This document shows positions 1-64,000 of a stretch of DNA of 64,000 bases, piece by piece. Origin of the DNA: Planctomycetota bacterium (lineage in GTDB: Bacteria > Planctomycetota > Phycisphaerae > UBA1845 > UTPLA1); contig JACRIM010000028.1 of the NCBI GenBank assembly GCA_016235815.1, positions 62,001-126,000 of the forward strand. Direction: 5' to 3'. The stretch's first letter is position 1. The number at the start of each line of letters is the position of its first letter. The notes below the pieces were generated by a model. The model did no database searches and was not told the DNA's origin. It saw only the letters and a program-made list of their open reading frames with translations. The position numbers were made by a program, and so were the translations under genes.

Positions 1-715
1 CAGTGATTTTGCCTCGACCTGAATGTTTTGGATCGACCCCAAGCCTTTTTAGTTGAGGGTTCTTGCGAAGCTCGTCCATTGCGAGCTTTAGGAGTCGCTT
101 GGCCTCGCCGTAGGTGTAGGATTGATCTTCTGAGAATGGGAAGCCATCAAACATCGTCAATGTCCCTTCCGTAAGGTATCCCTCGCGCGCCAACCGCACC
201 TCCGCAGACCTCAAATAGGCTCGCAATCGCTCTGGCCACTCGCGGCGCATTCCGGATTCGCCGAGCCATTCGTAAAGTCCACACCATGTCCGGCCAACAA
301 CTCCCGCAAACCGTCTGACTTCAGATTTTGAAATTAACGAGTGTTTATGCTTCTTGGTAAGCGACACACTCGTGATCTTGTCGAAACCGCGTTTTGTTAG
401 GGTCTTCGCATGGCGTATGAGTTGCCCCGTGGTGAGTCTCGCCTGAATCTTGGACTCAATGAATATGCACCACGACTCGCCGTCATGGATGACAATGTCT
501 GGGAGACCCCTGCGTTCACTATCTTCCTCAGTATCTGGTGGATCACCAGGTAGCGATTGTTCGGCGACACTTAGTTTGGAGCCAGTGGCAGGGCAAGAAA
601 CCCCAATCCATTGAACAAACTCTCTAAGCATTGCTCGATCTTCGTTAAGGCATACAGCCAGCGCATGGCTTAACCGGTTCTCCGGTTGGTTGTACTGGTC
701 GAAAAGATTACGCAT
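1..715 (-). CDS. PD-(D/E)XK nuclease-like protein, partial (3' end outside window)
   Basis: An open frame runs on the minus strand from an ATG at 715 to the window edge without a stop, giving about 238 residues. An in-frame TGA lies a few codons upstream, so 715 is the first usable ATG. Near residues 73-100 the protein reads GLPDIVI, then IFIESKIQ, then TTGQLIRH. This is the D-ExK-Q spacing of PD-(D/E)XK nuclease folds. The N-terminus (NLFDQYNQPENRLSHAL) and a later YLTEGTLTMFDG stretch match an uncharacterised family that I recognise only as this nuclease-like type. The C-terminus is cut off. Base composition is less G+C-rich than in the neighbours, which fits acquired DNA. Its substrate is unknown; a role in DNA restriction or defence is inference. 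Confidence 0.75.
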   Translation of the reverse strand, partial: MRNLFDQYNQPENRLSHALAVCLNEDRAMLREFVQWIGVSCPATGSKLSVAEQSLPGDPPDTEEDSERRGLPDIVIHDGESWCIFIESKIQARLTTGQLIRHAKTLTKRGFDKITSVSLTKKHKHSLISKSEVRRFAGVVGRTWCGLYEWLGESGMRREWPERLRAYLRSAEVRLAREGYLTEGTLTMFDGFPFSEDQSYTYGEAKRLLKLAMDELRKNPQLKRLGVDPKHSGRGKIT

Positions 716-820
716 CAGACTTGGTCGGCATCTTCAGCGGTCGAACCGCATTGATCAATGGTGGTCTATGCTCGTTTTGACGCAGCTACTCGTGTCGGTG
801 ACTCAGTCTATAATGCCGTC

Positions 821-1543
821 ATGCCGAAACTTGGCGTCAATATCGATCACGTAGCGACGGTTCGACAGGCCCGGCGAACGGATGAACCAGACCCGGTCTG
901 GGCCGCCATGGAGGCGCAGCTTGGCGGGGCTGATTGCATCACGTTTCACCTGCGCGAGGACCGGCGGCACATCATCGATCGCGACGTGCCACTGCTGAAG
1001 GAAGCGGTTGTCACCAAGCTGAACATGGAAATGGCGATCGCGCCGGAGATCGTGAAGATCGCGATTCAGAATCGGCCGACGCAATGCACGCTGGTGCCGG
1101 AGAAGCGCGAGGAAGTGACCACCGAGGGTGGGCTTGATGTCGTGCGATTGGGCAGTCGCATCGTGGAGGTGGTGAAACAGCTTCGCGGCGCGGGGATCAT
1201 TTGCAGTGCTTACATCGAACCGGATGTAGCGCAGATTGAGGCATCGAAGGCTGCGGGGTTCGAGGCAATCGAGCTATGGACCGGCGGCTATGCAAATGCG
1301 AAGACGCCGAACGAGCGGGATGCCACGCTGAAGCGCCTAAAGGATGGGCTGGCGGTGGGGCAGCGGTGTGGTTTGGAAGTTCATGCCGGTCATGGACTGA
1401 CGTATCGAAACGTCGGACCAGTCGCGGCAGTGCCGGGCTTTTCGGAGTTCAACATCGGCCATAGCATCATCGCGCGGGCCGTATTTGTGGGGCTTCGTGA
1501 GGCGGTGCGAGAGATGAAGCGGTTGTTGGATATGGCTGGTTGA
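821..1543 (+). CDS. pdxJ: Pyridoxine 5'-phosphate synthase
   Basis: This enzyme condenses 1-deoxyxylulose 5-phosphate with 3-amino-2-oxopropyl phosphate in the deoxyxylulose 5-phosphate-dependent route to vitamin B6. The frame opens at 758, but the family N-terminus (MPKLGVNIDHVATVRQAR) begins at the ATG at 821. That gives 240 residues, the normal PdxJ length. Visible family features include the FHLREDRRHI loop, TKLNMEMA, VPEKREEVTTEGGLD and the C-terminal HAGHGLTYRNV phosphate-binding region. It is a cytosolic TIM-barrel enzyme. It lies about 100 bp upstream of dapA on the same strand and may share a transcript, although a hairpin sits between the two genes. Confidence 0.95.
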   Translation: MPKLGVNIDHVATVRQARRTDEPDPVWAAMEAQLGGADCITFHLREDRRHIIDRDVPLLKEAVVTKLNMEMAIAPEIVKIAIQNRPTQCTLVPEKREEVTTEGGLDVVRLGSRIVEVVKQLRGAGIICSAYIEPDVAQIEASKAAGFEAIELWTGGYANAKTPNERDATLKRLKDGLAVGQRCGLEVHAGHGLTYRNVGPVAAVPGFSEFNIGHSIIARAVFVGLREAVREMKRLLDMAG

Positions 1544-1590
1544 CGTGCTGCGTGCGGCCCATCGTGGGATCAGTTATCCAGTTGGTCTTA

Positions 1591-1611
1591 CACAGGTTGA
1601 AAACCTGTGCC
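1591..1611. repeat. REP-like hairpin, CACAGGTT/AACCTGTG
   Basis: A perfect 8-bp inverted repeat (1591-1598 and 1602-1609) with a 3-nt loop lies between pdxJ and dapA. No T-tract follows, so it is not a clear terminator. Read on the minus strand, its 21 bases match the hairpin at 53920-53940 at all but two positions, and those two positions pair with each other in the stem. Confidence 0.7.
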
Positions 1612-1647
1612 ACCGTTGCCGTTTGTAGGAAGAATGGAGTCAACCTC

Positions 1648-2541
1648 ATGTTCAAGGGATGTTACGTCGCATTGGTGACGCCGTTTCGCGGCGGTGTGCT
1701 GGATCGGGCCGCGCTCGATGATCTAGTGGAACATGTCGTGACCGGCGGCGTGGCCGGCGTGGTGCCGTGTGGGACGACGGGGGAGTCGCCGACGCTGACG
1801 GAGATGGAGCAGGCCGACGTAATCTCGGCGGTCGTGAAGCGCGTGCGCGGCCGGGTGCAGGTGATCGCGGGAACGGGGACAAATTGCACGGAGAAGACGC
1901 TGCAGCTATCTCAAGCGGCTGTTCGCGCCGGGGCAGATGCGGTGATGCTCGTGTCTCCGTATTACAACAAGCCGAACCAACGGGGGCTTTACGAACACTT
2001 CAGTTATGTGGCTCGCGGGGTGAGCGTGCCGATCGTGCTGTACAACATTCCCGGGCGAACGGGCGTGGAGATTTCCGTCGAGACGATTGCTCGCCTGCAC
2101 GCCGACCATAAGAACATCGTTGCGGTGAAACACGCGACGGGTTCGGTGGAAGGTGCGAGCGAACTTGCGGCGGCGAGTGACATCACGATTCTCAGCGGAG
2201 ATGATCCACTGACGCTTCCGCTGATGAGTATCGGTGCGACGGGCGTGATCAGCGTGCTTGGGAACTTGTTGCCGATGGAAATGTCCTGCCTATGCAAAGC
2301 CGCGTTGGCGGGCGACTGGGATGAAGCTCGGGCATGGCATGAGAAGTTGCTGCCGATCTCACGCGAGTTGCTCAAGATGGATGTGAATCCGATTCCAATC
2401 AAGGCGGCCTTGGCGCATCGGGGTATGATGGCCGAGGAGTATCGACTGCCGCTTGTGCCGCTGGAGAGCGCGAAGCGTGATCGTCTGGCGGCGCTGGTTG
2501 ATCAGTATTGTTTGACTCCGAAGGCACGGCAAATCGCATGA
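1648..2541 (+). CDS. dapA: 4-hydroxy-tetrahydrodipicolinate synthase
   Basis: DapA condenses pyruvate with aspartate semialdehyde, the first committed step towards diaminopimelate and lysine. The frame opens at 1540, but the ATG at 1648 follows GGAG and starts the family N-terminus (MFKGCYVALVTPF), giving 297 residues. Visible signatures are GTTGESPTL (pyruvate carboxylate binding), YYNKPNQRGLYEHF (catalytic Tyr), YNIPGRTG (substrate-binding Arg) and the Schiff-base lysine in IVAVKHATGS. The stop codon overlaps the next gene's start by 4 nt, so the two are probably translationally coupled. Confidence 0.96.
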   Translation: MFKGCYVALVTPFRGGVLDRAALDDLVEHVVTGGVAGVVPCGTTGESPTLTEMEQADVISAVVKRVRGRVQVIAGTGTNCTEKTLQLSQAAVRAGADAVMLVSPYYNKPNQRGLYEHFSYVARGVSVPIVLYNIPGRTGVEISVETIARLHADHKNIVAVKHATGSVEGASELAAASDITILSGDDPLTLPLMSIGATGVISVLGNLLPMEMSCLCKAALAGDWDEARAWHEKLLPISRELLKMDVNPIPIKAALAHRGMMAEEYRLPLVPLESAKRDRLAALVDQYCLTPKARQIA

Positions 2542-3506
2542 GTACTGCACCGATGACTGTGGATGAACCGCTTTCTCCGTCGACCGGCGGGCAACGATTG
2601 ATTCGCCGTATTCGCTTCCTCGCGGGGATGGGCGTGGCCGCGGCGGTGTTTTGGTACTTTGGGCCGTGGGCCGCGAAGCCGATTGATCCGCGCGGGCCGA
2701 TCACGCTGCTGATGGTGGATCAGGGCGTTGTCGGCATGGCCGAGCTGCTGGGCTTGGGCGTGATCGTGAGCGGGTTAGCCGTGGCGATCAGCGGGGCAGG
2801 TTGTGCCGAGCGCGGGCCGCTGGCGGTGGCGGTGGGGTTGGCGACGCTGGCGCTGCACGGGTCGCAGATGGATTCCCTGATCCTTTATCGACTCACATCC
2901 CTCCGTCCGGGGCAGGCCGTGACCAACGTGTTCCCCGTCTGGGGTCTGATCGCTGAGACGTGGCTGTGGCTCGCGCTGATCGCGGTGGGGTTTGTCGTGG
3001 GCCGCTGGGTGGATAGCTGGTTTGCGCAGGAAGGCGCGCCGGCCGCACTGCGAAACATGCTTCGGCAGCCGACGGATTTTCGACATGCGATCGGCACGAT
3101 TGCCCTGTCGGCGCTGGTGGCGTGGTTTGTTGTGACGTACACGGTCGGCTCGTCGCAGCATCCGTTGCAAAAAGGGCAGATCTATTTTGCAATTGCCGTG
3201 GCGTTCATGCTGGCCTCGCTGGTGTCACACTGGTTCTTTCAGAGGACGTCGCGCGTTTGGCTGCTGCTGAGCGTGGCGATTGTGGCCACGACGGCTTATG
3301 TCTTTGGTGCGCCGGGCGTATCGGCATTGTCGGCAGCGGCGAAGAATGGGAGCTATCTACCGCTTACGCCGGTGACGCGGCCGCTGCCGATTGAGTATGC
3401 GGCGCTTGGGGCGGTAGGGGCGCTGCTGGAAGAAGACGCGATGCATATGCTGCGGGCGTTGTTTGGATTCCCGATTGGGGATGATGTCGAGCGGGACAAC
3501 GCATAG
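2538..3506 (+). CDS. Multi-spanning membrane protein, unknown function
   Basis: The start was placed at the ATG overlapping the dapA stop (ATGA arrangement), giving 322 residues; a longer frame from 2508 is possible. After a short polar N-terminus there are roughly eight to nine hydrophobic segments, for example AGMGVAAAVFWYFGPW, AELLGLGVIVSGLAVAI and LIAETWLWLALIAVGFVVG. No catalytic motif is visible and I do not recognise the family. The overlap with dapA suggests co-transcription but does not indicate a function. It is probably an inner-membrane protein. Confidence 0.8.
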   Translation: MSTAPMTVDEPLSPSTGGQRLIRRIRFLAGMGVAAAVFWYFGPWAAKPIDPRGPITLLMVDQGVVGMAELLGLGVIVSGLAVAISGAGCAERGPLAVAVGLATLALHGSQMDSLILYRLTSLRPGQAVTNVFPVWGLIAETWLWLALIAVGFVVGRWVDSWFAQEGAPAALRNMLRQPTDFRHAIGTIALSALVAWFVVTYTVGSSQHPLQKGQIYFAIAVAFMLASLVSHWFFQRTSRVWLLLSVAIVATTAYVFGAPGVSALSAAAKNGSYLPLTPVTRPLPIEYAALGAVGALLEEDAMHMLRALFGFPIGDDVERDNA

Positions 3507-3527
3507 CGGTTATTTTGGAGGGCGACG

Positions 3528-4019
3528 ATGGACGCGATCGTTTTGTTGAAGGATCGGTTGACGCTGGCGCGAAAATGGACGAACGACCTGATCGCGGACA
3601 TTGACGAGTCGCAGTGGTTCTTTCAACCGGGGCCGGGGTTGGGGCATGTGGCGTGGCAACTCGGGCATCTCGCGGCGTCGCAGATCGTGCTTGTGCATAT
3701 GCGGTGCTTCGGCAGGAAGTTCGAGGATTGTGCTCCTGCGGATTACATGGGCACCTTTGCCCGTGGCTCGACGCCGGTGGCCGATCCGTCGAAGTATCCG
3801 TCGATCAAGGTGATTCGCGAGTTCTTCAATCGGACGCAGGCGGAGGTGCTCGACAAAGTGTCGACGCTTTCGGCGGCTGATCTGGATTACGCGACGGAAC
3901 CGCACCCGATGTTCACGAATCGCGGCGGTGCCATCGGCATGACGGCCATGCATGAGACATTTCATGCAGGGCAGATCGCGATGATTCGGCGGCTGATGGG
4001 TAAGACGTTTCTGCGGTGA
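3528..4019 (+). CDS. DinB-family (four-helix bundle) protein
   Basis: This 163-residue protein has the layout of the DinB/YfiT superfamily, which are four-helix bundles that often hold a metal through three histidines. The expected triad is visible: one His in WQLGHLAASQ near residue 47, and two in MHETFHAGQ near residues 142 and 146. Members include thiol S-transferases and metal-dependent hydrolases, but most are uncharacterised and the substrate cannot be read from sequence. The GGAGG-like run just before the ATG supports the start. It lies 20 bp after the membrane-protein gene and may end the pdxJ-dapA transcription unit. Confidence 0.85.
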   Translation: MDAIVLLKDRLTLARKWTNDLIADIDESQWFFQPGPGLGHVAWQLGHLAASQIVLVHMRCFGRKFEDCAPADYMGTFARGSTPVADPSKYPSIKVIREFFNRTQAEVLDKVSTLSAADLDYATEPHPMFTNRGGAIGMTAMHETFHAGQIAMIRRLMGKTFLR

Positions 4020-4055
4020 GATTGGTTGGGATCTTGCGGCGTTTGTACTAAATCT

Positions 4056-4108
4056 GCACGGGTCAACGGAGTTGACCCATGCCACCCCACGCATTGACCC
4101 ATGCTACC
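4056..4108. repeat. Palindromic hairpin with a second degenerate copy
   Basis: GGGTCAAC (4060-4067) and GTTGACCC (4071-4078) form a perfect 8-bp stem with a 3-nt loop, and three more outer pairs follow one mismatch. The right arm with its flank (TTGACCCATGCCACC, 4072-4086) recurs with one change at 4094-4108. The element lies between two convergent genes. No T-run follows it, so a repeat element is likelier than a terminator, though it could still act as one. Confidence 0.6.
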
Positions 4109-4119
4109 TTTCGTCTTGG

Positions 4120-4509
4120 CTATCCTGCCATTGCGTGCTGAATAAACAACACGGCCACGGGAAGTACCACACCGATTGCCAGGCCGATCACGGCCCGGCG
4201 GCGTTCTCGCTTGAGCTGCCAGGCCATGACGACGCCGAGAGATACCGTTGCAAGCAGGCCGAGCGAGGCGGTGACCATGACGATGCGCATCAGCCAGTTC
4301 GGATCGCGTTTTTCGCGACTCTCGGGGGCGAGCCGCTGGTGCGTGTGGATTGACGCGGCGTTCACGAGCCACTGGGCCGGTTTGTAGCTTCCGTCCTTTC
4401 GAGCTTCGTGCAGCTCAAAGGTCTGCAAAGCGCCGGTCACCAGGAACATGATCAGCAGGGGGGCGAAGGCGCAGCCGAGATAGACGTGCAGGGCGCGAAG
4501 GGTTTTCAC
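4120..4509 (-). CDS. Small PepSY-associated-type membrane protein
   Basis: This 129-residue protein has an N-terminal helix beginning MKTLRALHVYLGCAFAPLL. That start resembles the first transmembrane segment of PepSY-TM proteins (iron-uptake-associated reductases and similar). A soluble loop follows, then two further hydrophobic segments (MRIVMVTASLGLLATVSLGV and GLAIGVVLPVAVLFI). It is much shorter than full PepSY-TM proteins and lacks PepSY domains, so only the membrane-helix type can be named. It lies 60 bp downstream of the MacB-like permease gene and could share its transcript. Confidence 0.7.
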   Translation of the reverse strand: MKTLRALHVYLGCAFAPLLIMFLVTGALQTFELHEARKDGSYKPAQWLVNAASIHTHQRLAPESREKRDPNWLMRIVMVTASLGLLATVSLGVVMAWQLKRERRRAVIGLAIGVVLPVAVLFIQHAMAG

Positions 4510-4569
4510 ATGGAGTCCTTTCAGGAATTGGATTCGCGGCGGTGATACGCGGCGGACCGCTTCGAATGG

Positions 4570-5787
4570 TTATTCAAATCGAAGGGCATCGATGGGATCA
4601 AGGCGACTTGCCCGCCAGGCGGGGTAGAAGCCGAAGAAGACGCCGGTGGCAAAGGCGAAGCTCATGGCGATGGCGGCGATCCAATAGGACACGGCCGTTT
4701 CGTAGCCCTTCCACGCCGTGAGGAGATACGAGAATCCCCAGCCGCCGAACATACCGATGATGCCGCCGAGCGTGCAGAGGACAACGGCCTCGATCAGGAA
4801 TTGCGCGAGAATGTCGCTGTTGTTGGCGCCGATGGCCATGCGCAGACCGATTTCGCGGGTGCGCTCGGTGACGCTTACGAGCATGATGTTCATGATGCCG
4901 ATACCGCCGACGCAAAGTGAAACGCTGGCAATCATGCCGAGCAGCCATGAAAAGGAATCGCTTGATTCTTCCTTCACCGCCGCCGATTCGCTCAGGGCGA
5001 AGATGCGGAAATCGTCGGGGTCTTCATCGCGCAGGTTGTGTCGCTGGCGGAGCAATCGGCGGATCTGGTCTTCCGCCACTTTCGGGTCCACGCCGTGGTG
5101 CGCTGCGGCGACGAGGGTGCCGGAGATTTCGGTGCCGGCGACCTTGGCCTGAAAGGTGCTGTAGGGGAAGAGAATCATGTCATCCTCGTCGCGCATGCCG
5201 TTGCGCCCCTTGAAGCCGAGCAGGCCGACAACCTTGAAGCGGGCGTTCTTGACGGTGATCTCTTCGCCGATGGGGCTCACGGAGCCGAACAATTCGCGCG
5301 CGGCGGTCAAGCCGATGCAGCAGACCGGGCGTTTCATTAACTCATCGGATTCATCGAGCGTGCGCCCGGCCTCGACGCCCCAGCGGCGGATGTCGTGGAA
5401 GTTTGGCAGGACGCCCATGAGGTTCGTCGAATAGTTGCTATAGCTGGACTTCACCTGTTGCGAAAGGCGGTTGGTCGGGCTGGCGGCGCGGACGGCGGCG
5501 CATTCGGCCATGATGGCGTCGGCGTCCTGCCGGGTTTGAAGCGGTTTGCGCTGCTGGTCGGCCTTGCGGACACCGCTACGCGAGACGCCCCACGACCAGA
5601 CAAACATCCAGTCATCGCCAAGCCGGGCAATCTCAGCCTCGACGCGGGCCTTGGTGGCTTCGGCCATGGCGACGAGCGTGATGACCGCGCCGACGCCGAT
5701 GATGATGCCGAGCATGGACAGGCCGGTGCGGACCTTGTTTTTGCCGAGGCTGATGAGGGATTCGGAGATGAGGGAGGGGAGGTTCAT
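4570..5787 (-). CDS. MacB/FtsX-family ABC transporter permease
   Basis: The 405-residue protein has the MacB layout. An N-terminal helix (LSMLGIIIGVGAVITLVAM) is followed by a large periplasmic MacB core domain over about residues 45-270. A C-terminal FtsX domain with three helices includes GIGIMNIMLVSVTERTREIG, a strongly conserved MacB/LolC-type stretch. Such permeases pair with a cytosolic ATPase for mechanotransmission across the envelope, as in export of macrolides, peptides or lipoproteins. No ATPase gene lies next to it, so its partner must be encoded elsewhere and the substrate is unknown. Confidence 0.88.
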   Translation of the reverse strand: MNLPSLISESLISLGKNKVRTGLSMLGIIIGVGAVITLVAMAEATKARVEAEIARLGDDWMFVWSWGVSRSGVRKADQQRKPLQTRQDADAIMAECAAVRAASPTNRLSQQVKSSYSNYSTNLMGVLPNFHDIRRWGVEAGRTLDESDELMKRPVCCIGLTAARELFGSVSPIGEEITVKNARFKVVGLLGFKGRNGMRDEDDMILFPYSTFQAKVAGTEISGTLVAAAHHGVDPKVAEDQIRRLLRQRHNLRDEDPDDFRIFALSESAAVKEESSDSFSWLLGMIASVSLCVGGIGIMNIMLVSVTERTREIGLRMAIGANNSDILAQFLIEAVVLCTLGGIIGMFGGWGFSYLLTAWKGYETAVSYWIAAIAMSFAFATGVFFGFYPAWRASRLDPIDALRFE

Positions 5788-5857
5788 GGGCGTTCGCCGG
5801 CGTGTGTTTGATTACGTCTGGATTATATAACGAAACAGAGTAGCGGCCCATTCTTTC

Positions 5858-5956
5858 CTGAGTGGTCCGCACAGCGGACCCTACTTGCAACTGAGTGGTC
5901 CGCACAGCGGACCCTACTTACAACAGCGGACCCTACTTGCAACAGCGGACGCTACT
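5858..5956. repeat. Tandem 33-bp palindromic repeat, two full and two partial copies
   Basis: A 33-bp unit occupies 5858-5890 and 5891-5923 with one difference, and right halves follow at 5924-5942 and 5943-5956. Each full unit contains the perfect hairpin GGTCCGC-ACA-GCGGACC (5864-5880 and 5897-5913). The final partial copy runs into the stop codon of the gene ending at 5952. The array lies between two minus-strand genes. Confidence 0.85.
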
Positions 5957-6599
5957 TTCCGGGGGCGGTGGTGGGGGCGCGTTCTTCTTTTTTCACCTGC
6001 TCGCGGACACGCTTGAGGGCATCGACGTATGGCTCGCCGATGGCGCGTTCTTCGGCGGTGGTGTTTTCCATGACCCACTGCTGCACGTCGTCGGATCGGG
6101 TGCCGGAGTTGGTTTTGAAGAGGACGGCGAGATCCTTGAACTGCAGGGCCTGATCGCGGCCTTCGACGAGTTTTTGGCGGCAGTACGTGCTTTTCTCCGC
6201 GCTGGAGGAAAGCGTCGCGAATTTCTTGGCATCATCGAGAAATGACTTCTTGAGCCGACGGAGCAGGGCGTTCACAAAGTCTTTTCTTGTCGCTTCGTTC
6301 ATGTCCTTGATGAATGCCTTCAACTCGTCACGGGCCTTGGCATCCGACAGATGACGCTGCCATTCGTCGAGCAGTTGCTTTTGCTGCACATCGGGCAACT
6401 TCGCAAGGCCGCGGTCATTGGCGATGAATTCGACCATTTCGGCGGCGCTTGCCTTGGCGACGATGGGTGTGGACGGTGTTGATGAAAGCTCGTAATAAAC
6501 GAATCCGATGATGAGGATCAGACCGACGACGGCGCCGATGACGAGCGCCGGCCGATGGTGTTTGACAACGTGCTGGACCTTTTGAGTCGGCATGGACAC
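5952..6599 (-). CDS. Hypothetical single-pass membrane protein
   Basis: This 215-residue protein has a short basic cytosolic N-terminus, one helix (ALVIGAVVGLILIIGFVYY, about residues 18-36) and a long charged helical domain outside the membrane. I recognise no family. Its start lies 6 bp after the pseudopilin gene, so the two are probably co-transcribed. Its TAG stop (complement of 5952-5954) lies inside the last partial copy of the adjoining repeat, so the present C-terminus may have been set by spread of the repeat. Confidence 0.7.
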   Translation of the reverse strand: MSMPTQKVQHVVKHHRPALVIGAVVGLILIIGFVYYELSSTPSTPIVAKASAAEMVEFIANDRGLAKLPDVQQKQLLDEWQRHLSDAKARDELKAFIKDMNEATRKDFVNALLRRLKKSFLDDAKKFATLSSSAEKSTYCRQKLVEGRDQALQFKDLAVLFKTNSGTRSDDVQQWVMENTTAEERAIGEPYVDALKRVREQVKKEERAPTTAPGK

Positions 6600-6605
6600 T
6601 CCAGA

Positions 6606-7241
6606 CTATCGGGCGCTCGATGCGCGAGCGCGGGAGGTTCGCGGTTTGAAGTCGGCGTTCAGCGTGTTGATCGCGCCAAGATCGTCGCCGGTGTGGAACG
6701 GTTCGAAATCGGAAAGCAGCGGTTGATCGGCCTTGCCCATGCCAAAGCCGCCGGACTTCCCCAGGGATTCTTCGCCGACTTTCTTGCCGGCATAGGCCTC
6801 GCCGAACCACCATTCATAACTGGTGCCCTCGGTGGCGAAGTAGGTTGTGACCACGCTGAATTTTGAGCGAAGCGAACTATCGTCCGTAAGGGTGCGTTGG
6901 TCAGCCGGGCAGTGATAGGCGTTGCGGTCCTTGACGTAACGATCAAGCACCTCCGGGAGGGTAGGCCACTTGGCGGAATCAGTCTTAACAGACGCGAGCT
7001 TGGCGACGGCGGGCCAGCGATGGTCGTTGTCGGCAAGGTAGGCCTGCAACGCTTGCGAGATGGTAGCCAAGTTGCCCAGGCAAGCCGTTCGCTGTGCGGA
7101 AACACGGCCGGAGGTCGATGCCGTTGCTCGAAGGAACAGCACGAGCATGGTCAGGACGAGGACTGAGCAGAGCAGCTCGATTTTCGTAATTCCTTTGCGG
7201 TGAGGGGATTGCGACCGGATGATGATCATTCTCACAGGCAT
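6606..7241 (-). CDS. Type IV pseudopilin-like protein
   Basis: A prepilin-like N-terminus is visible: a basic leader, then KGITKIELLCSVLVLTMLVL, with Gly before the cleavage point, Glu at position 5 and a hydrophobic stem helix. The rest is a globular domain of about 170 residues with an exposed CPADQRTL stretch typical of planctomycete pseudopilins. The frame opens at 7295. The ATG at 7241 (or 7229) gives a more normal leader and was chosen without a convincing ribosome binding site. Planctomycetes encode many such proteins; no secretion or pilus machinery lies nearby. Confidence 0.72.
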   Translation of the reverse strand: MPVRMIIIRSQSPHRKGITKIELLCSVLVLTMLVLFLRATASTSGRVSAQRTACLGNLATISQALQAYLADNDHRWPAVAKLASVKTDSAKWPTLPEVLDRYVKDRNAYHCPADQRTLTDDSSLRSKFSVVTTYFATEGTSYEWWFGEAYAGKKVGEESLGKSGGFGMGKADQPLLSDFEPFHTGDDLGAINTLNADFKPRTSRARASSAR

Positions 7242-7355
7242 AACGGCGGCCCCAAAGCCAAACGGGCTTGCCGGTCTCGTGTCACGAGTCCGCAAGCCCG
7301 CAGAGGCGTCGCACGGTATGTTAGGAGAGCGGGGGCGTCAAGTATTTTGGCCGAC

Positions 7356-8012
7356 CTACTGAGGATCAACCGCCTTCTTGACAGCCTTGGAAAGCGCCAC
7401 AAGTCCTTTGTCGCCATTATCTTGCGCATCGTGATACCCGCACCAGACGCGGATATCGGTGATCTCGTGCGTCAGACTGACGACGTCATCATTGTCGTAG
7501 GTTCGAATTGAGAATCGCCGAGTTTCCTTGGGGAGCAGGGGGCCGCGCCAGTCGCCGTCGAGCTGCATCGGGCTGGCGGCCCACGTCTTTCGTTCGAGGA
7601 CCGGATCACCGTTTTTGTCGAGGCCGACGATTCGCATCGTAAGAAGACTGACGGTCTGATCGCCTTTGTTTTCAATCTCAACGACGGTTCGTGCATAGTG
7701 ACGGCCTTCGTCGGATTGGGCCATTTTTACGGAGATTCGAAGCTTGTCCCGGTATTCGGGTTGTCGTTCGTCGTCCATGGCATCAAGGATTGCCGGCGGG
7801 AGAGAATCCCGGAGTTCGGGCAGGTGTTCGGAGATCTGCCCCATGAGACCAGCAATGGTGTCGGACTTGCGATCCACGAATCGCAGGCCGTAAACGCCTA
7901 ACCCCGTTGCACTTACGATGACAGTCATGATGACGGCCGTCGCGCAGATGGCCGAGACGGAGAAAAACGACATTCGCTTGTTGACGATTTGCGGTGGGGT
8001 ATCTGAAAACAT
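7356..8012 (-). CDS. Hypothetical membrane-anchored protein
   Basis: This 218-residue protein has one N-terminal helix (ICATAVIMTVIVSATGLGVYGL, about residues 17-38) followed by an extracytoplasmic domain of about 180 residues. The stretch ARTVVEIENKGDQTVSLLTM reads like a beta-sandwich in which a conserved phrase compares a molecule with its neighbours, but I cannot assign a family. It is the first gene of the minus-strand group 8012 to 4120. A gap of about 115 bp separates it from the pseudopilin gene, so linkage is uncertain. Confidence 0.65.
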   Translation of the reverse strand: MFSDTPPQIVNKRMSFFSVSAICATAVIMTVIVSATGLGVYGLRFVDRKSDTIAGLMGQISEHLPELRDSLPPAILDAMDDERQPEYRDKLRISVKMAQSDEGRHYARTVVEIENKGDQTVSLLTMRIVGLDKNGDPVLERKTWAASPMQLDGDWRGPLLPKETRRFSIRTYDNDDVVSLTHEITDIRVWCGYHDAQDNGDKGLVALSKAVKKAVDPQ

Positions 8013-8214
8013 GGCTGCGACTCCTGTCTGGCCGGGGTAGTCCGATCGGCCTTGTGGAGGGGTATTGTAGGGCGGCTAATGGATATTTCGGAAATTGGCG
8101 TGGGAATACGTGTGCGGCGGTCAACAGAGCGGCTGAATGACGATACTCTATTGCACGGCCCGCGCGGGGGATCGGGGCGGTCGAACAGCGTGAGAAAGCG
8201 AGTGGCATAGCGGC

Positions 8215-9057
8215 ATGGCCGACGACAGGTGTATTGGCGTATTCGACTCGGGCATCGGCGGTTTGACGGTGGTGCGCGAGTTGCAGCGGCGGCTGCCGAA
8301 CGAGCGGATCGTCTATTTCGGCGATACGGCCCGGGTGCCCTATGGCATCAAGAGCACGCAGACGGTGACGCGATTCTCGCGGGAGATTTGCGAGTTTCTT
8401 CTTCGGTTTGATCCGAAGGTCATCGTCGTGGCATGCAACACGGCGAGTGCGGTGGCGCTGGCGGAGCTGGAAGAAATGCTTCCGGTGCCGGTGTACGGCG
8501 TTGTGGAGCCGGGAGCCCGCGAGGCGGTGCTGCACGCTGAAGGGCATACGATCGCGGTGATTGCAACCGAAGCGACGATATTGTCGGATGCGTATCGCAA
8601 GGCAATGGCAAAGTACAATCCGGGCGCGCGAGTTTTGCAGAAGCCATGCCCGCTGTTTGTCCCCCTTGTTGAAGAGGGCAGGCACAGCGACGACGCGATC
8701 ACGCGGGCGGTGGTGCGCGATTATTTGGAGCCGATCGTTCGGCTGGACCCCAAGGTGTTGGTGCTGGGGTGCACGCATTATCCGCTTCTCAAAGACGCCA
8801 TCGCGGAAGTGACGGGCGAGGGCATACGGCTGGTGGATTCTGGAGAGCAGACAGCGCGCGTGGTCGTGGAGCGACTGACGGCGCTGGAGGCGTTGTCGGT
8901 GCGAACGATGAAGGGGAGTCTGAGTTGTTATGTCAGCGACAATCCACAGCGCTTCAAGGAACTGGGCCAGCGGTTTTGCGGGCATCCGATCACGGATGTC
9001 ACCTGGGTGCCGCATGAGCAATTCCTCTCCCATGATGCGCCGTCCCCAGTGGTCTGA
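8215..9057 (+). CDS. murI: Glutamate racemase
   Basis: MurI interconverts L- and D-glutamate to supply peptidoglycan synthesis. At 280 residues it is of normal length. Both catalytic cysteines are present, in VACNTASA (about residue 80) and LGCTHYPLL (about residue 190). The N-terminal FDSGIGGLTV and FGDTARVPYG motifs are intact. The ATG at 8215 is preceded by GAAAGCGAG. The presence of murI implies that this organism makes D-glutamate for a peptidoglycan wall. The 3' end overlaps the next gene. Confidence 0.96.
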   Translation: MADDRCIGVFDSGIGGLTVVRELQRRLPNERIVYFGDTARVPYGIKSTQTVTRFSREICEFLLRFDPKVIVVACNTASAVALAELEEMLPVPVYGVVEPGAREAVLHAEGHTIAVIATEATILSDAYRKAMAKYNPGARVLQKPCPLFVPLVEEGRHSDDAITRAVVRDYLEPIVRLDPKVLVLGCTHYPLLKDAIAEVTGEGIRLVDSGEQTARVVVERLTALEALSVRTMKGSLSCYVSDNPQRFKELGQRFCGHPITDVTWVPHEQFLSHDAPSPVV

Positions 9058-9826
9058 CCGGGCGATATCGATCGTGTTCGTCGGAATCATCTCGTTGAGC
9101 GGTGGAGGTTGCGCAAAAAACACGAGCGGAAAATGGTTTGAGAAGCCGCGGACGAGTCGTGAATGGATGGAACTCGCATTGGAGGCGTCGAACGCCGATG
9201 AACGCCGACGCGGCGTGATCGGGCTGGCCCGCAGTGTGGATGCCGGAAGCGACTGGGCCATGAAGGTCTTCGACACGATCGCCCGCACCGATCAGGATGC
9301 CATGGTCCGGGCCGCGGCAACGCGAGCGATGTGGCCGCACGCTGGTGAGGCGCAAATCCCCACGATTCTTCGATTGCTGGGCAGCGCGAAACAGCAGTAT
9401 TCCGACGTCCGCGTTTCGCCGGGGCCGGTGCGTTGGGCGGCGGCGCAGGTGCTTCTCGCGATGATCAACGATTATCGTTACAACGAAGCACAGCGTCCGG
9501 AGATCGTGCGAGTTCTGCTGGACCGTGCCGCGAATGACGGGGACCGAAATGTGCGGATCGTCGTGGTCGAGGCCCTGGGCTATTTCGCGGAGAAGCCGAT
9601 CCCGATGGCGCTCGCGGCAGTGCTGGAGGACGAAGATTTTGCATTACAACGGGCAGCGGAAACGTCACTGATTGCACTGACCGGCGTCACGCATCATTAC
9701 GATGCCAAAGCATGGAAGGCGTGGCTTGCGACGGCGAATGACCCGTTCGAAAAGGCCGGCCAGATTCCGGAGGGGTTACAGGCGGCGAACAAGCCGAAGG
9801 GCTGGCGCTGGGATTGGCAATTCTGA
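9014..9826 (+). CDS. HEAT-repeat-like lipoprotein
   Basis: The reading frame overlaps the end of murI. Starts at 9014 or 9032 both place a basic N-terminus before a hydrophobic stretch (ISIVFVGIISLSGGGC), ending in a cysteine that could be lipidated. The mature part contains alpha-helical repeats such as ERRRGVIGLARSVDAG, MVRAAATRAMWP and VRIVVVEALGYFAEKPI, typical of HEAT/PBS-lyase-type repeats that mediate protein contacts. Total length is 270 residues from 9014. The function is unknown; overlap with murI suggests co-transcription. Confidence 0.75.
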   Translation: MSNSSPMMRRPQWSDRAISIVFVGIISLSGGGCAKNTSGKWFEKPRTSREWMELALEASNADERRRGVIGLARSVDAGSDWAMKVFDTIARTDQDAMVRAAATRAMWPHAGEAQIPTILRLLGSAKQQYSDVRVSPGPVRWAAAQVLLAMINDYRYNEAQRPEIVRVLLDRAANDGDRNVRIVVVEALGYFAEKPIPMALAAVLEDEDFALQRAAETSLIALTGVTHHYDAKAWKAWLATANDPFEKAGQIPEGLQAANKPKGWRWDWQF

Positions 9827-9834
9827 CATATCCA

Positions 9835-10536
9835 TCATGTCGACGCGATCGCGGCGGAGAGAAACGTGGTAATCAGGGGGTGGGCCTTACCATTCAGAGC
9901 GGATCGTTCGGGTTGAAATAACGTTGCGACAAAGAAGGGGTGGTCGGGCAACTCAATCGCGCGAACCTCTCCGGTATCGGAGAATGCGGTGCATGCGATT
10001 GGATGTTCATTGAGTTTTGCGCGGAACTTTTCGTTCAAGCCATAACTGCAATGATAGCTCTCGGTGACTTGGTTTCGGCCATAGGCGGCGTGGAGGCGCG
10101 ACCCCCGGGCCACGTGAACGTGTCCCTGCACTTCGATCAGGCTGCATTCAAGCGGCGTGATGACGGCATCCGCAGCACTTGAATTGTATTCGTGATGGTC
10201 GGCCGTCGGGATGTTCAGGAGATTGCGGGCGATTTCGACGACGGCATGTTGAAAACCGCCGCAGGTACCGAGAAAGGGACGCGGCGCTTCGCGTGCGTAT
10301 CGAATGGCGCGGATCGCGCCTTCCATGCTTCGATACGGCGAGCCGGGGGTACACCAAAATCCGTGAAATCCCGCGAGGCGTGAATCCGCTGCGGATGCCA
10401 GTTCATCGGTGGAAAGCCACTCGTGACTCAGTTCAACGTTTTCCTGTTCGGCAGCAAGTTTCAAAGCCTCGGGGATCGCGCTGTGTGCGACCACGGATTG
10501 CGAGAAATCGCCGACCAGCCCGATTCGGACGACCAT
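9835..10536 (-). CDS. CTP synthase C-terminal-region-related amidotransferase-like protein
   Basis: The 233-residue protein is a class I glutamine amidotransferase fold resembling the C-terminal half of CTP synthase, without any synthetase domain. The nucleophile elbow is intact (FLGTCGGFQHA, about residue 93). The usual FHPE motif reads LFQPERSAL, so the catalytic His position is Gln. To my recollection this Gln is typical of the family, which is annotated in databases as a CTP synthase C-terminal region-related (seleno)protein. Its reaction is not known. It converges with the HEAT-like gene, with only 8 bp between their ends. Confidence 0.85.
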   Translation of the reverse strand: MVVRIGLVGDFSQSVVAHSAIPEALKLAAEQENVELSHEWLSTDELASAADSRLAGFHGFWCTPGSPYRSMEGAIRAIRYAREAPRPFLGTCGGFQHAVVEIARNLLNIPTADHHEYNSSAADAVITPLECSLIEVQGHVHVARGSRLHAAYGRNQVTESYHCSYGLNEKFRAKLNEHPIACTAFSDTGEVRAIELPDHPFFVATLFQPERSALNGKAHPLITTFLSAAIAST

Positions 10537-10718
10537 AACAATTCCGCTCCCTTATCGTCGGTACGCAGCCCGGCGACATACACGTATACGCAGCCATCCA
10601 AGCAATTCTGACGCGCAATTCAAAAAATATTCTTGACGGCGGCCCTGAAATAGAATGACCCTGGATGCCAGTTCTTAATATCGTCAGGGAACCGGAAGAA
10701 AAAGCAAGTCGCTCGGAC

Positions 10719-10755
10719 CCTATCAATTGAGATAGGTCTTGTTTCGTGCGAAACA
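10719..10755 (-). terminator. Two adjacent hairpins downstream of dprA
   Basis: CCTATC/GATAGG (10719-10724 and 10731-10736) and TGTTTCG/CGAAACA (10740-10746 and 10749-10755) form two short perfect stems just beyond the dprA stop codon. No U-rich tail follows on the minus strand, so intrinsic termination is only a possibility. Confidence 0.35.
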
Positions 10756-10780
10756 GGCAATATTTGAAACGGGTTACGCG

Positions 10781-11926
10781 TCAGGCTCGACAGACCAATT
10801 CGTACAGATTGGCCCCAACCCGACGAACGGCTCCCTTGAGCTGCAATGTGGTCAGGACGGCAGCCACCTTCGACGGGGGCAGCATCGACAGTTCACAAAC
10901 GGCCTCCACCGGCAGGGGATCCGGGCCGAGCGCGGAGAGGATGGTGCGCTCGGCGTCGTCGAGAGGAATCGGTGTCTTGGGCGCATCAGGCGTCGGAGGA
11001 GGCTCCCCTGCAATCGAAGCGAGGGAGCGGCCCACGTCGCCCAGTTCGTCGAGGATATCTGACAGATTCGACACAAGCTTCGCGCCGCCGGACTTGATAA
11101 GGTCGTTGCAGCCTTCGGCGTAGGGGCCGTCGACGCGGCCGGGGAGGGCGAAGACCTCGCGGTTGTATTCGGTGGCGAGGCGGGCGGTGATGAGGGCACC
11201 GCTTCGACGGGCCGCTTCGACGACGAGCACGCCGAGCGAAAGGCCGGCAATGATGCGATTGCGCGGGGGGAAGTTTTGGGGATCGGGGGCAATGCGCATG
11301 GGCAGTTCGCTGAGGATCGCGCCGCCCCTGGTGATGCGTTCGGCGAGTTCAACGGCATCGGGAGGGTACAGATGGCACAAACCGCAGCCGATGACGGCCA
11401 ACGTGCGGCCGCCGGCGACGAGTGCGCCGTGATGAGCGCTGGTGTCAACGCCGCGGGCCATACCGGAGACGATGACGAGACCGGCATTGGCCGCAAGCGC
11501 CGCAAAGCGTTCGGCCTGCTCCGCGCCGTAGCGTGAACAATGCCGCGAGCCGACGATGCCGAGCGCGAGGACATCTTCTTTTTGCAGAGAGCCGCGCACA
11601 TAGAGACAAACCGGCGGGTCGGTGATGTTCTTCAGCGCGACGGGGTAATCAGGGTCGGCGAGGCAGAGGATGCGGGCGCCGTGCTTTCCGGCGATCTCGA
11701 TTTCCTCGGCAACGCGATCGGCGCTGCGATCACGGGCGATTTGCGCGGCGACTTTTTCACCGATCTGTTTGACACGCATCAAGTCGCCACGCGTGGCCGC
11801 GAGAACGGCGTCGATATCACCGAGTTCGGCAAGGAGATTGGCAGCGCGGATGGGGCCGACGCCTTCGCAGAGGTGGAGTTGAAGGTACTTTTCGGCGATC
11901 GGGGAACAGACAGCGTGATTCGACAT
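10781..11926 (-). CDS. dprA: DNA-processing protein DprA
   Basis: DprA protects incoming single-stranded DNA and loads RecA during natural transformation. The protein has an N-terminal helix-hairpin-helix-like region (LHLCEGVGPIRAANLLAEL). The Rossmann-like core carries GIVGSRHCSRYG and SGMARGVDTSAHHGAL, and the LPMRIAPDPQNFPPRNRIIA block is also present. A winged-helix-like tail follows (about residues 320-380). The ATG at 11926 has AGG 6 nt upstream and gives 381 residues; 11938 is the alternative. No other competence genes lie in the window. Confidence 0.93.
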   Translation of the reverse strand: MSNHAVCSPIAEKYLQLHLCEGVGPIRAANLLAELGDIDAVLAATRGDLMRVKQIGEKVAAQIARDRSADRVAEEIEIAGKHGARILCLADPDYPVALKNITDPPVCLYVRGSLQKEDVLALGIVGSRHCSRYGAEQAERFAALAANAGLVIVSGMARGVDTSAHHGALVAGGRTLAVIGCGLCHLYPPDAVELAERITRGGAILSELPMRIAPDPQNFPPRNRIIAGLSLGVLVVEAARRSGALITARLATEYNREVFALPGRVDGPYAEGCNDLIKSGGAKLVSNLSDILDELGDVGRSLASIAGEPPPTPDAPKTPIPLDDAERTILSALGPDPLPVEAVCELSMLPPSKVAAVLTTLQLKGAVRRVGANLYELVCRA

Positions 11927-12009
11927 CGCGGCCCTCATGATGACGGGGCATCATAACGTAAGTCGACGAGGCTCGGGATGTGGAGGGTTAATCGGCGGTC
12001 GTGACCGAC

Positions 12010-12477
12010 TCAAGCCGGCGTGCAGGCCGCGACGTCGGCCGCAAAGACGTCGTCAATCGCATGGCGGCCGGGGAAGCCGGCGCCGATTTCGTGCCAATAG
12101 TTGACGCGTTCTTCGCCGAGGTGCCAGCAGAGTTCGACCTCGCGGCCCTGATAGAGGGCGGAAAAGTCGATGAGGCCGCGACGCCAGTCCTTCAGATCAC
12201 AGCCGACGGCGGCGAGTTCGTCCGCAAGATCGCGGAGTTTCTCAATTGCGATGGAGTATTGGCGGCCAAGGCGCGCCTGCTCGTCTTCGCTGACGTCGGG
12301 ACGGCGCATGTGGCAACGCTCTTCGAGGGCGCAGACCTTCTTATGCTGCTTCACGATGTCGGCGACGATTCGCTGAACAAGCGGCAGGGCGCGGTTCGCC
12401 TTCTCAACGGTGAAGAGGGGCTTGCGCCGCACGCTCTTTCGCGGCGGCTGCGGTTTGGTAAGGTGCGTCTGCTCCAT
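12010..12477 (-). CDS. DUF2203-family protein
   Basis: This 155-residue protein matches the DUF2203 pattern. It has FTVEKANRALPLVQRIV near the N-terminus, a helical middle, then a conserved block reading VGCDLKDWRRGLIDF, GREVELCWHLGE and YWHEIGAGFPGR. The function is unknown. It sits alone between dprA and a 300-bp gap; a role linked to dprA is possible but unsupported. Confidence 0.85.
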   Translation of the reverse strand: MEQTHLTKPQPPRKSVRRKPLFTVEKANRALPLVQRIVADIVKQHKKVCALEERCHMRRPDVSEDEQARLGRQYSIAIEKLRDLADELAAVGCDLKDWRRGLIDFSALYQGREVELCWHLGEERVNYWHEIGAGFPGRHAIDDVFAADVAACTPA

Positions 12478-12778
12478 GAATGCGCGACTCTCTTTCAGGC
12501 ATGGCCGTCGCGGCGTCCCCTCCTATGCCGCGATCAAGCAGACATCGAAAGTACCAAGATGGGCGCAGCGTGTCAATGCGCGACGCGCGATCTGCACAGT
12601 GAAAAGAAGCGATCCGTGAATGGTTATTGGGACATCGGGCATCGTCCGTTAATACGCCGAGTTTGCCAATCGCGGTCGCGACGAATATGGACGGACGCGG
12701 TCGCCTGACCGGCATTCATCGCCAACGCATCCTGCTTACCGGACATTCAGCGGCTGTGAATTCCGCATGAAGGATGCG
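12478..12778. other. Intergenic stretch with no recognised gene
   Basis: About 300 bp between two minus-strand genes. The only structure I see is a long-looped inverted repeat, ACGCATCC (12725-12732) and GGATGCGT (12772-12779), whose right arm touches the stop codon of the next gene. The promoter of the DUF2203 gene should lie here, but I could not identify it. Confidence 0.4.
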
Positions 12779-13387
12779 TCATGGCTTCTTTGTTGCCGCG
12801 GAGGAAACGGCAAGGGCGAAGCTGGCGCAGGTGAGCAGGACGAATCCGGAGAAGATGACCATCGCCACAATGGCGGGCCAAAGGGGCTTTGTTCGTTTTA
12901 CCAATGCGGCGATCCCCAATCCGACGCCGATCACCGGGAGCACACATGACCCGAGGATCGCAATGGCCTGCGTAGCCGGGCCGGCGGTACGTTCGCGAAC
13001 GAGTGCGTTCATTTGCTCAGGTGTCGGATTCGGCGGAAGTGTCGCCGCGACCGATGCCACGTAGCCGATAATGCCAATGAAACAAAAGACACTGATGATC
13101 GCACACACGAAGGAGGCCCAACTTAATTTGTTTCCCTGTTCGAGCTGCGGAATGGGTATTGGTGCAGGTCCGTAGCCAACCGACTCCGAGCCGATGGTGA
13201 GCGATGGCGCGGTCGTTGGCGGCGGCGGTGGGGGCGCGGAGGCCCTTGCCGCGGCGACGGTGGGGTCGGATGCAGCGGGGACCTGCGTGACCTGTCGGCA
13301 GTACGGGCAGGTGACGGGCTGATTCGCGGCGTCATCGTCGACTTCGATCGGCTGGCGACAGGAGGAGCAAAGGAATTGGATGGCCAT
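12779..13387 (-). CDS. Zinc-ribbon membrane protein
   Basis: The 202-residue protein begins with a compact Cys4 ribbon (FLCSSCRQPI and VTCPYCRQVT, residues 5-30), followed by a Pro/Ala-rich linker. Two to three hydrophobic segments then follow (SFVCAIISVFCFIGIIGYVA, AIAILGSCVLPVIGVGLGIA and AIVAMVIFSGFVLLTCASFA), as in DUF4190-type proteins. A cytosolic ribbon tethered to the membrane is likely. Four other proteins in this window share the ribbon-plus-helices plan (15779, 27876, 41104 and 56447). Function unknown. Confidence 0.75.
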   Translation of the reverse strand: MAIQFLCSSCRQPIEVDDDAANQPVTCPYCRQVTQVPAASDPTVAAARASAPPPPPPTTAPSLTIGSESVGYGPAPIPIPQLEQGNKLSWASFVCAIISVFCFIGIIGYVASVAATLPPNPTPEQMNALVRERTAGPATQAIAILGSCVLPVIGVGLGIAALVKRTKPLWPAIVAMVIFSGFVLLTCASFALAVSSAATKKP

Positions 13388-13490
13388 TCGCTGGGAATCC
13401 TTAGAATTACACGGCGGGGTCCGGCCGCATGTGAAAGGGGACTCTAAGGGGACTTGGACGGGGTGAAAAGTGGGGGGCGATCCTCAATCG

Positions 13491-13820
13491 TTAGCGTGAA
13501 AAGTCCAGTGCGAAAAGCAGGGCCTTTCGAACCTCGGCGAGTTTCGCGGAGTGCAGATGCGTGACGAGTGAGCCAATCCTTGCCTTTGGAATCGTCTGAA
13601 GGTGATCCAGATTAACCGCACAATCGCGCGGCATTCCGTCGGCGCCGGAAAGTAGCACTTCGGAGGGAATGTTGCGTATTGTGGTGGTGATCGGCGCAAT
13701 GGTGATATCGGATAAGTAGTCAATAACGGAATCACGGGTGAGAACCAATACGGGGCGCTTCTTGTCGGGAGCACCGAATCGATACCACCGAACGTCGCCG
13801 CGATTGATCAGTCTGGCCAT
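13491..13820 (-). CDS. MazF/PemK-family endoribonuclease toxin
   Basis: The protein reads as a PemK/MazF toxin, a sequence-specific mRNA interferase with an SH3-like barrel. Features are GDVRWYRFG, KKRPVLVLTRDS, ITIAPITTTIR, a conserved VNLDHLQTI stretch and a helical end. The frame opens at 13838, but the ATG at 13820 begins MARLINRGDV, the normal family N-terminus, giving 109 residues. The start overlaps the antitoxin stop by 13 nt, the usual coupled arrangement. Its target sequence cannot be predicted. Confidence 0.9.
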   Translation of the reverse strand: MARLINRGDVRWYRFGAPDKKRPVLVLTRDSVIDYLSDITIAPITTTIRNIPSEVLLSGADGMPRDCAVNLDHLQTIPKARIGSLVTHLHSAKLAEVRKALLFALDFSR

Positions 13821-14038
13821 GCCTGCTCTCGCTGCCAAACATCAAACTCGCCGCGTCGGACCGGTTTTCGCGAATAGCCGGCCCGGTGGCGGCGTTCGAG
13901 TTTCTCTTCGCGAAGTTGGCGGAGCGCGGCACGCAGCGCAGTGCGCGTGAAGGCCGAACGCGAGGTGCCGAGCTTTTTCACGACTTTGTCGAGACGGTCC
14001 ACCAGGGATTCGTCGAGCGTCATTTGCACGGTTCGCAT
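13808..14038 (-). CDS. Ribbon-helix-helix antitoxin
   Basis: This 76-residue protein starts MRTVQMTLDESLVDRLDKVV and continues GTSRSAFTRTALRAAL, a textbook ribbon-helix-helix DNA-binding fold. A basic, then acidic and aromatic tail (FDVWQREQAWPD) should bind and block the toxin. It precedes the MazF-type gene and overlaps it. RHH antitoxins repress their own promoter, and a perfect 8-2-8 palindrome sits 18 nt upstream of the start. AAAGG near the ATG acts as the ribosome binding site. Confidence 0.9.
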   Translation of the reverse strand: MRTVQMTLDESLVDRLDKVVKKLGTSRSAFTRTALRAALRQLREEKLERRHRAGYSRKPVRRGEFDVWQREQAWPD

Positions 14039-14055
14039 GGGATTCGCCTTTGCTC

Positions 14056-14101
14056 TAGCTATACTTATAGCTATTGTACCCGGCAGCGTTGATCAAGACA
14101 A
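14056..14101 (-). promoter_or_regulatory. Promoter and operator of the toxin-antitoxin pair
   Basis: On the minus strand a -35 TTGTCT (complement of 14096-14101) and a -10 TACAAT (complement of 14073-14078) are separated by exactly 17 nt. Directly downstream lies the perfect palindrome TAGCTATA-CT-TATAGCTA (14056-14073), which would cover the transcription start. The placement fits autorepression by the RHH antitoxin. Confidence 0.75.
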
Positions 14102-14172
14102 CCAACAGAAGGCGAAAGGAGATACGATAGCGCTGCGCGTATTCGGGTGTTGTCCGCCCAAGGAGCTGTTCA

Positions 14173-15765
14173 TTGTCATTCGCGGATCTTCGATCATTCG
14201 TTCAGGCGTTGGAGCGTGAGGGGCAACTGAAGCGCGTCGGTGTTGAGGTGGACCCGATCCTTGAAGTGTCCGCGATTGCCGATCGGGTGAGCAAGTCCCC
14301 AGCGCCAGAGGGGTTGGCGGGCGCGCCGTCGACGGACCCCATTCACGGCGGCACGGGCGGCCACGCGTTGCTTTTCGAGCGCGTGCGCGGCAGCCGAATT
14401 CCTCTCGCGATCAATCTCTTCGGTAGTTATCGAAGAATGCGCATGGCGCTGGGCGGCGACGATTTCGAAACGCTGGCGGCCAAGGTGCAAAAGCTGATCA
14501 AGCCCGAGCCGCCGACGAGCTTTCTTGAAAAAATGAAGATGCTGCCGGAACTGGCCAAGATCGCCGGCTATGCACCGAAGCATGTGAAGCGCGGGATGTG
14601 TCAGGAGGTCGTACACACGGACGGCGCGGACTTGACCATGCTTCCTGTTATCAAATGCTGGCCGCACGATGGGGGAACCGATGACAATGTGATTGTGGGT
14701 CGAGCTCGTCGTGCCATAAACGGATCACCGTTCGTAGATGGCCTCAATCCACATGTCCAGGCGGATGGCCGCTACATCACGCTTGCGGGGATCTACACGA
14801 CCGCGCCAGATGGCTCGGAGCCGAACATTGGGATGTATCGGATTCAGGTAACCGGGCCGAAGTCCGCGCTGTTTCACTGCCACATGCATCACGACGGGGC
14901 GCGGCATCATCGGATGTGGGCGGCCGAGGGGAAGGATATGCCCGTCGCGATCGTGCTCGGTGGCGAGAGTGTGCTGCCGTATGCGGCGACATGCCCGCTG
15001 CCGCCGAATGTGAGTGAACTGCTCTTTGCCGGTTTCCTGAATGATGGCGGCATCTCGCTGGTGCCTTGTAAGACTATTCCCGTCGAAGTGCCGGCGAACG
15101 CCGAGATTGTGATTGAAGGCTTCGTGAGCGCGACGGAGACGGCGCGCGAAGGACCGTTTGGCGATCACACGGGGTTTTACAGCCTGGCCGACAACTTCCC
15201 GACGATGCGCATTACGGCGATCACGCATCGTGAGAACCCAATCTATCCCACGACCATCGTCGGCCCGCCGCCGATGGAGGATTACTACATGGGCAAGGCG
15301 ACGGAGCGTGTGTTTCTGCCGCTGTTGCAAATGCTGATCCCCGACATCGTGGATTACAACCTGCCGCGGTGGGGAGCGTTTCATAATTTCTGCTTCGTGA
15401 AGATTCGCAAGGAGTATCCGCTTCAGGCGCGCAAGGTGGCGAGCAGCATCTGGGGCGCGGGGCAGATGATGTTCAGCAAGTTCATCGTGATCGTGGATGA
15501 GGATGTGAATGTGCATGACGAGCAGGCGGTGATGTTCGCGGTGGGGGCGAATGTTGATCCGCGACGGGACACGTTCCTTGTTGAGGGCCCGATGGATATT
15601 CTCGATCACTCGTCGCCGTACCTGGCGGCGGGCAGCAAGATGGGGATTGACGCGACGCGGAAAATCGCGGGCGAGGGAATCGTGCGCGACTGGCCGGTAT
15701 CGCTGGAGATGAGCGACGAGGTGAAGCGGATGGTGGATGGTCGGTGGGGGGAATACGGGTTGTAA
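14173..15765 (+). CDS. UbiD-family decarboxylase
   Basis: The 530-residue protein is a full UbiD-type (de)carboxylase that would use prenylated FMN. Family features include LRSFVQALEREGQLKRV at the start, GRYITLAGIYTT with an N-terminal split barrel, the conserved EGPFGDHTGFY block around residue 320 carrying the catalytic E-D region, and WGAGQMMFSKFIVIVDEDV. It starts at a TTG with AGGAG 7 nt upstream; no in-frame ATG fits. Substrates in this family include polyprenyl-hydroxybenzoate, aromatic acids and menaquinone precursors; which applies here is unknown. No ubiX-like flavin prenyltransferase gene is next to it. Confidence 0.9.
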   Translation: MSFADLRSFVQALEREGQLKRVGVEVDPILEVSAIADRVSKSPAPEGLAGAPSTDPIHGGTGGHALLFERVRGSRIPLAINLFGSYRRMRMALGGDDFETLAAKVQKLIKPEPPTSFLEKMKMLPELAKIAGYAPKHVKRGMCQEVVHTDGADLTMLPVIKCWPHDGGTDDNVIVGRARRAINGSPFVDGLNPHVQADGRYITLAGIYTTAPDGSEPNIGMYRIQVTGPKSALFHCHMHHDGARHHRMWAAEGKDMPVAIVLGGESVLPYAATCPLPPNVSELLFAGFLNDGGISLVPCKTIPVEVPANAEIVIEGFVSATETAREGPFGDHTGFYSLADNFPTMRITAITHRENPIYPTTIVGPPPMEDYYMGKATERVFLPLLQMLIPDIVDYNLPRWGAFHNFCFVKIRKEYPLQARKVASSIWGAGQMMFSKFIVIVDEDVNVHDEQAVMFAVGANVDPRRDTFLVEGPMDILDHSSPYLAAGSKMGIDATRKIAGEGIVRDWPVSLEMSDEVKRMVDGRWGEYGL

Positions 15766-15778
15766 GGTCGGGTGACAT

Positions 15779-16333
15779 GTGAGCGGCGACGAAAAAGAAA
15801 ACGCTCCGCGCATCGAGCTTGAACCTGTCGTTTCGGAGACGATCCCCCGTCACATCCCGGAGGCGGATCGCGCTGCGCTGGCGGAGGCGGGGCTACCGGA
15901 GTCGTCGCCGATTCCGGAGAAGCCGCTGCATGTCTGCCCCAATTGCGACTACAACCTGACCGGCCTTGCGTCGCGGCGATGCCCGGAGTGCGGCGAGGAG
16001 TTCACGTTGCATGAGGCCCGGATGTGCGGCGTGGAGATGTCCGCGCCCATCCAGCGAATGCTTCGGCGGGAGCGGTTCGAACAGATCAAGGCATACGTCG
16101 GCTCGGCCGCGATTGTGTTATCCGTGTGGTGGCAGAATGTGAGGCCGGGGAGCGTGTCGGGCTGGCTGGGGTTGCAGCTTTCACCAAGAGGGACGGTGAT
16201 GCTCGCGTTGATGCCGATGCTCTTCGTCATCATCTGGGGTTACAAGACAGTCTGGGATCGTTCGTGGTCGGACGCGATTTTCCTCGCGGGCGCAGCGACC
16301 GGAGCGTTGGCGGTTCTCTTCGCCAGCTTTTGA
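15779..16333 (+). CDS. Zinc-ribbon membrane protein
   Basis: This 184-residue protein starts at GTG because the overlapping ATG is followed at once by a stop. After an acidic N-terminal arm of about 50 residues comes a Cys4 ribbon, CPNCDYNLTGL then CPECGEEF (about residues 55-80). This is a phrase seen often in planctomycete membrane proteins. Three hydrophobic segments follow, the last two being TVMLALMPMLFVIIWGY and AIFLAGAATGALAVLFA. It lies 13 bp after the UbiD-family gene. Function unknown; metal or redox sensing at the membrane is only a guess. Confidence 0.75.
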   Translation: MSGDEKENAPRIELEPVVSETIPRHIPEADRAALAEAGLPESSPIPEKPLHVCPNCDYNLTGLASRRCPECGEEFTLHEARMCGVEMSAPIQRMLRRERFEQIKAYVGSAAIVLSVWWQNVRPGSVSGWLGLQLSPRGTVMLALMPMLFVIIWGYKTVWDRSWSDAIFLAGAATGALAVLFASF

Positions 16334-16375
16334 ATCGCGGCGTATGATCCGGGCGTTAAAGGAGAACGCGCACTC

Positions 16376-16711
16376 ATGGCCCGCTCAAACTCTGCAAAGG
16401 ACAAAGGCGTCATCGTTTCGTTCCGCGTGGACCGGCACCTTGCCGACGTGCTGAAGAAGGTGCCGGATAAGTCGGCGTTTATTCGTGACGTGATCCTGCG
16501 CAGCTTCTATGACACCTGCCCGGTGTGTCGCGGGCGCGGCGTGTTGCCGAAGGAAGTGGCCCGCTGGGCGTCAGGGCGTCTCAAGGCCGACGCGGCGTTG
16601 GAGTGTGCTTGCTGTTTGTATGGCTATCCGGCGGCGACCCGCGGAAAAACGGAGAAGGCTCGACAGCGGTTTGTCTGCCGGCATTGCCAGGATCATGAGC
16701 ATTCGCATTGA
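16376..16711 (+). CDS. Small protein with RHH-like N-terminus and Cys-rich zinc-binding tail
   Basis: The 111-residue protein starts at an ATG well placed after AGGAG. Residues 12-44 (GVIVSFRVDRHLADVLKKV and SAFIRDVILRSF) resemble a ribbon-helix-helix segment. The rest holds four cysteine pairs or near-pairs (CPVCRGRG, CACC and CRHC), suggesting one or two zinc sites. A DNA-binding regulator is plausible, but I do not recognise the family. It is probably transcribed from its own promoter in the short gap after 16333. Confidence 0.7.
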   Translation: MARSNSAKDKGVIVSFRVDRHLADVLKKVPDKSAFIRDVILRSFYDTCPVCRGRGVLPKEVARWASGRLKADAALECACCLYGYPAATRGKTEKARQRFVCRHCQDHEHSH

Positions 16712-16914
16712 TCTGGAACGAGAGTGAACCACCTCCGCTGAACGTCGTAGAAACCGCGTTGTTTCCGGGCGTCCGTTACGAATCGGCGTTATTCACAGGC
16801 CTGCGGGCTTCATTGAAAAAACGGCGTATTGCGGTATCCTTACCGGGCTGGGGCGGTGCCTGCTCTATGGATAGAGCGGCGACGGGGCAGATTCTCAGGA
16901 AGGCGTGACCGACG

Positions 16915-17910
16915 ATGGCAGCAAGACGCGGCCCAACGTTGTTTGAAGCGATGAGCAAGGCCCCGCAGACGGTCAGTGAAGCCCGTCGGCCGGGTATCTC
17001 GGCCCTTTGGGGCGGCGGTAAATCGAACGGGCCAACAAAGACGGTGGTTGCGGAGGCACTGACGGAAGATCAGGCCCGCGACGAATTGGCCAAACGGCAG
17101 TCCGAGATTGAGGATCGACGCCGGGCCGACGAGGCCCGCCGCGCCGAGAAGGAAGCGCGCAAGGCGCAAAAGGTGGCGGACAAGGCGGCGCGTGCCGAGG
17201 CCCGAAAGGCGTCGGGCGGGTCGATGCCAAAGATGACGTTTTCGCTGAGCACGGCGAGCTGCGTCGGAATCGTCGGGTTGCTCGCAGGATTGGTGCTCGC
17301 GGCGTACTCAATGGGTCGCCACTCGAAGGAACAATTCGGTTCATTGGGAACCGTGGCAGCCGTGACGCCGAAGCAGGATGCGCCGGATGCGAAGCCTGCG
17401 GTCAAGGAAAACGTAAAGCGAACGCCGGCGATCAAGGCGAATGGTTCGAAGCCGCAATCGACGCCGCCGGTCAACGCGGAACTGTCGGAGCTTTTGAAGA
17501 AGCCCGAGCTGAAGAAAGACAAGTCGGTCCTGGCGAACGAGCCGGTCCGGTTGAATGGCGATGATCAAACGACGCCGGCGTTGGCGGAGGATTTGAACTA
17601 CCTGCAGATCGAGTCGTTCGTCGTGTCGCGAGAGCGAAATGGCGAACAGCTCGCGGCCGACCTGGCCCACGCACGGAAGTTTCTCCTGGATAAGGGCGTG
17701 CGAACGTTCGCCCGGAAGCGGTCGAATGGGTTTGTGTTGTTTTGCGAGCAGGGAGTCGCTCCCGGAAAAGATCATGCGGGCGAGCGCGATTCGTTGGTGA
17801 AAAAGATTCGTCAGCTCGGCGCGGAATACCGCGCGGCCGGCGGACAGTATGCGTTTAAGGGTTGTTTTTTTGTAAGCTATCCGGCGACGAAGGCCGGTGA
17901 TCCCGTATAG
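16915..17910 (+). CDS. Membrane protein with coiled coil and SPOR-like C-terminus
   Basis: This 331-residue protein has a cytosolic N-terminus with a highly charged Ala/Arg/Glu coiled coil (about residues 48-100). One membrane helix follows (SCVGIVGLLAGLVLAAYSMG), then a low-complexity Lys/Pro linker. The globular end (about 225-325) begins LQIESFVVSRERNGEQLA and looks like a SPOR-type peptidoglycan-binding or related beta-alpha domain. The topology suggests a bridge between cytosol and envelope. AGGAAGG precedes the ATG. It lies 21 bp upstream of the PVC signature protein gene and is probably co-transcribed with it. Confidence 0.7.
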   Translation: MAARRGPTLFEAMSKAPQTVSEARRPGISALWGGGKSNGPTKTVVAEALTEDQARDELAKRQSEIEDRRRADEARRAEKEARKAQKVADKAARAEARKASGGSMPKMTFSLSTASCVGIVGLLAGLVLAAYSMGRHSKEQFGSLGTVAAVTPKQDAPDAKPAVKENVKRTPAIKANGSKPQSTPPVNAELSELLKKPELKKDKSVLANEPVRLNGDDQTTPALAEDLNYLQIESFVVSRERNGEQLAADLAHARKFLLDKGVRTFARKRSNGFVLFCEQGVAPGKDHAGERDSLVKKIRQLGAEYRAAGGQYAFKGCFFVSYPATKAGDPV

Positions 17911-17931
17911 GAAAGGCAGGAAGACCTCATC

Positions 17932-18219
17932 ATGTCCATGGATCGTTCACTCAAGAGCAAGGCCTCGCTCAGCCGGCATCGCAATGTGCTCACCCGCGCC
18001 GAGCGGATCAAGGTGCTGGAAGACAAAGAAGCCTTTAAGAAGGGCGAGACCAGTCCCTACGGCCTGCCCAAAGTCCCTCACCGCAAGGCGGCAGTCGGAG
18101 GCAAGACCAAGAAGGCCGCACCGAAGGAAGGCGAAGCAGCCGTGGCGGGTGCAGCAGCCCCGGCAGCAGCAGCAGCTCCTGCGGCGAAGGACAAGGACAA
18201 GGGCAAGGCCAAGAAGTAG
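17932..18219 (+). CDS. PVC-superphylum signature small basic protein
   Basis: The first 60 residues (MSMDRSLKSKASLSRHRNVL, then TRAERIKVL) match the small basic protein family conserved across Planctomycetes, Verrucomicrobia and Chlamydiae and described as a signature of the PVC superphylum. Members are about 60-110 residues, highly basic, and thought to bind nucleic acid or act near the ribosome, though the role is not settled. Here the family core is followed by a low-complexity Ala/Lys tail of about 40 residues. AGGAAG precedes the ATG. It is the strongest taxonomic marker in the window. Confidence 0.93.
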   Translation: MSMDRSLKSKASLSRHRNVLTRAERIKVLEDKEAFKKGETSPYGLPKVPHRKAAVGGKTKKAAPKEGEAAVAGAAAPAAAAAPAAKDKDKGKAKK

Positions 18220-18320
18220 AATCGTTCGCGCGCACGAACGCCTCACTTTGCTTCTGACGCTGTTGCGGCCTTGGCCGGTGACGCGTGCGACAATTCATAT
18301 GACGTGAGTGTTGGGTGAAC

Positions 18321-19439
18321 ATGGACGTCTCCAATCTTCTGGCCGATCGCACGCGAAAGGTCGAGTTTTCAGGCATTCGCAAATTCTTCGAGATGGCGTC
18401 GCGGATGACGGATCCCTGCGACCTGTCCATCGGCCTGCCGGATTACGACGCGCCGGAGCCAGTTAAGCTTGCGGCCATCGAGGCGGTTCGGGCAGGCAAG
18501 AATCGCTACACACCCAGTGCCGGGTTGCCCGATTTGGTGCGGCGGCTTGGCGAAGAGGTTCATCGCGCGTCGGGGGTGGATGCATCCATTCTTGTGACGT
18601 CGGGTGTGTCGGGTGGTTTGACGCTGGCGCTGCTTGCGACCGTCAACCCCGGCGACGAGGTCTTGTTTCTCGATCCCTATTTCGTTTCCTATTTGCATCT
18701 CGTCCATATGGTCGGCGGCGCGCCGGTTCCGGTGTCGTCGTATCCCGATTTTCGATTTCGCCCCGAGGCGATTGAGGCTGCGATCACGCCACGCACCAAG
18801 GCGCTCATGATCAACTCCCCGGCGAACCCGACCGGGCGCGTGCTGACGTCTGCGGAAGTGCAGCACGCCGTGGCGATCGCTCGGAAGCACAACCTGGTGC
18901 TGATCTCCGACGAGATTTATGACAAGCTCACCTATGAAGGCGAGAATCCGTCGCCTCTCGCCCTGGCACCGGAGCGAACCATCGCGCTTCGTGGCTTCGG
19001 CAAGACCTATGGCATCACCGGTTGGCGCATGGGCTATGCGGCGGGTCCGGCATCGCTGATCGGCGAGATGACCAAGCTGCACCAGTACACTTATGTCTGT
19101 GCGCCGTCGCCCGCGCAATTCGCCACACTGAAGGCGCTGGAAACGGACGTGTCGGACCATCGCCGCGATTACACCGGCAAGCGCGATCTGGTCTGCGGAT
19201 TGCTCGAAGACAAGTTCGAGTTTGTGCGGCCGACGGGCGGGTTTTATGTTTTTCCGCGAATCCCGTCGCACTTTCCCAATGCCACGGCCTTTTGCGAAGC
19301 GGCGAGCCGGCAGGGCGTATTGGTGATCCCCGGCGGCATTTTTTCATCGCAGGACACCCATTTTCGAATCAGCTATGCCACGACGGACGACATGATTCGC
19401 CGAGGTTGCGACGTGTTGTGCAAGTTGGCGGCGCGTTGA
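18321..19439 (+). CDS. Class I/II PLP-dependent aminotransferase
   Basis: This 372-residue protein is a fold-type I aminotransferase. Visible features are SAGLPDLVRRLGEEV, the SPANPTGRV asparagine motif, SDEIYDKLTYEG (the PLP-contacting Asp and Tyr), and GFGKTYGITGWRMGY holding the Schiff-base lysine and substrate-binding arginine region. The specificity (aspartate, aromatic or other) cannot be told. The frame opens with GTG at 18315, but the ATG two codons later at 18321 is a more likely start. It is flanked by unrelated genes. Confidence 0.92.
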   Translation: MDVSNLLADRTRKVEFSGIRKFFEMASRMTDPCDLSIGLPDYDAPEPVKLAAIEAVRAGKNRYTPSAGLPDLVRRLGEEVHRASGVDASILVTSGVSGGLTLALLATVNPGDEVLFLDPYFVSYLHLVHMVGGAPVPVSSYPDFRFRPEAIEAAITPRTKALMINSPANPTGRVLTSAEVQHAVAIARKHNLVLISDEIYDKLTYEGENPSPLALAPERTIALRGFGKTYGITGWRMGYAAGPASLIGEMTKLHQYTYVCAPSPAQFATLKALETDVSDHRRDYTGKRDLVCGLLEDKFEFVRPTGGFYVFPRIPSHFPNATAFCEAASRQGVLVIPGGIFSSQDTHFRISYATTDDMIRRGCDVLCKLAAR

Positions 19440-19474
19440 CCTTGCGCTGTGGCGAATATAGAGTCAGTCGACCG

Positions 19475-20434
19475 ATGGCCCGCCGCGCTGATCCTTTTGT
19501 GATGCTTGGAAATTCTCAATGGAACGGCCGAATTGCGCTCGCCGCGGCGCTGATCTGCGCGCTGACACCCGGTTGTAAGCCACCCGGCCTCGGGGCCAAA
19601 GACACATCAGCCAAGCACGTGGAAGTCCAGCCCTCTCAACCGCCCACAAGTGAGGGCAATTCAATCTTCGACCGTCCGGCGCAACGGCTGACGGTGGAAT
19701 TCACCCTCCATCGCATCTCAGCCGGCAAGGGGACCTTCACCACGGACGAAGGCGTATGGAAGCTCGTCGCCGGGCCATTGGCCAATGCGGAGATGTCGCT
19801 TCGATTGGCGGCGAATGGTTTTCGCGGCGCGATCGGGAGAGAGTCAGACCGAGCGACGCTGCTCGCCGAGTTGAGCAAGCTGCCCGACCATCGAATCGCC
19901 CTCGATCATGCCACGCCCGATGCAACCAAGCTGGTCAACCTGGATCTGGGGCCGCCGCTCCCGGCGATGACGCTGTTCTCCTTTGATGATGCCGGGGTCA
20001 TGGAAGGGCATGACTACACAGGCCCCAGTGCGCGATTTCGCATGGCCTACGGCCTGCGCCCGGCGAACCTGAAAGAAGTGATGCTGGAACTTGTGCCGGA
20101 GATTGAGGAACCACCGGGCCCGCGTCGATGGGTGAAGCCGCCGGATGGTCCGCCGCGCGAAGAAGAGGAAGAGCGCAAGACGACGTTTTCGGCGCTTGCG
20201 TTTTCGGCACGTATCCCGCCGGGCGGATTCCTGCTGGTAGGCCCGACTCCTACCGTGCACGACCTTCCAGTCATCGCTCGGCCGTTTTTCGTGGAGGAGT
20301 TACAATCACCGACCGGTGATTCGGTGGAGATTCGCGAGAGCATTTACGTGATCAGTCCGCTGGTGCGGGCCTATTCGCAGGCGCGGTCGCCCGAGGCACG
20401 CGGGTCCGGCGAACCGCCATCGCCGATTCCATAA
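19475..20434 (+). CDS. Hypothetical lipoprotein
   Basis: The protein has a signal segment (RIALAAALICALTPGC) ending in a likely lipidated cysteine about residue 37 from the 19475 ATG; an ATG at 19502 would give a tighter signal peptide. The mature part of about 280 residues is not recognised. It includes RLTVEFTLHRISAGKGTF, a Pro- and charge-rich loop, and a C-terminal VEIRESIYVISPLVRAY that resembles planctomycete conserved lipoproteins. It lies 24 bp upstream of the histidine kinase gene, so it could be a linked sensory or envelope partner. Confidence 0.7.
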   Translation: MARRADPFVMLGNSQWNGRIALAAALICALTPGCKPPGLGAKDTSAKHVEVQPSQPPTSEGNSIFDRPAQRLTVEFTLHRISAGKGTFTTDEGVWKLVAGPLANAEMSLRLAANGFRGAIGRESDRATLLAELSKLPDHRIALDHATPDATKLVNLDLGPPLPAMTLFSFDDAGVMEGHDYTGPSARFRMAYGLRPANLKEVMLELVPEIEEPPGPRRWVKPPDGPPREEEEERKTTFSALAFSARIPPGGFLLVGPTPTVHDLPVIARPFFVEELQSPTGDSVEIRESIYVISPLVRAYSQARSPEARGSGEPPSPIP

Positions 20435-20457
20435 GGCAGAGGGGGAACAACGTCGCC

Positions 20458-21558
20458 ATGCATCCGTCGAGCAACGACTATTTTGAGCAGCTTTGCGACA
20501 GCCTCGGCTTCATTTGCATCGGGGTGGATCCGGATTTGCGCGTGCGCTATTGGAATCTTCAGGCCGTCGCCCATTACGGCCGAAGCATCGAGGAAATTCG
20601 GGGGCACAGCGTTCTTGAAGTTTTTGAGGAGCCGGATCGACCGCAAGCCGAACGACTGTTTCGCGAGTGTCTGGAGACAGGCAAGGCCGGCGAAATCGAG
20701 GCCAAGTTCGGCCGGGAGTCAGGCTCGCCGTCGACCTTTATCGTGATTATTTCGCCCATCGTTGACCCGTCGGGCCGTTGTATCGGGGCCTCGGCGAGCA
20801 TGCGCGACATTTCCAATCGAAAGAAGTTGTCGCAGGAGTTGGCCCGCAGCAAACGAATGGCGTCACTCGGCAACATGGCCGCGGCGGTCACGCACCATTT
20901 CAACAACATCCTCGGCGGCATGATGACCAGCATTGATTTCGCCCTGCCCAGCGACAGCCCGCGCGAGCTTCGTAAGACGTTGCGCGGCCTTGCCGAAACG
21001 ATCGGCCGGGCGACGCGCATTACGAAACAGCTATCCGCATTCGCCGAGCAGGAAAACGTCCTTCAGGACGAAATGTCGCCGCTGGCGAGTTTGCTGGATC
21101 GGTTCGTCAACAAAGCTCGGGTCATGGCAAGGGCGTCGAATGTGGACGTCATGGCGACGATTGAGGATATTCCATCGGGGCCCTACGAAGCGCAGCGCGT
21201 GTTGCCAGTGCTCGAGAGTATTGCCCAAAATGCGATTGACGCGATGCCCACCGGCGGCACGCTCACTATTACGGCCACGCGCGACCACGATCAGGCCGTC
21301 ATCACCGTCGGCGACACGGGTTGCGGTATTCCGGAACAGGCCATGGAGCACATGTTCGAGCCGTTCTTCACGACCAAAGGTGAACTGGGCGGCGGCGCAT
21401 CGTCGGAGAACATCGGCCTCGGGCTTGCCGCGGTGCATGGGCTGGTGTCGGAAATGAACGGGACGATTCAACTGGCCTCTAAAGTCGGTGCGGGGACCAA
21501 GGTGACGATCCGGCTGCCGCTCCGGCTGGAGGCATCGCCGGAGCCTCATCGCAAATAA
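20458..21558 (+). CDS. PAS-domain sensor histidine kinase (soluble)
   Basis: This 366-residue protein has an N-terminal PAS domain (about residues 5-125, with FICIGVDPDLRVRYWN). A HisKA-type dimerisation helix carries the phosphoacceptor His in AAVTHHFNNILGGM (about residue 145). An HATPase domain follows with the N-box (IAQNAIDAMPTGG), G1 (VGDTGCGIPEQA) and G2 (GLGLAAVHGLV). No membrane helix is present, so it should be cytosolic and sense an internal cue. No response regulator gene is adjacent. A GAGGGGG run precedes the ATG. Confidence 0.9.
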   Translation: MHPSSNDYFEQLCDSLGFICIGVDPDLRVRYWNLQAVAHYGRSIEEIRGHSVLEVFEEPDRPQAERLFRECLETGKAGEIEAKFGRESGSPSTFIVIISPIVDPSGRCIGASASMRDISNRKKLSQELARSKRMASLGNMAAAVTHHFNNILGGMMTSIDFALPSDSPRELRKTLRGLAETIGRATRITKQLSAFAEQENVLQDEMSPLASLLDRFVNKARVMARASNVDVMATIEDIPSGPYEAQRVLPVLESIAQNAIDAMPTGGTLTITATRDHDQAVITVGDTGCGIPEQAMEHMFEPFFTTKGELGGGASSENIGLGLAAVHGLVSEMNGTIQLASKVGAGTKVTIRLPLRLEASPEPHRK

Positions 21559-21726
21559 TGAGTCTAGGGTGACCAATTCTAACTCCAATTCTCGCAATGA
21601 GTTATCAGGAAGCCGCCACTCTGAGAGGTTGACACAACGCCCGTTTACGCTTCTACTACGGTGCTCGGCACTTAGCGATTGGATTCGACCCAGGCCGCGA
21701 ACCGTAATCCCTTGTCGGAGAGATCA

Positions 21727-22530
21727 TTGCGACGACCATTTGTCGCCGGCAATTGGAAGATGAATCTGGACCTGCCCGCAGGTCGGGCACTGGTTTCAGA
21801 ACTGCGCGCGCGGATCACCGGCGCGCCGCCGATCGACATCGCCGTGTGTCCAACGTCGATCTATTTGTTCCCGATGGCCAAGGCCATTGCGGATTCGCCG
21901 ATCCGGCTTGGTGCGCAGAACTTATGGCACGAGGCCCATGGCGCCTTCACCGGCGAAGTGTCGGCGGCCATGGTTCGAGAGACGGGCTGCACGTATGTGA
22001 TCCTCGGTCACAGCGAGCGACGTCATACCATCGGCCCAAAGGGTGCGGATGGCCGCGTGCAGGGCGAGACGGATGAGATGATTTCAAAGAAGACGCAGGC
22101 CGCGCTAAGAGCGGAGTTGATTCCCATTGTTTGCGTCGGTGAAACACTTGCCGAACGCGACGCGGGGCAAACCGAGGCCGTGCTGAGTCGACAGATCGAA
22201 GGCAGCCTCGCGGGACTGGATGCGGCTTCATCGGCGCGCGTCGTGATCGCATACGAGCCAGTGTGGGCCATTGGCACGGGTCGCAATGCAACGCCCGAGC
22301 AGGCGCAGGACGCCCATCGCCACATTCGCGGCCGACTCGTCGAGCGATTCGGCAAAGCGGCGGCAGAAGCGATTCGAATTCAATATGGCGGCAGCGTGAA
22401 GCCGGACAATGCGTTAACGCTCATGAAGTGTCCCGATGTGGACGGAGCGTTGGTCGGCGGAGCGAGCCTGAAGGCGGGGGACTTTTACGGAATTCTCGAA
22501 GCGTGCATACGCGCGAAAGGCTTGGGATGA
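21727..22530 (+). CDS. tpiA: Triosephosphate isomerase
   Basis: TpiA interconverts dihydroxyacetone phosphate and glyceraldehyde 3-phosphate in glycolysis. All key residues are visible: Lys in AGNWKMN, His in GHSERR, the catalytic Glu in AYEPVWAIGTG, and the phosphate-binding GGSVKPDNA and GGASLK. The open frame extends up to an ATG at 21679, but the family N-terminus (RRPFVAGNWKMN) follows a TTG at 21727. GGAGAG lies 4 nt upstream of that TTG, giving 267 residues. It heads a run of core genes with secG 4 bp downstream. Confidence 0.95.
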   Translation: MRRPFVAGNWKMNLDLPAGRALVSELRARITGAPPIDIAVCPTSIYLFPMAKAIADSPIRLGAQNLWHEAHGAFTGEVSAAMVRETGCTYVILGHSERRHTIGPKGADGRVQGETDEMISKKTQAALRAELIPIVCVGETLAERDAGQTEAVLSRQIEGSLAGLDAASSARVVIAYEPVWAIGTGRNATPEQAQDAHRHIRGRLVERFGKAAAEAIRIQYGGSVKPDNALTLMKCPDVDGALVGGASLKAGDFYGILEACIRAKGLG

Positions 22531-22534
22531 TTTC

Positions 22535-22975
22535 ATGGTGATGCTCGGCAGTTTCGGTACGGCGGTAATTACCATCGGGATGGTCTCCGTCTCGATCCTC
22601 ATGATCGGCCTGATTCTCTTGCAGAAGAATCGCGGCTCAGGCCTGTCCGGGGCCTTCGGCGGCGTCGGTGGTCACACGGCGTTCGGCACCAAGACCGGCG
22701 ACTTTCTGACGTGGGTGACGGTCGGATTGACCGCCGTCTTTTTGATCCTGGCGATCATTGGCAACTATGTGTTTGAACCGCAGAAGACGTTGAACGCAGC
22801 GCCGGCGCCTGTGAGCACACCGGTCCAGCCGGGTGGCGATCCGTCGCAGGGCGCGCCGCCGATCCAGCTTCAGACGACACCGATCGAGAGCGGAAGTGCG
22901 CCTGCTCCCGCCGCGCCGGTTTCGGCGACTCCTGTAGCGCCGGTTAACCCGGCTCCAACAACACAGCCTTCGTAA
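22535..22975 (+). CDS. secG: Preprotein translocase subunit SecG
   Basis: SecG assists SecYE-driven protein export at the inner membrane. Residues 1-85 show the family layout: a first helix (TIGMVSVSILMIGLILLQ), the conserved LLQKNRGSGLSGAFGG loop, then a second helix (VTVGLTAVFLILAIIGNY). A Pro/Ala-rich tail of about 55 residues follows, as often seen in planctomycetes. It starts 4 bp after tpiA, a common tpiA-secG pairing. Confidence 0.93.
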   Translation: MVMLGSFGTAVITIGMVSVSILMIGLILLQKNRGSGLSGAFGGVGGHTAFGTKTGDFLTWVTVGLTAVFLILAIIGNYVFEPQKTLNAAPAPVSTPVQPGGDPSQGAPPIQLQTTPIESGSAPAPAAPVSATPVAPVNPAPTTQPS

Positions 22976-22996
22976 GTTCGCCCGGAGCCATGCGGC

Positions 22997-23878
22997 ATGA
23001 TTCAAAGCATGACGGGTTTCGGGGCGGCGGCGTGCGACGTGGGAGGCGTTGCGTACCGAGTCGAAATCCGCTGCGTGAACAATCGCTATTTCAAGGCGTC
23101 GATAAAGCTGCCGGATGTGTTTCAGCGGTTCGAGTCGGAGATTGAAAAGTTGCTTCGTGACGGGCTGTATCGGGGCAGCGTGGCATTTGCCCTGAGAGTG
23201 AAGGACCCAAGCGCTGCAGGAGCATACGAGATCAATACGGCCGCCCTGGCGGCCTATGCGAAGCGATTGTCGGACATTACTGCGACGCTCCCGGGCACGC
23301 GGGTGGATCTTTCGGGCCTGTTGGAAGTGCCCGGTGTGTGCGATGCCGGCGAGATGGACGAAAAAGAATTGCTCGCTCGGTTTGCAGTGGTGCAAAAGCT
23401 GACGGCCGAGGCGATTCAGAACGTGGAAAAAATGCGTCGTGCCGAAGGCGAGGCGCTGCAACGCGATTTGACCGAGCAGTGCGGTGATATTCGCAAGCGG
23501 CTTTTGACGATTGGCGAGCGGTGCCCGTCGGTGGTGGCGGAATATCATAAGCGCCTGACCGGCCGCGTGCAGCAGTTGCTGTCGGGCGGCACGGTGCAGT
23601 TGGATGAAGGCGTCTTGGCGCGCGAGGTCGCGGTGTTCGCGGAGCGATGCGACGTGAACGAGGAACTCTCGCGGTTGACGTGCCACCTCGATCAGTTCGC
23701 GGAATTGTGCGGCGGCCGCGATGATGCAGGCCGCAAGCTGGATTTCCTCGCGCAGGAGATGCTCCGCGAGGCGAACACGATCGGGAGCAAGGCCAACGAC
23801 GCCCCCATCGCCCGGCAGATCGTGGAGATCAAATCGGCGATCGACCGGATCAAAGAGCAGGTGCAAAACGTGGCGTAG
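22997..23878 (+). CDS. YicC/YloC-family endoribonuclease
   Basis: The 293-residue protein matches the YicC/YloC family throughout, from MIQSMTGFGAA at the start to FLAQEMLREANTIGSKAND and IVEIKSAIDRIKEQVQNV at the end. The family has been described as metal-dependent endoribonucleases acting on small RNAs. It lies directly upstream of gmk, the arrangement found in many bacteria, which supports the assignment. Confidence 0.93.
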   Translation: MIQSMTGFGAAACDVGGVAYRVEIRCVNNRYFKASIKLPDVFQRFESEIEKLLRDGLYRGSVAFALRVKDPSAAGAYEINTAALAAYAKRLSDITATLPGTRVDLSGLLEVPGVCDAGEMDEKELLARFAVVQKLTAEAIQNVEKMRRAEGEALQRDLTEQCGDIRKRLLTIGERCPSVVAEYHKRLTGRVQQLLSGGTVQLDEGVLAREVAVFAERCDVNEELSRLTCHLDQFAELCGGRDDAGRKLDFLAQEMLREANTIGSKANDAPIARQIVEIKSAIDRIKEQVQNVA

Positions 23879-23890
23879 CCTCGGAGCGCG

Positions 23891-24466
23891 GTGACGGCAG
23901 GGATGACGGAGCGAGCAGGGAAAATCGTGGTGATCAGCGGTCCGAGCGGCGTGGGAAAGTCCACGGTCTGCCATCGGTTATGCGCGAAGCTGCCCGGTGA
24001 GTTCAGCGTGTCCGTCACGACGCGGCCGATGCGGAAAAACGAAACCGGCGCGCGTGACTATCATTATGTCTCGCGCGACGAGTTTCTTCGCATGAGGGAG
24101 ACCGGCAAACTGCTCGAATGGGCCGAGGTCTACGGGCAGCTATACGGCACTCCGCTGGAGCCTGTGGAAAAGGCCGTGGAGAGCGGACGAACGATCATCC
24201 TGGAGATCGACATCCAGGGATGTATCCAGGTTCGCCAGAAGTTGCCGTCGGCCAAAGCGTTTTTCCTGTTGCCGCCGACCGCGGAAGAGCAGAAACGGCG
24301 GATTGAGGGTCGCGCGACGGATCCGAAAGAGGCGATTCGCGAGCGGCTGTCGAAGGCCGACGGTGAGATTCGATTCGCCAGTGAGTCGGCCTGTTACGAC
24401 GAATTTATTGTAAATGACGATCTCGACGGAACGGTCGAAACGATCGTGCAGAGAATAAAGGGCTGA
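23891..24466 (+). CDS. gmk: Guanylate kinase
   Basis: Gmk phosphorylates GMP to GDP with ATP. The P-loop (ISGPSGVGKSTVC), the GMP-binding TTRPMRKNETGARDYHYVS region and the LEIDIQGCIQVR segment are all present. The length of about 190 residues is normal. The start is either GTG at 23891, with GGAG 4 nt upstream, or ATG at 23903; both keep the P-loop. It sits in the conserved yicC-gmk-rpoZ-coaBC order. Confidence 0.95.
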   Translation: MTAGMTERAGKIVVISGPSGVGKSTVCHRLCAKLPGEFSVSVTTRPMRKNETGARDYHYVSRDEFLRMRETGKLLEWAEVYGQLYGTPLEPVEKAVESGRTIILEIDIQGCIQVRQKLPSAKAFFLLPPTAEEQKRRIEGRATDPKEAIRERLSKADGEIRFASESACYDEFIVNDDLDGTVETIVQRIKG

Positions 24467-24494
24467 CGACGAGTCAGCGAGAAGGGATTGCATC

Positions 24495-24713
24495 ATGATT
24501 CGACAACTACGCAGCGAAGACCTCATCAAGAAGGTGGGCGGACGGTTCAAGCTCAGCGCACTGATTCAGAAGCGATGGCGCGAACTGATGATGGGCGCCC
24601 GCCCGATGATTGAGCCGGGCAAGCTCACGCCGATGGAAATCGTCGTGCGCGAAATCGAAGAAGGCAAAGTGATCCCCGGTCAGCAGACGTCCACCGAGTC
24701 CGCCGCAGACTGA
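24495..24713 (+). CDS. rpoZ: RNA polymerase omega subunit
   Basis: Omega helps assemble and stabilise the beta' subunit of RNA polymerase. The 72-residue protein shows the expected short helical pattern (GGRFKLSALIQKRWREL and TPMEIVVREIEEGKV). Its place between gmk and coaC, a widely conserved order, makes the call firm even though the sequence is short. It starts 28 bp after gmk and ends 1 bp before the coaC start. Confidence 0.9.
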   Translation: MIRQLRSEDLIKKVGGRFKLSALIQKRWRELMMGARPMIEPGKLTPMEIVVREIEEGKVIPGQQTSTESAAD

Positions 24714-24714
24714 C

Positions 24715-25311
24715 ATGGCCTCCGCCTCCACACGCGAGGTGCCCGATTTGACCGGCTACGAAGTGCTCGTGGCCGTGTGCGGGGGCATTGCCGCGTACAA
24801 AGTGGCGACACTCGTGTCGTCGCTGGTGCAGCGCGGGGCTGGCGTCAGCGTGGCCATGACCAAGGCGGCGCGGAAGTTCATCACGCCGCTCACCTTTGAG
24901 GCCCTGACTGCGCGGCCGGTCTTCACGAATGTCTGGCAGACCGCCGACGTGCAGCAGCATCTCTCGCTGACCGAAGTGGCCGACCTTTTCATCATCGCCC
25001 CGGCCACGGCAAACATCCTCGGCAAACTGGCCAACGGCATTGCGGACGATCTGGTATCAAATCTTGGTCTGTCGGCGGCAAGTCCGCTGCTGCTTGCGCC
25101 GGCCATGAATACCCGAATGTGGGAGCACCCGGCTGTGCAGGCGAATCTCCGCCTGCTGGTGGAGCGTGGGGCGAAGGCGGTCGGCCCGAATGAGGGATGG
25201 TTGGCCTGTCGGGCCGTCGGGAAGGGGCGAATGGCCGAGCCGGATGAAATTCTGGCACAGGCTGTTTCGCTGCTTCAGAAATCACCACCGAAGCGTTCGA
25301 CAGGCAGGTGA
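24715..25311 (+). CDS. coaC: Phosphopantothenoylcysteine decarboxylase (CoaC half)
   Basis: This 198-residue flavoprotein corresponds to the N-terminal half of the usual bifunctional CoaBC and would decarboxylate 4'-phosphopantothenoylcysteine in coenzyme A synthesis. Visible motifs are VCGGIAAYKVATL (flavin binding), PATANILGKLANGIADDL with its Asn, the PAMNTRMWEHPAVQ substrate clamp and the GWLACRAVGKGRMAE flap bearing the active-site cysteine. The CoaB half is a separate gene starting 3 bp later. Confidence 0.92.
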   Translation: MASASTREVPDLTGYEVLVAVCGGIAAYKVATLVSSLVQRGAGVSVAMTKAARKFITPLTFEALTARPVFTNVWQTADVQQHLSLTEVADLFIIAPATANILGKLANGIADDLVSNLGLSAASPLLLAPAMNTRMWEHPAVQANLRLLVERGAKAVGPNEGWLACRAVGKGRMAEPDEILAQAVSLLQKSPPKRSTGR

Positions 25312-25314
25312 TGC

Positions 25315-26025
25315 GTGGCCGGGCGTCGTGGTAGTCGTACAGATCGCGGGCCGCTTCACATTGTCATCACCGCAGGGCCGACGCGCGAGCATTTCGATAC
25401 CGTTCGGTTCATTTCCAACGCATCGTCAGGGCGAATGGGGTATGCCATCGCCGAGGCGGCGCGCGATAAGGGTCATCGTGTCACGCTCATCAGCGGACCG
25501 GTGGAGCTTGATCCGCCGGGGGGTGTGAAAATTGTTCCCGTTGTCAGTGCCGCGGAGATGCTAAAGGCCACGCGGCGGGCGTTTCGCGGTGCCGATGCGG
25601 CCGTGTTCGCGGCTGCTGTTAGCGACTATCGGCCAGGCCGGCGCTCGGGCACCAAAGGAGCAAAGTCAAAGTCAGGCAAGCGAATCGTGCTGGTGCCGAC
25701 GGTGGACATTGCCGCGGCGATGGGAAAGCAAAAGGGCCGACGCGCCACAATCGGCTTCGCATTGGAGGATCACAATGGCCGGGCCCATGCAGAGGGAAAG
25801 CTGGCGAGGAAGAATCTCGATGCGATCATCCTGAATAGTCCGACGAACATCGGTTCGCGCTTGGCGACAGCGGAATTGCTCCGGCGGGGCGGCGCGTGGA
25901 AGAAATGGCCGCGCTGCACCAAGGCGGTGATGGCAAGGCGAATCGTGTCGGAATTAAAGTTGCTGGTTCAGTTGGCGAGCACGCGGGCTGCACGAGGGCC
26001 GACTTCGAGGCCGACAAAGTTGTAG
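25315..26025 (+). CDS. coaB: Phosphopantothenate-cysteine ligase (CoaB half)
   Basis: This is the C-terminal half of CoaBC as its own 236-residue gene. It couples 4'-phosphopantothenate to cysteine using a nucleotide. Motifs are ITAGPTREHFDTVRFISN, SSGRMGYAIAEAA, AAAVSDYRP and IGFALEDHNGRAHAEGKLARKNLD. It starts at GTG; the nearby ATG at 25311 is in another frame. Its last 58 bp overlap the end of the convergent coiled-coil gene, so the final 19 or so residues are constrained by two frames. Confidence 0.9.
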   Translation: MAGRRGSRTDRGPLHIVITAGPTREHFDTVRFISNASSGRMGYAIAEAARDKGHRVTLISGPVELDPPGGVKIVPVVSAAEMLKATRRAFRGADAAVFAAAVSDYRPGRRSGTKGAKSKSGKRIVLVPTVDIAAAMGKQKGRRATIGFALEDHNGRAHAEGKLARKNLDAIILNSPTNIGSRLATAELLRRGGAWKKWPRCTKAVMARRIVSELKLLVQLASTRAARGPTSRPTKL

Positions 26026-27542
26026 AAACGGTCGGCCGGCAATCGCGGGATGGCGAACTTCTCGGCGCGGCGAACGGCCTCGTCGTATTTCTCACGCTCG
26101 GTGGCGGCACGACGGGTTCGCGGTTCGGCATCCAGATCGGTCTCCCGTTTCTTCTCAATCTTGGGCAAGGCGGCGGGTGGCTCAGCGGGTTTCTCTTCGG
26201 CTACCTCTTCCGCGCCTTCTTCGGCGGGCTTTTCGGCATCGCCCTCAGCCTTTGCTTCGGTGGCCGCCTCGGCTTTTGCCGGGGCTGCCTGCGTGGCCTC
26301 TTCCTTTGCCATGACAGCGGCCTTGGATGGAACGTCGTAGGCCGGTTCGTTGCCCATGACGAGGTAATCGGTTTCGGCGTCGACCGTGTCGACGACATCG
26401 CCGCCCCAGCGCTTCACGAGTGCGGCAACGGCGGCCGCCCCTCGGGCGTCGACCGTGCCGTCGAAATCAATATCGAAGCCGCCGACAATGCAGAAGTGCG
26501 GCTTCTTGCCCTTCTCGCGGGAAAGGACGATGTTGCCCACGCGGTCGCCTTCCAGGATCGGATCATCCGGCGGAGCAAGGGCCGTCACGCGGCACTCCGC
26601 GGTGCGCTGGCCGAGTCCGACGACTTCGACCGCTGCCTTGCCGCGACCATCCATCGGAACGCGTTCGTCGCTGGAATAGACCGTAAAGGTCATGCCCAGG
26701 GTCACGTTTGCGTCGCGGCCAAGGCTGATATGGACCAGCGAATCGCCGGGCAATGCCCGGAGGACTTCGCCAATGGGCTTGCGGGCCAAGGCCAGTTCTT
26801 GTGCACCGATGGCCGACGGGCCGCGGAGATTGGCGAGGGCAACTTTCTGCTCGTCCAGCAGTCGCTCTCGCTGGTTGATTTCGGCCTTGAGGTGGTTGCT
26901 AAGTTCAACCGCTTCTTTGCGAAGCGATTCCATGGCGTCTTGCTTGGCATTGACCTGCGACTTCAGCGATTCGATGTCGGAATTCTTGAGCTTCTCGAAC
27001 TCAGCCTTGGCCACCTGCAAGTCGTCCACTTTCTTCGCAAGAAGGGCGACTTCATCCCCAAATTTCTTTTGCACGGTGGCGAGCTGATTCTGGGCGGACT
27101 TGGCCTGTTTGACAGCCTTCTCCCGGTCTGACTCGGCCGCTTCCCGGCCCGAACGTTCGTTTTCATAGAGCTTGTGAAGATTCTCGACGATGGCGGCCGC
27201 GCCGAAGGGAGCGGTGAGTTGATCCTTGTTGGCGATCTTTTCATCGCCGGCGAGTTTTTCAAGAGCATCGTCGAATTTTTTGATGGCCGTTATGGAGGCA
27301 TCTTTGTCGCTTCCGCCAAGGCTGCGGCACAAGGTGCCGATGGTCTTGGTGAGTTCATCATTCTTTTTGGAGATGCTGGTGCGATCCGCGTTGGCCTTGT
27401 CAGCGGAGGCGCGGAGCTGCTCCTGCATGGTGAAGAGCCAGATCAGGACGCCGAGCAGAATAACGGCGACGACAATGGAGACGACCATGACGACGGTGCT
27501 GGTGTTGGAACCGCCGCGTTGCTGAGGGACAGCGCCAGCCAT
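25968..27542 (-). CDS. Membrane-anchored coiled-coil protein with BRCT-like domain
   Basis: The ATG at 27542 follows GGGAGGAAA and gives about 524 residues. Order: a short N-terminus, one helix (TVVMVVSIVVAVILLGVLIW, about residues 16-35), a long coiled coil (about 40-250), a beta-rich domain (about 255-350) and a BRCT-like segment. The BRCT-like part starts at KKPHFCIVGGFDID and continues VKRWGGDVVDTVDAETDYLV. An Ala/Glu/Lys-rich linker and a short conserved C-terminus (FYNFVGLEVGPRAA) follow. BRCT folds bind phosphopeptides or DNA; finding one on a membrane protein is unusual. The role is unknown. Confidence 0.78.
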   Translation of the reverse strand: MAGAVPQQRGGSNTSTVVMVVSIVVAVILLGVLIWLFTMQEQLRASADKANADRTSISKKNDELTKTIGTLCRSLGGSDKDASITAIKKFDDALEKLAGDEKIANKDQLTAPFGAAAIVENLHKLYENERSGREAAESDREKAVKQAKSAQNQLATVQKKFGDEVALLAKKVDDLQVAKAEFEKLKNSDIESLKSQVNAKQDAMESLRKEAVELSNHLKAEINQRERLLDEQKVALANLRGPSAIGAQELALARKPIGEVLRALPGDSLVHISLGRDANVTLGMTFTVYSSDERVPMDGRGKAAVEVVGLGQRTAECRVTALAPPDDPILEGDRVGNIVLSREKGKKPHFCIVGGFDIDFDGTVDARGAAAVAALVKRWGGDVVDTVDAETDYLVMGNEPAYDVPSKAAVMAKEEATQAAPAKAEAATEAKAEGDAEKPAEEGAEEVAEEKPAEPPAALPKIEKKRETDLDAEPRTRRAATEREKYDEAVRRAEKFAIPRLPADRFYNFVGLEVGPRAARVLAN

Positions 27543-27691
27543 GGATGTATTTCCTCCCAGAGTGGTCGAGGGCGAGCCGCACAACGCGGTCAATATCCTC
27601 CCCATCGACGTTTGTAGGCCTACTGTGGTGCTTCGTTCGGCGGGGCAAAGTCCGGTATGACAGTACTTCTTTGCGGAACGAAGTCCATGTA

Positions 27692-27720
27692 AGTATCTGC
27701 GAATGGGTGAGGAATGTCAA
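27692..27720 (-). promoter_or_regulatory. Candidate sigma-70-type promoter for the BRCT-like gene
   Basis: On the minus strand a perfect TTGACA (complement of 27715-27720) is followed after 17 nt by GATACT (complement of 27692-27697), four of six matching the -10 consensus. It lies about 150 bp upstream of the ATG at 27542. An inverted repeat, CTGCGAAT (27697-27704) and ATTCGCAG (27738-27745), brackets the -35 and could be an operator. Confidence 0.5.
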
Positions 27721-27875
27721 CCCTGACAGGGGTTTAGATTCGCAGACTGATAATCCCCCGAGGGTGGATTCACCGGTGCCGTTGTCGGCGGACCGTGCCG
27801 ATTTCGCTTAATAATCCGGGGCTTTTTGGGCGGCCGCCGTGGGTGGCGGTGCAGCGCGGCGGCCCTCCTCGTAGA

Positions 27876-28352
27876 ATGCCCGGCGTGGCATCTGAACACG
27901 CGTTATCGATCACATTTCGATGCGGAGAGGAGTCCTGCCGTACCTGGAATCGTGGTGTTAAACCACTGGGGGTGGGCAGTATCGTTTGCCGCGCGTGCGG
28001 GAAAGAGGGGATGCACCCGATTGATTCGCAGCTCGCACGAGGTGAACGATTGACCCGGTGCGCCGTGTGCGACGGCGTCGAGTTCTTCGTGCGGCGCGAT
28101 TTTCCGCAGCGCCTTGGACTCGGCCTGGTGATCGTTTTTGGAATCATCGCGTCGGTGTTCTATGCCTATGAAAACATCCTCGCGACTTATGCCACTTTGG
28201 CGTCGCTCGTGGTTATCGACGCGATCATCTTCCTCTTTGTCGGCCGCGTGACGGTGTGCTATCGCTGTCGGGCCGAGTATCGGGGCCTCGTCTATAATCC
28301 GGACCACGAGGGGTTTGATTTGGCCACCTCGGAGAAATACGGCGTGCCCTAA
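27876..28352 (+). CDS. Zinc-ribbon membrane protein
   Basis: From the ATG at 27876 the protein has about 158 residues; the frame is open from 27795 and the start is uncertain. It has a CxxxxC knuckle (RCGEESC), two ribbon pairs (CRACGKEG and CAVCDG), two hydrophobic segments (LGLGLVIVFGIIASVFYAY and TLASLVVIDAIIFLFVG), then another pair (CYRCRAEYRGL). It is one of five zinc-ribbon membrane proteins in the window. It ends 33 bp before folE. Function unknown. Confidence 0.72.
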   Translation: MPGVASEHALSITFRCGEESCRTWNRGVKPLGVGSIVCRACGKEGMHPIDSQLARGERLTRCAVCDGVEFFVRRDFPQRLGLGLVIVFGIIASVFYAYENILATYATLASLVVIDAIIFLFVGRVTVCYRCRAEYRGLVYNPDHEGFDLATSEKYGVP

Positions 28353-28385
28353 CCTGTGGCCGCGCCTGCCCCGGAGCATCCAATC

Positions 28386-28964
28386 ATGAAAACGCCATCC
28401 GACCATCCGGTGGATTTGAACCGTATCTCGAACGCCGTTCGCGAAATTCTGCTGGCCATCGGCGAAAACCCGGATCGAGAGGGTTTGAAAAAAACGCCGA
28501 TGCGCGTGGCCAAGATGTACGCGGAGATGTTTCAGGGGATGAACGTCGACCCCGCCGAACACCTGAAGACCGTCTTCGAGGAGAAGTACGACGAGATGGT
28601 CGTGCTTCGCGACGTGCCGTTCAACTCGATGTGCGAACATCATCTGATGCCGTTTGAGGGCAAGGCCCATATTGCGTATCTGCCGAACGGAAAGATCGTC
28701 GGACTGTCGAAACTGGCTCGCGTCGTCGATGCGTTCGCCCATCGCCCGCAAGTTCAGGAACGATTGACGACTCAGATCGCGGATATTCTCGTGAAAGAGC
28801 TGAACGCCAAGGGTGTGGCCGTCGTGATGGAGGCCGTGCATACCTGCATGACTTGTCGCGGCGTGCGCAAGCCGGGAAGCGTGATGGTCACGTCGGCCAT
28901 CCGCGGAGAGTGTTGCACGAGCGGCGCGACGCGCGCCGAGATCATGAGTCTGCTGATGCGGTGA
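28386..28964 (+). CDS. folE: GTP cyclohydrolase I
   Basis: FolE converts GTP to 7,8-dihydroneopterin triphosphate, the entry point to folate and, in many bacteria, to queuosine. The zinc ligands are visible: Cys and His in [17 protein letters not shown] and the distal Cys in [28 protein letters not shown] is the usual N-terminal region. The frame is open from a GTG at 28356, but the ATG at 28386 has GGAG nine nt upstream and gives 192 residues, close to the family length. Confidence 0.95.
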
Positions 28965-29010
28965 TGGGCACGATTTCCAGGCGATCAACGCGCGACAAAG
29001 GGACGGTTTC

Positions 29011-30027
29011 ATGAAATTGCAGTGGATGCTTGCATTCATCCTTGCATGCGCCGGAGAAGTTGCCAACGGCGAGCCGCTTAACAGCGACCCCACGACAAAA
29101 ACGCACATCACCCTCCGCGTGAACTCTTTCATGGACATGCACTATTTCGTGCGTGACATCGCTTCACGAGAAAACGCAGTATTTCAAAAAGTGCAAGGCA
29201 TCGACAAAGCCGTGGAGACGGTTCGAAAGGTCGGTGACGAGCTGGGCAATCCGACCGCGTGGGGATTTGTGGAGGGGAGTTTGGCGTCGTGCGAAAGCGT
29301 CAAGGATGCCGCGGAACTCGTCGCCAAGTTGCCGCCCAACTTCAATACGCGCGACGGACGCGAGATTCCCGTTCGCGGCCTCATTCAGCGAATCGTGCGG
29401 GCCTATGAGCCGCTGGAGCCGGCCTACATGCAGGACATCTGGCCGGCGCATCGCAAGGCGATCGACGAGGCTCGCCATCGGATCGAGAAGGAACTCCTCC
29501 CCGCTCAAGCCGCCTGCTTTGTCGACATCTTGCGCCGCCTCAATATGAAAGACCCCGAGATTGAGATCCCAGTGTGCCTCGTCGCCAAGGCGCCGTTTCC
29601 GCAGGGCTTCACCCATCGCCAAAAGGGCGGCGGGGCGGTTTGCATCATCGGTGTGGAAGGGCTGAGCGGCTCTACGATGTGCGAGGTCGTCTTGCATGAG
29701 TGTATTCATGCGCTGGACATCGCCACCGAGCAATCCGGTTCTGCTTTGCAGGAGCTTCGTGCGATGCTTTATCGCTACAAGGTCAAGGCCCGCTCGACGG
29801 AGTTCCACGACATACCGCATACACTGATCTTCGTGCAGGCAGCGGAAACCGTGCGGGCGGTCATCGATCCATCGCACAAGGCCTACGGCGACACGGCCGG
29901 TTATTATGCAAAGCTGCCCGCGATCTCCGACGTGGTGAAAAAGGCGTGGAAGGCCCATGCCGAAGGTTCGTTGGGGCGCGATGAGGCGTTGATTCAGATC
30001 GCCCGTGACGCGACCCACTCGAATTAG
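29011..30027 (+). CDS. Secreted HExxH metalloprotease-like protein, unknown family
   Basis: The 338-residue protein starts with a signal peptide (MKLQWMLAFILACAGEVANG). A long helical part follows, and near residue 230 there is VVLHECIHALDIATEQSG, an HExxH-type zinc-binding motif. Further acidic and His residues follow in a helical region (SALQELRAMLYR) that could give the third ligand. I do not recognise the family. An extracytoplasmic zinc peptidase is likely but unproven. It stands alone between folE and the DUF2807 gene. Confidence 0.7.
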   Translation: MKLQWMLAFILACAGEVANGEPLNSDPTTKTHITLRVNSFMDMHYFVRDIASRENAVFQKVQGIDKAVETVRKVGDELGNPTAWGFVEGSLASCESVKDAAELVAKLPPNFNTRDGREIPVRGLIQRIVRAYEPLEPAYMQDIWPAHRKAIDEARHRIEKELLPAQAACFVDILRRLNMKDPEIEIPVCLVAKAPFPQGFTHRQKGGGAVCIIGVEGLSGSTMCEVVLHECIHALDIATEQSGSALQELRAMLYRYKVKARSTEFHDIPHTLIFVQAAETVRAVIDPSHKAYGDTAGYYAKLPAISDVVKKAWKAHAEGSLGRDEALIQIARDATHSN

Positions 30028-30093
30028 GCCGCGCCGCCAGAAATTAAATACTCAGCCCTTCCGCCGCAATACACCATGGGAGATGAACCTGTC

Positions 30094-30744
30094 ATGAAAA
30101 GCCGACTTCTGCTCTGCATCATTGGAGTTGCCTGTTGCACCGGGTGCGAGAATTTCAATCCGGCCGTCCTCGGCAGCGGGGTGAGCAAGACCGAGACGCG
30201 CACCATCGCCGACTTTAATGAGATCGAGCTGAGCGGCATGGGCAAGGTGGAAGTGGCGATTGGCAAGCTGTCGCCATTGACCGCAACCGGCGACGACAAC
30301 GTACTTCCGCTTCTGCGAACCGAGGTAATCGGCAAGCGGCTCATCGTCAAAACCGAAAAAATGGTCAAGCCGAAGGTCGACCTGGTCATTCGCGTCACGG
30401 TGCCCAACGTCAAGATTGTGGAGGCCAACGGCATGACCTCGGTATCGATGAAGGGGATTTCCAATGACTCCCTGTCCATTACCTCCAACGGCATGGGCGA
30501 TGTCGTCGCCGAAGGACAAACGAAGCAGCTCATGATCGCCCTGCGCGGCATGGGCGACGTGCAAGCGGAGAAGCTCGTCGCACAGACCGCCGAGGTGGAG
30601 GCCAGCGGAAAATCTGACGCATCGGTCCATGCCGTCGGTTCGCTCAAGGTGAACATTCGCGGAATGGGCACGGTGCGCTACAAGGGCGATCCAAAGGTGG
30701 AATCGAGCGTTAGTGGAATGGGCAAGGTCGAGCGAATTCAATAG
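30094..30744 (+). CDS. DUF2807 (head GIN domain) lipoprotein
   Basis: From the ATG at 30094 (GGAG upstream) this is a 216-residue exported protein. The signal region LLLCIIGVACCTGC ends in a likely lipidated Cys. The rest is a repetitive beta-helix-like fold with recurring units such as IELSGMGKVEVAIG, ITSNGMGDVVAEG, IALRGMGDVQAEK and NIRGMGTVRYKGD, characteristic of DUF2807. Its biological role is unknown in any organism I know of. Its last 7 bp overlap the end of the convergent rlmN gene. Confidence 0.88.
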   Translation: MKSRLLLCIIGVACCTGCENFNPAVLGSGVSKTETRTIADFNEIELSGMGKVEVAIGKLSPLTATGDDNVLPLLRTEVIGKRLIVKTEKMVKPKVDLVIRVTVPNVKIVEANGMTSVSMKGISNDSLSITSNGMGDVVAEGQTKQLMIALRGMGDVQAEKLVAQTAEVEASGKSDASVHAVGSLKVNIRGMGTVRYKGDPKVESSVSGMGKVERIQ

Positions 30745-31766
30745 GGGGCAGGCTTCGTAACACCGAGCGGTATGACGTCCGGCCGCTTGCGCGACATCGT
30801 GCGATTGCCGAGCTGCCCACATGCCGCCATGTGCGAGCGGCCTTTTGTTTCTCGCTTCTTGGAGAACTGCCCGGCTTCCTGCAACTGACCGAGAAATCGC
30901 TGCACGGCGTGTTCATCGGGTGCCGGCCACGGCGACTCGTGCCGGGGGTTATAAGGGATCACGTTTACACAGCATTTGATCCCGCGCAGGTAGTCGGCGA
31001 CCTGTCGTGCATGGTCGGGGGCGTCGTTCACGCCGGGGATCAAGACGTATTCGATCATGAAGAACTGGCAGGTTCGGAGCGGATAGTCGAGCAAGGCGGC
31101 CCGCAACATGGACATCGGCTCGACGCGATTGATCGGCATGATCTGCGATCGAATCTCATCGTTTGGAGCGTTTAAGGACACTGCGAGATTGATCCGCCGC
31201 CAGCCCAGCGATGCCAGTTTACGAATGCCTTCCACGCGGCCGACCGTGGAGATCGTGATCCGGGACATTCCCATGGAAAGTCCGAGTGGATCGGTCAGGA
31301 CGCGAACGGTCTGAATCACCTCGTCGAAATTGTCGAACGGCTCACCCATTCCCATGAAGACCACGTTGTCGATCTTGGTGTCGAACTCTCGACGTGCGGC
31401 GACAAGTTGACCAACAATTTCCGCCGCGGAGAGATTCCGAAGTTTCCCAAGCTGGGCTGTTTCACAGAAGGTACACCCCATCGCGCAGCCGACTTGCGAT
31501 GAAACACACAGCGTGGTCCAGCGTGAATCCTTCCGCCACATCGGGATGATGACACTCTCCGTTTCGAGGCCGTCCGGGGCGCGCTGGATGAATTTCGTCA
31601 ATTCGCCTTCGCGCAGGTGGCGGATCACCGGATGGAGTTCCCCAACCGGCAACTCCGTTTGGCCGGCGAGCAATGCCAGATAACGACGTCGTGCGTCCGA
31701 TTTCGGGGAATCGTTAAGGTCGTGCCGTTTGCAGAATTCAGAGTAGGTTAAGCCGAGCGAAATCAT
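30738..31766 (-). CDS. rlmN: Dual-specificity RNA methyltransferase RlmN
   Basis: RlmN is a radical-SAM enzyme that methylates C2 of A2503 in 23S rRNA and A37 in some tRNAs. The radical-SAM cluster motif is CAMGCTFC (about residue 110), preceded by TLCVSSQVGC. The mechanistic C-terminal cysteine lies in HMAACGQLGNR, and VVFMGMGEPFDNFDEVI is the SAM-binding signature. Length is 342 residues. The second conserved cysteine also present marks it as RlmN rather than an unrelated radical-SAM protein. It is convergent with the DUF2807 gene. Confidence 0.95.
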   Translation of the reverse strand: MISLGLTYSEFCKRHDLNDSPKSDARRRYLALLAGQTELPVGELHPVIRHLREGELTKFIQRAPDGLETESVIIPMWRKDSRWTTLCVSSQVGCAMGCTFCETAQLGKLRNLSAAEIVGQLVAARREFDTKIDNVVFMGMGEPFDNFDEVIQTVRVLTDPLGLSMGMSRITISTVGRVEGIRKLASLGWRRINLAVSLNAPNDEIRSQIMPINRVEPMSMLRAALLDYPLRTCQFFMIEYVLIPGVNDAPDHARQVADYLRGIKCCVNVIPYNPRHESPWPAPDEHAVQRFLGQLQEAGQFSKKRETKGRSHMAACGQLGNRTMSRKRPDVIPLGVTKPAPY

Positions 31767-32079
31767 TGCACCGTATGATGATAAGGCGATTTTTGCCGAT
31801 TCTACCTTTAATAACGCAGTCGATGCCTAGCTTGGTGCCGCGTGTGTATTACCACATAAATGAGGCGAACACCCTATGGTATGGGGCGGTGCATTTTGGC
31901 ACAGTATACCACTAGGTTCCCCCCTAAAGCAGTTGGGGGCCTTACAGCAATTGTGAGGCCCCCACATTGCTTCCTTTCATCTGAATATTACTTTCTCGGG
32001 CAACAGAGAGCCTTCCCCTTCCACCCACGAGCGATTGCATACTCGCAGGGGGAGGTCTCGCGCTAAAAAAATGCCGCCG
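31767..32079. other. Gene-free stretch with two structured elements
   Basis: This 313-bp gap lies between the LuxR-type regulator (ending at 32080) and rlmN (starting at 31766). It holds a strong hairpin, a 12-bp stem from 31934-31945 and 31953-31964 (one G-T pair, loop AGCAATT). About 40 bp to the left, an imperfect inverted repeat around 31871-31915 encloses GTGC/GCAC (31889-31892 and 31899-31902). Neither is followed by a U-run. The promoter of rlmN should be here but is not obvious. Confidence 0.55.
31934..31964 (-). terminator. Strong hairpin downstream of the sensor-regulator genes
   Basis: The stem is GGGGGCCTTAC against GTGAGGCCCCC with one wobble pair and an extra T-A at the base, enclosing a 7-nt loop. 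It is about 115 bp beyond the stop codon of the regulator gene on the minus strand. It could be its terminator, but the U-tract is missing, so a different RNA or DNA role remains possible. Confidence 0.4.
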
Positions 32080-32736
32080 TTAGGCATCGGCCAATCCCTC
32101 GCGAATGGCGAATCGCACCAAATCGACCGTCGTGTGAATGTCGAGTTTAGCCATGATACTGGACATGTGATTGTCGACGGTTTTAGCGCTGATGTGATTG
32201 CGCGTGGCAATTAGCTTCTTGTTCCAACCCTGGGCCACGTACCGCAGGATCTCCATTTCACGGCGTGACAGCGTGGCGCTGCGCGATCGGGCCGGCTGGG
32301 CAAGGCGCGGGCCGCCGCCTCCCACCACGATCCGTGATCGTACTGCTTCGGAGAAATAGGCCCCGCCCGACAACACTTCGCGAATCGCGGCAATTACGAC
32401 TTCCGGCGACTCGGATTTGGTGACATAGCCGTGGGCGCGGACGGCCAGCGCCTGGTCAATATAGGCATCATGAAAGAACGCACTCAGAAAGATGATCCTG
32501 ATGGCAGGTTTCGTCTCCGTTATTCGACGGGCGGCTTCGAAGCACAGCATGCCCGGCATGTCGATATCCATGAGAATCAGATCGACCAGTGTTTCGTTCA
32601 GTTGCGCCAACGCCGCGGCGGCGTCCCCGGCCGCCCCGACCACCTCCAGGTCCGGCTCGCGTCCAAGTCGATCGCAGAGCGACTCTCGGAGAAGCGCATG
32701 GTCATCGACGAGCAGTATACGGCTTCGCTTGTTCAT
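32080..32736 (-). CDS. NarL/LuxR-family response regulator
   Basis: This 218-residue protein has an N-terminal receiver (ILLVDDHALLRESL, phosphoacceptor Asp in LILMDIDMPG about residue 58, conserved Lys in HGYVTKSE). The C-terminal LuxR-type helix-turn-helix reads LSRREMEILRYVAQGWNKKLIA and ISAKTVDNHMSSIMAKL. It should be a DNA-binding regulator controlled by phosphorylation. Its start overlaps the stop of the large hybrid kinase by 4 nt, so the kinase is the obvious partner. Confidence 0.94.
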   Translation of the reverse strand: MNKRSRILLVDDHALLRESLCDRLGREPDLEVVGAAGDAAAALAQLNETLVDLILMDIDMPGMLCFEAARRITETKPAIRIIFLSAFFHDAYIDQALAVRAHGYVTKSESPEVVIAAIREVLSGGAYFSEAVRSRIVVGGGGPRLAQPARSRSATLSRREMEILRYVAQGWNKKLIATRNHISAKTVDNHMSSIMAKLDIHTTVDLVRFAIREGLADA

Positions 32737-35700
32737 GTTGAATCTCCTTCACGTCTTCGCGCCAGACACTCCGCCACCCGCGCCGTCAATTCCTGAAGCT
32801 GAAATGGCTTGAAGAGCGTCGCGTTGTGCTCCGAAGGGGCGGGGCCTTGTTCGTCGGCAGCGCCAAGGATCTGTACCACAGGCACCCTGCGAACCCCGGC
32901 GAGCCTCACCAACTCGTCCGCGATCTGCTCAGAGCCGGGTACGCCTCGATCCAGCACGATGAGTTGAATGGTCGGTTGGTGAGCGTTGAAAATGGTCTGC
33001 GCGTCCTTCAGATTGGTTGCGGCGACAACGGAATAGTTGCGTGATCGCAGCGTGGACACCATTAATGAACGTATCTGTTCGTCGTCCACGACCACGAGGA
33101 TCATTTCATTGAGTCCGGAATAGGTCCGCGGCGGCGTCGGTGTTGAGTCGGGCACCGGCGGCGAGCAAAGCGGAAGCTGAACAACGACGGTAGCGCCCTG
33201 TCCGGGGGCCGAGTCTACGGTCACGGTGCCCTTATGATCGGTCACAATGGTGTGAATAATAGACATTCCCAGGCCGGTGCCTTTTCCGGGCGGCTTGGTG
33301 GTGAAAAACGGCTCGAATAATCGGGCCAGCACATGAGGCTGCATTCCCTCGCCCGTGTCCGTGACACAGAGTTTGGCATGGCCCTGCGGTCGCTTCTCGT
33401 TTTCACGATGAAGGGAAATGGTCAGCGTGCCGCCCGCCGGCATGGCATCCCGACTGTTGACGCACAGATTCATGATGATTTGTTGCATCTGGGTGGGGTC
33501 TGCGTTCACCCAGACGGCGGATTCAGGGATGGTCACGCGCACAGACACCGACGGTGGCAAAATGCGATGCAAGAGCCGTGACGTTGAATCGACGACGTCG
33601 CGAAGATCAATCGGGTATTTCTCGATGGTGCCGCGATGGGTGAAGGTCAAAAGGGCATTGATGACGCCGCGCGCCTGTCGGTACGCATGTTCCACCATTC
33701 CCAGGCTGGCCAGGCCTGGATGGTCGGGCGGCAGGGTCGCCTTGGCGGTTTCGGTGTAGCCCGACATCGCGTGCAGCAGGGTGTTGAATTCGTGTGCGAT
33801 TCCTGCGGCCAACGTGCCGACGGCTTCCATCTTCTGGGAATGGATCAATTGCTCGGACAGCGCCGCACGCTCCGCCTCCGCTTTCTTGCGCATCGTAATG
33901 TCGCGGCTGAGGGAGATCGTGCCGACCGTATGACCCTGATTGTCCAACATCGGAATGATGGCGGTCTCAATGATGCCCTCGGAGCCGTCTTTCCGAACAA
34001 TGCGGATTTCACCCTCCCAACGGTTCTGAGCGGCAAGGCCGTTGCGGATCATGGAGGAGACAATCGCGGCGTCCTCCGGTCGATTCAGCATTTCCGGGGA
34101 TTTTCCGATCAACTCATGCTTTGCATACCCGAACATTTGCTCGGTTGCCGCATTGCAGTCCAGAATGAGGCTATGAAGATCGAAGATGATGACCCCGTCG
34201 TGGATGTTTTCGAATACGAGGGCGTGGCGCCGGAGAATTTCCTCGGCGCGACGTTGCTCGGTCACATCCTGAATTGCAATTACCGCACCCATCTGGCGTC
34301 CGTCGGGCGTGGAAATCGGCTGTCCGCTTACCGCCATTAATCTTGCCGGACGTGCGGGATTCCTCACCATGACCAGTTCGTTCTGAAACGTCTGACCGAC
34401 CAACGCGCGATAAAGCGGGACTTCCGACATCTCAAGCATTCGGTCGCCTTTGGCGGTGTGCAAGTGAAAATGCGAAGCCCATTGTTTAGCGGGAACGCTT
34501 GCGGCCTCGTCGGGGTGCAGCCCGGAAAACTTATTGTTGTAAAGCGTTATGGTGCCGTCCGCGTCACATGCCACAATGCCTTCGGTCAGGCTCGCCAGCA
34601 GGGACCGCAGAAATTCTCGCTCGTTCTCAAGCGCTTCCTCAGACCGTTTGTGGTTGATTCCGAGCGCGATGACGTCGGCAAGTGAATCAAGCTGGTGCGC
34701 GGTTGCCTCCCGAAGGGGTTCGCGTGCCATCAAAACGATAGCGCCAAGCAGGCGACTTTCGAATGTCAGGGGATGGCATGCGAATGAGATGATTCCGTTT
34801 CGAGTCGTCCATTCGCGAATTGCACTGTTTGGATCCAATTGGATGGCGTTCGTCAACTCAGCGCGATTGCTGTCCATGACTTGCCGCACTCGTTGATTCC
34901 AGGTCGCCGTGTCCGCCTCCGTCAGGTTTTCGGCGATCGATCCCATTCGGGTATCAATCTGGATCGTCCGACCGTCGCCCTCGAAGACGCAAATGCGGGC
35001 CAATTCCAGCTTGAGGTGTTCCACCAAAGCGGCCGCGCACTGATCGAGAATGGAGGCCAGGTTGCCTCCCGCGGTAAAGGCGAAGCCGATGCGGGCCGCC
35101 AGCGCGGCATGTTTCGCCCGTTCCACAACCTGCGTTTCCGCGAGTCTGCGTTCGCTGATGTCTTCGATGACGGCGATGCAATAGTTTGGAACATCCGTCG
35201 CCGTGCGCACGAGCGAGACCGCAAGATTCACCCATACGACGGACCCGTCTCGTCGAATGTAGCGTTTCTCCATTGAATAGTTGTTAATCGTCCCATGAAG
35301 CAGAAGGTCAAATTTCTCAAGATCGGTTGCCAGGTCGTCGGGGTGGGTGATTTGCTGAAATGTAAGGCCCAGGAGTTCGGATTCGGAGTATCCGACAATG
35401 TCGCAGAATCGCTGATTGACAAGCAGAAGGCGGCCGGAAAGGTCGGACTCGGCGATTCCGACCGAGGCCTGTTCAAGCGTGGCGCGAAAGCGGGCCTCGC
35501 TGTCGCGGAGCAGTTCTTCGGCACGCTTGCCTGCGGTAATGTCCGTGGAGATTCCGCACAAACCAACCATGTTTTTCGAGGCATCGTAAATTGGAAATTT
35601 GGCCGAGATGTAATTGTGCGGCCCGTCGTCATGCGGCGCGACTTCCTCAATCAGCAGCTCTCTCTTGCTGGTAATAACCCTTTCATCGTTGCGCCGAAAC

Positions 35701-38189
35701 AGGTCCGCCATTTCGGGCGGAAAAAGGTCGTAATCGGTTTTGCCGACAATGCGGTCCCGGGTGATGTGAAACAGCTCTTCAAATCTGCGATTGATCGAGA
35801 TGTATCGCCAATCCAGTCCTTTCAGATAGACCACCGACGGCGTTGCGTCCAAAATGGCCTGGAGCCTTTGTTCGGAGCCAGCCAGCGTCGCGGTATATCG
35901 TTTATGGCGGGATACCAACAGCCCTGTCAGCACGGTCGCGGTCAAGCCAAGAATCACGATCGGAAGCACCACCCACGGCCGCAGGTAGAGCGGCGGCTGG
36001 ATGCCGAAATTAGCCGATGTTCCGTGTTCAAACGTCGAACCAAGGATGCCGCGAGCCTGGACCTCCAGTCGGTGGGATCCGGGACGCACCGACTCCATTG
36101 ACAGGGATCGCTGCAAACTCCACGGGGACCATGGCCCCTCGTCGAGTCGATAGCGCGTGGGAATGAGCTGGTCTGGAATGGCGCCGAGGTACGAAAATGG
36201 TTGCCAATGAGCGACGACGGTAGTGCTCTCGGTTGCTAAGTGGTTGATCGCGACAACCGGAGGCTGCTGATCGTCAAACGTCTTCTGAAAAATGGCCGTT
36301 CCGGATCCATCCGTTCCAACGATGATTCGGTCCTCCAGTGGAAGTACGACCCAGGAGCATGGATTCTCCAGACCGAACCGGCGAGAGATGTGAGTCCATT
36401 CTCCCATTTCCTGACGGAACACGCCTCGGTTTGTGGTTAACCAAAGGCATCCCGTTGGCCCCAGTTTCATGTCATTCACGGTCACGTGTTGGAGACTGAT
36501 CGGCACATCCTGGCAATACCGAACAATGCCGTCGGTATCAATAAACCCCAGGCCGTCTTCCTGCTGTCCGAACCAGAGTCGCCCGTCATCCGTCACAATG
36601 GCCATGAAGACCTTCATGCTCCGGAGACCGTTCGTCTGGTTCCAATGCCGCCACTGGCCGTCCCGGAGTTGGGACAGCCCCAGGATGGTCGCAAACCAGA
36701 CGGATCCGTCGGGCGCATCCGCCACCGCGTAGACACGGCCGGCGGGCAATCCGCGCGCACGATCAAATGTCTCAAACGTATCGTCTTCCTGAAGCAGGAA
36801 CGCCCCCGGGCCGTCGGCAATGTGTTTCATGGGATGTGTACCCATCCCGGCAAACCAGAGTCGGCCTTGGCGATCCTTAAAAATGCGATGCACAAATGGA
36901 GCGGTCATCCCCTCAGCCGGTCCGATGTGACGCCATCCCGCGCTGTCCCGACGAAAAACTCCGTGAAAATCGGCTCCGCTGGAAATCCATAGTCGGCCTT
37001 GCCGATCCTGTTGTAGCCCTGTAATTCCAGTGACGGGAACATCTCCGATTCGATTCAGGAACTCAATCAGCGTGCCGTCGGCAAGGCGGTGTTCGAGGCC
37101 CGCGCCGGTGCCGACCCAGAAGGTCCCATCCCGGTCGTGGAGTAGAGCATTGGACTTGGCGCGATTGAGCTCCTCGCCATCACGCCAATACGTCCACCGT
37201 TCGGACTTGAGATGGCAGAGCCGCAAGCCTTCCTGAGTTCCGACCCAGAGATTGCCGTCTCGGGCAAAGTGCAGTAACGACACGACCTGTAGCTTCAAAA
37301 GTGTCGGGGCCAGTTGCGTCCACTCACCTTTTCGCCGAACAATCACCTCCCCCGTTTGGCTAAGGGCAATGACGTCTCCATTCGTGTCAATGTCCCCCGT
37401 GATTAGTTGTTCGCGAGTATGAGTATTTGCAAGCTCAGGTTCTCCGCCGGGCGCCCAATTCCATGTTCCGAGCACGTCTTGCGGATAATACACGTGGGAA
37501 ACGCCCATGCCGGCGTTATTCTCCGCGAGGAAGTTTACGCGGTACCAGTCCGAATCCGTGCGTTGCCGGGATGTCCATCCGCGACCGTTGAATCGAGCAA
37601 GCCCTTGGTCAGTCGAAAGGAAAATAGCGCCGGTTCGCGACCTCCAGAGTCGCCGGAATGGCATCGAGTAGATCTGTCCAGGGATTTCGTGTTGCGTAAC
37701 ACGTGATCCCTGAACGTCATACAATCGATACATGCCGTCCGCCGGGTGTCTCCCAAGAACAAAAAGGCGGTCTTCCACTACTTGTACCGCCGCGACAACC
37801 AAGACGTCCGTCTCTTGGTCGCGCACGGGAATGAGGTGGAAGGATTGCGTTCCGCCACGCCAAAGCCGACCCTGGATGACGGTCAGGATTTCATCATCGC
37901 CGATTGGCTCGATCCAGGACGCCGGTCCCTCTGGAAGGCCGTGCACGGTCGTTGCCGCCATCCACCGATAGTTATCGAATCGGGCGACGCCTGCCTGAGT
38001 GGCAACCCACGTCGTACCGTGCGGCGTCTCCACCATGTCCACAATCTCATCCGAAGGCAGGCCGGATTCCGTCGTAAAAACGACCCAACGCCAGGCCTCA
38101 TTTAGCCGTTCCGTTGCGAATGCCGGTTCACGGACTGAACCATCGATCAGGCAAAGCGCGATCAGACACAGTCGGACGCGGGCGAGCAC
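32733..38189 (-). CDS. Giant hybrid sensor kinase with periplasmic propeller
   Basis: From a GTG at 38189 with AGAGG 6 nt upstream the protein has about 1818 residues; the frame is open to 38315, but that would absorb a hairpin likely to end the prkA transcript. Order by rough residue: signal peptide (1-25), two-component-regulator propeller repeats (30-655), Y_Y_Y-like domain (665-725), membrane helix (733-757), PAS (773-896), PAS (896-1020), GAF (1043-1183), PAS (1190-1306), PAS (1316-1433), HisKA with His about 1465 (GIAHEFNTLL), HATPase (1543-1673) and receiver (1696-1813). The propeller layout recalls the Bacteroidetes hybrid two-component systems that sense glycans. Here the C-terminal AraC domain is replaced by a separate LuxR-type regulator. 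Confidence 0.92.
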   Translation of the reverse strand: MLARVRLCLIALCLIDGSVREPAFATERLNEAWRWVVFTTESGLPSDEIVDMVETPHGTTWVATQAGVARFDNYRWMAATTVHGLPEGPASWIEPIGDDEILTVIQGRLWRGGTQSFHLIPVRDQETDVLVVAAVQVVEDRLFVLGRHPADGMYRLYDVQGSRVTQHEIPGQIYSMPFRRLWRSRTGAIFLSTDQGLARFNGRGWTSRQRTDSDWYRVNFLAENNAGMGVSHVYYPQDVLGTWNWAPGGEPELANTHTREQLITGDIDTNGDVIALSQTGEVIVRRKGEWTQLAPTLLKLQVVSLLHFARDGNLWVGTQEGLRLCHLKSERWTYWRDGEELNRAKSNALLHDRDGTFWVGTGAGLEHRLADGTLIEFLNRIGDVPVTGITGLQQDRQGRLWISSGADFHGVFRRDSAGWRHIGPAEGMTAPFVHRIFKDRQGRLWFAGMGTHPMKHIADGPGAFLLQEDDTFETFDRARGLPAGRVYAVADAPDGSVWFATILGLSQLRDGQWRHWNQTNGLRSMKVFMAIVTDDGRLWFGQQEDGLGFIDTDGIVRYCQDVPISLQHVTVNDMKLGPTGCLWLTTNRGVFRQEMGEWTHISRRFGLENPCSWVVLPLEDRIIVGTDGSGTAIFQKTFDDQQPPVVAINHLATESTTVVAHWQPFSYLGAIPDQLIPTRYRLDEGPWSPWSLQRSLSMESVRPGSHRLEVQARGILGSTFEHGTSANFGIQPPLYLRPWVVLPIVILGLTATVLTGLLVSRHKRYTATLAGSEQRLQAILDATPSVVYLKGLDWRYISINRRFEELFHITRDRIVGKTDYDLFPPEMADLFRRNDERVITSKRELLIEEVAPHDDGPHNYISAKFPIYDASKNMVGLCGISTDITAGKRAEELLRDSEARFRATLEQASVGIAESDLSGRLLLVNQRFCDIVGYSESELLGLTFQQITHPDDLATDLEKFDLLLHGTINNYSMEKRYIRRDGSVVWVNLAVSLVRTATDVPNYCIAVIEDISERRLAETQVVERAKHAALAARIGFAFTAGGNLASILDQCAAALVEHLKLELARICVFEGDGRTIQIDTRMGSIAENLTEADTATWNQRVRQVMDSNRAELTNAIQLDPNSAIREWTTRNGIISFACHPLTFESRLLGAIVLMAREPLREATAHQLDSLADVIALGINHKRSEEALENEREFLRSLLASLTEGIVACDADGTITLYNNKFSGLHPDEAASVPAKQWASHFHLHTAKGDRMLEMSEVPLYRALVGQTFQNELVMVRNPARPARLMAVSGQPISTPDGRQMGAVIAIQDVTEQRRAEEILRRHALVFENIHDGVIIFDLHSLILDCNAATEQMFGYAKHELIGKSPEMLNRPEDAAIVSSMIRNGLAAQNRWEGEIRIVRKDGSEGIIETAIIPMLDNQGHTVGTISLSRDITMRKKAEAERAALSEQLIHSQKMEAVGTLAAGIAHEFNTLLHAMSGYTETAKATLPPDHPGLASLGMVEHAYRQARGVINALLTFTHRGTIEKYPIDLRDVVDSTSRLLHRILPPSVSVRVTIPESAVWVNADPTQMQQIIMNLCVNSRDAMPAGGTLTISLHRENEKRPQGHAKLCVTDTGEGMQPHVLARLFEPFFTTKPPGKGTGLGMSIIHTIVTDHKGTVTVDSAPGQGATVVVQLPLCSPPVPDSTPTPPRTYSGLNEMILVVVDDEQIRSLMVSTLRSRNYSVVAATNLKDAQTIFNAHQPTIQLIVLDRGVPGSEQIADELVRLAGVRRVPVVQILGAADEQGPAPSEHNATLFKPFQLQELTARVAECLARRREGDST

Positions 38190-38267
38190 AAGGAGCCTCT
38201 CTGACGGGTGCCCTCTACGAAAAGCAACGATACGCTGTAATTGTACCCAAGTTAGGCCCGAAATGCA

Positions 38268-38305
38268 GCAGGACCGGAAGGCCCGTCGCCGGGGTCCGGT
38301 CCTGC
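38268..38305 (-). terminator. Hairpin between prkA and the sensor-kinase gene
   Basis: GCAGGACCGG (38268-38277) and CCGGTCCTGC (38296-38305) form a perfect 10-bp stem with an 18-nt loop that holds a further CCCG/CGGG pairing. It starts 24 bp beyond the prkA stop on the minus strand. There is no clean U-tract, so it may attenuate read-through or stabilise the prkA mRNA end. Confidence 0.5.
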
Positions 38306-38328
38306 GGGAATGCAACGGTCGATTCGCG

Positions 38329-40389
38329 TTAGTCTTCGTTCTTGGCGTCGCCGCGGGCGAAGATGCTGGCGACGTAGTTAAGCACGTCGGTCGCGCTGGT
38401 TTCGTTGTAGCCGAAGTATTTGATCAGCCGCTGCTTCACCACGTCGATCTTGGCCTGGGTCTCGTCATCGACCACGCCGCTGACCACATTCTTCAGCTTG
38501 ATCGTGTCGCGCTGATCTTCAAACATTTTCAACTCAAGGGCCTTTTGCAGCCGGGCGTTGGTGCTGTACTCAAACTTCTTGCCGTCGAGGGCGAGCGCGC
38601 CGATGTAGTTCATGATCTCCTGGCGGAAATCATCCTTGCGGCTGTCGGGGATGTCGATCTTTTCTTCGATCGAGCGCATCAGCCGCTCATCCGGTTCCTC
38701 GTCCTTGCCGGTGTATTTGTTTCGCACCTTCTCACGCTGCGTATAGGCGCGGACGTTTTCGATGTAGTTCGCCGCGAGCCGCTTGATTGCGTCTTCGTCG
38801 GCGCTGATGGCCCGCTGCACCTCGGCCTTGAGGGTGTCTTCGTACTCCTCGCGGACGACGGTGAGCATTTCCTTATATTGCTTCTTCAATTCTTCGTCGG
38901 CGATGAGCGAATGATGGGACAGGCCGCTTTCCAGTTCGTTCATCACCATGAACGGGTTGATGCACTTGTCCTGAATCGCCTGGTCGCTGACGAGGGCGTT
39001 CGAAATCTTGTCCTGAATGTAGCGCGGGCTGATTCCCTGCATGCCTTCGCGACGCGATTCTTCCATGATCTCTTTCACGGAGTCCTCGGTGTAGCCGGGG
39101 ATGCTCTTGCCGTTGTAGAGCTTCAGCTTCTGCAACCGCGTCAGGCCGGCCTTCTTCGGGTCTTCCAATCGCGTCAGCAAGGCCCACATGGCCGCGGTCT
39201 CGATGGTGTGCGGCGCGATGTGGATGCCGCGGATGCGCTCCTTGTTGAAGTCTTTCTCGTAGATCTTGATCTCTTCATCCAGGATGATGTTGTAGGGCAC
39301 GTCGATCTTGATCGTGCGGTCGCGGAAGGCCTCCATCAGCTCGTTATTCTGGAGCTTCTTGTATTCCGGCTCATTGGTGTGGCCGATGATGACCTCGTCG
39401 ATGTGCGTCTGAGCGAATTTCTTGGGCTTGATGACGTGCTCCTGCGACGCGCCGAGCAGGTCATACAAGAACGCCACGTCGAGCTTCAACACTTCGATGA
39501 ATTCGATCAGCCCGCGATTGGCGATGTTCAACTCGCCGTCGAAGTTAAATGCCCGCGGATCGGAGTCGGACCCGTACTCGGCGATCTTGCGATAGTTAAT
39601 GTCGCCGGTGAGTTCCGTGCTGTCCTGATTCTTTTCGTCCTTTGGCTGAAACGTGCCGATGCCGCGGCGATCCTTCTCGCTGACGAGGAGCCGTCGCACG
39701 ACGATATGCTCCATCACCTTTTTCCAGTCGCCGTTGTATTGCCGAAGGAAATCGTCATACGTCTTGCGGCAGAACGGGTCGAGGTCGCCCTCCACGACGA
39801 TCCGTTGCTCGGCCGGAAGCGATTCATTGATCATGGCCAGCACATCCTTGCGCACATCGCGCGGGATGAGCTTCAGCGGCTCTTCGTGCATGGGGCACTC
39901 GGTCACATCGACGGTCCCGTTGGGACGCGGGATGCGCCACGAGAAGGTGTACATCGCGCCCTCATCGGTGCGCGAGTAGGCCTCAATGCCCTTCTTGAGC
40001 AGGCGACACATCGTCGACTTGGCCGAGCCGACCGGGCCGTGCAACAGAAGAATTCGATGTTCCGTGCCGTAGCCGTGCGCTGCGGACTTGAAGAAGTCGA
40101 CCAGTTGCATCAGCGGGCGCTCGAGGCCGAAGATGGCGTCGTCGCCGTGGCCGATCGGGTCGGAGAAAAACTTGTAGCGCATGTGGTCCTGGCGGAACTT
40201 GGAATACCGCTCAGCCCCATACTGCATGATCATGTCATAGATGCGCTGGAAGGCATTCCGCGCCACGCGCGGGTTCTTGGTGACGATATCGAGGTAGTCG
40301 TCAAAGGTGCCTTCCCAGTGTTCATCGCGGAATGTTTGCGGGTCCAGCCGTTTGTCGACCAGATCCCAGATTGCTTTTTTGTTGACCAT
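38329..40389 (-). CDS. prkA: PrkA-family serine protein kinase
   Basis: PrkA proteins are AAA-like serine kinases linked to stress, nitrogen starvation and sporulation. From the ATG at 40389 (GGGAGG 8 nt upstream) the protein has 686 residues, the normal length. A Walker A motif is in [18 protein letters not shown] (about residue 100), with family stretches such as [34 protein letters not shown] and [14 protein letters not shown]. The usual partners yeaH and spoVR are not adjacent. A TTGACT-17-TAATAT promoter lies about 120 bp upstream. Confidence 0.94.
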
Positions 40390-40506
40390 GTCCCGTGCCT
40401 CCCGCGCGTCGCGGTTGTTCGGTCGTCCGGCGGGTAGTCGCCGTTTCTGAATTGATCGGATTGCCGCACGGCCCTCGGCCATTGGAATCCGAGCACGCTC
40501 CTACCC

Positions 40507-40535
40507 ATATTATTGGACGACTTCGGGGAAGTCAA
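40507..40535 (-). promoter_or_regulatory. Sigma-70-type promoter of prkA
   Basis: On the minus strand TTGACT (complement of 40530-40535) and TAATAT (complement of 40507-40512) are 17 nt apart, close to the housekeeping consensus. It lies about 120 bp upstream of the prkA ATG, leaving a leader of about 110 nt with no other gene. Confidence 0.7.
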
Positions 40536-40614
40536 CGATATTCGCGCGGTAAATCCCTGTCAGTGCTCGACATAGCAATTGTCGGAGGGCGACGCAGGGT
40601 CGCGAATTAGAAAA

Positions 40615-40827
40615 TCAATAGGCGCGATTGGGCTGGCAGAGAATGCCTATTACGATGAGGAGGACGCCGCCGGCGAGGGCCGTTTCGGGATGGGCCATGA
40701 TGACCTCGCCGCTGGGAACGCTGGACATGAACGAATAGACCTGACCGACACCGACATAACAAATCAAACCCGAGACGCACGACAGAAGCACGCCGAATGT
40801 GAGTGTCATTGTTGTCATCAGAGCCAT
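40615..40827 (-). CDS. Small two-helix membrane protein
   Basis: The frame opens at 40974, but only the ATG at 40827 has a good ribosome binding site (AAGGAG, 7 nt spacing) and begins the hydrophobic part. The 70-residue product has two membrane segments (MTLTFGVLLSCVSGLICYVGV and TALAGGVLLIVIGILC) joined by a short polar loop. It lies about 80 bp upstream of the prkA promoter on the same strand. I do not recognise it. Confidence 0.7.
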   Translation of the reverse strand: MALMTTMTLTFGVLLSCVSGLICYVGVGQVYSFMSSVPSGEVIMAHPETALAGGVLLIVIGILCQPNRAY

Positions 40828-41103
40828 GGGTGTTCTCCTTTTTCCTTTGCCTGAGTTTCTCTTTGCCCGGTGACCGGGACGAACGGAGTGGGAGCAATCC
40901 CCATGCCACCGGCTGCGCAGCGCGTGCGATTTCGTGCAGCGCGATAAGAGCGTGCGCGTTGGCGGCGCATTCATGATTTCGTTTTCGGAACGCTGCGCGC
41001 GCGGACCTTCTCGAAAAAAGTGGGAAGAAGTGCGCAGAGGTGGGTGCGGATTCCCCGAAAGTGGTTGACGACGCCGGGGCCTCTTATCGGCGTTGGGTAA
41101 TTC

Positions 41104-42141
41104 TCAGCGATTTTGCCCCACCGGTGTCGCTGCCCAGGAGTGCAACGCCTGCTCGGCTGCCAGGTTGAGTGCTTTGCGGAGTCGAAGGACGAGGATGATC
41201 GACCAGATTCCGAAAACAAGGCCGAGCACTCCGGCTGTACAGCCAAAGACCGCCATTGATCCAAGGCCAAACATGTGACGTCGGGAGATAGGCCCGCTAC
41301 TCGATGTATAAACCACCACGTTTGAGGGCGAACCGTAGGATGTGCTCATGGACGTTGTCGTGGTTGTCATTGTGGTTGGTAACATTGATGAGCCGCCTGA
41401 TTGTTGAGCCACAAGCCAAAGTCCTAATGTCGCCACCATACCCAGGGCCGCCAATACAACCATGCCCCACATCGTGGCTCGAAATCCTTTGGCGAGTGGG
41501 GCGTCAGGAACTCGCAGGGCCAGTTGACGTGCATATCGATACATGGCAACAGTCACAACGATTCCAATTACGCTGGATAGCGGAGAGAAAAGCAACGCAG
41601 CCTGGGGAAGTGACGCGACCGCAAACATGATCACTGGATTTGCGATATGGGTGCAAATGATTCCATAGCGCGTCATGATGCGTGCGTTAATGCTTCCTGT
41701 TTCACCGTAGCCACTCGGGTCCGGCGTGGTAACGCGCCAATACCCAAATATCGAAATAAACCCCAGTGGTGTCACAAACAATGAAATCAGGCCCGGTTGT
41801 GTTCCATTCCTGGCGAACCAAACGCCGATTAGGCCACCGGCAACTGCTGCAATAATCGTGCCCGCGATGATCCAGTTAATCCCTGACGCCAGCTTCTGCA
41901 CCCACGTGGGATCTGCAAACTTCAAATAGTCACCGTGCATCGCCCGGCCGACGGCCGTTTCGCACTCCGGGCATCGTCCATCGGGAAGCAGCGTGCGCAG
42001 GTTGTAACCGCATCGTTTACAGGGTAGGTCAATGCCAATGCGGCCTGTGGCATCGAGCGGTACCATCGATGACGGGATTGCATCCGGGATGGGCGTTGCA
42101 AAAATCGGTCTTGCTGTCGGCCCGGCAGGGGGGATGTCCAC
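41104..42141 (-). CDS. Zinc-ribbon multi-spanning membrane protein
   Basis: The start was placed at GTG 42141, which has GGAGG 6 nt upstream; the frame is open to 42168 and an ATG at 42069 is also possible. After a 30-residue leader comes the ribbon CKRCGYNLRTLLPDGRCPEC, the same phrase as in the 15779 protein. About six hydrophobic segments follow, for example GINWIIAGTIIAAVAGGLIGV, SVIGIVVTVAMY and MFGLGSMAVFGCTAGVLGL. A Thr/Ser-rich stretch precedes the last two helices. Function unknown. Confidence 0.75.
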   Translation of the reverse strand: MDIPPAGPTARPIFATPIPDAIPSSMVPLDATGRIGIDLPCKRCGYNLRTLLPDGRCPECETAVGRAMHGDYLKFADPTWVQKLASGINWIIAGTIIAAVAGGLIGVWFARNGTQPGLISLFVTPLGFISIFGYWRVTTPDPSGYGETGSINARIMTRYGIICTHIANPVIMFAVASLPQAALLFSPLSSVIGIVVTVAMYRYARQLALRVPDAPLAKGFRATMWGMVVLAALGMVATLGLWLVAQQSGGSSMLPTTMTTTTTSMSTSYGSPSNVVVYTSSSGPISRRHMFGLGSMAVFGCTAGVLGLVFGIWSIILVLRLRKALNLAAEQALHSWAATPVGQNR

Positions 42142-42201
42142 GAAGCGCCTCCACTCCCCCAAACACAAACAGCAGGCACCCAGGCCCGCTCCACCATTTC
42201 C

Positions 42202-42951
42202 TCATGCCCCCAACTTCGCCATGACCTCCTCGGACATGTCGAAATTGGTATAGACGTTTTGCACGTCGTCGTTGTCCTCAAGCATTTCAATCAGCTTGAG
42301 AATCTTTGCACCGGTCTCCTCGTCGACCGCAATGGTTGAGCCGGGCACTTTCGTAATTTCCTTGCTCTGTATCGGGATCTTCTTCGCCTCCAACCCCTTG
42401 CGCACGGTGTCAAAAGCCTGCACGGTGCACGTCACCTGAAAAATCTCGCCATCATGCACCACGTCATCCGCGCCGGCCTCCAGTGCCGCTTCCATCAGCG
42501 CCTCTTCGGTGGTCTCGGTCGCGCCGATGGAGAACATACCCTTCGTCGTGAAGTTCCAACTGACGCAATTCGTCGCCCCCATGTTGCCGCCGCCGCGCTC
42601 GAAGATCTTTTTGATTTCCGGCGCCGTGCGATGCGGGTTGTCCGTCAGGGCATCGACGATAAACGCCACGCCGCCGGGTCCGTACCCCTCATACGTGACG
42701 GGGCCGTACTCATTGCCCTCCAATTCGCCCGTCCCTTTCTTGATTGCCTTGTCGATGGTGTCCATCGGCATGTTGGCATCGCGTGCCTTGTCGATGGCAT
42801 AACGAAGGGTCAGGTTCATCGCCGGGTCGCCGCCGCCCGTCTTGGCCGCGACGATGATATTTCTCGCCAGCTTGCTCCAAAGCCGCCCGCGCTTGGCGTC
42901 AACCGCGCCCTTGCGATGCTTGATATTCGCCCAATGACTATGTCCAGCCAT
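42202..42951 (-). CDS. YebC/PmpR-family regulatory or translation factor
   Basis: The 249-residue protein is a standard YebC/TACO1 member, beginning MAGHSHWANIKHRKGAVDAK and carrying GYGPGGVAFIVDALTDN and CVSWNFTTKGMF. Members were first described as transcription regulators and more recently as factors that relieve ribosome stalling, notably at proline runs. The C-terminal part (ALEAGADDVVHDGEIFQV) is intact. It is followed by a zinc-ribbon gene on the same strand. Confidence 0.94.
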   Translation of the reverse strand: MAGHSHWANIKHRKGAVDAKRGRLWSKLARNIIVAAKTGGGDPAMNLTLRYAIDKARDANMPMDTIDKAIKKGTGELEGNEYGPVTYEGYGPGGVAFIVDALTDNPHRTAPEIKKIFERGGGNMGATNCVSWNFTTKGMFSIGATETTEEALMEAALEAGADDVVHDGEIFQVTCTVQAFDTVRKGLEAKKIPIQSKEITKVPGSTIAVDEETGAKILKLIEMLEDNDDVQNVYTNFDMSEEVMAKLGA

Positions 42952-43076
42952 GCAACTCCTCGAACCGTCGAACCCAGGCGCCGCTCCTCATGAAGCGATC
43001 GGCTGTTTCCATTTTCTTTGTCGCCGGCCAATTGCCGGTGCACGCGTGTAGTTTATCTCGGATTAACTCAATCGCA

Positions 43077-46000
43077 CTAGCGTCCGGTCGGTTGCGTCGT
43101 CGCCGCCTTGCCAAGCACCGGCGCGACATCGACCGGCTCCATTGCCTCGAACTGTCGCAACTTCGCCTCCACCCTTGGCCGAATCTTGCGGTTCTGAATC
43201 CCCTCCAGCCCCTCGGTCTGGGCATTCAACAAGTCCAACGATTTCCGCCATCGCTTCGCCGCTTCGTCCTTGCGGCCGTCGCGATACAGGGCATCACCGA
43301 GATGATCGAACAGCACGGCATCCGTTGTCTCGCCCATGCGGATCGACCGCTCCAGATAGACAATCGCCTCGCGGTTCTTACCCTGCTTGTAATAAAGCCA
43401 GCCGAGGCTGTCGAGATACGCCGCCTCGCGCGGGCGCTCGCGCACGGCCAGCCGAATCATCTTTTCGGCCTGTTCCATGTTCATGTCCGCATCGATCCAT
43501 GTGTAGCCCAGGTCGTTGTTAATGCCGGGGTCGCTCGGAGCGATCTTGAATACTTCTTCGAGTTGCTCCATCGAGGCATGATCGCGCCCGGCAAGCTGGA
43601 ACACATTCGCCAATTGGCGCCGCAAGCGGATGACGAGCAGCGGATCGACTTGTTCGCCGGCCTTGATTCGGGCGATCTGAGGCGCCAGCAACGACTGTAT
43701 CGTCTGCTCGGCGTCCTTCCATCGTTCCGCAGCCATTTGGGTGGCCACCAATTCGTCAAAGGCCGCTTCATTGCCCGCGGACTTCATTCGCCCTCGATAG
43801 AAATCAATCGCCTCGTCAAACCGCCCGGCCAGCCGGAGCGTGCGCCCGAGCGAAGCGAGGTAGGCCGGCCGATTCTCGGTGATTTCCGCCCCCGTCTTGG
43901 CCAGCTCGATGGCCCGATCCCAGTGTTTGCCGCGCCACGCGAGCGTGATGAGCAACCCGTTGAGATTCAGGTCGTCCGGTGTGCGCTGCATCCATGACAA
44001 GACCTTTTGTTCGGCTTCGAGATAACGCTCGGCTTGCATGAGTTGGTCAATGTAAATCAGTCGCACTTCGGCGTTGGTCGGATCATCCGCCAGCCACCTG
44101 GAGGCCGCGGCGATTCCGTCGGCCGGCCGTTTGGCAGCGCGAAGGGCAGTTAGGTACGCCTGCCGCCGAGTCGCGTCCGTCGGATTGTCATCGAGCCACT
44201 TCTTCGCGCGTTCGACGGCTTCATCAAAGCGCTCGGATAGAATCAGGTAGTCAATGGCCTGCCGCATAAAGGCCTCGCGCCCGCCGCGCAGGTCTTCACG
44301 GACCATGAGCGCGTCGAGAAGGCGAATGGCCTCGCTCCAGTCGGCGAGGTTGATGGCCAGGTCCAGTTGATTGCGAAGCAGGTTCAGGTCGCGCGGATGT
44401 TCGGCAAGCAGTTCGCGAAAGACCGTCGCCGCGCCCTCGTAATCCAGCAACTTCATCAGAAGGGTGCCGCGAAGCTCCCGCGCCCGCGGATCGGCCGGGT
44501 TGACCTTGAGCGCCGCGTCAACCTCCTTGATCGCAGACTCGTAGTCCAGCACGAGGATGTGACTCATGGCAAGGTCCACGCGCGTCGCCGAGTCGGTCGG
44601 GTATTTCTCCGCGATGCGATTAAGGTCCGAGCGGTACTCATCAATGCGGCCTTGCGCGCTGGTGTTCTGACTCGTGGCCAGTTTGAGCATGGCCGCACAT
44701 CGTTCGACGGCCGCGCCGGTCTGGCCGAGTCGTTCGAAGTCGGAGAAATAGTCCCGTGCCTTCTCCATCTTGTCGGTGTTCAGGTAAAGGCGGACGAGGC
44801 GCTCACGCGAGGGGATGTGTCGCGGGTCCACGTCGTCGAGAATTCGCTTGAAAAGCTGCTCGCACTTTCGCTTCTCGCCGCGCCGCTCGGCCTCGGCCGC
44901 GAGGAGAAACAACGGCTCGGGCGATTTCGGGTCCAGCCGGAATGCCTCTAACAATGCCGTCTCGGCATCGTCCGTTTCATCGAGCGTCAGATGGGCCTTG
45001 CCTTTGCAAAGGTACGTCTGCGAATCGGCCGCGTTGGCCTTGATCGCCTTGTTCGCTGTTTCGATCGCCTCCTGCCACTCGCGACGGTCGGCATGGATTT
45101 GAGCGAGTGCCGCCCAGGCCGGTCCGAAAGTGCGTTGTAACTTTGTCGCGGCCTGAAACGAATCGACCGCACCCTTGAGGTCGCCCGTGAGCCGTTGCAA
45201 TTCTCCGCGCAGGAACCAGACCGCGGCGTCACTTCCGCGCTCCTGCGTAAGAATGGCGGACTCTTCCAGCATCTTTGCTCGAAACGGCCTGGACGCATCG
45301 CCCGCGATAACCAAATGCAGCTCATCATATGCGGTGGTGTCCTCGTGCAGCAGTTTGGCCGCGGCATCCATCGCCTCGCGCACCTCGCCGCGCGACAGTC
45401 GAAGCGTGAAAAGCAATCGGTTGGCCTTTGCATCCGTCGGATCGGCCGCCACCAACGCGGTGAGCACATCGCGCGCGGCATCGTCTTGCTTTCGTTCGAT
45501 CAGGAGTTCGGCGAGCTTGATGCGGATCGCGGCGTTCGTCGCATTGCGGGCCAGTTCGGCAAGGTAGGCGTCGTATTGCTCCGGGCGGCGCGTCTCATCG
45601 CAAATCTCCTTGAGCAGGGTCAGGTTTTCGGCGGCGTCCGGCGCGTTCAATAGGATTTGTCGAACCTGCTCCATCGCCGCGTCGGCGCGCCCCGCCTTGG
45701 CAAGGGAACGCGCCAATCGCACGCGCAGGCCCGGCGTCGCGGGTGCGTCGGCCAGCGCTTCCTCATATGTCTTTGCCGCAAGGTCGTGTCGCCCCAACTC
45801 GGTTTGTATCTCGCCGATTAAGTCCGGCAATTTGGACTTGAACAGGATGAACAACTCGGCCAGTTCGCGATGATCGAGCATTTCCGGCGTCGGGCTTTTC
45901 GCGGCGGCCTTGAACGCCTCCCATTGGCCGAGCGCCGCGGTGAGATACCCTTCTTTTCGCAAGGAAGTCGCCAGGGAAAAATGAGCCAGCACCCGTTCCG

Positions 46001-46529
46001 GCGTCGGCGATGATGCGCCGCTTGCCAGGAGCGCGAGCCGAAACTGAGCGATCGCCTCGGTCGTTTTGTTGTCGCGAAGTGCAATGTCGCCGAGCATTTG
46101 ATACGCCGCAACGCTTCGAGGATCTAGTCGCAGCGTTTCGTTCAGGTGACTCTCGGCAAGTGCCTGGTTTCCCTGGCGCAAAGCCGCCCGGGAGAGCAGG
46201 ACATGAGCCTCCGTCGAATTTGGATCGTCCCGCAGCGCCCGCTCGCAGGCCGCCATCGCCTCGGTCCAGAGCTGTTCCGCGATCAACTCGCGCGCACGAA
46301 CAAGCGACTTCGCCGCGGAATCGGACGGTTGTGATGCGGGAACTGACGCGCCGCGCGGAAGCGACGGGCGGGGTTGAATCTCATCGAGGGAGAGAAACGC
46401 TTTGCGACGGTCGATGGCCGATGCATTCGTGGCGCCGGGTTGGGCAGGTTGCTGGCAACCTGAAAGCGCAATGCCGAACACCAGTGACGATGCCAGGAGG
46501 CGCGCAGGCATCCGATTCCATTTCAGCAC
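43077..46529 (-). CDS. Giant TPR-repeat lipoprotein
   Basis: The 1150-residue protein starts with a lipoprotein signal (ASSLVFGIALSGC). The rest is almost entirely helical TPR-type repeats (for example AYQMLGDIALRDNKTTEAIAQ, LGRTLRLAGRFDEAIDFYRG and YLDSLGWLYYKQGKNREAI). Such proteins scaffold complexes at the envelope. The length implies roughly 25 or more repeats. No partner is recognisable nearby, although the translation cluster and the HhH-like gene are upstream on the same strand. Confidence 0.88.
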   Translation of the reverse strand: MLKWNRMPARLLASSLVFGIALSGCQQPAQPGATNASAIDRRKAFLSLDEIQPRPSLPRGASVPASQPSDSAAKSLVRARELIAEQLWTEAMAACERALRDDPNSTEAHVLLSRAALRQGNQALAESHLNETLRLDPRSVAAYQMLGDIALRDNKTTEAIAQFRLALLASGASSPTPERVLAHFSLATSLRKEGYLTAALGQWEAFKAAAKSPTPEMLDHRELAELFILFKSKLPDLIGEIQTELGRHDLAAKTYEEALADAPATPGLRVRLARSLAKAGRADAAMEQVRQILLNAPDAAENLTLLKEICDETRRPEQYDAYLAELARNATNAAIRIKLAELLIERKQDDAARDVLTALVAADPTDAKANRLLFTLRLSRGEVREAMDAAAKLLHEDTTAYDELHLVIAGDASRPFRAKMLEESAILTQERGSDAAVWFLRGELQRLTGDLKGAVDSFQAATKLQRTFGPAWAALAQIHADRREWQEAIETANKAIKANAADSQTYLCKGKAHLTLDETDDAETALLEAFRLDPKSPEPLFLLAAEAERRGEKRKCEQLFKRILDDVDPRHIPSRERLVRLYLNTDKMEKARDYFSDFERLGQTGAAVERCAAMLKLATSQNTSAQGRIDEYRSDLNRIAEKYPTDSATRVDLAMSHILVLDYESAIKEVDAALKVNPADPRARELRGTLLMKLLDYEGAATVFRELLAEHPRDLNLLRNQLDLAINLADWSEAIRLLDALMVREDLRGGREAFMRQAIDYLILSERFDEAVERAKKWLDDNPTDATRRQAYLTALRAAKRPADGIAAASRWLADDPTNAEVRLIYIDQLMQAERYLEAEQKVLSWMQRTPDDLNLNGLLITLAWRGKHWDRAIELAKTGAEITENRPAYLASLGRTLRLAGRFDEAIDFYRGRMKSAGNEAAFDELVATQMAAERWKDAEQTIQSLLAPQIARIKAGEQVDPLLVIRLRRQLANVFQLAGRDHASMEQLEEVFKIAPSDPGINNDLGYTWIDADMNMEQAEKMIRLAVRERPREAAYLDSLGWLYYKQGKNREAIVYLERSIRMGETTDAVLFDHLGDALYRDGRKDEAAKRWRKSLDLLNAQTEGLEGIQNRKIRPRVEAKLRQFEAMEPVDVAPVLGKAATTQPTGR

Positions 46530-46567
46530 GATTCGTCCTCCGTAACGAGACGCGCCCGCCGCCGGCG

Positions 46568-47374
46568 CTACTTTTTGCGGCTCGACGACTCCGCTTTGCC
46601 GCGCTTGACCGGAGCGGTCTTCTTGGCGGTCGCCTTCTTCGCCATCGCCTTCAGGGCGAGCACGCTCTTGGCGGTCGCCTCATCCTTTTTCGGGGCGGGT
46701 GGAACCGGTTCCGGTTTCGGCGGCTCGGGGGCGGCCGTCACGGGATGATATTCCAGCGGCTTGCGCGGGGCATGGGCCGAGGCATGGCGTTTGAGCAGGA
46801 TGGAGAATGCGGGAACTTCGCTATCGCGCACCTGCTGCGCCAGGAATTTCTGAATTTCCTCGATGGGCGCTTCGGGCGGCACGTAATTTCCCTTGCGCAG
46901 AAAGGCGAGCATGTGGAAATCCACGGGGACGACCGGCGCCTTGAAGCAGCGCTGAAGGATCGATGCCTTGGTGAACGGACCCATGCCGTCGAGCCTGTTC
47001 AGGAATGTCTCCGCGCCCTTGCGGGATTGCTTCATTAAGAACGTCAGGTCCAGCTTGTGCGTGCGATTAAAAAGCGAGAGCAGCGAACGGGACAGCTCTT
47101 CCGCCGCCGCACGACCCATCGGAAAGTCGGCACCGACCATTTCCACGATCGACGCCACCGGTGTGACGCGCAGCTCGTTCATATCGACCACGCCGGCCTT
47201 GATCTTCGCGACGGCCTGATGGGCCCGCGACTCGGCGACGTAGTTGCTGAAAACGGCTTCCAGAAGCTGATCCATCGGATCCTCGACCGGTTCCACATGC
47301 ACCGAGCCGGCCTCTTTCTTCAGCTCCTGCCACAGCTTCTTTACACGACGGACATGGTCCGCATCGAATTTCAT
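46568..47374 (-). CDS. HhH-GPD (endonuclease III-like) fold protein, possibly inactive
   Basis: The 268-residue protein resembles the endonuclease III/HhH-GPD glycosylase fold up to about residue 205: helical start, NRLDGMGPFTKASILQR as the helix-hairpin-helix, and VPVDFHMLAFLRKG where endonuclease III has VDTH. The catalytic Asp seems kept, but the residue matching the catalytic Lys in GVGRKTA is not clearly a Lys, and the C-terminal Fe-S cysteines are missing. A Lys/Ala-rich tail of about 60 residues may bind nucleic acid. The start overlaps the rbfA stop by 4 nt. Confidence 0.7.
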   Translation of the reverse strand: MKFDADHVRRVKKLWQELKKEAGSVHVEPVEDPMDQLLEAVFSNYVAESRAHQAVAKIKAGVVDMNELRVTPVASIVEMVGADFPMGRAAAEELSRSLLSLFNRTHKLDLTFLMKQSRKGAETFLNRLDGMGPFTKASILQRCFKAPVVPVDFHMLAFLRKGNYVPPEAPIEEIQKFLAQQVRDSEVPAFSILLKRHASAHAPRKPLEYHPVTAAPEPPKPEPVPPAPKKDEATAKSVLALKAMAKKATAKKTAPVKRGKAESSSRKK

Positions 47375-47787
47375 TCGTCATCTCCTTCCGCCGGGGCGTC
47401 GGACGCGGCCGGGGGCTTTCTTGTCTTTTCACTTTGAGGTTTGTCGCCCGCTCCTGATTCGCTCAACAGTTGCAGAATCTCGTTTCCTCGTTTCAGGCTC
47501 AGATCGAGGATCAGCCGGATCATCGGGGCCTGTCGCATGTCCAGGTTCCTGGCCACGCGGGTCTGGATCATGCCACGGGCGCTGTCCAGCCCCTTCATCG
47601 TGGTCTCACCCTCGATGGGCGTCCCCATGACGCTGACATACACGTTGGCCTGGCGCAAGTCGGGGCTGAGTTCGACGCGCGTGACACTGGTGAAGCGGCT
47701 CACGCGGGGATCGGAAATGCGATTGGAGATCGCATCGCTCACAATGTCGCGAATAATGTGGGCCACTCGGCCCTGTCGATGAGACAT
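47371..47787 (-). CDS. rbfA: Ribosome-binding factor A
   Basis: RbfA is a KH-like factor for 30S subunit maturation, needed for 16S rRNA 5' end processing and cold adaptation. The 138-residue protein shows the family pattern: RVAHIIRDIVSDAISNRISD, then FTSVTRVELSPDLRQANVYV and APMIRLILDLSLKRGNEI. A charged tail follows. It is part of the conserved nusA-infB-rbfA order, with the DUF503 gene between infB and rbfA. Confidence 0.93.
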   Translation of the reverse strand: MSHRQGRVAHIIRDIVSDAISNRISDPRVSRFTSVTRVELSPDLRQANVYVSVMGTPIEGETTMKGLDSARGMIQTRVARNLDMRQAPMIRLILDLSLKRGNEILQLLSESGAGDKPQSEKTRKPPAASDAPAEGDDE

Positions 47788-47827
47788 TGTCTTCTTCCCG
47801 CCCGCGATGTCATGCGGGCCGACTCCG

Positions 47828-48109
47828 TTACAGCAATTCGATCTCGTATGTCATCAGCACGACGCCGCGCGACTTTCGCACTTCGTCCACAATTTTCGAC
47901 AGGCAGCTATCCGTAAAACGCCGGTCGTTTGAAACCATCGCGACCCCCATCACACTGCTGCGATGTTCGTCGAGGTCGTCGACCTCGGCCACCGACACAT
48001 TGTGCCGGCCGGCGAGGCGATCCTTAAGGCTCTTGATGGCGCTGCGTTTGTCCTTGAGCGACATGGCCTCGGGAATCGACAGATTGAGCGTTAAGACGCC
48101 GACCACCAT
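47828..48109 (-). CDS. DUF503-family protein
   Basis: The 93-residue protein (MVVGVLTLNLSIPEAMSLKD, then KRSAIKSLKDRLAGRHNVS) is a DUF503 member. These small ferredoxin-like-fold proteins are commonly encoded between infB and rbfA; the role is unknown. The ATG at 48109 follows the infB stop directly, with GAAGG overlapping the end of infB. A TTG start at 48121 would add four residues. Confidence 0.9.
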   Translation of the reverse strand: MVVGVLTLNLSIPEAMSLKDKRSAIKSLKDRLAGRHNVSVAEVDDLDEHRSSVMGVAMVSNDRRFTDSCLSKIVDEVRKSRGVVLMTYEIELL

Positions 48110-48110
48110 G

Positions 48111-50861
48111 TCAGCCTTCAAGCTTGCGGGCGATCTGAATGACTTCCAAGCCCTCGATCACGTCGCCGGGCTTTAAGTCGTCAAAGTTCGCCACACGAAT
48201 ACCACACTCGAAGCCCGCCTTCACTTCCTTCACGTCGTCCTTCACGCGGCGAAGCGAATCCAAGTCGAGCATGTCCTTGATCACGACGCCGTCGCGAATA
48301 ATTCGAACTTTGTGATTCCGCTGAATGACGCCGTCCCGCATGAAGCAGCCGGCGACCTTGCCGACCTTGGAAATCATAAACACCTGTCGCACCTCGGCGC
48401 GGCCGCGCGATTCGATCTTCTGGTCCGGCGTGAGCAGGCCCTCGAGCGCCTTTTTCACATCGTCCATCAGGTTGTAGATCACGCGATAGGTGCGAATGTC
48501 CACGCCGAGACCGTCGGCCTTCCGCTGAATGGCCGGCTCGGGAACGACATGGAACGCCACGATGATGGCATCGCTCGCCTGCGCCAGTACCACGTCGGAC
48601 TCGGACACGACGCCAACGCCGGAGTGAATGATGTTGAGTTTGACCTGGTCGCTTGGGAACTCGGACAGGCTCTGTTTGAGCACGTCGACGCTGCCCTGCA
48701 TGTCGGCCTTGATGATAACGCGAAGCTCCGGAATATCCCCTTCCTTCGCGGTCGCCAGCATCGCCTCGAGCGTCGTCGGTTTCGCGGTGCGGACCAATTC
48801 CGCTTCACGCTTGCGTGCCGCCGACTCTTCGGCGATCTCCTTCGCACGCTGCGGCGTCTCCACGACGTAGAACTTGTCGCCCGCCGACGGCACATCGCTC
48901 AAGCCCGTTACTTCGACCGGCGTCGACGGTCCGGCGGACTTAAGCGTCTTCCCCCGTTCATCCTTCAATGCACGAACCCGGCCATAGCCGCAGCCGCAGA
49001 CGATCACATCGCCGGCCTTCAGCGTGCCTTCCTGCACGAGGACGCGGGCCACATTGCCGAGGGCTTCGCTGCGCTCGGCCTCAATGACACTGCCGGTCGC
49101 AGGGATCGACGCATCGGCCTTGAGTTCCATCACGTCGCTCAGCGTGGCGAGGTGAGCGAGCAATTCTTCAATGCCCTGACCCTTGACCGCTGATACCTTG
49201 ACCACGTCCGTGTCGCCGCCCCAATCGCCGCTGGGCGTCAGGCCGTGCTCGGCAAGTTGACCGTAAATCTTGTTGATGTCGTGCGGCAGATCGATCTTGT
49301 TCAGGGCGACGACAATGGTCGTCTTTGCGGCCCGCGCATGGTTAATCGCTTCGACGGTCGTCGGCATGACGCCGTCATCGGCTGCCACAACCAGCACGAC
49401 CACGTCGGTCAGATTCGTTCCGCGCGCCCGCATGGCCGTGAACGCCGTGTGACCGGGCGTATCGAGAAACGTCACCCATCGATCTCCGACTTTTACGCGA
49501 TACGCGCCGATGTGCTGCGTAATGCCGCCCGCTTCGCCGCCGGCCACGTTGGTCTTGCGAATGCGGTCCAACAGCGTCGTCTTGCCGTGGTCGACGTGGC
49601 CAAGCACGGTCACCACCGGCGGCCGCGCGACAAGATGCTTTCGATCCATCGCCGCGAATTCATCGGCGAGCCGGTCCATGCCGGTCTTGGCCTTGACCAC
49701 GGTGAGTTCAATACCCTGCTCAAGCGCCATCATGGTGGCCATTTCGGTGTCCAGCGTCGTATTGACGTTGGCAAACTGGCCGCGATCCTCCATGATTCTC
49801 TTGATGACGCCCGCAACGGGAATACCGGTCTCCCGCGAAAAATCCTTGAGCAGGATCGGCTCGGTCAATTCAATTTTGTCCTTGCGCACCGGACCGGTCT
49901 GACGCGGCGGCGCGCCCTTCTTGCCCCCGGCGCGATCTTCGACAGCCCTCATGCCCGCGATGCCGCGGCCCGACGCATGCGCGAGCCGATCACGGCGTTC
50001 AATCAGGTCGCGATCGCGCCATTCTTTCAGTTTTTCTGCGACATCCTCGGCTTCGTCGCGAATCGCACGCTTGGTGCTCGGCCGCTTCTCGGCAGCGGCA
50101 TCCGCCACAGGGCCTTTTGCGGCGCGGCGACCACGTTCTCGGCTGGCCTCGTCGTCGACAACCGGACCGACGGGCCCTCGCGGCCCCATCCCCGGTGAAC
50201 GAAGCGGCGGACGCATCGGCGGTCGCGGACCGCTTCGCGCGGCCGGTCGCGGTCGATCAACCACTTCGGGCCGATCCATTCGTACGAAACGCGGGCCGGC
50301 CAGCTTCGCAGGTGCAGGCACATTCATCGGTCCTGCGGCGGGCGGCGGCGGCGGCTTCGGCGGATGCGCTGGAGCCTTCGCGGCAACCCGAGGCGTCTCG
50401 TCGGGCGGAGGTGCGGCTGGTGCTTCCGGCGGCGGTTGAGGCGCTTCCACCATGGGTGGCGCTTCGGGAACATGCACGGTCGGCGTCGCCTCCGGCCCCT
50501 GAACAAGTGGCTCGGAGACGTCCGGATGTTCTTCGGGGGCGGTCTCCGTGATCGGCTCGGGCGCGTCAATGACCGCGACCGAAGACTCGGCCATCGGTTC
50601 CCCTGCCTTGGTGGGTTTCTTCTTGCGCGGTCGGGCCGTTTTGCGCGCGGTCTCCAGGTCGACCGGACCGCTTTCCTCGACGGTTGTCCTGTGCGGTCCT
50701 TCACTGAACCATTCGCGAATGGTCGCGGCGAGTCCGGGGATCACAACGTCCATGTGTCCCTTGATCGCGATGCCTTCAGCATGGCACTTCTCGATGATCG
50801 TCTTGCTGTCGACCTCGAGTTCCTTCGCCAGGTTATGCACTCGCAGCTTCTTTTCAGCCAA
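48111..50861 (-). CDS. infB: Translation initiation factor IF-2
   Basis: IF-2 brings initiator tRNA to the 30S subunit and promotes subunit joining with GTP. The 916-residue protein has an N-terminal IF2_N domain ([20 protein letters not shown]), a long Pro/Ala-rich linker (to about residue 230), a second helical segment, and the G domain. In the G domain G1 is [10 protein letters not shown] (about residue 420), G3 is DTPGHTAF and G4 is NKID. Domains II to IV follow, ending [18 protein letters not shown]. It lies 66 bp after nusA, the usual arrangement. Confidence 0.97.
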
Positions 50862-50927
50862 GCATTCGCTCCATGACCCGTAGGTCGTTTGACCCGTTAT
50901 CCGTATGACGACTTCGTCAATGCCTCG

Positions 50928-52313
50928 TTACGATGGTTCCGTAGCCGGCGAATCCATATTCACCGTTTCCGTATCTGTTTCAGGCGGCGGTGTTGCGTCA
51001 CCCTCGACCACGGGCGACTCATCCGTCGCCGCGTCTGCCGAAACGTCCGCGCTCGCTTCGACCGTGTCGGTGCTCTCCGCCACAGGCTCGGCCGCAAGAC
51101 CCGCGGCGGCGGCCGCCTGCGCCGCCGCTTTGGCCGCATCCGCGACAATCTTTTCGGCGGCCTTTTCCTCCGCGACGATCTTGGCTTCTTCTTTGCAGAT
51201 TTCGACGACGCGTTGCGCCAACTCGGGCTCCATCTTCAATTCGTCGACGAGCGGCTGCACGCCGACTTCCTCAACGTCCGCAACGCTGATCATGCCCATG
51301 AGGGAAATCTTTTCGGCCAGCATTTCGTCGATGCCCTCGATCTTGCGCAGCGTCGTCGCCAGACGGTCGAGGCCTCGGTTGTAATCCTTGGGTGTCTGGA
51401 TATCGATGTCCCAGCCGGTGAGCCGGGCGGCCAGTCGCACGTTTTGCCCACGCTTGCCGATGGCCAGCGACAACTGATCTTCCGGCACGACCACCGTCGC
51501 CCGGCCGAGTTCGAAGTTGAGCGCCGTGTCCTGAATCTCCGCCGGTTTCAGGGCGTTTGAAATCAGAATCTGCGACGACTCATTCCATCGCACGATGTCG
51601 ATCTTTTCGCCGCCAAGCTCCTCGACGATGTTTTTAATGCGACTTCCGCGTACGCCGACGCATGCGCCGACCGCGTCCACCTTCGTATCGATGGAGGACA
51701 CCGCCACCTTCGAGCGATAGCCCGCCTCGCGCGACAGCGCCTTGATCTCAATGATCCGCTCGGCCACTTCGGGAACTTCCAGTTCAAACAGGCGACGAAT
51801 GAAATCCGGATGGCTGCGTGACAGGATGATCTTGATCTGGTGGGGGGCCTCGCGCACATCGAGAATCAGACAGCGAATCCGCTCGCCCGGTTGATGCGCT
51901 TCGCCCGGAATCTGCTCGCTCCGCGGCAGGAATCCTTCCGTCCGGCCGAGGCTGACCAGAAGCGCCCCGCCCTCAATGCGGGCCACCGTGCCTGTGACGA
52001 TCGCTCCCTTGCGCTCCGAATATTCCTCAAAAATGCTGCCGCGCTCCGCCTCGCGGATGCGCTGGATCATCACCTGTTTTGCCGTTTGCGCCGCGATGCG
52101 GCCCAGCTCCGACATGGTGATCGCCGTTCCATTGAGCGTGGCGCTGATCGAGCCTGAAAGCCGGTCGATGGTGACTTCGACCTGTTCTTCCTGGCCATAT
52201 TTTTTGTGAATGGCCGACTGCATGGCCGCCTCGAGGTCGCCAAGCACCAGTTCCTTATCGATGTTCTTGTCGCGCGACAGGCCGTCAACAAGTCGTATGA
52301 GTTCTGCGTTCAT
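50928..52313 (-). CDS. nusA: Transcription elongation/termination factor NusA
   Basis: The 461-residue protein has the NusA N-terminal polymerase-binding domain (residues 1-120), an S1 domain (GAIVTGTVARIEGGALLVSLG and onward) and two KH domains (VGACVGVRGSRIKNIVEELG and LAIGKRGQNVRLAARLTGWD). A helix-hairpin-helix-like segment and an acidic Ala/Glu/Val tail follow. It lacks the C-terminal repeats of the E. coli protein, as in many bacteria. AAGGAA precedes the ATG. It heads the nusA-infB-DUF503-rbfA-HhH group on the minus strand. Confidence 0.96.
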   Translation of the reverse strand: MNAELIRLVDGLSRDKNIDKELVLGDLEAAMQSAIHKKYGQEEQVEVTIDRLSGSISATLNGTAITMSELGRIAAQTAKQVMIQRIREAERGSIFEEYSERKGAIVTGTVARIEGGALLVSLGRTEGFLPRSEQIPGEAHQPGERIRCLILDVREAPHQIKIILSRSHPDFIRRLFELEVPEVAERIIEIKALSREAGYRSKVAVSSIDTKVDAVGACVGVRGSRIKNIVEELGGEKIDIVRWNESSQILISNALKPAEIQDTALNFELGRATVVVPEDQLSLAIGKRGQNVRLAARLTGWDIDIQTPKDYNRGLDRLATTLRKIEGIDEMLAEKISLMGMISVADVEEVGVQPLVDELKMEPELAQRVVEICKEEAKIVAEEKAAEKIVADAAKAAAQAAAAAGLAAEPVAESTDTVEASADVSADAATDESPVVEGDATPPPETDTETVNMDSPATEPS

Positions 52314-52435
52314 CCGTCATTTCCTTACACGCCGTTCGCCGCTGGGCGACCGGTTAAGTTTTTCGCGTGGACACCCGGCGGCCACGCTCGCCTTGATTTC
52401 ATGCCGCGCCTTGCGCGGTCCCTATACAAACACAA

Positions 52436-52465
52436 AGAGTGGGTCGTCCTCGCGGAACCCACTCT
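52436..52465 (-). terminator. Intrinsic terminator after the ABC ATPase gene
   Basis: AGAGTGGGT (52436-52444) and ACCCACTCT (52457-52465) form a 9-bp stem. On the minus strand it is followed by TTTGTGTTTGT, a fair U-rich tail. It lies about 130 bp beyond the ABC ATPase stop and 120 bp before nusA, so it would separate the two transcripts. A second small stem (CCGCGC/GCGCGG, 52404-52418) lies in the nusA leader. Confidence 0.6.
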
Positions 52466-52594
52466 GGCGACGATCGGTGGCGGGAATCCCGCCGGCAAGT
52501 GCGCCTCGGCGATCACATACCCATGGACCGCCTCCGCTGCCATTTGCCAGGCTCGCAGGCCTTCGCAGCCGCGAGCGAACCAACTGCCGCCAGG

Positions 52595-53734
52595 TCATGC
52601 AACACTGGCGTACGCTCCATGCGCCACCACGGCGCGACCATCGTCTCCGGACTCAAACAAGTGAATGCGACCCAGATCGACATGCACGTCGACCTGCTCG
52701 CCTTCGCGAACGGCCTCCCGGCCATCCACGCGTCCAACAAGGTTTCGTCCGGATTCCGTCGTCATATACATATCTTTCCGGTCGCCAAGAGGCTCGACCA
52801 GCGTGACTTTCACCTTCAGCGTCTCGACTTCACCCGTCGGCCGGCTCAGTGCCAGCACGTCGGGCCGTATGCCGAGCGTCATCGGCTGATTCAAATAGGG
52901 CGTCAATCGCCCGCGCATCGCGGAAGGCAGCCGAATTCGCAGGCCGCCATCCTCCAGCGCCAACCGTTCACCATCCGTCACCACGCGGCCTTCGATGAAG
53001 TTCATCGGAGGCGTCCCGAGGAAGCCCGCCACGAACCGATTCACCGGAGATTCGTAAATCTCCATCGGCGGGCCGAACTGATGCAGCAGGCCGTCCTTCA
53101 TCACCGCCACGCGATCGCCGAGGGTCATGGCCTCTTCCTGATCGTGCGTGACGTAGATCGTCGTCGTGCCAAGCCCGCGCTGGATCCGCTTGATCTCGCT
53201 GCGCATCTCGACGCGAAGTTTCGCATCGAGGTTCGAGAGCGGCTCGTCGAACAAATACACCTTGGGGTCGCGGACAATCGCCCGGCCCACCGCCACCCGC
53301 TGCCGTTGCCCGCCCGAAAGCTCTTTCGGACGGCGCTCCAGCAGCGATTCAATTCCCAGCTTCGCCGCGGCCGAACGGACCTTGCCGTCGATGTCGGCCT
53401 TGGAGAGGCCCAGCTCCCGCCGCCGAAGCGACAGGCTGAAGGCCATGTTCTTGTACACCGTCATGTGCGGGTACAAGGCGTAGTTCTGAAACACCATGGC
53501 GATGTCGCGATCCTTCGGGGCGACTTCATTCACCACGCGCTCGCCGATGCGGATGATGCCGGAGGAAATCTCCTCCAGCCCCGCCACCATGCGAAGCGTC
53601 GTGCTCTTGCCGCAGCCCGACGGTCCGACCAGGACCACGAACTCGTGATCCCGGATCGCCAAGTTGACACGATCCACGGCCTTCACGCCTCCCGGGTAAA
53701 CCTTGGTGACGTCCGAAAGGGTGACATTCGCCAT
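52595..53734 (-). CDS. UgpC/MsmK-type sugar ABC transporter ATP-binding protein
   Basis: From the ATG at 53734 the protein has 379 residues, normal for the UgpC/MalK subfamily: an ABC domain plus a C-terminal TOBE-type regulatory domain. The motifs are Walker A GPSGCGKSTTLR (about residue 38), signature LSGGQRQRVAVGRA and Walker B VYLFDEPLSNLD. Such ATPases energise uptake of glycerol phosphate or oligosaccharides and may serve several importers. No permease or binding-protein gene is adjacent, so it is an orphan here. Confidence 0.92.
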   Translation of the reverse strand: MANVTLSDVTKVYPGGVKAVDRVNLAIRDHEFVVLVGPSGCGKSTTLRMVAGLEEISSGIIRIGERVVNEVAPKDRDIAMVFQNYALYPHMTVYKNMAFSLSLRRRELGLSKADIDGKVRSAAAKLGIESLLERRPKELSGGQRQRVAVGRAIVRDPKVYLFDEPLSNLDAKLRVEMRSEIKRIQRGLGTTTIYVTHDQEEAMTLGDRVAVMKDGLLHQFGPPMEIYESPVNRFVAGFLGTPPMNFIEGRVVTDGERLALEDGGLRIRLPSAMRGRLTPYLNQPMTLGIRPDVLALSRPTGEVETLKVKVTLVEPLGDRKDMYMTTESGRNLVGRVDGREAVREGEQVDVHVDLGRIHLFESGDDGRAVVAHGAYASVA

Positions 53735-53919
53735 AGGGGTACACCGGCCGCGCGGAGGTGGTCCACGTGCCGGGCAGATGATAAAGTCGTCGTTAGCCCC
53801 TGTCAAACCGGATTTTATGCGCGGAAGGGGTGATTTCCCGCCGGTTTTCGTCGGGTTCCCAGCTTAGGACTGTGGTACCGGCTTCTTGAACGATGGCAGG
53901 TACCGGAGTCATGAACTGT

Positions 53920-53940
53920 GGCACCGGTTTTCAACCGGTG
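53920..53940. repeat. REP-like hairpin, CACCGGTT/AACCGGTG
   Basis: A perfect 8-bp stem (53922-53929 and 53933-53940) with a TTC loop. Including the two leading G residues, the 21 bases match the minus-strand copy at 1591-1611 except at one stem pair, where C-G here replaces A-T there. Confidence 0.7.
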
Positions 53941-54377
53941 ATCTTCGTTACCGACGTCTCTCCATGCATGTCAACACTAGCCCCAAGGGGACGACTTAGC
54001 CTCAGCTAGCGGCCGTTGATCTCAATTAATGCCGGTACCAGTCACGGTGCCCTCTTACCCCCCTTTGAGTCTATGCAGAAGAAAGTGTGCTAAGTCGAAA
54101 TCAATGTGGGTGTTAAAGTCCACCAATCAAAGGCAGGGGGCCTGTGTGACAATGAAGCACTTGGTGTGAAAGACGTTTCACCGCGTTTCTCATTTTTTTC
54201 CGACTACATGTAATTTCGGATGAACTTGTGATCATCAGGTATTGAATAAAAGCTAGCGACCGTACACCCGCCTGCCACAATGGCAGTTCTTGTGAGTGAA
54301 CTCATGTTTTGGCAGAACTAACTTCTCTCGTCCACCCACTTTCCGGTTTGAAATACGCCATTTCCCGTCGTCGAAAG

Positions 54378-54393
54378 TGGCACGGTTCTTGCT
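54378..54393 (+). promoter_or_regulatory. Sigma-54 (-24/-12) promoter
   Basis: TGGCACG (54378-54384), four bases, then TTGCT (54389-54393) match the RpoN consensus exactly, with the GG and GC doublets 10 bases apart. It lies about 74 bp upstream of the ATG at 54467. Sigma-54 promoters need an ATP-dependent activator, so expression should be switched by a specific signal. Confidence 0.85.
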
Positions 54394-54466
54394 TTAACTG
54401 TTTGGAGCTTCGTGGCGGGCAATCCGTGGGGATACTCGGCTTCGGAGCAAAATAGGAGCCCAGACT

Positions 54467-55141
54467 ATGCCGACTTTAAAGCCGCCGCCGCGCCCGGACA
54501 TCGAAATCCGACGTGCTGTTCATCGTTACTTTTATGACCGCAACAAGGTCGGAACGAGCATGAGGGGTAAGAAGGGCGTGTCCGCCAAGATCAGCGTGGT
54601 ACAGTCCGAATTGAAAACGGCGCATGGCCTATCGCGCGCCGAAGTGACACGTGCCGTGGCATACCTGATCGATCAGGGATGGGTCACGACCGATGAGATT
54701 CACAAGACGTTTACCACTAATCAGGGTACGGCGATTCCTTCGAGCGTACTTTATTACCGCATTAGTGCTGCGGGCGTTGACAAGATAGAAGGCGAGGGTG
54801 AGTACACCATGCCAAAGTTTCACGGTATCAACATCAGCGCGACCGGGCAAAACATCATCACACTTGGCGACAACAATCAGGTGGACGCCAAGTACGAATC
54901 CATTGCCAACAGACTTATCGAGTTTAAGGACGTGGTCAGAAAGGCTAGCGATGTGAATGACGCGGACAAAGTCTCCATCATCGCCGACATTGACACGATG
55001 GAAAGCCAGTTGGCGAAGCCGGAACCGAACCGCACAGTCCTGCGAGCGATTTGGGCCGGAATCGAGAAGGTTGCGACCGCAACTTCACTCGCTGCAAACG
55101 TGGCGGCCATCGCTCCCTGCCTATCGCCACTGCTCGGTTAA
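54467..55141 (+). CDS. Orphan sigma-54-driven protein, winged-helix-like with helical C-terminal module
   Basis: The 224-residue protein starts after a clear AGGAG. Residues 10-110 look like a winged-helix domain (GLSRAEVTRAVAYLIDQGWV, then a strand-rich stretch). Near residue 118 comes HGINISATGQNIITLGDNNQ, a phrase seen in many bacterial accessory proteins. The rest is helical, including DIDTMESQLAKPEPNR and a hydrophobic end (SLAANVAAIAPCLSPLLG). This tail resembles C-terminal modules of some putative phage-defence or effector proteins, but that link is weak. Isolated in a gene-poor, repeat-rich stretch, it looks acquired. Function unknown. Confidence 0.65.
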   Translation: MPTLKPPPRPDIEIRRAVHRYFYDRNKVGTSMRGKKGVSAKISVVQSELKTAHGLSRAEVTRAVAYLIDQGWVTTDEIHKTFTTNQGTAIPSSVLYYRISAAGVDKIEGEGEYTMPKFHGINISATGQNIITLGDNNQVDAKYESIANRLIEFKDVVRKASDVNDADKVSIIADIDTMESQLAKPEPNRTVLRAIWAGIEKVATATSLAANVAAIAPCLSPLLG

Positions 55142-55206
55142 CTCGCTCGCACCGGAAAAGCGATTCTCTGGCGCATCCGTATTGCCACGGCGTCATAAGC
55201 GAGTAG

Positions 55207-55229
55207 GGTGGGTTCTTCCTGAACCCACC
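55207..55229 (+). terminator. Hairpin after the orphan gene
   Basis: GGTGGGTTC (55207-55215) and GAACCCACC (55221-55229) form a perfect 9-bp stem with a 5-nt loop, about 65 bp beyond the stop at 55141. Only a short TTT follows, so termination is possible but not certain. Its GTAGGGT lead-in resembles that of the minus-strand repeat at 5858-5956. Confidence 0.45.
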
Positions 55230-55900
55230 ATTTCCGAACAAACGCATACCATTTCCCTATCCACAACTGTGATACCCTGCGCAATTTGCGGATCCAACTG
55301 CCTACCTAACAAACACCTATAACAATTCACAGCCGCGCGCGAAACACTGATCAAGATTGATAAGCGTATGGACAGAACCCCGGGGACTCCGCGCCCGCAC
55401 CATGCCAATCCGCACCAGCCGCGCGCGATGCAAACGGAGTTCTGTCATGTTGAGAAGCAACATAGTCAATCTCGTGGCCGCTTGGCCCCTCGACCCCCTG
55501 GGCCCCCGATCCCCTTGTCCCCCGGTCCCCTCAGAAGTACGCCGGCAAACGCCAGCAAATGCCAGCACTTTTTCATTTCCCACGCCATTTTGCCGCAATT
55601 CCAGCCCCGCGTCGCGCAGCGGCCCCCCTCCTCCTCGCAGTTTACCAGCCGCGGTTGGTGCCTGTGTGCCTATGTCTCTATGTGCATGGTCAGCCCTGTT
55701 CGCCGTTCCCTCAGTCCCTCACCCCTTCCTCCGGCTCACGCCCTTCATCTCCACACGCTTCTTCGTCTTCCAGTCGTTCCACTTATCGATTGTCCAGTCC
55801 ATGATTATTAGGAACCGTCACCCTTGTTCTCGCCTCCTGAACCTCAGTTCGCTCAATATTCTATCGCAATCGCGAAATGGAGGCCACGAAGTGTTAGGCG

Positions 55901-55969
55901 GCCCTTTCAGGGCTTGGGGGTGAATCATCGCCCGGTTCCCCAGGGCGATGCCCCAGGCTCGGGCTGGGG
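55901..55969. repeat. Three consecutive hairpins
   Basis: GCCCT/AGGGC (55901-55913), CATCGCCC/GGGCGATG (55926-55950) and CCCCAG/CTGGGG (55951-55969) follow one another with perfect stems. They precede the hairpin array. The arrangement resembles a remnant of a mobile or REP-type element, but no transposase gene is visible. Confidence 0.6.
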
Positions 55970-56027
55970 CGCTCCGTTGGGGCTGGATTGAGAACGTACT
56001 CACGATCGCGTGGGGAGGAACAGACGG

Positions 56028-56425
56028 CTATGCAGAAAACAGGACACGGGAAGTGATTCCGTTTGGAGTGGGTGCGAGATGGGAATCTCGCACCAGCCGT
56101 AAATTTGGGTGCGAGAAAGGATTCACGCACCAGCACGTGGGTGCGAGAAAGGATTCTCGCACCAGCACGTCTATGTAGAAAACAGGACACGGGAAGTGAT
56201 TCCCTTTGGAGAGGGTGCGAGATGGGAATCTCGCACCAGCCGTAAATTTGGGTGCGAGAACGGATTCACGCACCAGCATAATTCACGCACCAGCACGTGG
56301 GTGCGAGAAGGGATTCTCGCACCAGCATAGAACGGATTCACGCACCAGCATGAAGGGATTCACGCACCAGCATGGGTGCGAGAAGGGATTCTCGCACCAG
56401 CAGAGAAAGGATTCACGCACCAGCA
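56028..56425. repeat. Dense palindromic repeat array (GGTGCGAGA family) with a 108-bp direct duplication
   Basis: About eleven GCACCAGC-ended units occupy 400 bp. Full units are hairpins with stems such as GGTGCGAGAA/TTCTCGCACC or GGTGCGAGAT/ATCTCGCACC and 4-nt loops; others are right halves only. A 108-bp block at 56028-56135 recurs at 56171-56278 with about four differences. No conserved spacers or genes are included. The array ends about 20 bp from the stop of the next minus-strand gene. Confidence 0.85.
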
Positions 56426-56446
56426 GCGTACGCGCGCGAATCGCCG

Positions 56447-57154
56447 TTATCCGCCCGGCGGGGGGCCGCCGTCGCCGGGGTCTTTTGTTTCCACTGCTTT
56501 GCGAAGGCGCACATAGTCCCGGTGCTGTTCCTTTTTGCGATCCGACTGGATGATCTCATCGAGCGCCTTGGTCGCGGCGGCCCAATCCTTTTCCATGACC
56601 GCCTTTTCCGCCGTGTCAAACAACTGGCGCATCCGCGCTTCGCGCGGCATCTGCGGTTTGGACTCATCGCTCATGTAGCCGGTGATGAACTTCACGAGAT
56701 AAACACTACCGATGACTCCGCCGGCGGCGAGGGCGGTAATGAAAATGTACTTGAAGGCAAAGGTGCCGAAGATCGCGCCGAAGAAGTCGGCGATCCTGGT
56801 GAAGATGGTCACCTTCTTCAGCGGGCCTTCTTCCAGTTCCGTCTTCTTTTTCTTTTCACCGGGCTTAACCGTCTTGCCGGTCATCTGATCGTAGCTGGCG
56901 ATCAGCTTGTTCTGCTCTTCACGGCGGGCGGCTTCTTCCTCGGCCGACAGTTGCTTTTTCTTCTGGGCTTCCTCAAAGCGCATCAGTGCGTCGGCGGCGT
57001 CGACGCTTGGTGACGAACCTCCGCCGGTTTTTGCAGGCTTGGCGGCGGGAATCTTCATCGGCGATGAACAGGCCGGGCAGCGCACGGCCTTGCCTGCGAG
57101 TTCGTCCTTGACCTTGAACTTTTTCCCGCACTTGCAGGCTGCAACAATGGCCAT
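56447..57154 (-). CDS. Zinc-ribbon membrane protein
   Basis: The ATG at 57154 begins MAIVAACKCGKKFKVKDEL, a Cys4 ribbon completed by VRCPACSS, so the longer frame to 57469 is not used. The 235-residue protein then has a charged coiled-coil-like region (about residues 60-115), one helix (AFKYIFITALAAGGVIGSVYL) and a helical C-terminus ending Gly/Pro-rich. No ribosome binding site is evident. It is the fifth ribbon-plus-helix protein in the window. Its stop lies beside the hairpin array. Confidence 0.75.
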   Translation of the reverse strand: MAIVAACKCGKKFKVKDELAGKAVRCPACSSPMKIPAAKPAKTGGGSSPSVDAADALMRFEEAQKKKQLSAEEEAARREEQNKLIASYDQMTGKTVKPGEKKKKTELEEGPLKKVTIFTRIADFFGAIFGTFAFKYIFITALAAGGVIGSVYLVKFITGYMSDESKPQMPREARMRQLFDTAEKAVMEKDWAAATKALDEIIQSDRKKEQHRDYVRLRKAVETKDPGDGGPPPGG

Positions 57155-57308
57155 TCGGCACGCGTCGTACGTTGGTTGAATCAAACGAACCGAGCCGCCT
57201 CGCTTCGCCGCCGAATTATTGCGACGGCGCGGGGCAATTACAAGCAGACGGGATGGATTTCCGGCCAGTGTACTTGACCGCCGGAGCCTCTGCCCTACGA
57301 TCCAACCC

Positions 57309-57941
57309 GTGGACGGGGTTACGCATACGACACCCATACGACGAATCCAGAATTGCCCACGGACGGCGCGGCGCGGAATGACCCTCGTCGAAATGACGAT
57401 CATTGGAATGATCGTGGGCGCCGGCCTCTTTCTCGTGACCGGCTGGATGAACACAACGCGACAGGGCACGAAACGCGATCTCGCGATTCACATGCTCCTG
57501 GAACTTGATAAGTCCCTCGCCCGCTATCACCGGTCCTGCGGGACATATCCGCCATCCTTCGGGCCGGATTCGGCCATCTCCGCCACGACCGTCCTTCTCG
57601 ATCATGAGCGAACCCGCAAGACGCTCGAAGAGTTGCCGAATTCGTGCTGGCGCGGACCCGGCCGGCGAACGCTGATTGACCCGTGGGGAACACCGGTTCG
57701 ATATTACGCATCGGCGGCGGAGTCTCCGGCGGTGAAAGCCAACAACAACCGGCCGCTTTTCGTGTCGGCCGGCCCGGATCGGGATTTTGGCGACACGCAC
57801 CACGCTCGCATTGGTGATAACCTTCGAAGCGACGACCCGGGGCCGTCTGGCTTCCGACTGCATGACATCATGCGCGATACGCTATCGGGCAAGGAGCAGG
57901 ACAGTGGCGAAACGGACAGTCGACCAGCAAATAGTGACTAG
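57309..57941 (+). CDS. Type IV pseudopilin-like protein
   Basis: A prepilin cleavage site is clear: a basic leader, then RRGMTLVEMTIIGMIVGAG, with Gly before the mature Met and Glu at position 5. The frame is open from 57219. A GTG at 57309 gives a leader of about 23 residues and is a guess, as no ribosome binding site is evident. The mature domain of about 185 residues ends in a polar tail. Its 3' end overlaps the pgk start by 38 bp. It is the second lone pseudopilin here. Confidence 0.72.
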   Translation: MDGVTHTTPIRRIQNCPRTARRGMTLVEMTIIGMIVGAGLFLVTGWMNTTRQGTKRDLAIHMLLELDKSLARYHRSCGTYPPSFGPDSAISATTVLLDHERTRKTLEELPNSCWRGPGRRTLIDPWGTPVRYYASAAESPAVKANNNRPLFVSAGPDRDFGDTHHARIGDNLRSDDPGPSGFRLHDIMRDTLSGKEQDSGETDSRPANSD

Positions 57942-59148
57942 TCTGCGCGTGCTCATGCGCGTGGATTTCAACGTGCCGATCGAGGACGGACGGATCACCG
58001 ATGATCGTCGCGTGACGCAGGCGTTGGAATCCATCCGCTCCGTCATCGATCGGGGCGGGATGCTGATCCTTATGAGCCACCTTGGCCGGCCGAAGGGCAA
58101 TGGGTACGAGGCCGAGTTCAGCCTGGAGCCGGTGGCAAAGCACCTTGTGGGATTACTCGGAAAACCGGTTGCCTTTGTGAAGGAGTGCGTCGGGCCGGAA
58201 GTCGATGCGGCGGCTCAACGATTGAAAAACGGCGATGTGCTGATGCTGGAGAATCTTCGCTTTCACGCCGAAGAGACGTTGATCGACTCGGCCAAGAAGA
58301 ACCCGGACAAGAAACTGACACCCGAGCAACGAACGGCGATTGATGCGTTCACGGCGGGGTTGGTCAAGAATGCGGACCTGTATTGCAACAACGCCTTCGG
58401 GACCTGTCATCGCAAACATGCCAGCATGTATGACGTGCCGATGATGCTCGGCGCGGGCAAACGGGTGGTCGGCCATCTCGTGGAAAAGGAACTTCGCTTC
58501 CTCGGGGATGCGTTGGCGCAACCGGCGCGTCCATTCGTGGCGATACTCGGCGGTGCCAAAGTCAGCGATAAGATCGGCGTGATCGAAAACCTGCTTCCAA
58601 AGGTGGACGCGATTCTGATCGGCGGCGCGATGTCGTACACGTTCCTCGCGGCACAGGGGATCGCAGTCGGCGCCAGCCTTTGCGAGCGCGACAAACTCGA
58701 ATTGGCAAAAAGCCTGCTCTCAAAAGCGGGCGGGAAGATTCACCTGCCGACCGACAGCGTGTGCGCGGCGAAGTTGGAAGCGGGTGCGGAAGCGAGTGTT
58801 GCGGCCGGCGCCGTGCCCGATGGCAAGATGGGTCTGGACATCGGCCCTGCGACGGTATCGGCATATCAATCAATAATTCGCAGCGCGAAGACGATCGTGT
58901 GGAACGGGCCGCTGGGTGTTTTTGAGACGCCCCCGTTCGACGCGGGGACGGTGGCGGTGGCCAAGGCCCTGGCTGATGCGACGCGAAATGGAGCCGTGAC
59001 GATTATTGGGGGCGGCGACTCGGCAGCGGCGGTGGAGGTCTGCGGGCTTGCGGACCAGATGACGCACATTTCCACCGGCGGCGGCGCGAGTCTTGAGTTT
59101 CTGGAGGGCAAGCCGTTCAAGACTCTGGAGATTCTCGACGACGCCTGA
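57904..59148 (+). CDS. pgk: Phosphoglycerate kinase
   Basis: Pgk transfers phosphate from 1,3-bisphosphoglycerate to ADP in glycolysis. The start is a GTG with AAGGAG 7 nt upstream, giving 414 residues. Motifs are MRVDFNVPIEDG, MSHLGRPKG, NLRFHAEE, GGAKVSDKIGVI, WNGPLGVFETPPFDAG and GGGDSAAAVE. The DAFGTAHR loop reads NAFGTCHRKHAS, with Asn for the usual Asp. The start lies inside the end of the pseudopilin gene. tpiA is far away, at 21.7 kb. Confidence 0.96.
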   Translation: MAKRTVDQQIVTSLRVLMRVDFNVPIEDGRITDDRRVTQALESIRSVIDRGGMLILMSHLGRPKGNGYEAEFSLEPVAKHLVGLLGKPVAFVKECVGPEVDAAAQRLKNGDVLMLENLRFHAEETLIDSAKKNPDKKLTPEQRTAIDAFTAGLVKNADLYCNNAFGTCHRKHASMYDVPMMLGAGKRVVGHLVEKELRFLGDALAQPARPFVAILGGAKVSDKIGVIENLLPKVDAILIGGAMSYTFLAAQGIAVGASLCERDKLELAKSLLSKAGGKIHLPTDSVCAAKLEAGAEASVAAGAVPDGKMGLDIGPATVSAYQSIIRSAKTIVWNGPLGVFETPPFDAGTVAVAKALADATRNGAVTIIGGGDSAAAVEVCGLADQMTHISTGGGASLEFLEGKPFKTLEILDDA

Positions 59149-59161
59149 CGCGACGCCGTGT

Positions 59162-59734
59162 ATGTTGAAACTCATCCTCATCCCTGCCGCACAAACCGAT
59201 TGGCGCGCCACCGGCCGCCTCGCGGGAGATACTGACTTACCGCTGAATGAAACGGGTCATCGGCAGGCCATTCTCTGGGCATCTCAACTCAGCACGATGC
59301 ACCCGGCCATCGTTCGTTGCGGCCCGGAGCAAAGCACCAAGCAGACCGCGTCAATCATCGCACACCAACTCGGCATACGAATGCGCACCGTGAAGAACCT
59401 GCGCGAGATGAACCTCGGCCACTGGCAGGGTCTGACCATTCAAGACTTTGAGGAACGCTTCCCCAAGGTGCATCGGCAGTGGCGGGCCGAGCCGGAATCC
59501 ATCGAGCCGCCGGAAGGAGAAACGGTGAGCGCCGTCGCCGATCGGCTGGCTACGGCCCTGTTGAAAATCCGAAAGAAACACGAGGATGAGACGGTCGCCC
59601 TCCCGCTGGGCCAGTATGCGTTTGCGATCCTGCGGTGTCGATTGATCGACGATTCTTATGCCCGCTTCTGGGAATATGTGGACGAGGAACAGCAGTATCA
59701 GACGGTCGATCTGCCCGACGAACCAACGAAGTGA
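59162..59734 (+). CDS. Histidine-phosphatase-superfamily protein lacking catalytic histidines
   Basis: The fold is clear from QTDW, LAGDTDLPLNETGHRQA, the PEQSTKQTASIIAHQLGI helix and LREMNLGHWQGLT. The first catalytic site, normally LxRHGET, reads LILIPAAQTDW, and the second, normally near SHGG, reads ALPLGQYAFAILRCRL. Both histidines are gone, so phosphatase or mutase activity is unlikely. It starts 13 bp after pgk and has 190 residues. It may bind a phosphorylated ligand or protein; similar degenerate members exist in planctomycetes, as far as I recall. Confidence 0.82.
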   Translation: MLKLILIPAAQTDWRATGRLAGDTDLPLNETGHRQAILWASQLSTMHPAIVRCGPEQSTKQTASIIAHQLGIRMRTVKNLREMNLGHWQGLTIQDFEERFPKVHRQWRAEPESIEPPEGETVSAVADRLATALLKIRKKHEDETVALPLGQYAFAILRCRLIDDSYARFWEYVDEEQQYQTVDLPDEPTK

Positions 59735-59737
59735 CGC

Positions 59738-60415
59738 ATGGAAACAGCAATCGCCACGTCCGGCCGTATTGAATTGGAGAAATGCGCCGCCGGCGTACTC
59801 GGCCATGCTGTGCTGTTGGAGCGAGCCCGGCGCGTCGCGGCACTGGGCGATTGGATCGCGGGGTTTGACGCCTTTCGGACGATTGCGTGCAGCCGGGATG
59901 CCGTGAGCGCGGCGTGCTTTTTCGTCGATTCATGGTGTGCCGCCGATGTTCGGGCCGGCCGGTTCGATCCGTATTCGCTCCCGATTGTGACGCCAACCGA
60001 ACAGCATGCGGACGCGGCGGCGGACGTTGCGGCGGTGGCCCTGGGCAATGTCGTGGATGGCGTCACGGGCGAGCTGGCTGTTTCCTCGATTCGACTCAGC
60101 GCAAGCCGCGCCATGCGAATGCCGGAGGCGCAGGTCGTCGCGGAGGCGGTGGGAGTTGATTCGATCGGGCCTGTGTGGCTGTCGGCCCAGGTCAGTCGAT
60201 GCGCCACCGAAGGTCGGCCGCTCGTATCAATTGTCCATCAGTGGCGACGACAACAGGACTATCAGTATTGGCCGGGACGCATCGAGGAAACGCTTCGATT
60301 TGAGGCGTCGCGGGCATTGGCTCGTCAGCGCCTTGAGGTGCTGGGTGCGCAGATTAATGCGCTGGAGACTCAGCTTCGCGGAGGCGACTGGTTAGAGGCG
60401 GAGTCGAATCGCTGA
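59738..60415 (+). CDS. Hypothetical protein
   Basis: The 225-residue protein has an alpha-rich first half (AGVLGHAVLLERARRVAALGD, then CSRDAVSAACFFVDSWCAAD) and a beta-rich middle. A helical C-terminus (EASRALARQRLEVLGAQINA) could be a coiled coil. No family is recognised. It starts 3 bp after the phosphatase-like gene and its stop shares one base with the next start, so the four genes from pgk onward are very likely one operon. Confidence 0.65.
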   Translation: METAIATSGRIELEKCAAGVLGHAVLLERARRVAALGDWIAGFDAFRTIACSRDAVSAACFFVDSWCAADVRAGRFDPYSLPIVTPTEQHADAAADVAAVALGNVVDGVTGELAVSSIRLSASRAMRMPEAQVVAEAVGVDSIGPVWLSAQVSRCATEGRPLVSIVHQWRRQQDYQYWPGRIEETLRFEASRALARQRLEVLGAQINALETQLRGGDWLEAESNR

Positions 60416-61635
60416 TGGATCTGTTCCGCGCAGCATGCATCATCCGTGCTGATTCGCCGGCGATTTCCGACGGCATACTGGCGGTGGATCAGGGGCGCAT
60501 TGCGTGGGTCGGTCGATCGCTGGATGCGCCGCGCGGCACGCTGCATGATCTGGGGCATGTCGCAATTCTTCCGGGCCTCATCAACGCACACACTCACCTT
60601 GAATTGACGTCGTTTGAGGGGCGCATCAGGCGACAGCCTCTCTGGACATGGTTTGATGAGTTGTTGAAACTCATCCGCACGTCGAATTTTTCGTCGATCG
60701 GGCCGGACGCGATCAAAAAAGGCGCGGCCCAATCGCTGTGCGCGGGTGTCACGTGCGTTGCCGATATTTCGCGGACGGGGATCAACGTCGCCGCGCTTCG
60801 CGATTCGCCCATTCGCAAGGTGTGCTTTCTCGAACTCATTTCCGGCGCGATGCTGCCGCCCAATGATGCCGAATCGCTGAGAGCCGCGGTGACTCAGGCC
60901 CTTGCACATCAGACTGAGGACATCCTCCGAATCGGAATCTCTCCTCATGCTCCGTACACGGTATCGAAGTTCGATCTTCACGCGGCGACGCATCTTGCAC
61001 TGGCGTGGCGTCTCCCCATCATGATGCACTTTTTAGAATCGCCGGAAGAAGCCGACTGGCTGGAGGGACGCGGCGATCTTTCGGCCTATCTCCTGGCGCG
61101 CAAATTGCCAACGGCACACGAAGAACCGCCAATCAGCGTCGTGGCCTTTCTTGGAGCGTCGAACCTACTTGCGACGAAGCCGATCCTCGCCCATGTGAAC
61201 TATCCGCCCGACACGCTCGTTCCGCTCCTGGCCGATTCTGGCGCGAGCGTCGTATTCTGTCCACGGGCGCACGACTACTTTGGACACTCGCCGCATCGTT
61301 GGCGGGACTTGTTGGCCGCAGGCATTAATGTGTGCCTCGGTACGGACAGCCTGGCGAGCAATGAATCCTTGTCGATTCTGGATGAGATGCGATTTCTGGC
61401 ACGCAAAGCCCCCGGCGTTGAATCGATCGAGTTGCTTCGCATGGGGACGGTGCGTGCGGCGAACGCGCTGGGGATGAGCGATGTGATCGGTGATTTGCAA
61501 CCCGGGCTGATGGCGGATTTTGTAACGATCCCGTGCGACAAAAATATGGCGGCGATTGAATGTGTGTTGCAGGGCGACGCATCGGTGACCGGCACCTGGA
61601 TCGCCGGGCACCAGGTGTATTCCTCAGCGACGTGA
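60415..61635 (+). CDS. Amidohydrolase-family protein (deaminase-like)
   Basis: The 406-residue protein is an amidohydrolase TIM barrel. Metal-site motifs are INAHTHLEL (first His pair), GISPHAPYTV, MMHFLE, LAHVNY and CLGTDSLASNESLSI with its Asp. The layout fits the adenosine/cytosine/guanine deaminase and methylthioadenosine or aminodeoxyfutalosine deaminase groups; which one cannot be settled. A futalosine-pathway role would connect with the UbiD-like gene, but that is inference. The last 12 bp overlap the end of the convergent glycosyltransferase-like gene. Confidence 0.85.
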   Translation: MDLFRAACIIRADSPAISDGILAVDQGRIAWVGRSLDAPRGTLHDLGHVAILPGLINAHTHLELTSFEGRIRRQPLWTWFDELLKLIRTSNFSSIGPDAIKKGAAQSLCAGVTCVADISRTGINVAALRDSPIRKVCFLELISGAMLPPNDAESLRAAVTQALAHQTEDILRIGISPHAPYTVSKFDLHAATHLALAWRLPIMMHFLESPEEADWLEGRGDLSAYLLARKLPTAHEEPPISVVAFLGASNLLATKPILAHVNYPPDTLVPLLADSGASVVFCPRAHDYFGHSPHRWRDLLAAGINVCLGTDSLASNESLSILDEMRFLARKAPGVESIELLRMGTVRAANALGMSDVIGDLQPGLMADFVTIPCDKNMAAIECVLQGDASVTGTWIAGHQVYSSAT

Positions 61636-62907
61636 ATTCGAGGAAAGGGAACCGGCGGCAAGCGGGTTCAATCCCGGCTTCGCGGCCGCACGAGGAGCAC
61701 GTTTGGATTCGAGCACTTGGGGAGTGAGGTGCGACGCGTGGGCTGAAACTATGCCGGGTGTGCCCGGCGTTGGTGTCGACCGACTGAATGGAAATCTCAG
61801 CGCCGCGATCGTCGAAAGCATCATCGATTCAAGCCGGACCAGTCCGAATCGGTGAATACCTGTTGTGTCGCGAATGCCCGTCGGGAGACGTACCCGTCGC
61901 TGGACGATTGCTCCCGAAAACTCCGCCATTGCAAGGGCAATCGCCGCGGCCATAACAGCCTTCGGGAACCCCAATGCGATGACGGCACCGGCCAGCACGA
62001 GCCAGAATGCGAATGCACATGGTGCGAGCATTCGCTGTACAAGTTCCGTCAGAAACAACATTCGCGAATACGCGGACATCTCCGTCCACCGATACAGCAC
62101 GCGCATCGTTTCGCGGAGCACAGCGTCATTACGGCGCACTTCGCCGGCGTAATAATCCCCAAGTTGCATCGGGGCTGCGATCACGTCGACGACTGCCTGA
62201 CGCGAATAGACCACCCGAAGGCCTGAGGCATTTGCATGCAACGCCAGGTACGAGGGGACACAACCAACATCGTCGGGTAACTCGCTCAGCAAATCACGGC
62301 GAATTGCATAGCACGCCTCGTGAACCGATGCGCTGCTTCCCGAGTCGGATTCGAGCAGGCGCCGACGATTTTCGGCCGCTTCCCGGCTGCGGACTCGCCA
62401 TGACGCTTTTTCGGAATTGCAGTAAAGACCGACGACGGCAACCCGTGCATCTTGCGCGGCCTCGGCCGCCATCTGCTTGAGGCAATCGCCGCGCAAGCGG
62501 CTCGCGCAGGAGGCGACCACGATCCAATCCCCACGGAGATTCGGCAGAAGCACGTTCAACTGCTGCGCGCGACTGAGGGCCGGAAGCGTCACGACTCGAA
62601 CAGGCGGATTGCCGGGCATTGCGCGGCGTACCCGTTGGGCCAGGCGCTCGGATTCACCAATGCAAAGGAGAAAAATCTCCAGTCGGTCGAGCGGGTAGTC
62701 GCAGGCGGCGAGGTTTCGTGCCACTTCGTCTGAGTTCGCTCGCACGTCAACCGTGACGACGAGCGACAGGCGCGGATAATTTTTCGGCAGCGGCGCGGGT
62801 CCACGCGGCGTTAGTCGACGAATCGCGCTCAATGTGAACAGGTAACCCGCGCATTTCCACGCGATCAGGCCTGTCACCATTGAAAACAATGAAATCAACG
62901 CCCACAT
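61624..62907 (-). CDS. Glycosyltransferase-family-2-like membrane protein with degenerate active site
   Basis: The 427-residue protein has an N-terminal helix (MWALISLFSMVTGLIAWKCAG) and a domain resembling GT2 (ACDYPLDRLEIFLLCIGES and RAQQLNVLLPNLRGDWIVV), followed by at least two C-terminal helices. Where GT2 enzymes carry DxD, the sequence reads VVASCASRLRGDCL, and the downstream catalytic Asp region reads GCVPSYLALHA. The sugar-transfer residues therefore seem lost. The C-terminal 55 residues are Pro/Ser-rich and probably disordered. Confidence 0.72.
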   Translation of the reverse strand: MWALISLFSMVTGLIAWKCAGYLFTLSAIRRLTPRGPAPLPKNYPRLSLVVTVDVRANSDEVARNLAACDYPLDRLEIFLLCIGESERLAQRVRRAMPGNPPVRVVTLPALSRAQQLNVLLPNLRGDWIVVASCASRLRGDCLKQMAAEAAQDARVAVVGLYCNSEKASWRVRSREAAENRRRLLESDSGSSASVHEACYAIRRDLLSELPDDVGCVPSYLALHANASGLRVVYSRQAVVDVIAAPMQLGDYYAGEVRRNDAVLRETMRVLYRWTEMSAYSRMLFLTELVQRMLAPCAFAFWLVLAGAVIALGFPKAVMAAAIALAMAEFSGAIVQRRVRLPTGIRDTTGIHRFGLVRLESMMLSTIAALRFPFSRSTPTPGTPGIVSAHASHLTPQVLESKRAPRAAAKPGLNPLAAGSLSSNSRR

Positions 62908-63109
62908 GGGGAATCTCCGCGCGCGGTGCTTTCCGCGACTGCGATAGTTTCATATCGGATGAACCACTTGGTGCAGGCGGCATGACCGATGCCGGGAGTA
63001 CATGCGGCGCAAAAGCTGCGCCGTGATGGATCGGGAACCGCATTTCACCTTGCGTAACGCAGATTGAGCATCTGCACCGCGCCCAATACAGGAACTCGCG
63101 GCAATAAGA

Positions 63110-63775
63110 TCAACGATTCCACACAAGCACGTCGGTCACGGGCTTTTTCTTCAGGTCGGGGACGGTTGCGTTCACTGCAGGGCGACCGACCGGGATGAGC
63201 AGGAACGGTTTTTCATGCTCAGGCCGATTCAAAATGGCCCGCAGGAAGTTCATGGGGCTTGGCGTGTGCGTGAGCGTGGCCAAACCAGCGACATGACACG
63301 CCGCGAGAAACAGGCCGCACGCCAGACCGGTGCTCTCGACGGGATAATACGTTTTCAGGCGACGGCCATCGGGCGCGATTTCAAAATCCACGCGAAAGAC
63401 GACGACCAGCCACGGCGCGATTTCGAGAAAAGGTTTCTCCCATGTCGTCCCGATCGGTTCCAACGCTTCCAGCCATTCGGCGGGCATTCGGTGATCGTAG
63501 CTCTCGCGTTCTTCGGCTTCGGCGGCGATGCGAATCTCGCGCTTGATCGCAGGGTCGCTCACACACACAAATCGCCACGGCTGGCGATTGGCTCCGCTGG
63601 GCGCCGTGTTGGCGATGGCCACGGCCGCTTCGATTACATCGCGATGCACCGGCTCGCCGGAGAACATGCGGCAACTACGGCGTGTGACCAGCATCGAATG
63701 AAGTGTCTTGAGTTTTAATTCTTGCTCATCCGAATTGAACGACGGTAGCGAGAACGGAATTTGCGGTGCGGGCAT
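63110..63775 (-). CDS. Nitroreductase-family protein
   Basis: The 221-residue protein is a flavin-dependent nitroreductase-like enzyme. The FMN-binding SMLVTRRSCRMFS near residue 30, NTAPSGANRQPWRFVCV near residue 60 and the C-terminal FLLIPVGRPA follow the family order. Members reduce nitro- and quinone-type compounds or serve other redox roles, including iodotyrosine deiodinase-like proteins. No specificity is evident. It is separated by about 200 bp from the glycosyltransferase-like gene. Confidence 0.88.
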   Translation of the reverse strand: MPAPQIPFSLPSFNSDEQELKLKTLHSMLVTRRSCRMFSGEPVHRDVIEAAVAIANTAPSGANRQPWRFVCVSDPAIKREIRIAAEAEERESYDHRMPAEWLEALEPIGTTWEKPFLEIAPWLVVVFRVDFEIAPDGRRLKTYYPVESTGLACGLFLAACHVAGLATLTHTPSPMNFLRAILNRPEHEKPFLLIPVGRPAVNATVPDLKKKPVTDVLVWNR

Positions 63776-63820
63776 GGATGGTATCCGTGCGTGATCGTAC
63801 GAAGGAGCCGAGCGAACGGT

Positions 63821-64000
63821 TTATGACGCGGGCTTTATCTGATTGATGACCTCAAACGGCTCGGGGAAGCGGCCGGTCTTGTGTTTGCTGTAGAGGAGGC
63901 GTCCGTCACATTCGACATCAAACACGCCGCCACTGCCCTTCACAAGAACAGGGTCAACCCCGACCTCGTCTCTCATTAACTCCGCCAGACCGGCGGCCTT
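63821..64000 (-). CDS. SelT/SelW/SelH (Rdx) family protein, partial (5' end outside window)
   Basis: A stop-ended minus-strand frame runs off the window edge and shows 59 residues. They include VKGSGGVFDVECDGRLLYSK, then HKTGRFPEPFEVINQI, the C-terminal half of the SelT/SelW/SelH thioredoxin-like Rdx family. The redox CxxC or CxxU site lies upstream, outside the window, so it cannot be said whether the protein uses cysteine or selenocysteine. It was too short and incomplete for routine gene calling. Confidence 0.8.
   Translation of the reverse strand, partial: KAAGLAELMRDEVGVDPVLVKGSGGVFDVECDGRLLYSKHKTGRFPEPFEVINQIKPAS

What the first reader, a model, noticed from the sequence alone, without database searches (positions are those of the whole stretch)
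5858..5956. Tandem 33-bp hairpin repeat that supplies the stop codon of a gene
Two full and two half units abut the 3' end of the gene ending at 5952. The unit, read on the minus strand, begins AAGTAGGGTCCGC, and the gene's TAG stop falls exactly in that TAG. The repeat may have spread into the gene and fixed its C-terminus.
Basis: partly seen in the sequence, partly recalled or inferred. Interest (0 to 1): 0.58.

Follow-up and report, generated by a model that had tools for sequence, protein, structure and literature searches.

The report
Mobile hairpin repeat ending a gene
A short copied-around DNA hairpin sits at the very end of a bacterial gene and its first letters serve as the gene's stop signal; such hairpins and this habit were already known, and comparison with relatives shows that the protein's end is hardly changed by it.

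Summary
At 5858-5957 there are two full 33-bp units and two half units, and the gene at 5952-6599 (minus strand) ends on the TAG of the last half unit. The unit contains a REP element of the GTAG type (GTAG, 7-bp stem, 3-nt loop). The element occurs about 80 times in this genome (backward control 0), in 41 of 101 genomes searched, and around a cognate REP-associated tyrosine transposase (RAYT).

REP heads as stop codons are general here: 17 of 83 copies (plus the window copy) do it exactly. Di Nocera et al. 2013 already state that GTAG REPs often provide the TAG stop of flanking ORFs.

Two of 15 repeat-free homologs end at the same alignment column; the rest lie within 7 residues either way. 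In a related genus, 20 of 28 repeat-free orthologs of REP-stopped genes end at exactly the same residue. The REP takes over the stop in place and leaves the protein nearly unchanged. How it gets there (insertion at a G-TAG stop, or deletion joining a downstream REP to the stop) is open.

The parts
5858..5957 (-). tandem array: two full 33-bp units, two half units
5863..5884 (-). full REP copy GTAG + 7-bp stem + 3-nt loop, 0 mismatches to the genomic consensus
5896..5917 (-). full REP copy, 0 mismatches to the genomic consensus
5923..5936 (-). half unit: head, 5' stem arm and loop only (3' arm missing)
5942..5955 (-). half unit abutting the gene; head GTAG, next base changed to C
5952..5954 (-). 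TAG stop codon of the gene = TAG of the half unit's GTAG head
5952..6599 (-). host gene, 215 aa, a hydrophobic stretch near the N-terminus (by eye); no Pfam match above its cut-off, no NCBIfam match
4570..5787 (-). next gene in the same direction, MacB-type permease (MacB_PCD + FtsX); the array lies between the two genes

Best explanation
The repeat is a small tandem array of a REP element (repetitive extragenic palindrome) of the GTAG type, dispersed in this genome and in related Planctomycetota together with a RAYT transposase. REP copies settle mostly outside genes, often right at gene 3' ends. The head GTAG contains TAG, so when the head abuts a coding frame in register it becomes the stop codon. 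Here the last, half-deleted unit of the array does this for the gene 5952-6599. The protein ends about where its repeat-free homologs end, so the REP took over the position of an existing stop instead of cutting the protein short. Shown: the array, the family, the RAYT association, the stop, the unchanged ends in orthologs of other genes. Inferred: that RAYT moved the copies; how the stop was taken over; that the window gene followed the same course.
For: RAYT: a gene at G000 C29:132161-132730 lies between REP copies; it matches NCBIfam REP_Tyr_transpos, 6.6e-57, and PDB 4er8 TnpArep, 1.2e-39. Of the 30 fetched RAYT loci, all 7 with 62-100% identity carry GGTCCGC-stem REPs; none of the other 23 does, 21 of them showing other GT(A/G)G hairpins. 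Stem: 7 of 7 pairs always paired in 8 distinct variants, 4 with changes on both sides; 0 of 500 shuffles reach the covariation score. Stop: 17 of 83 copies are exact TAG stops; of 35 copies with a same-strand stop between -4 and +60 nt, 17 are at -4 and no other offset has more than 2. Ends unchanged: 15 homologs; 20 of 28.
Against: Mobility was not seen directly. REP number and close RAYT do not always go together: G023 has 75 core copies but its best RAYT match is only 1.6e-7. Genes were called with a home-made codon-usage caller. The window array is a same-direction tandem, not the usual outward-facing pair. The host gene's homologs are distant (at most 45% identity), so a short tail loss is not excluded.
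Confidence: 0.88

Rival explanations
1. One reading: the repeat spread into the coding region and gave the protein a new, shorter or otherwise fixed C-terminus.
For: The stop is in the repeat. Three of the closest homologs (L020, L022, L023; 44-45% identity) are 4 residues longer at the end.
Against: Two of 15 repeat-free homologs (L021, L030) end at the same column, 5 are shorter, 8 longer, all within 7 residues. In genus g19, 20 of 28 repeat-free orthologs end at the same residue.
Confidence: 0.1
2. Stop capture by deletion: the REP first lies downstream of the gene's own stop; a deletion then joins the old stop position to the REP head, helped where the old stop is itself preceded by G (G-TAG matches the head GTAG).
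For: ISPA: G023 stops at TGA with a REP pair starting 9 nt after it; G043 has the same pair (spacer 22 of 24 identical; 0 of 2000 shuffles as good) with its head as the stop, and the same last residues RRDR. THYX: in G061 and G077 the pair starts 26-27 nt after a TAG stop; in G043 a pair with a related spacer (0 of 2000 shuffles as good) is fused to the stop. EPIM: G043 has TAA at the same residue and a REP head 15 nt after it.
Against: Direction is not settled: for ISPA the other species G061, G077 and G101 have TAG at the stop, so G023 may be the derived state by insertion. Only three loci; spacers picked by eye.
Confidence: 0.35
3. Targeted arrival: RAYT inserts REP pairs at GTAG-like sites; G-TAG stops are such sites, and only insertions that keep the stop survive.
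For: 13 of 28 repeat-free ortholog stops are TAG, several preceded by G (GALE G061 and G077, THYX G023 and G061, GDSL G061, EPIM2 G077), against 46 TAG of 165 repeat-free stops in the REP loci of G000 (a different genome, so only a rough yardstick).
Against: Sister stops may be remnants of lost REPs (PURM in G043 and G077 still shows decayed REP letters). Published TnpAREP cleavage sites are CT or CA, chosen with the help of GTAG, not GTAG itself (PMC8266576, passages).
Confidence: 0.25
4. Functional placement: REPs at stops are kept because they tune the gene pair, by stalling ribosomes near the stop or by stabilising or attenuating mRNA between the two co-directional genes.
For: REPs less than 16 nt from a stop were reported to lower translation in E. 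coli (as cited in PMC12306157, passages). The array lies between two co-directional genes.
Against: No terminator-like site; the array as RNA folds little better than shuffled sequence (z -0.89). No expression data.
Confidence: 0.15
5. Coincidence of a TAG-bearing repeat with a stop.
For: TAG is a common trinucleotide.
Against: 17 of 35 nearby copies sit at exactly one of 65 offsets (binomial about 5e-22 under a crude uniform null); coding frames enter REPs in the TAG frame in 48 of 73 cases in three sets against one third expected.
Confidence: 0.01

Closest known systems
GTAG-type REP elements (Di Nocera et al. 2013, PMC3733652)
   Same: GTAG head, short palindrome, many dispersed copies, mostly downstream of genes, pairs in opposite orientation, known in Planctomycetes, and the statement that GTAG REP termini often provide the TAG stop codon to flanking ORFs.
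   Different: The stem letters GGTCCGC or GCGGACC were not found in the main text of that paper. A comparison of orthologs with and without the REP, showing unchanged protein ends, was not among the passages read.
RAYT / TnpAREP (Nunvar et al. 2010, PMC2817692; TnpAREP structure PDB 4er8)
   Same: A Y1-type transposase gene between inverted REPs; REP stem changes along with RAYT divergence.
   Different: Another sequence family, in Planctomycetota; the transposase gene itself also ends on a REP TAG.
BIMEs (REPs in alternating orientation)
   Same: Many copies elsewhere in the genome form outward-facing GTAG...CTAC pairs.
   Different: The window array is a tandem of one orientation with half units.

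Membership tests
REP, GTAG type | GT(A/G)G head directly before a GC-rich palindrome | tested here: met
REP, GTAG type | many dispersed copies in the genome | tested here: met
   76 places, backward control 0
REP, GTAG type | mainly outside genes | tested here: met
   15 of 83 copies flagged inside a called ORF, several of these ORFs weak
REP, GTAG type | cognate RAYT gene flanked by inverted copies | tested here: met
REP, GTAG type | moved in trans by the RAYT | not testable with these tools
   needs a cleavage or mobility assay
RAYT (REP_Tyr_transpos) | sequence match over the curated cut-off | tested here: met
   NF047646.1, 191.5 bits, cut-off 80
RAYT (REP_Tyr_transpos) | HUH motif and catalytic tyrosine | tested here: inconclusive
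   H-x-H and a D-Y-I stretch line up with 4er8; their roles are recalled, not tested
BIME | REPs in alternating orientation | tested here: not met
   all units of the window array are on the minus strand

The most novel reading that the evidence does not exclude
Stop-codon capture as a general route by which a mobile element settles harmlessly: because the RAYT recognition head GTAG contains an amber stop, REP pairs can replace a gene's own stop at the same residue, through recombination or targeted insertion at G-TAG, giving the element a protein-neutral niche at gene ends and, between convergent genes, a stop for both at once.
Probability: 0.3. Interest if true: 0.5.

Novelty: new member of a known kind. 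Interest (0 to 1): 0.3.

Why it matters
It shows with ortholog comparisons that a dispersed repeat can take over a gene's stop codon without changing the protein, and it adds a RAYT/REP family from uncultured Planctomycetota with a visible link between transposase divergence and compensated stem changes. It turns 'REPs often provide the stop' from a remark into something that can be counted and tested.

Tried and rejected
Rfam gave nothing useful at the locus (one sub-threshold match). A terminator or promoter at the array: none. Whole-array RNA fold: little better than shuffles. The search for related loci in genome contigs with the host protein: no relative found, so no close empty site for the window gene itself. 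Truncation of the protein by the repeat: rejected as the general rule, not fully excluded for the window gene. Row dropped from the ortholog count: PURM in G061 (a run of N in the contig there). Missing rows: no match for EPIM, GDSL, PURM, THYX and EPIM2 in G101. An 84-aa frame in G023 (L220, minus) that also ended on a REP TAG was left out of the ortholog query as probably spurious. The ends compared are ungapped estimates. The identity of sister stops may partly reflect older REPs that decayed (TIM44 in G043, TAAGGTTCGCCGT, looks like a decayed head and is counted among the repeat-free rows). No control was made for how often orthologs of REP-free genes share their last residue in this genus. 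The spacers compared were picked by eye.

Full report
The observation. One search shows the sequence; searches find two 33-bp units at 5858-5923 and two shorter units spaced 19 bp up to 5957. On the minus strand each unit starts with GTAGGGTCCGCTGT. The full units continue GCGGACCA, making a 7-bp stem with a 3-nt loop; the half units lack that 3' arm. The half unit next to the gene reads GTAGCG instead of GTAGGG. The gene 5952-6599 ends GGA AAG TAG in that head.

What it is. The 23-mer core has 76 places in the own genome within 3 mismatches and none for the backward control. With another rule (at most 4 mismatches over 21 nt) I found 83 copies in the 47 stretches fetched. Many are outward-facing pairs. 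The 20-mer core (1 mismatch) occurs in 41 of 101 genomes (own plus 100 relatives), with 75 copies in the own genome and up to 123 in one relative.

The transposase. Ten Y1_Tnp matches lie in the own genome. One, at C29, lies between REP copies on both sides and is a RAYT by NCBIfam (6.6e-57) and by likeness to TnpAREP 4er8 (1.2e-39). Its own reading frame ends on the TAG of a REP, and so does the gene that faces it. Relatives were found in 83 of 101 genomes. Among the 30 RAYT loci fetched, the 7 with 62-100% identity are flanked by GGTCCGC-stem REPs; none of the remaining 23 is; 21 of those show other GT(A/G)G hairpins nearby. Across 8 distinct REP variants from these flanks (10 picked by hand) all 7 stem pairs are kept, four of them through changes on both sides, and no sliding of the structure comes close. 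Against a simple coupling: G023 has 75 core copies but no close RAYT (best 1.6e-7).

REP heads as stop codons. With a simple codon-usage gene caller trained on the window, 17 of 83 copies in the own genome are exactly the TAG stop of the upstream gene; the window half unit is one more, not among the 83. Of 35 copies with a same-strand stop between -4 and +60 nt, 17 sit at the one offset where the head is the stop. In a second test, coding frames that run into a REP do so in the TAG frame in 18 of 32 cases in the own genome, 21 of 32 in the named loci and 9 of 9 in G023; together 48 of 73 against one third expected. Some non-TAG frames run through the REP, for example a gene whose last residues are partly encoded by it (L081). 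Many of the other non-TAG cases lie deep inside long ORFs.

Is the C-terminus changed? For the window gene, 15 same-family homologs were aligned. None has this hairpin in its fetched stretch. Two end at the same column, 8 are 4-7 residues longer, 5 are 4-7 shorter; stops are TAA, TAG and TGA. That is scatter at an unconserved tail. Because no homolog is closer than 45% identity, the exact old end cannot be read for this gene.

A sharper test used a genus of five species (G023, G043, G061, G077, G101). I took 8 genes stopped by a REP in G023 (of 9 frames; one probably spurious was left out) and 4 more from G043, found orthologs and compared ends. Of 55 ortholog rows, 26 have a REP head at the stop (at most 6 mismatches over 20), 28 do not, and 1 was dropped (contig gap). 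Of the 28, 20 end at exactly the same residue, 4 at +1, 2 at +3, 1 at +6 and 1 at -1, with 13 TAG, 9 TAA and 6 TGA. So the REP takes the place of a stop that is there anyway. Caveats: some repeat-free rows may be old decayed REPs, and I made no control for REP-free genes.

How the takeover may happen. ISPA is the clearest: in G023 the stop is TGA and a REP pair starts 9 nt after it; in G043 the same pair, judged by its spacer (22 of 24 identical), begins with the stop itself, and the protein ends on the same residues. THYX and EPIM are similar. Either a deletion joined a downstream REP to the stop, helped by the match between G-TAG stops and GTAG heads, or a REP arrived at the stop and later moved apart by insertion; the other species leave the direction open for ISPA. 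Targeted insertion at G-TAG is another possibility.

Comparison with what is known. Di Nocera et al. 2013 (PMC3733652; abstract, passages and the section on genome distribution read) describe GTAG REPs in Planctomycetes among others, say that REPs lie mostly downstream of coding regions, and state that GTAG REP termini often provide the TAG stop codon to flanking ORFs (they call it opal; TAG is amber). Nunvar et al. 2010 (PMC2817692; passages) describe RAYTs flanked by inverted REPs with GT(A/G)G heads. PMC8266576 (passages) shows the part of the head in TnpAREP recognition and cleavage-site choice. PMC12306157 (passages) cites work on REPs close to stops lowering translation. I did not find this comparison of protein ends in the passages read or in the listings of searches; that is a limited search.

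Verdict. A real, correctly seen feature; a new family of a known kind of element doing something already noted in print; the C-terminus claim is not supported. The most interesting remainder is the protein-neutral takeover of stop codons.

Noticed in passing
window 56070-56430: A second array of palindromic repeats (GGGTGCGAGAAGGGATTCTCGCACC and half units); the 25-mer has 27 places in the genome within 3 mismatches, backward control 0. It looks like another REP-like family with the same habit of half units.
   Followed up: partly
L074 3502 (G000 C23:83042-83102): An outward-facing REP pair between two convergent genes gives the TAG stop to both.
   Followed up: partly
L081 minus strand 3502 (G000 C29): A gene appears to read through a REP, so its last residues (VGSAVRTMNAS) are partly REP-encoded.
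   Followed up: no
L104, L108, L112, L129, L153, L164, L167-L169, L178, L186, L195, L196, L198, L202, L210, L215: The exact 22-nt REP also occurs in purple sulphur bacteria (17 of 118 stretches), suggesting transfer of the RAYT/REP pair across phyla.
   Followed up: no
L204, L213: Contigs titled 'Alphaproteobacteria bacterium IP29b_bin.190' have the same lengths as contigs of G023, which is listed in the window's own order; the title may be wrong.
   Followed up: no
G023 (whole genome): 75 REP core copies but no close RAYT in a 97% complete genome: REPs may outlive their transposase, or the gene lies in a gap.
   Followed up: no

Follow-up and report, generated by a model that had tools for sequence, protein, structure and literature searches.

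The window, the whole 64,000-nucleotide stretch of DNA considered in the current analysis, contains a 224-codon gene (54467-55141, + strand) whose product is, by homology, a winged-helix protein related to restriction- and defence-linked proteins. The gene is preceded by an exact match to the sigma-54 promoter consensus, TGGCACGGTTCTTGCT, at 54378-54393 (+). It is made up of a -24 element TGGCACG (54378-54384), of a spacing class that is enriched genome-wide, and a -12 element TTGCT (54389-54393), both identical to the consensus. The GG (54379-54380) and the GC (54391-54392) are separated by 10 bases, which corresponds to the GG-N10-GC core, and the match and spacing claimed in the original prediction of a textbook sigma-54 promoter are confirmed. 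From sigma-54 geometry, transcription is predicted to start at a G at 54404, 12 nt after the -12 C, which would give a 5' untranslated region of 63 nt (54404-54466). A ribosome-binding site, AGGAG (54454-54458), can be read 8 nt before the ATG. A scan of positions 53800-55600 for sigma-70-like promoters scored none, with 1.1 expected in shuffled sequences.

The sigma-54 -24/-12 consensus has been given as TGGCAC-N5-7-TTGCT (PMC12316311). The site at 54378-54393 shares with known RpoN promoters the core, the spacing and the distance to the gene, in a genome with rpoN and activators, and differs from them in its defence-linked target gene and in the base preceding TGG, which is a G in place of the pyrimidine of the full consensus. 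This G counts against the reading as a sigma-54 promoter; it is also found at five sites of the same genome that precede PEP-CTERM-type genes. No other such site was said to exist in the window, and this holds for exact matches. When up to two mismatches are allowed, 8 matches are found against 6.6 expected, so that only the perfect match stands out. The core is also kept in a one-mismatch site, TGGCATGGGGATTGCT at 40893-40908 (-). A gene for a PrkA-like serine kinase (38329-40482, -; named by eye) starts about 410 nt downstream of it.

Sigma-54 promoters need an activator, and the Salmonella regulon was defined with one that is promiscuous and constitutive (PMC3844500). The original prediction could not hold in a genome devoid of rpoN and had called for a genome search for enhancer-binding proteins and for further sites of the same kind. 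The assembly holding the window (4.58 Mb in 60 contigs, 95% complete) encodes one copy of rpoN, which is full-length (DNA-binding domain, E 2.8e-51) and whose product has a Gln-rich region I and the RpoN box. Seven strong enhancer-binding proteins with the Sigma54_activat domain have been identified, three of which have a canonical GAFTGA-type loop (GAFTGA, GAFSGA or GSFTGA). Two of their genes are located about 27 and 36 kb downstream of the site on the same contig; this closeness is no evidence of a link to the site.

The search for further sites has revealed 38 occurrences of TGGCAC-N5-TTGC in the genome, as against 13 of the reversed pattern. Allowing any spacing from 0 to 14 yields 152 matches, 114 of which are distributed over the 14 other spacings (mean 8.1 each); the 38 at N5 correspond to a Poisson P of about 3e-14. 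Coding potential was scored around all 38 sites and around 40 controls of wrong spacing, and the gene contexts were judged from the sequence stretches. Non-coding DNA holds 26 of the 38 sites and 10 of the 40 controls (P 0.0002), with about 2 expected by chance per spacing. Twelve sites, including 54378-54393, lie just upstream of a co-directed gene, compared with 2 controls (P 0.003; about 0.4 expected per spacing); the five PEP-CTERM sites, which have long leaders, escape this automatic count, and one or two of the coding contexts in it may have been misjudged. Inspection by eye places about 17 sites before a gene. With five paralogous copies among the 38, somewhat fewer sites are independent. 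Since 26 non-coding sites are seen against about 2 and 12 upstream sites against about 0.4 expected, over 90% of the TGGCAC-N5-TTGC sites so placed are estimated, as a class, to be real promoters.

The N-terminal part of the 224-codon product (residues 11-99; 54497-54763, +) is predicted to be a winged helix-turn-helix, on the basis of a weak MarR_2 match and of the predicted structure. The AlphaFold model, obtained with three sequences (mean pLDDT 74), has a winged helix over these residues and four helices after short strands in the C-terminal part. The structural search ranked winged-helix proteins highest, at weak significance, those of the N-terminal part being wHTH/PadR-like (E about 0.05); with the C-terminal part it gave no match. 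The C-terminal module (residues 121-223; 54827-55135, +) is comprised of a short beta segment with GQNIITLGDNNQV followed by the four helices. Family libraries gave, apart from weak winged-helix matches, a match of residues 122-214 to the PADLOC candidate defence family PDC-M14B (PDLC04448 and others; E 1.5e-9). The likeness covers the C-terminal 95 or so residues and only positions 166-256 of the 275 of the profile, and the N-terminal half of the product differs; as the whole profile is not matched, the product is, on this comparison, not a full member of PDC-M14B. Searches of Rfam and of PDB sequences, and a literature search on PDC-M14, returned nothing.

The C-terminal module, a GxNIITLGDGNxV-like segment with four helices, has also been observed joined to very different N-terminal parts. 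It ends a Roc-COR-like protein (L069) and the protein of L071, which is adjoined by a C5-methyltransferase-like gene (both named by eye). No Pfam or NCBIfam model matched this module of defence-type proteins in the current analysis, and it possibly serves these proteins as a common module for assembly or effector function.

The gene was described as an orphan in the original prediction. This description does not stand, as homologs that match over the full length are encoded in clusters of type I restriction-modification or other defence genes. Five have been identified, with identities of 28-51%. The PDC-M14B profile run through the class recovered L068 (51% identical over the full length) and L070 (30%), and a three-sequence profile recovered L073 within the phylum and L076 and L077 on contigs of a viral collection; no homologs were found in plasmids and phages. 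The one match among genome contigs, in Poribacteria (L042), was rejected: judged by eye, it is a brief, fortuitous likeness within a UvrD-type helicase. Type I restriction genes adjoin four of the five homologs: HsdM, RhuM, HsdS and AAA_13 in L076; HsdM, HsdS and HsdR in L077; HsdS in L073, where the homolog starts at the end of the hsdS gene; and in L068, together with an IrrE-type peptidase, a protein that resembles HsdS but falls slightly short of the Pfam cut-off. L070 is adjoined by other conflict-type genes, NOV_C and PRTase-CE. The homologs in L068, L070 and L077 start about 20 nt or less from the end of the preceding gene, or overlap it. The 350 nt upstream of the homologs in L068/L072, L070, L076 and L077 hold no sigma-54-like site, and because none of these four has one, the coupling to sigma-54 is not ancestral, which counts against the promoter reading.

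Whereas full-length homology relates the 224-codon gene to these restriction-linked winged-helix accessory genes (L068, L073, L076 and L077; 28-51% identity), it differs from them in having no adjacent hsd gene, in having its own promoter and in being more divergent. It does not lie in an hsd cluster, and tblastn with the neighbour genes of the homologs detected no hsd fragments or remnants in the window. A canonical HsdM is not encoded in the genome: the best PF02384 match scores 54.8 bits, against 335-346 bits for the HsdM proteins of L076 and L077. A single-sequence search of 149 related genomes did not recover the gene. Nine of ten relatives within the family retain the nusA-ugpC order; beyond ugpC, none has the 224-codon gene or the gene that follows it here. 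Because it is absent from relatives, the gene was probably acquired horizontally. L068, L076 and L077 are mutually 69-79% identical and about 50% identical to the 224-codon product. The reading frame is intact over its full length, and changes amount to 0.32-0.40 at codon positions 1-2 against 0.57-0.68 at position 3. Judged from this concentration at third positions, the gene is still under purifying selection, yet diverging faster than its homologs.

Two dyads upstream of the site are placed like activator sites and are possible, putative regulatory elements: CTGCCA-CAA-TGGCAG (54272-54286), centred about 125 nt before the predicted +1 and a candidate activator site, and GTGAAA-GACG-TTTCAC (54166-54181), centred about 230 nt before it and a candidate regulator site. 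TGCCA-N3-TGGCA occurs at 4 places in the genome against 6 for the reversed control and is therefore not above control. The copy of GTGAAA-N4-TTTCAC at 54166-54181 is the only exact one in the genome, and with up to one mismatch the pattern is found at 11 places against 1 for its reversed control. Neither dyad recurs upstream of other sigma-54 sites of the genome, nor was a conserved activator site common to those promoters found, a point against the promoter reading; in this the site departs from known sigma-54 promoters, no activator site having been identified for it by the present search.

Intergenic DNA in many places of the genome carries a dispersed hairpin repeat, GTGGCAC(C/A)GGTTTTCAACC(G/T)GTG, with copies at 53918-53940 and at 1613 (-) of the window and tandem runs at L058. 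As GTGGCAC also begins this repeat, the local background for the site is raised. It is improbable that 54378-54393 is a chance match or a decayed copy of the GTGGCACCGGTTTTCAACCGGTG hairpin repeat, with the gene transcribed from another promoter or not at all, although a copy lies 460 nt upstream (53918), a 14-nt stretch is 79% alike, and copies elsewhere yield the near-match TGGCACCGGTTTGC with a spacing of 4. The site has no palindromic second half and folds no better than shuffled sequences (z 0.46), and the dozen sites upstream of genes far exceed the number attributable to chance. With rpoN and enhancer-binding proteins present, and with both the spacing and the upstream position enriched in the genome, 54378-54393 is quite likely a functional sigma-54 promoter of the 224-codon gene.

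Such a promoter might still bind the RpoN holoenzyme and, for want of a nearby activator site, be mainly poised or silent, with the gene effectively cryptic and decaying after the loss of the restriction-modification cluster to which it belonged. The solitary gene, the lack of a canonical hsdM in the genome and of hsd remnants in the window, the faster divergence and the failure to find a common activator site would suit this; the intact full-length frame, the excess of third-position changes and the good ribosome-binding site speak against it, and we hold it to be unlikely, though somewhat less so than a chance or repeat-derived match.

The best reading of the locus is an acquired, defence-linked winged-helix gene that is now transcribed from a sigma-54 promoter, and the explanation as a whole, such a promoter with a one-gene, on-demand winged-helix transcript, is considered likely. 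RNA polymerase with RpoN would bind the -24/-12 elements, and the closed complex would wait until one of the cell's Fis-type enhancer-binding proteins, at an upstream position, responds to its signal and opens it. A transcript of one gene would start near 54404 and encode a DNA-binding protein in which a winged helix is joined to a helical C-terminal module; produced only when needed, this protein would most likely act as a regulator or as a detached component of defence. That the gene is held for a specific condition, as originally proposed, is plausible from established sigma-54 biochemistry. We offer only as a tentative suggestion, with the chances lying against it, that a physiological signal sensed by an enhancer-binding protein, rather than phage infection as such, switches on this detached family member as a defence-type component. 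Among promoters of its known kind this one is ordinary, and the interest lies in its coupling to a defence-linked gene; a separate on-switch for a relative of a defence family is mildly surprising. A literature search on RpoN with restriction or phage defence returned no title or abstract bearing on this coupling. If confirmed, it would link a defence-associated protein family to a tightly gated sigma-54 regulon, and about 17 candidate sigma-54 promoters, the PEP-CTERM set included, would be listed in this genome.

Sigma-54 sites before PEP-CTERM genes have been reported for Proteobacteria (Haft et al. 2006, PMC1569441). Sites of the same kind precede five PEP-CTERM-type genes here (C-terminal PEP motif by eye), namely L004, L005, L010, L020 and L028, at C6:1499, C8:21617, C11:167927, C29:12494 and C40:83265 of the genome (G000), respectively. 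Upstream, these five paralogs have in common a conserved box, TCGG-TTTTGTGGCACGCGAATTGCTG, that extends over considerably more than 100 nt and in which the sigma-54 site is identical or nearly so, and their leaders are long (about 210-275 nt) and themselves conserved. Unlike them, the 224-codon gene has neither a PEP-CTERM signal nor this upstream box. Other sites precede, by eye from the translations, glutamate-dehydrogenase-like, CoA-transferase-like and trehalose-phosphate-synthase-like genes, a receiver-domain gene and genes of secreted proteins. Downstream of the 224-codon gene, degenerate repeats like GGGTGCGAGAAAGGATTCTCGCACCAGC are clustered at 56080-56430 in a long non-coding stretch.
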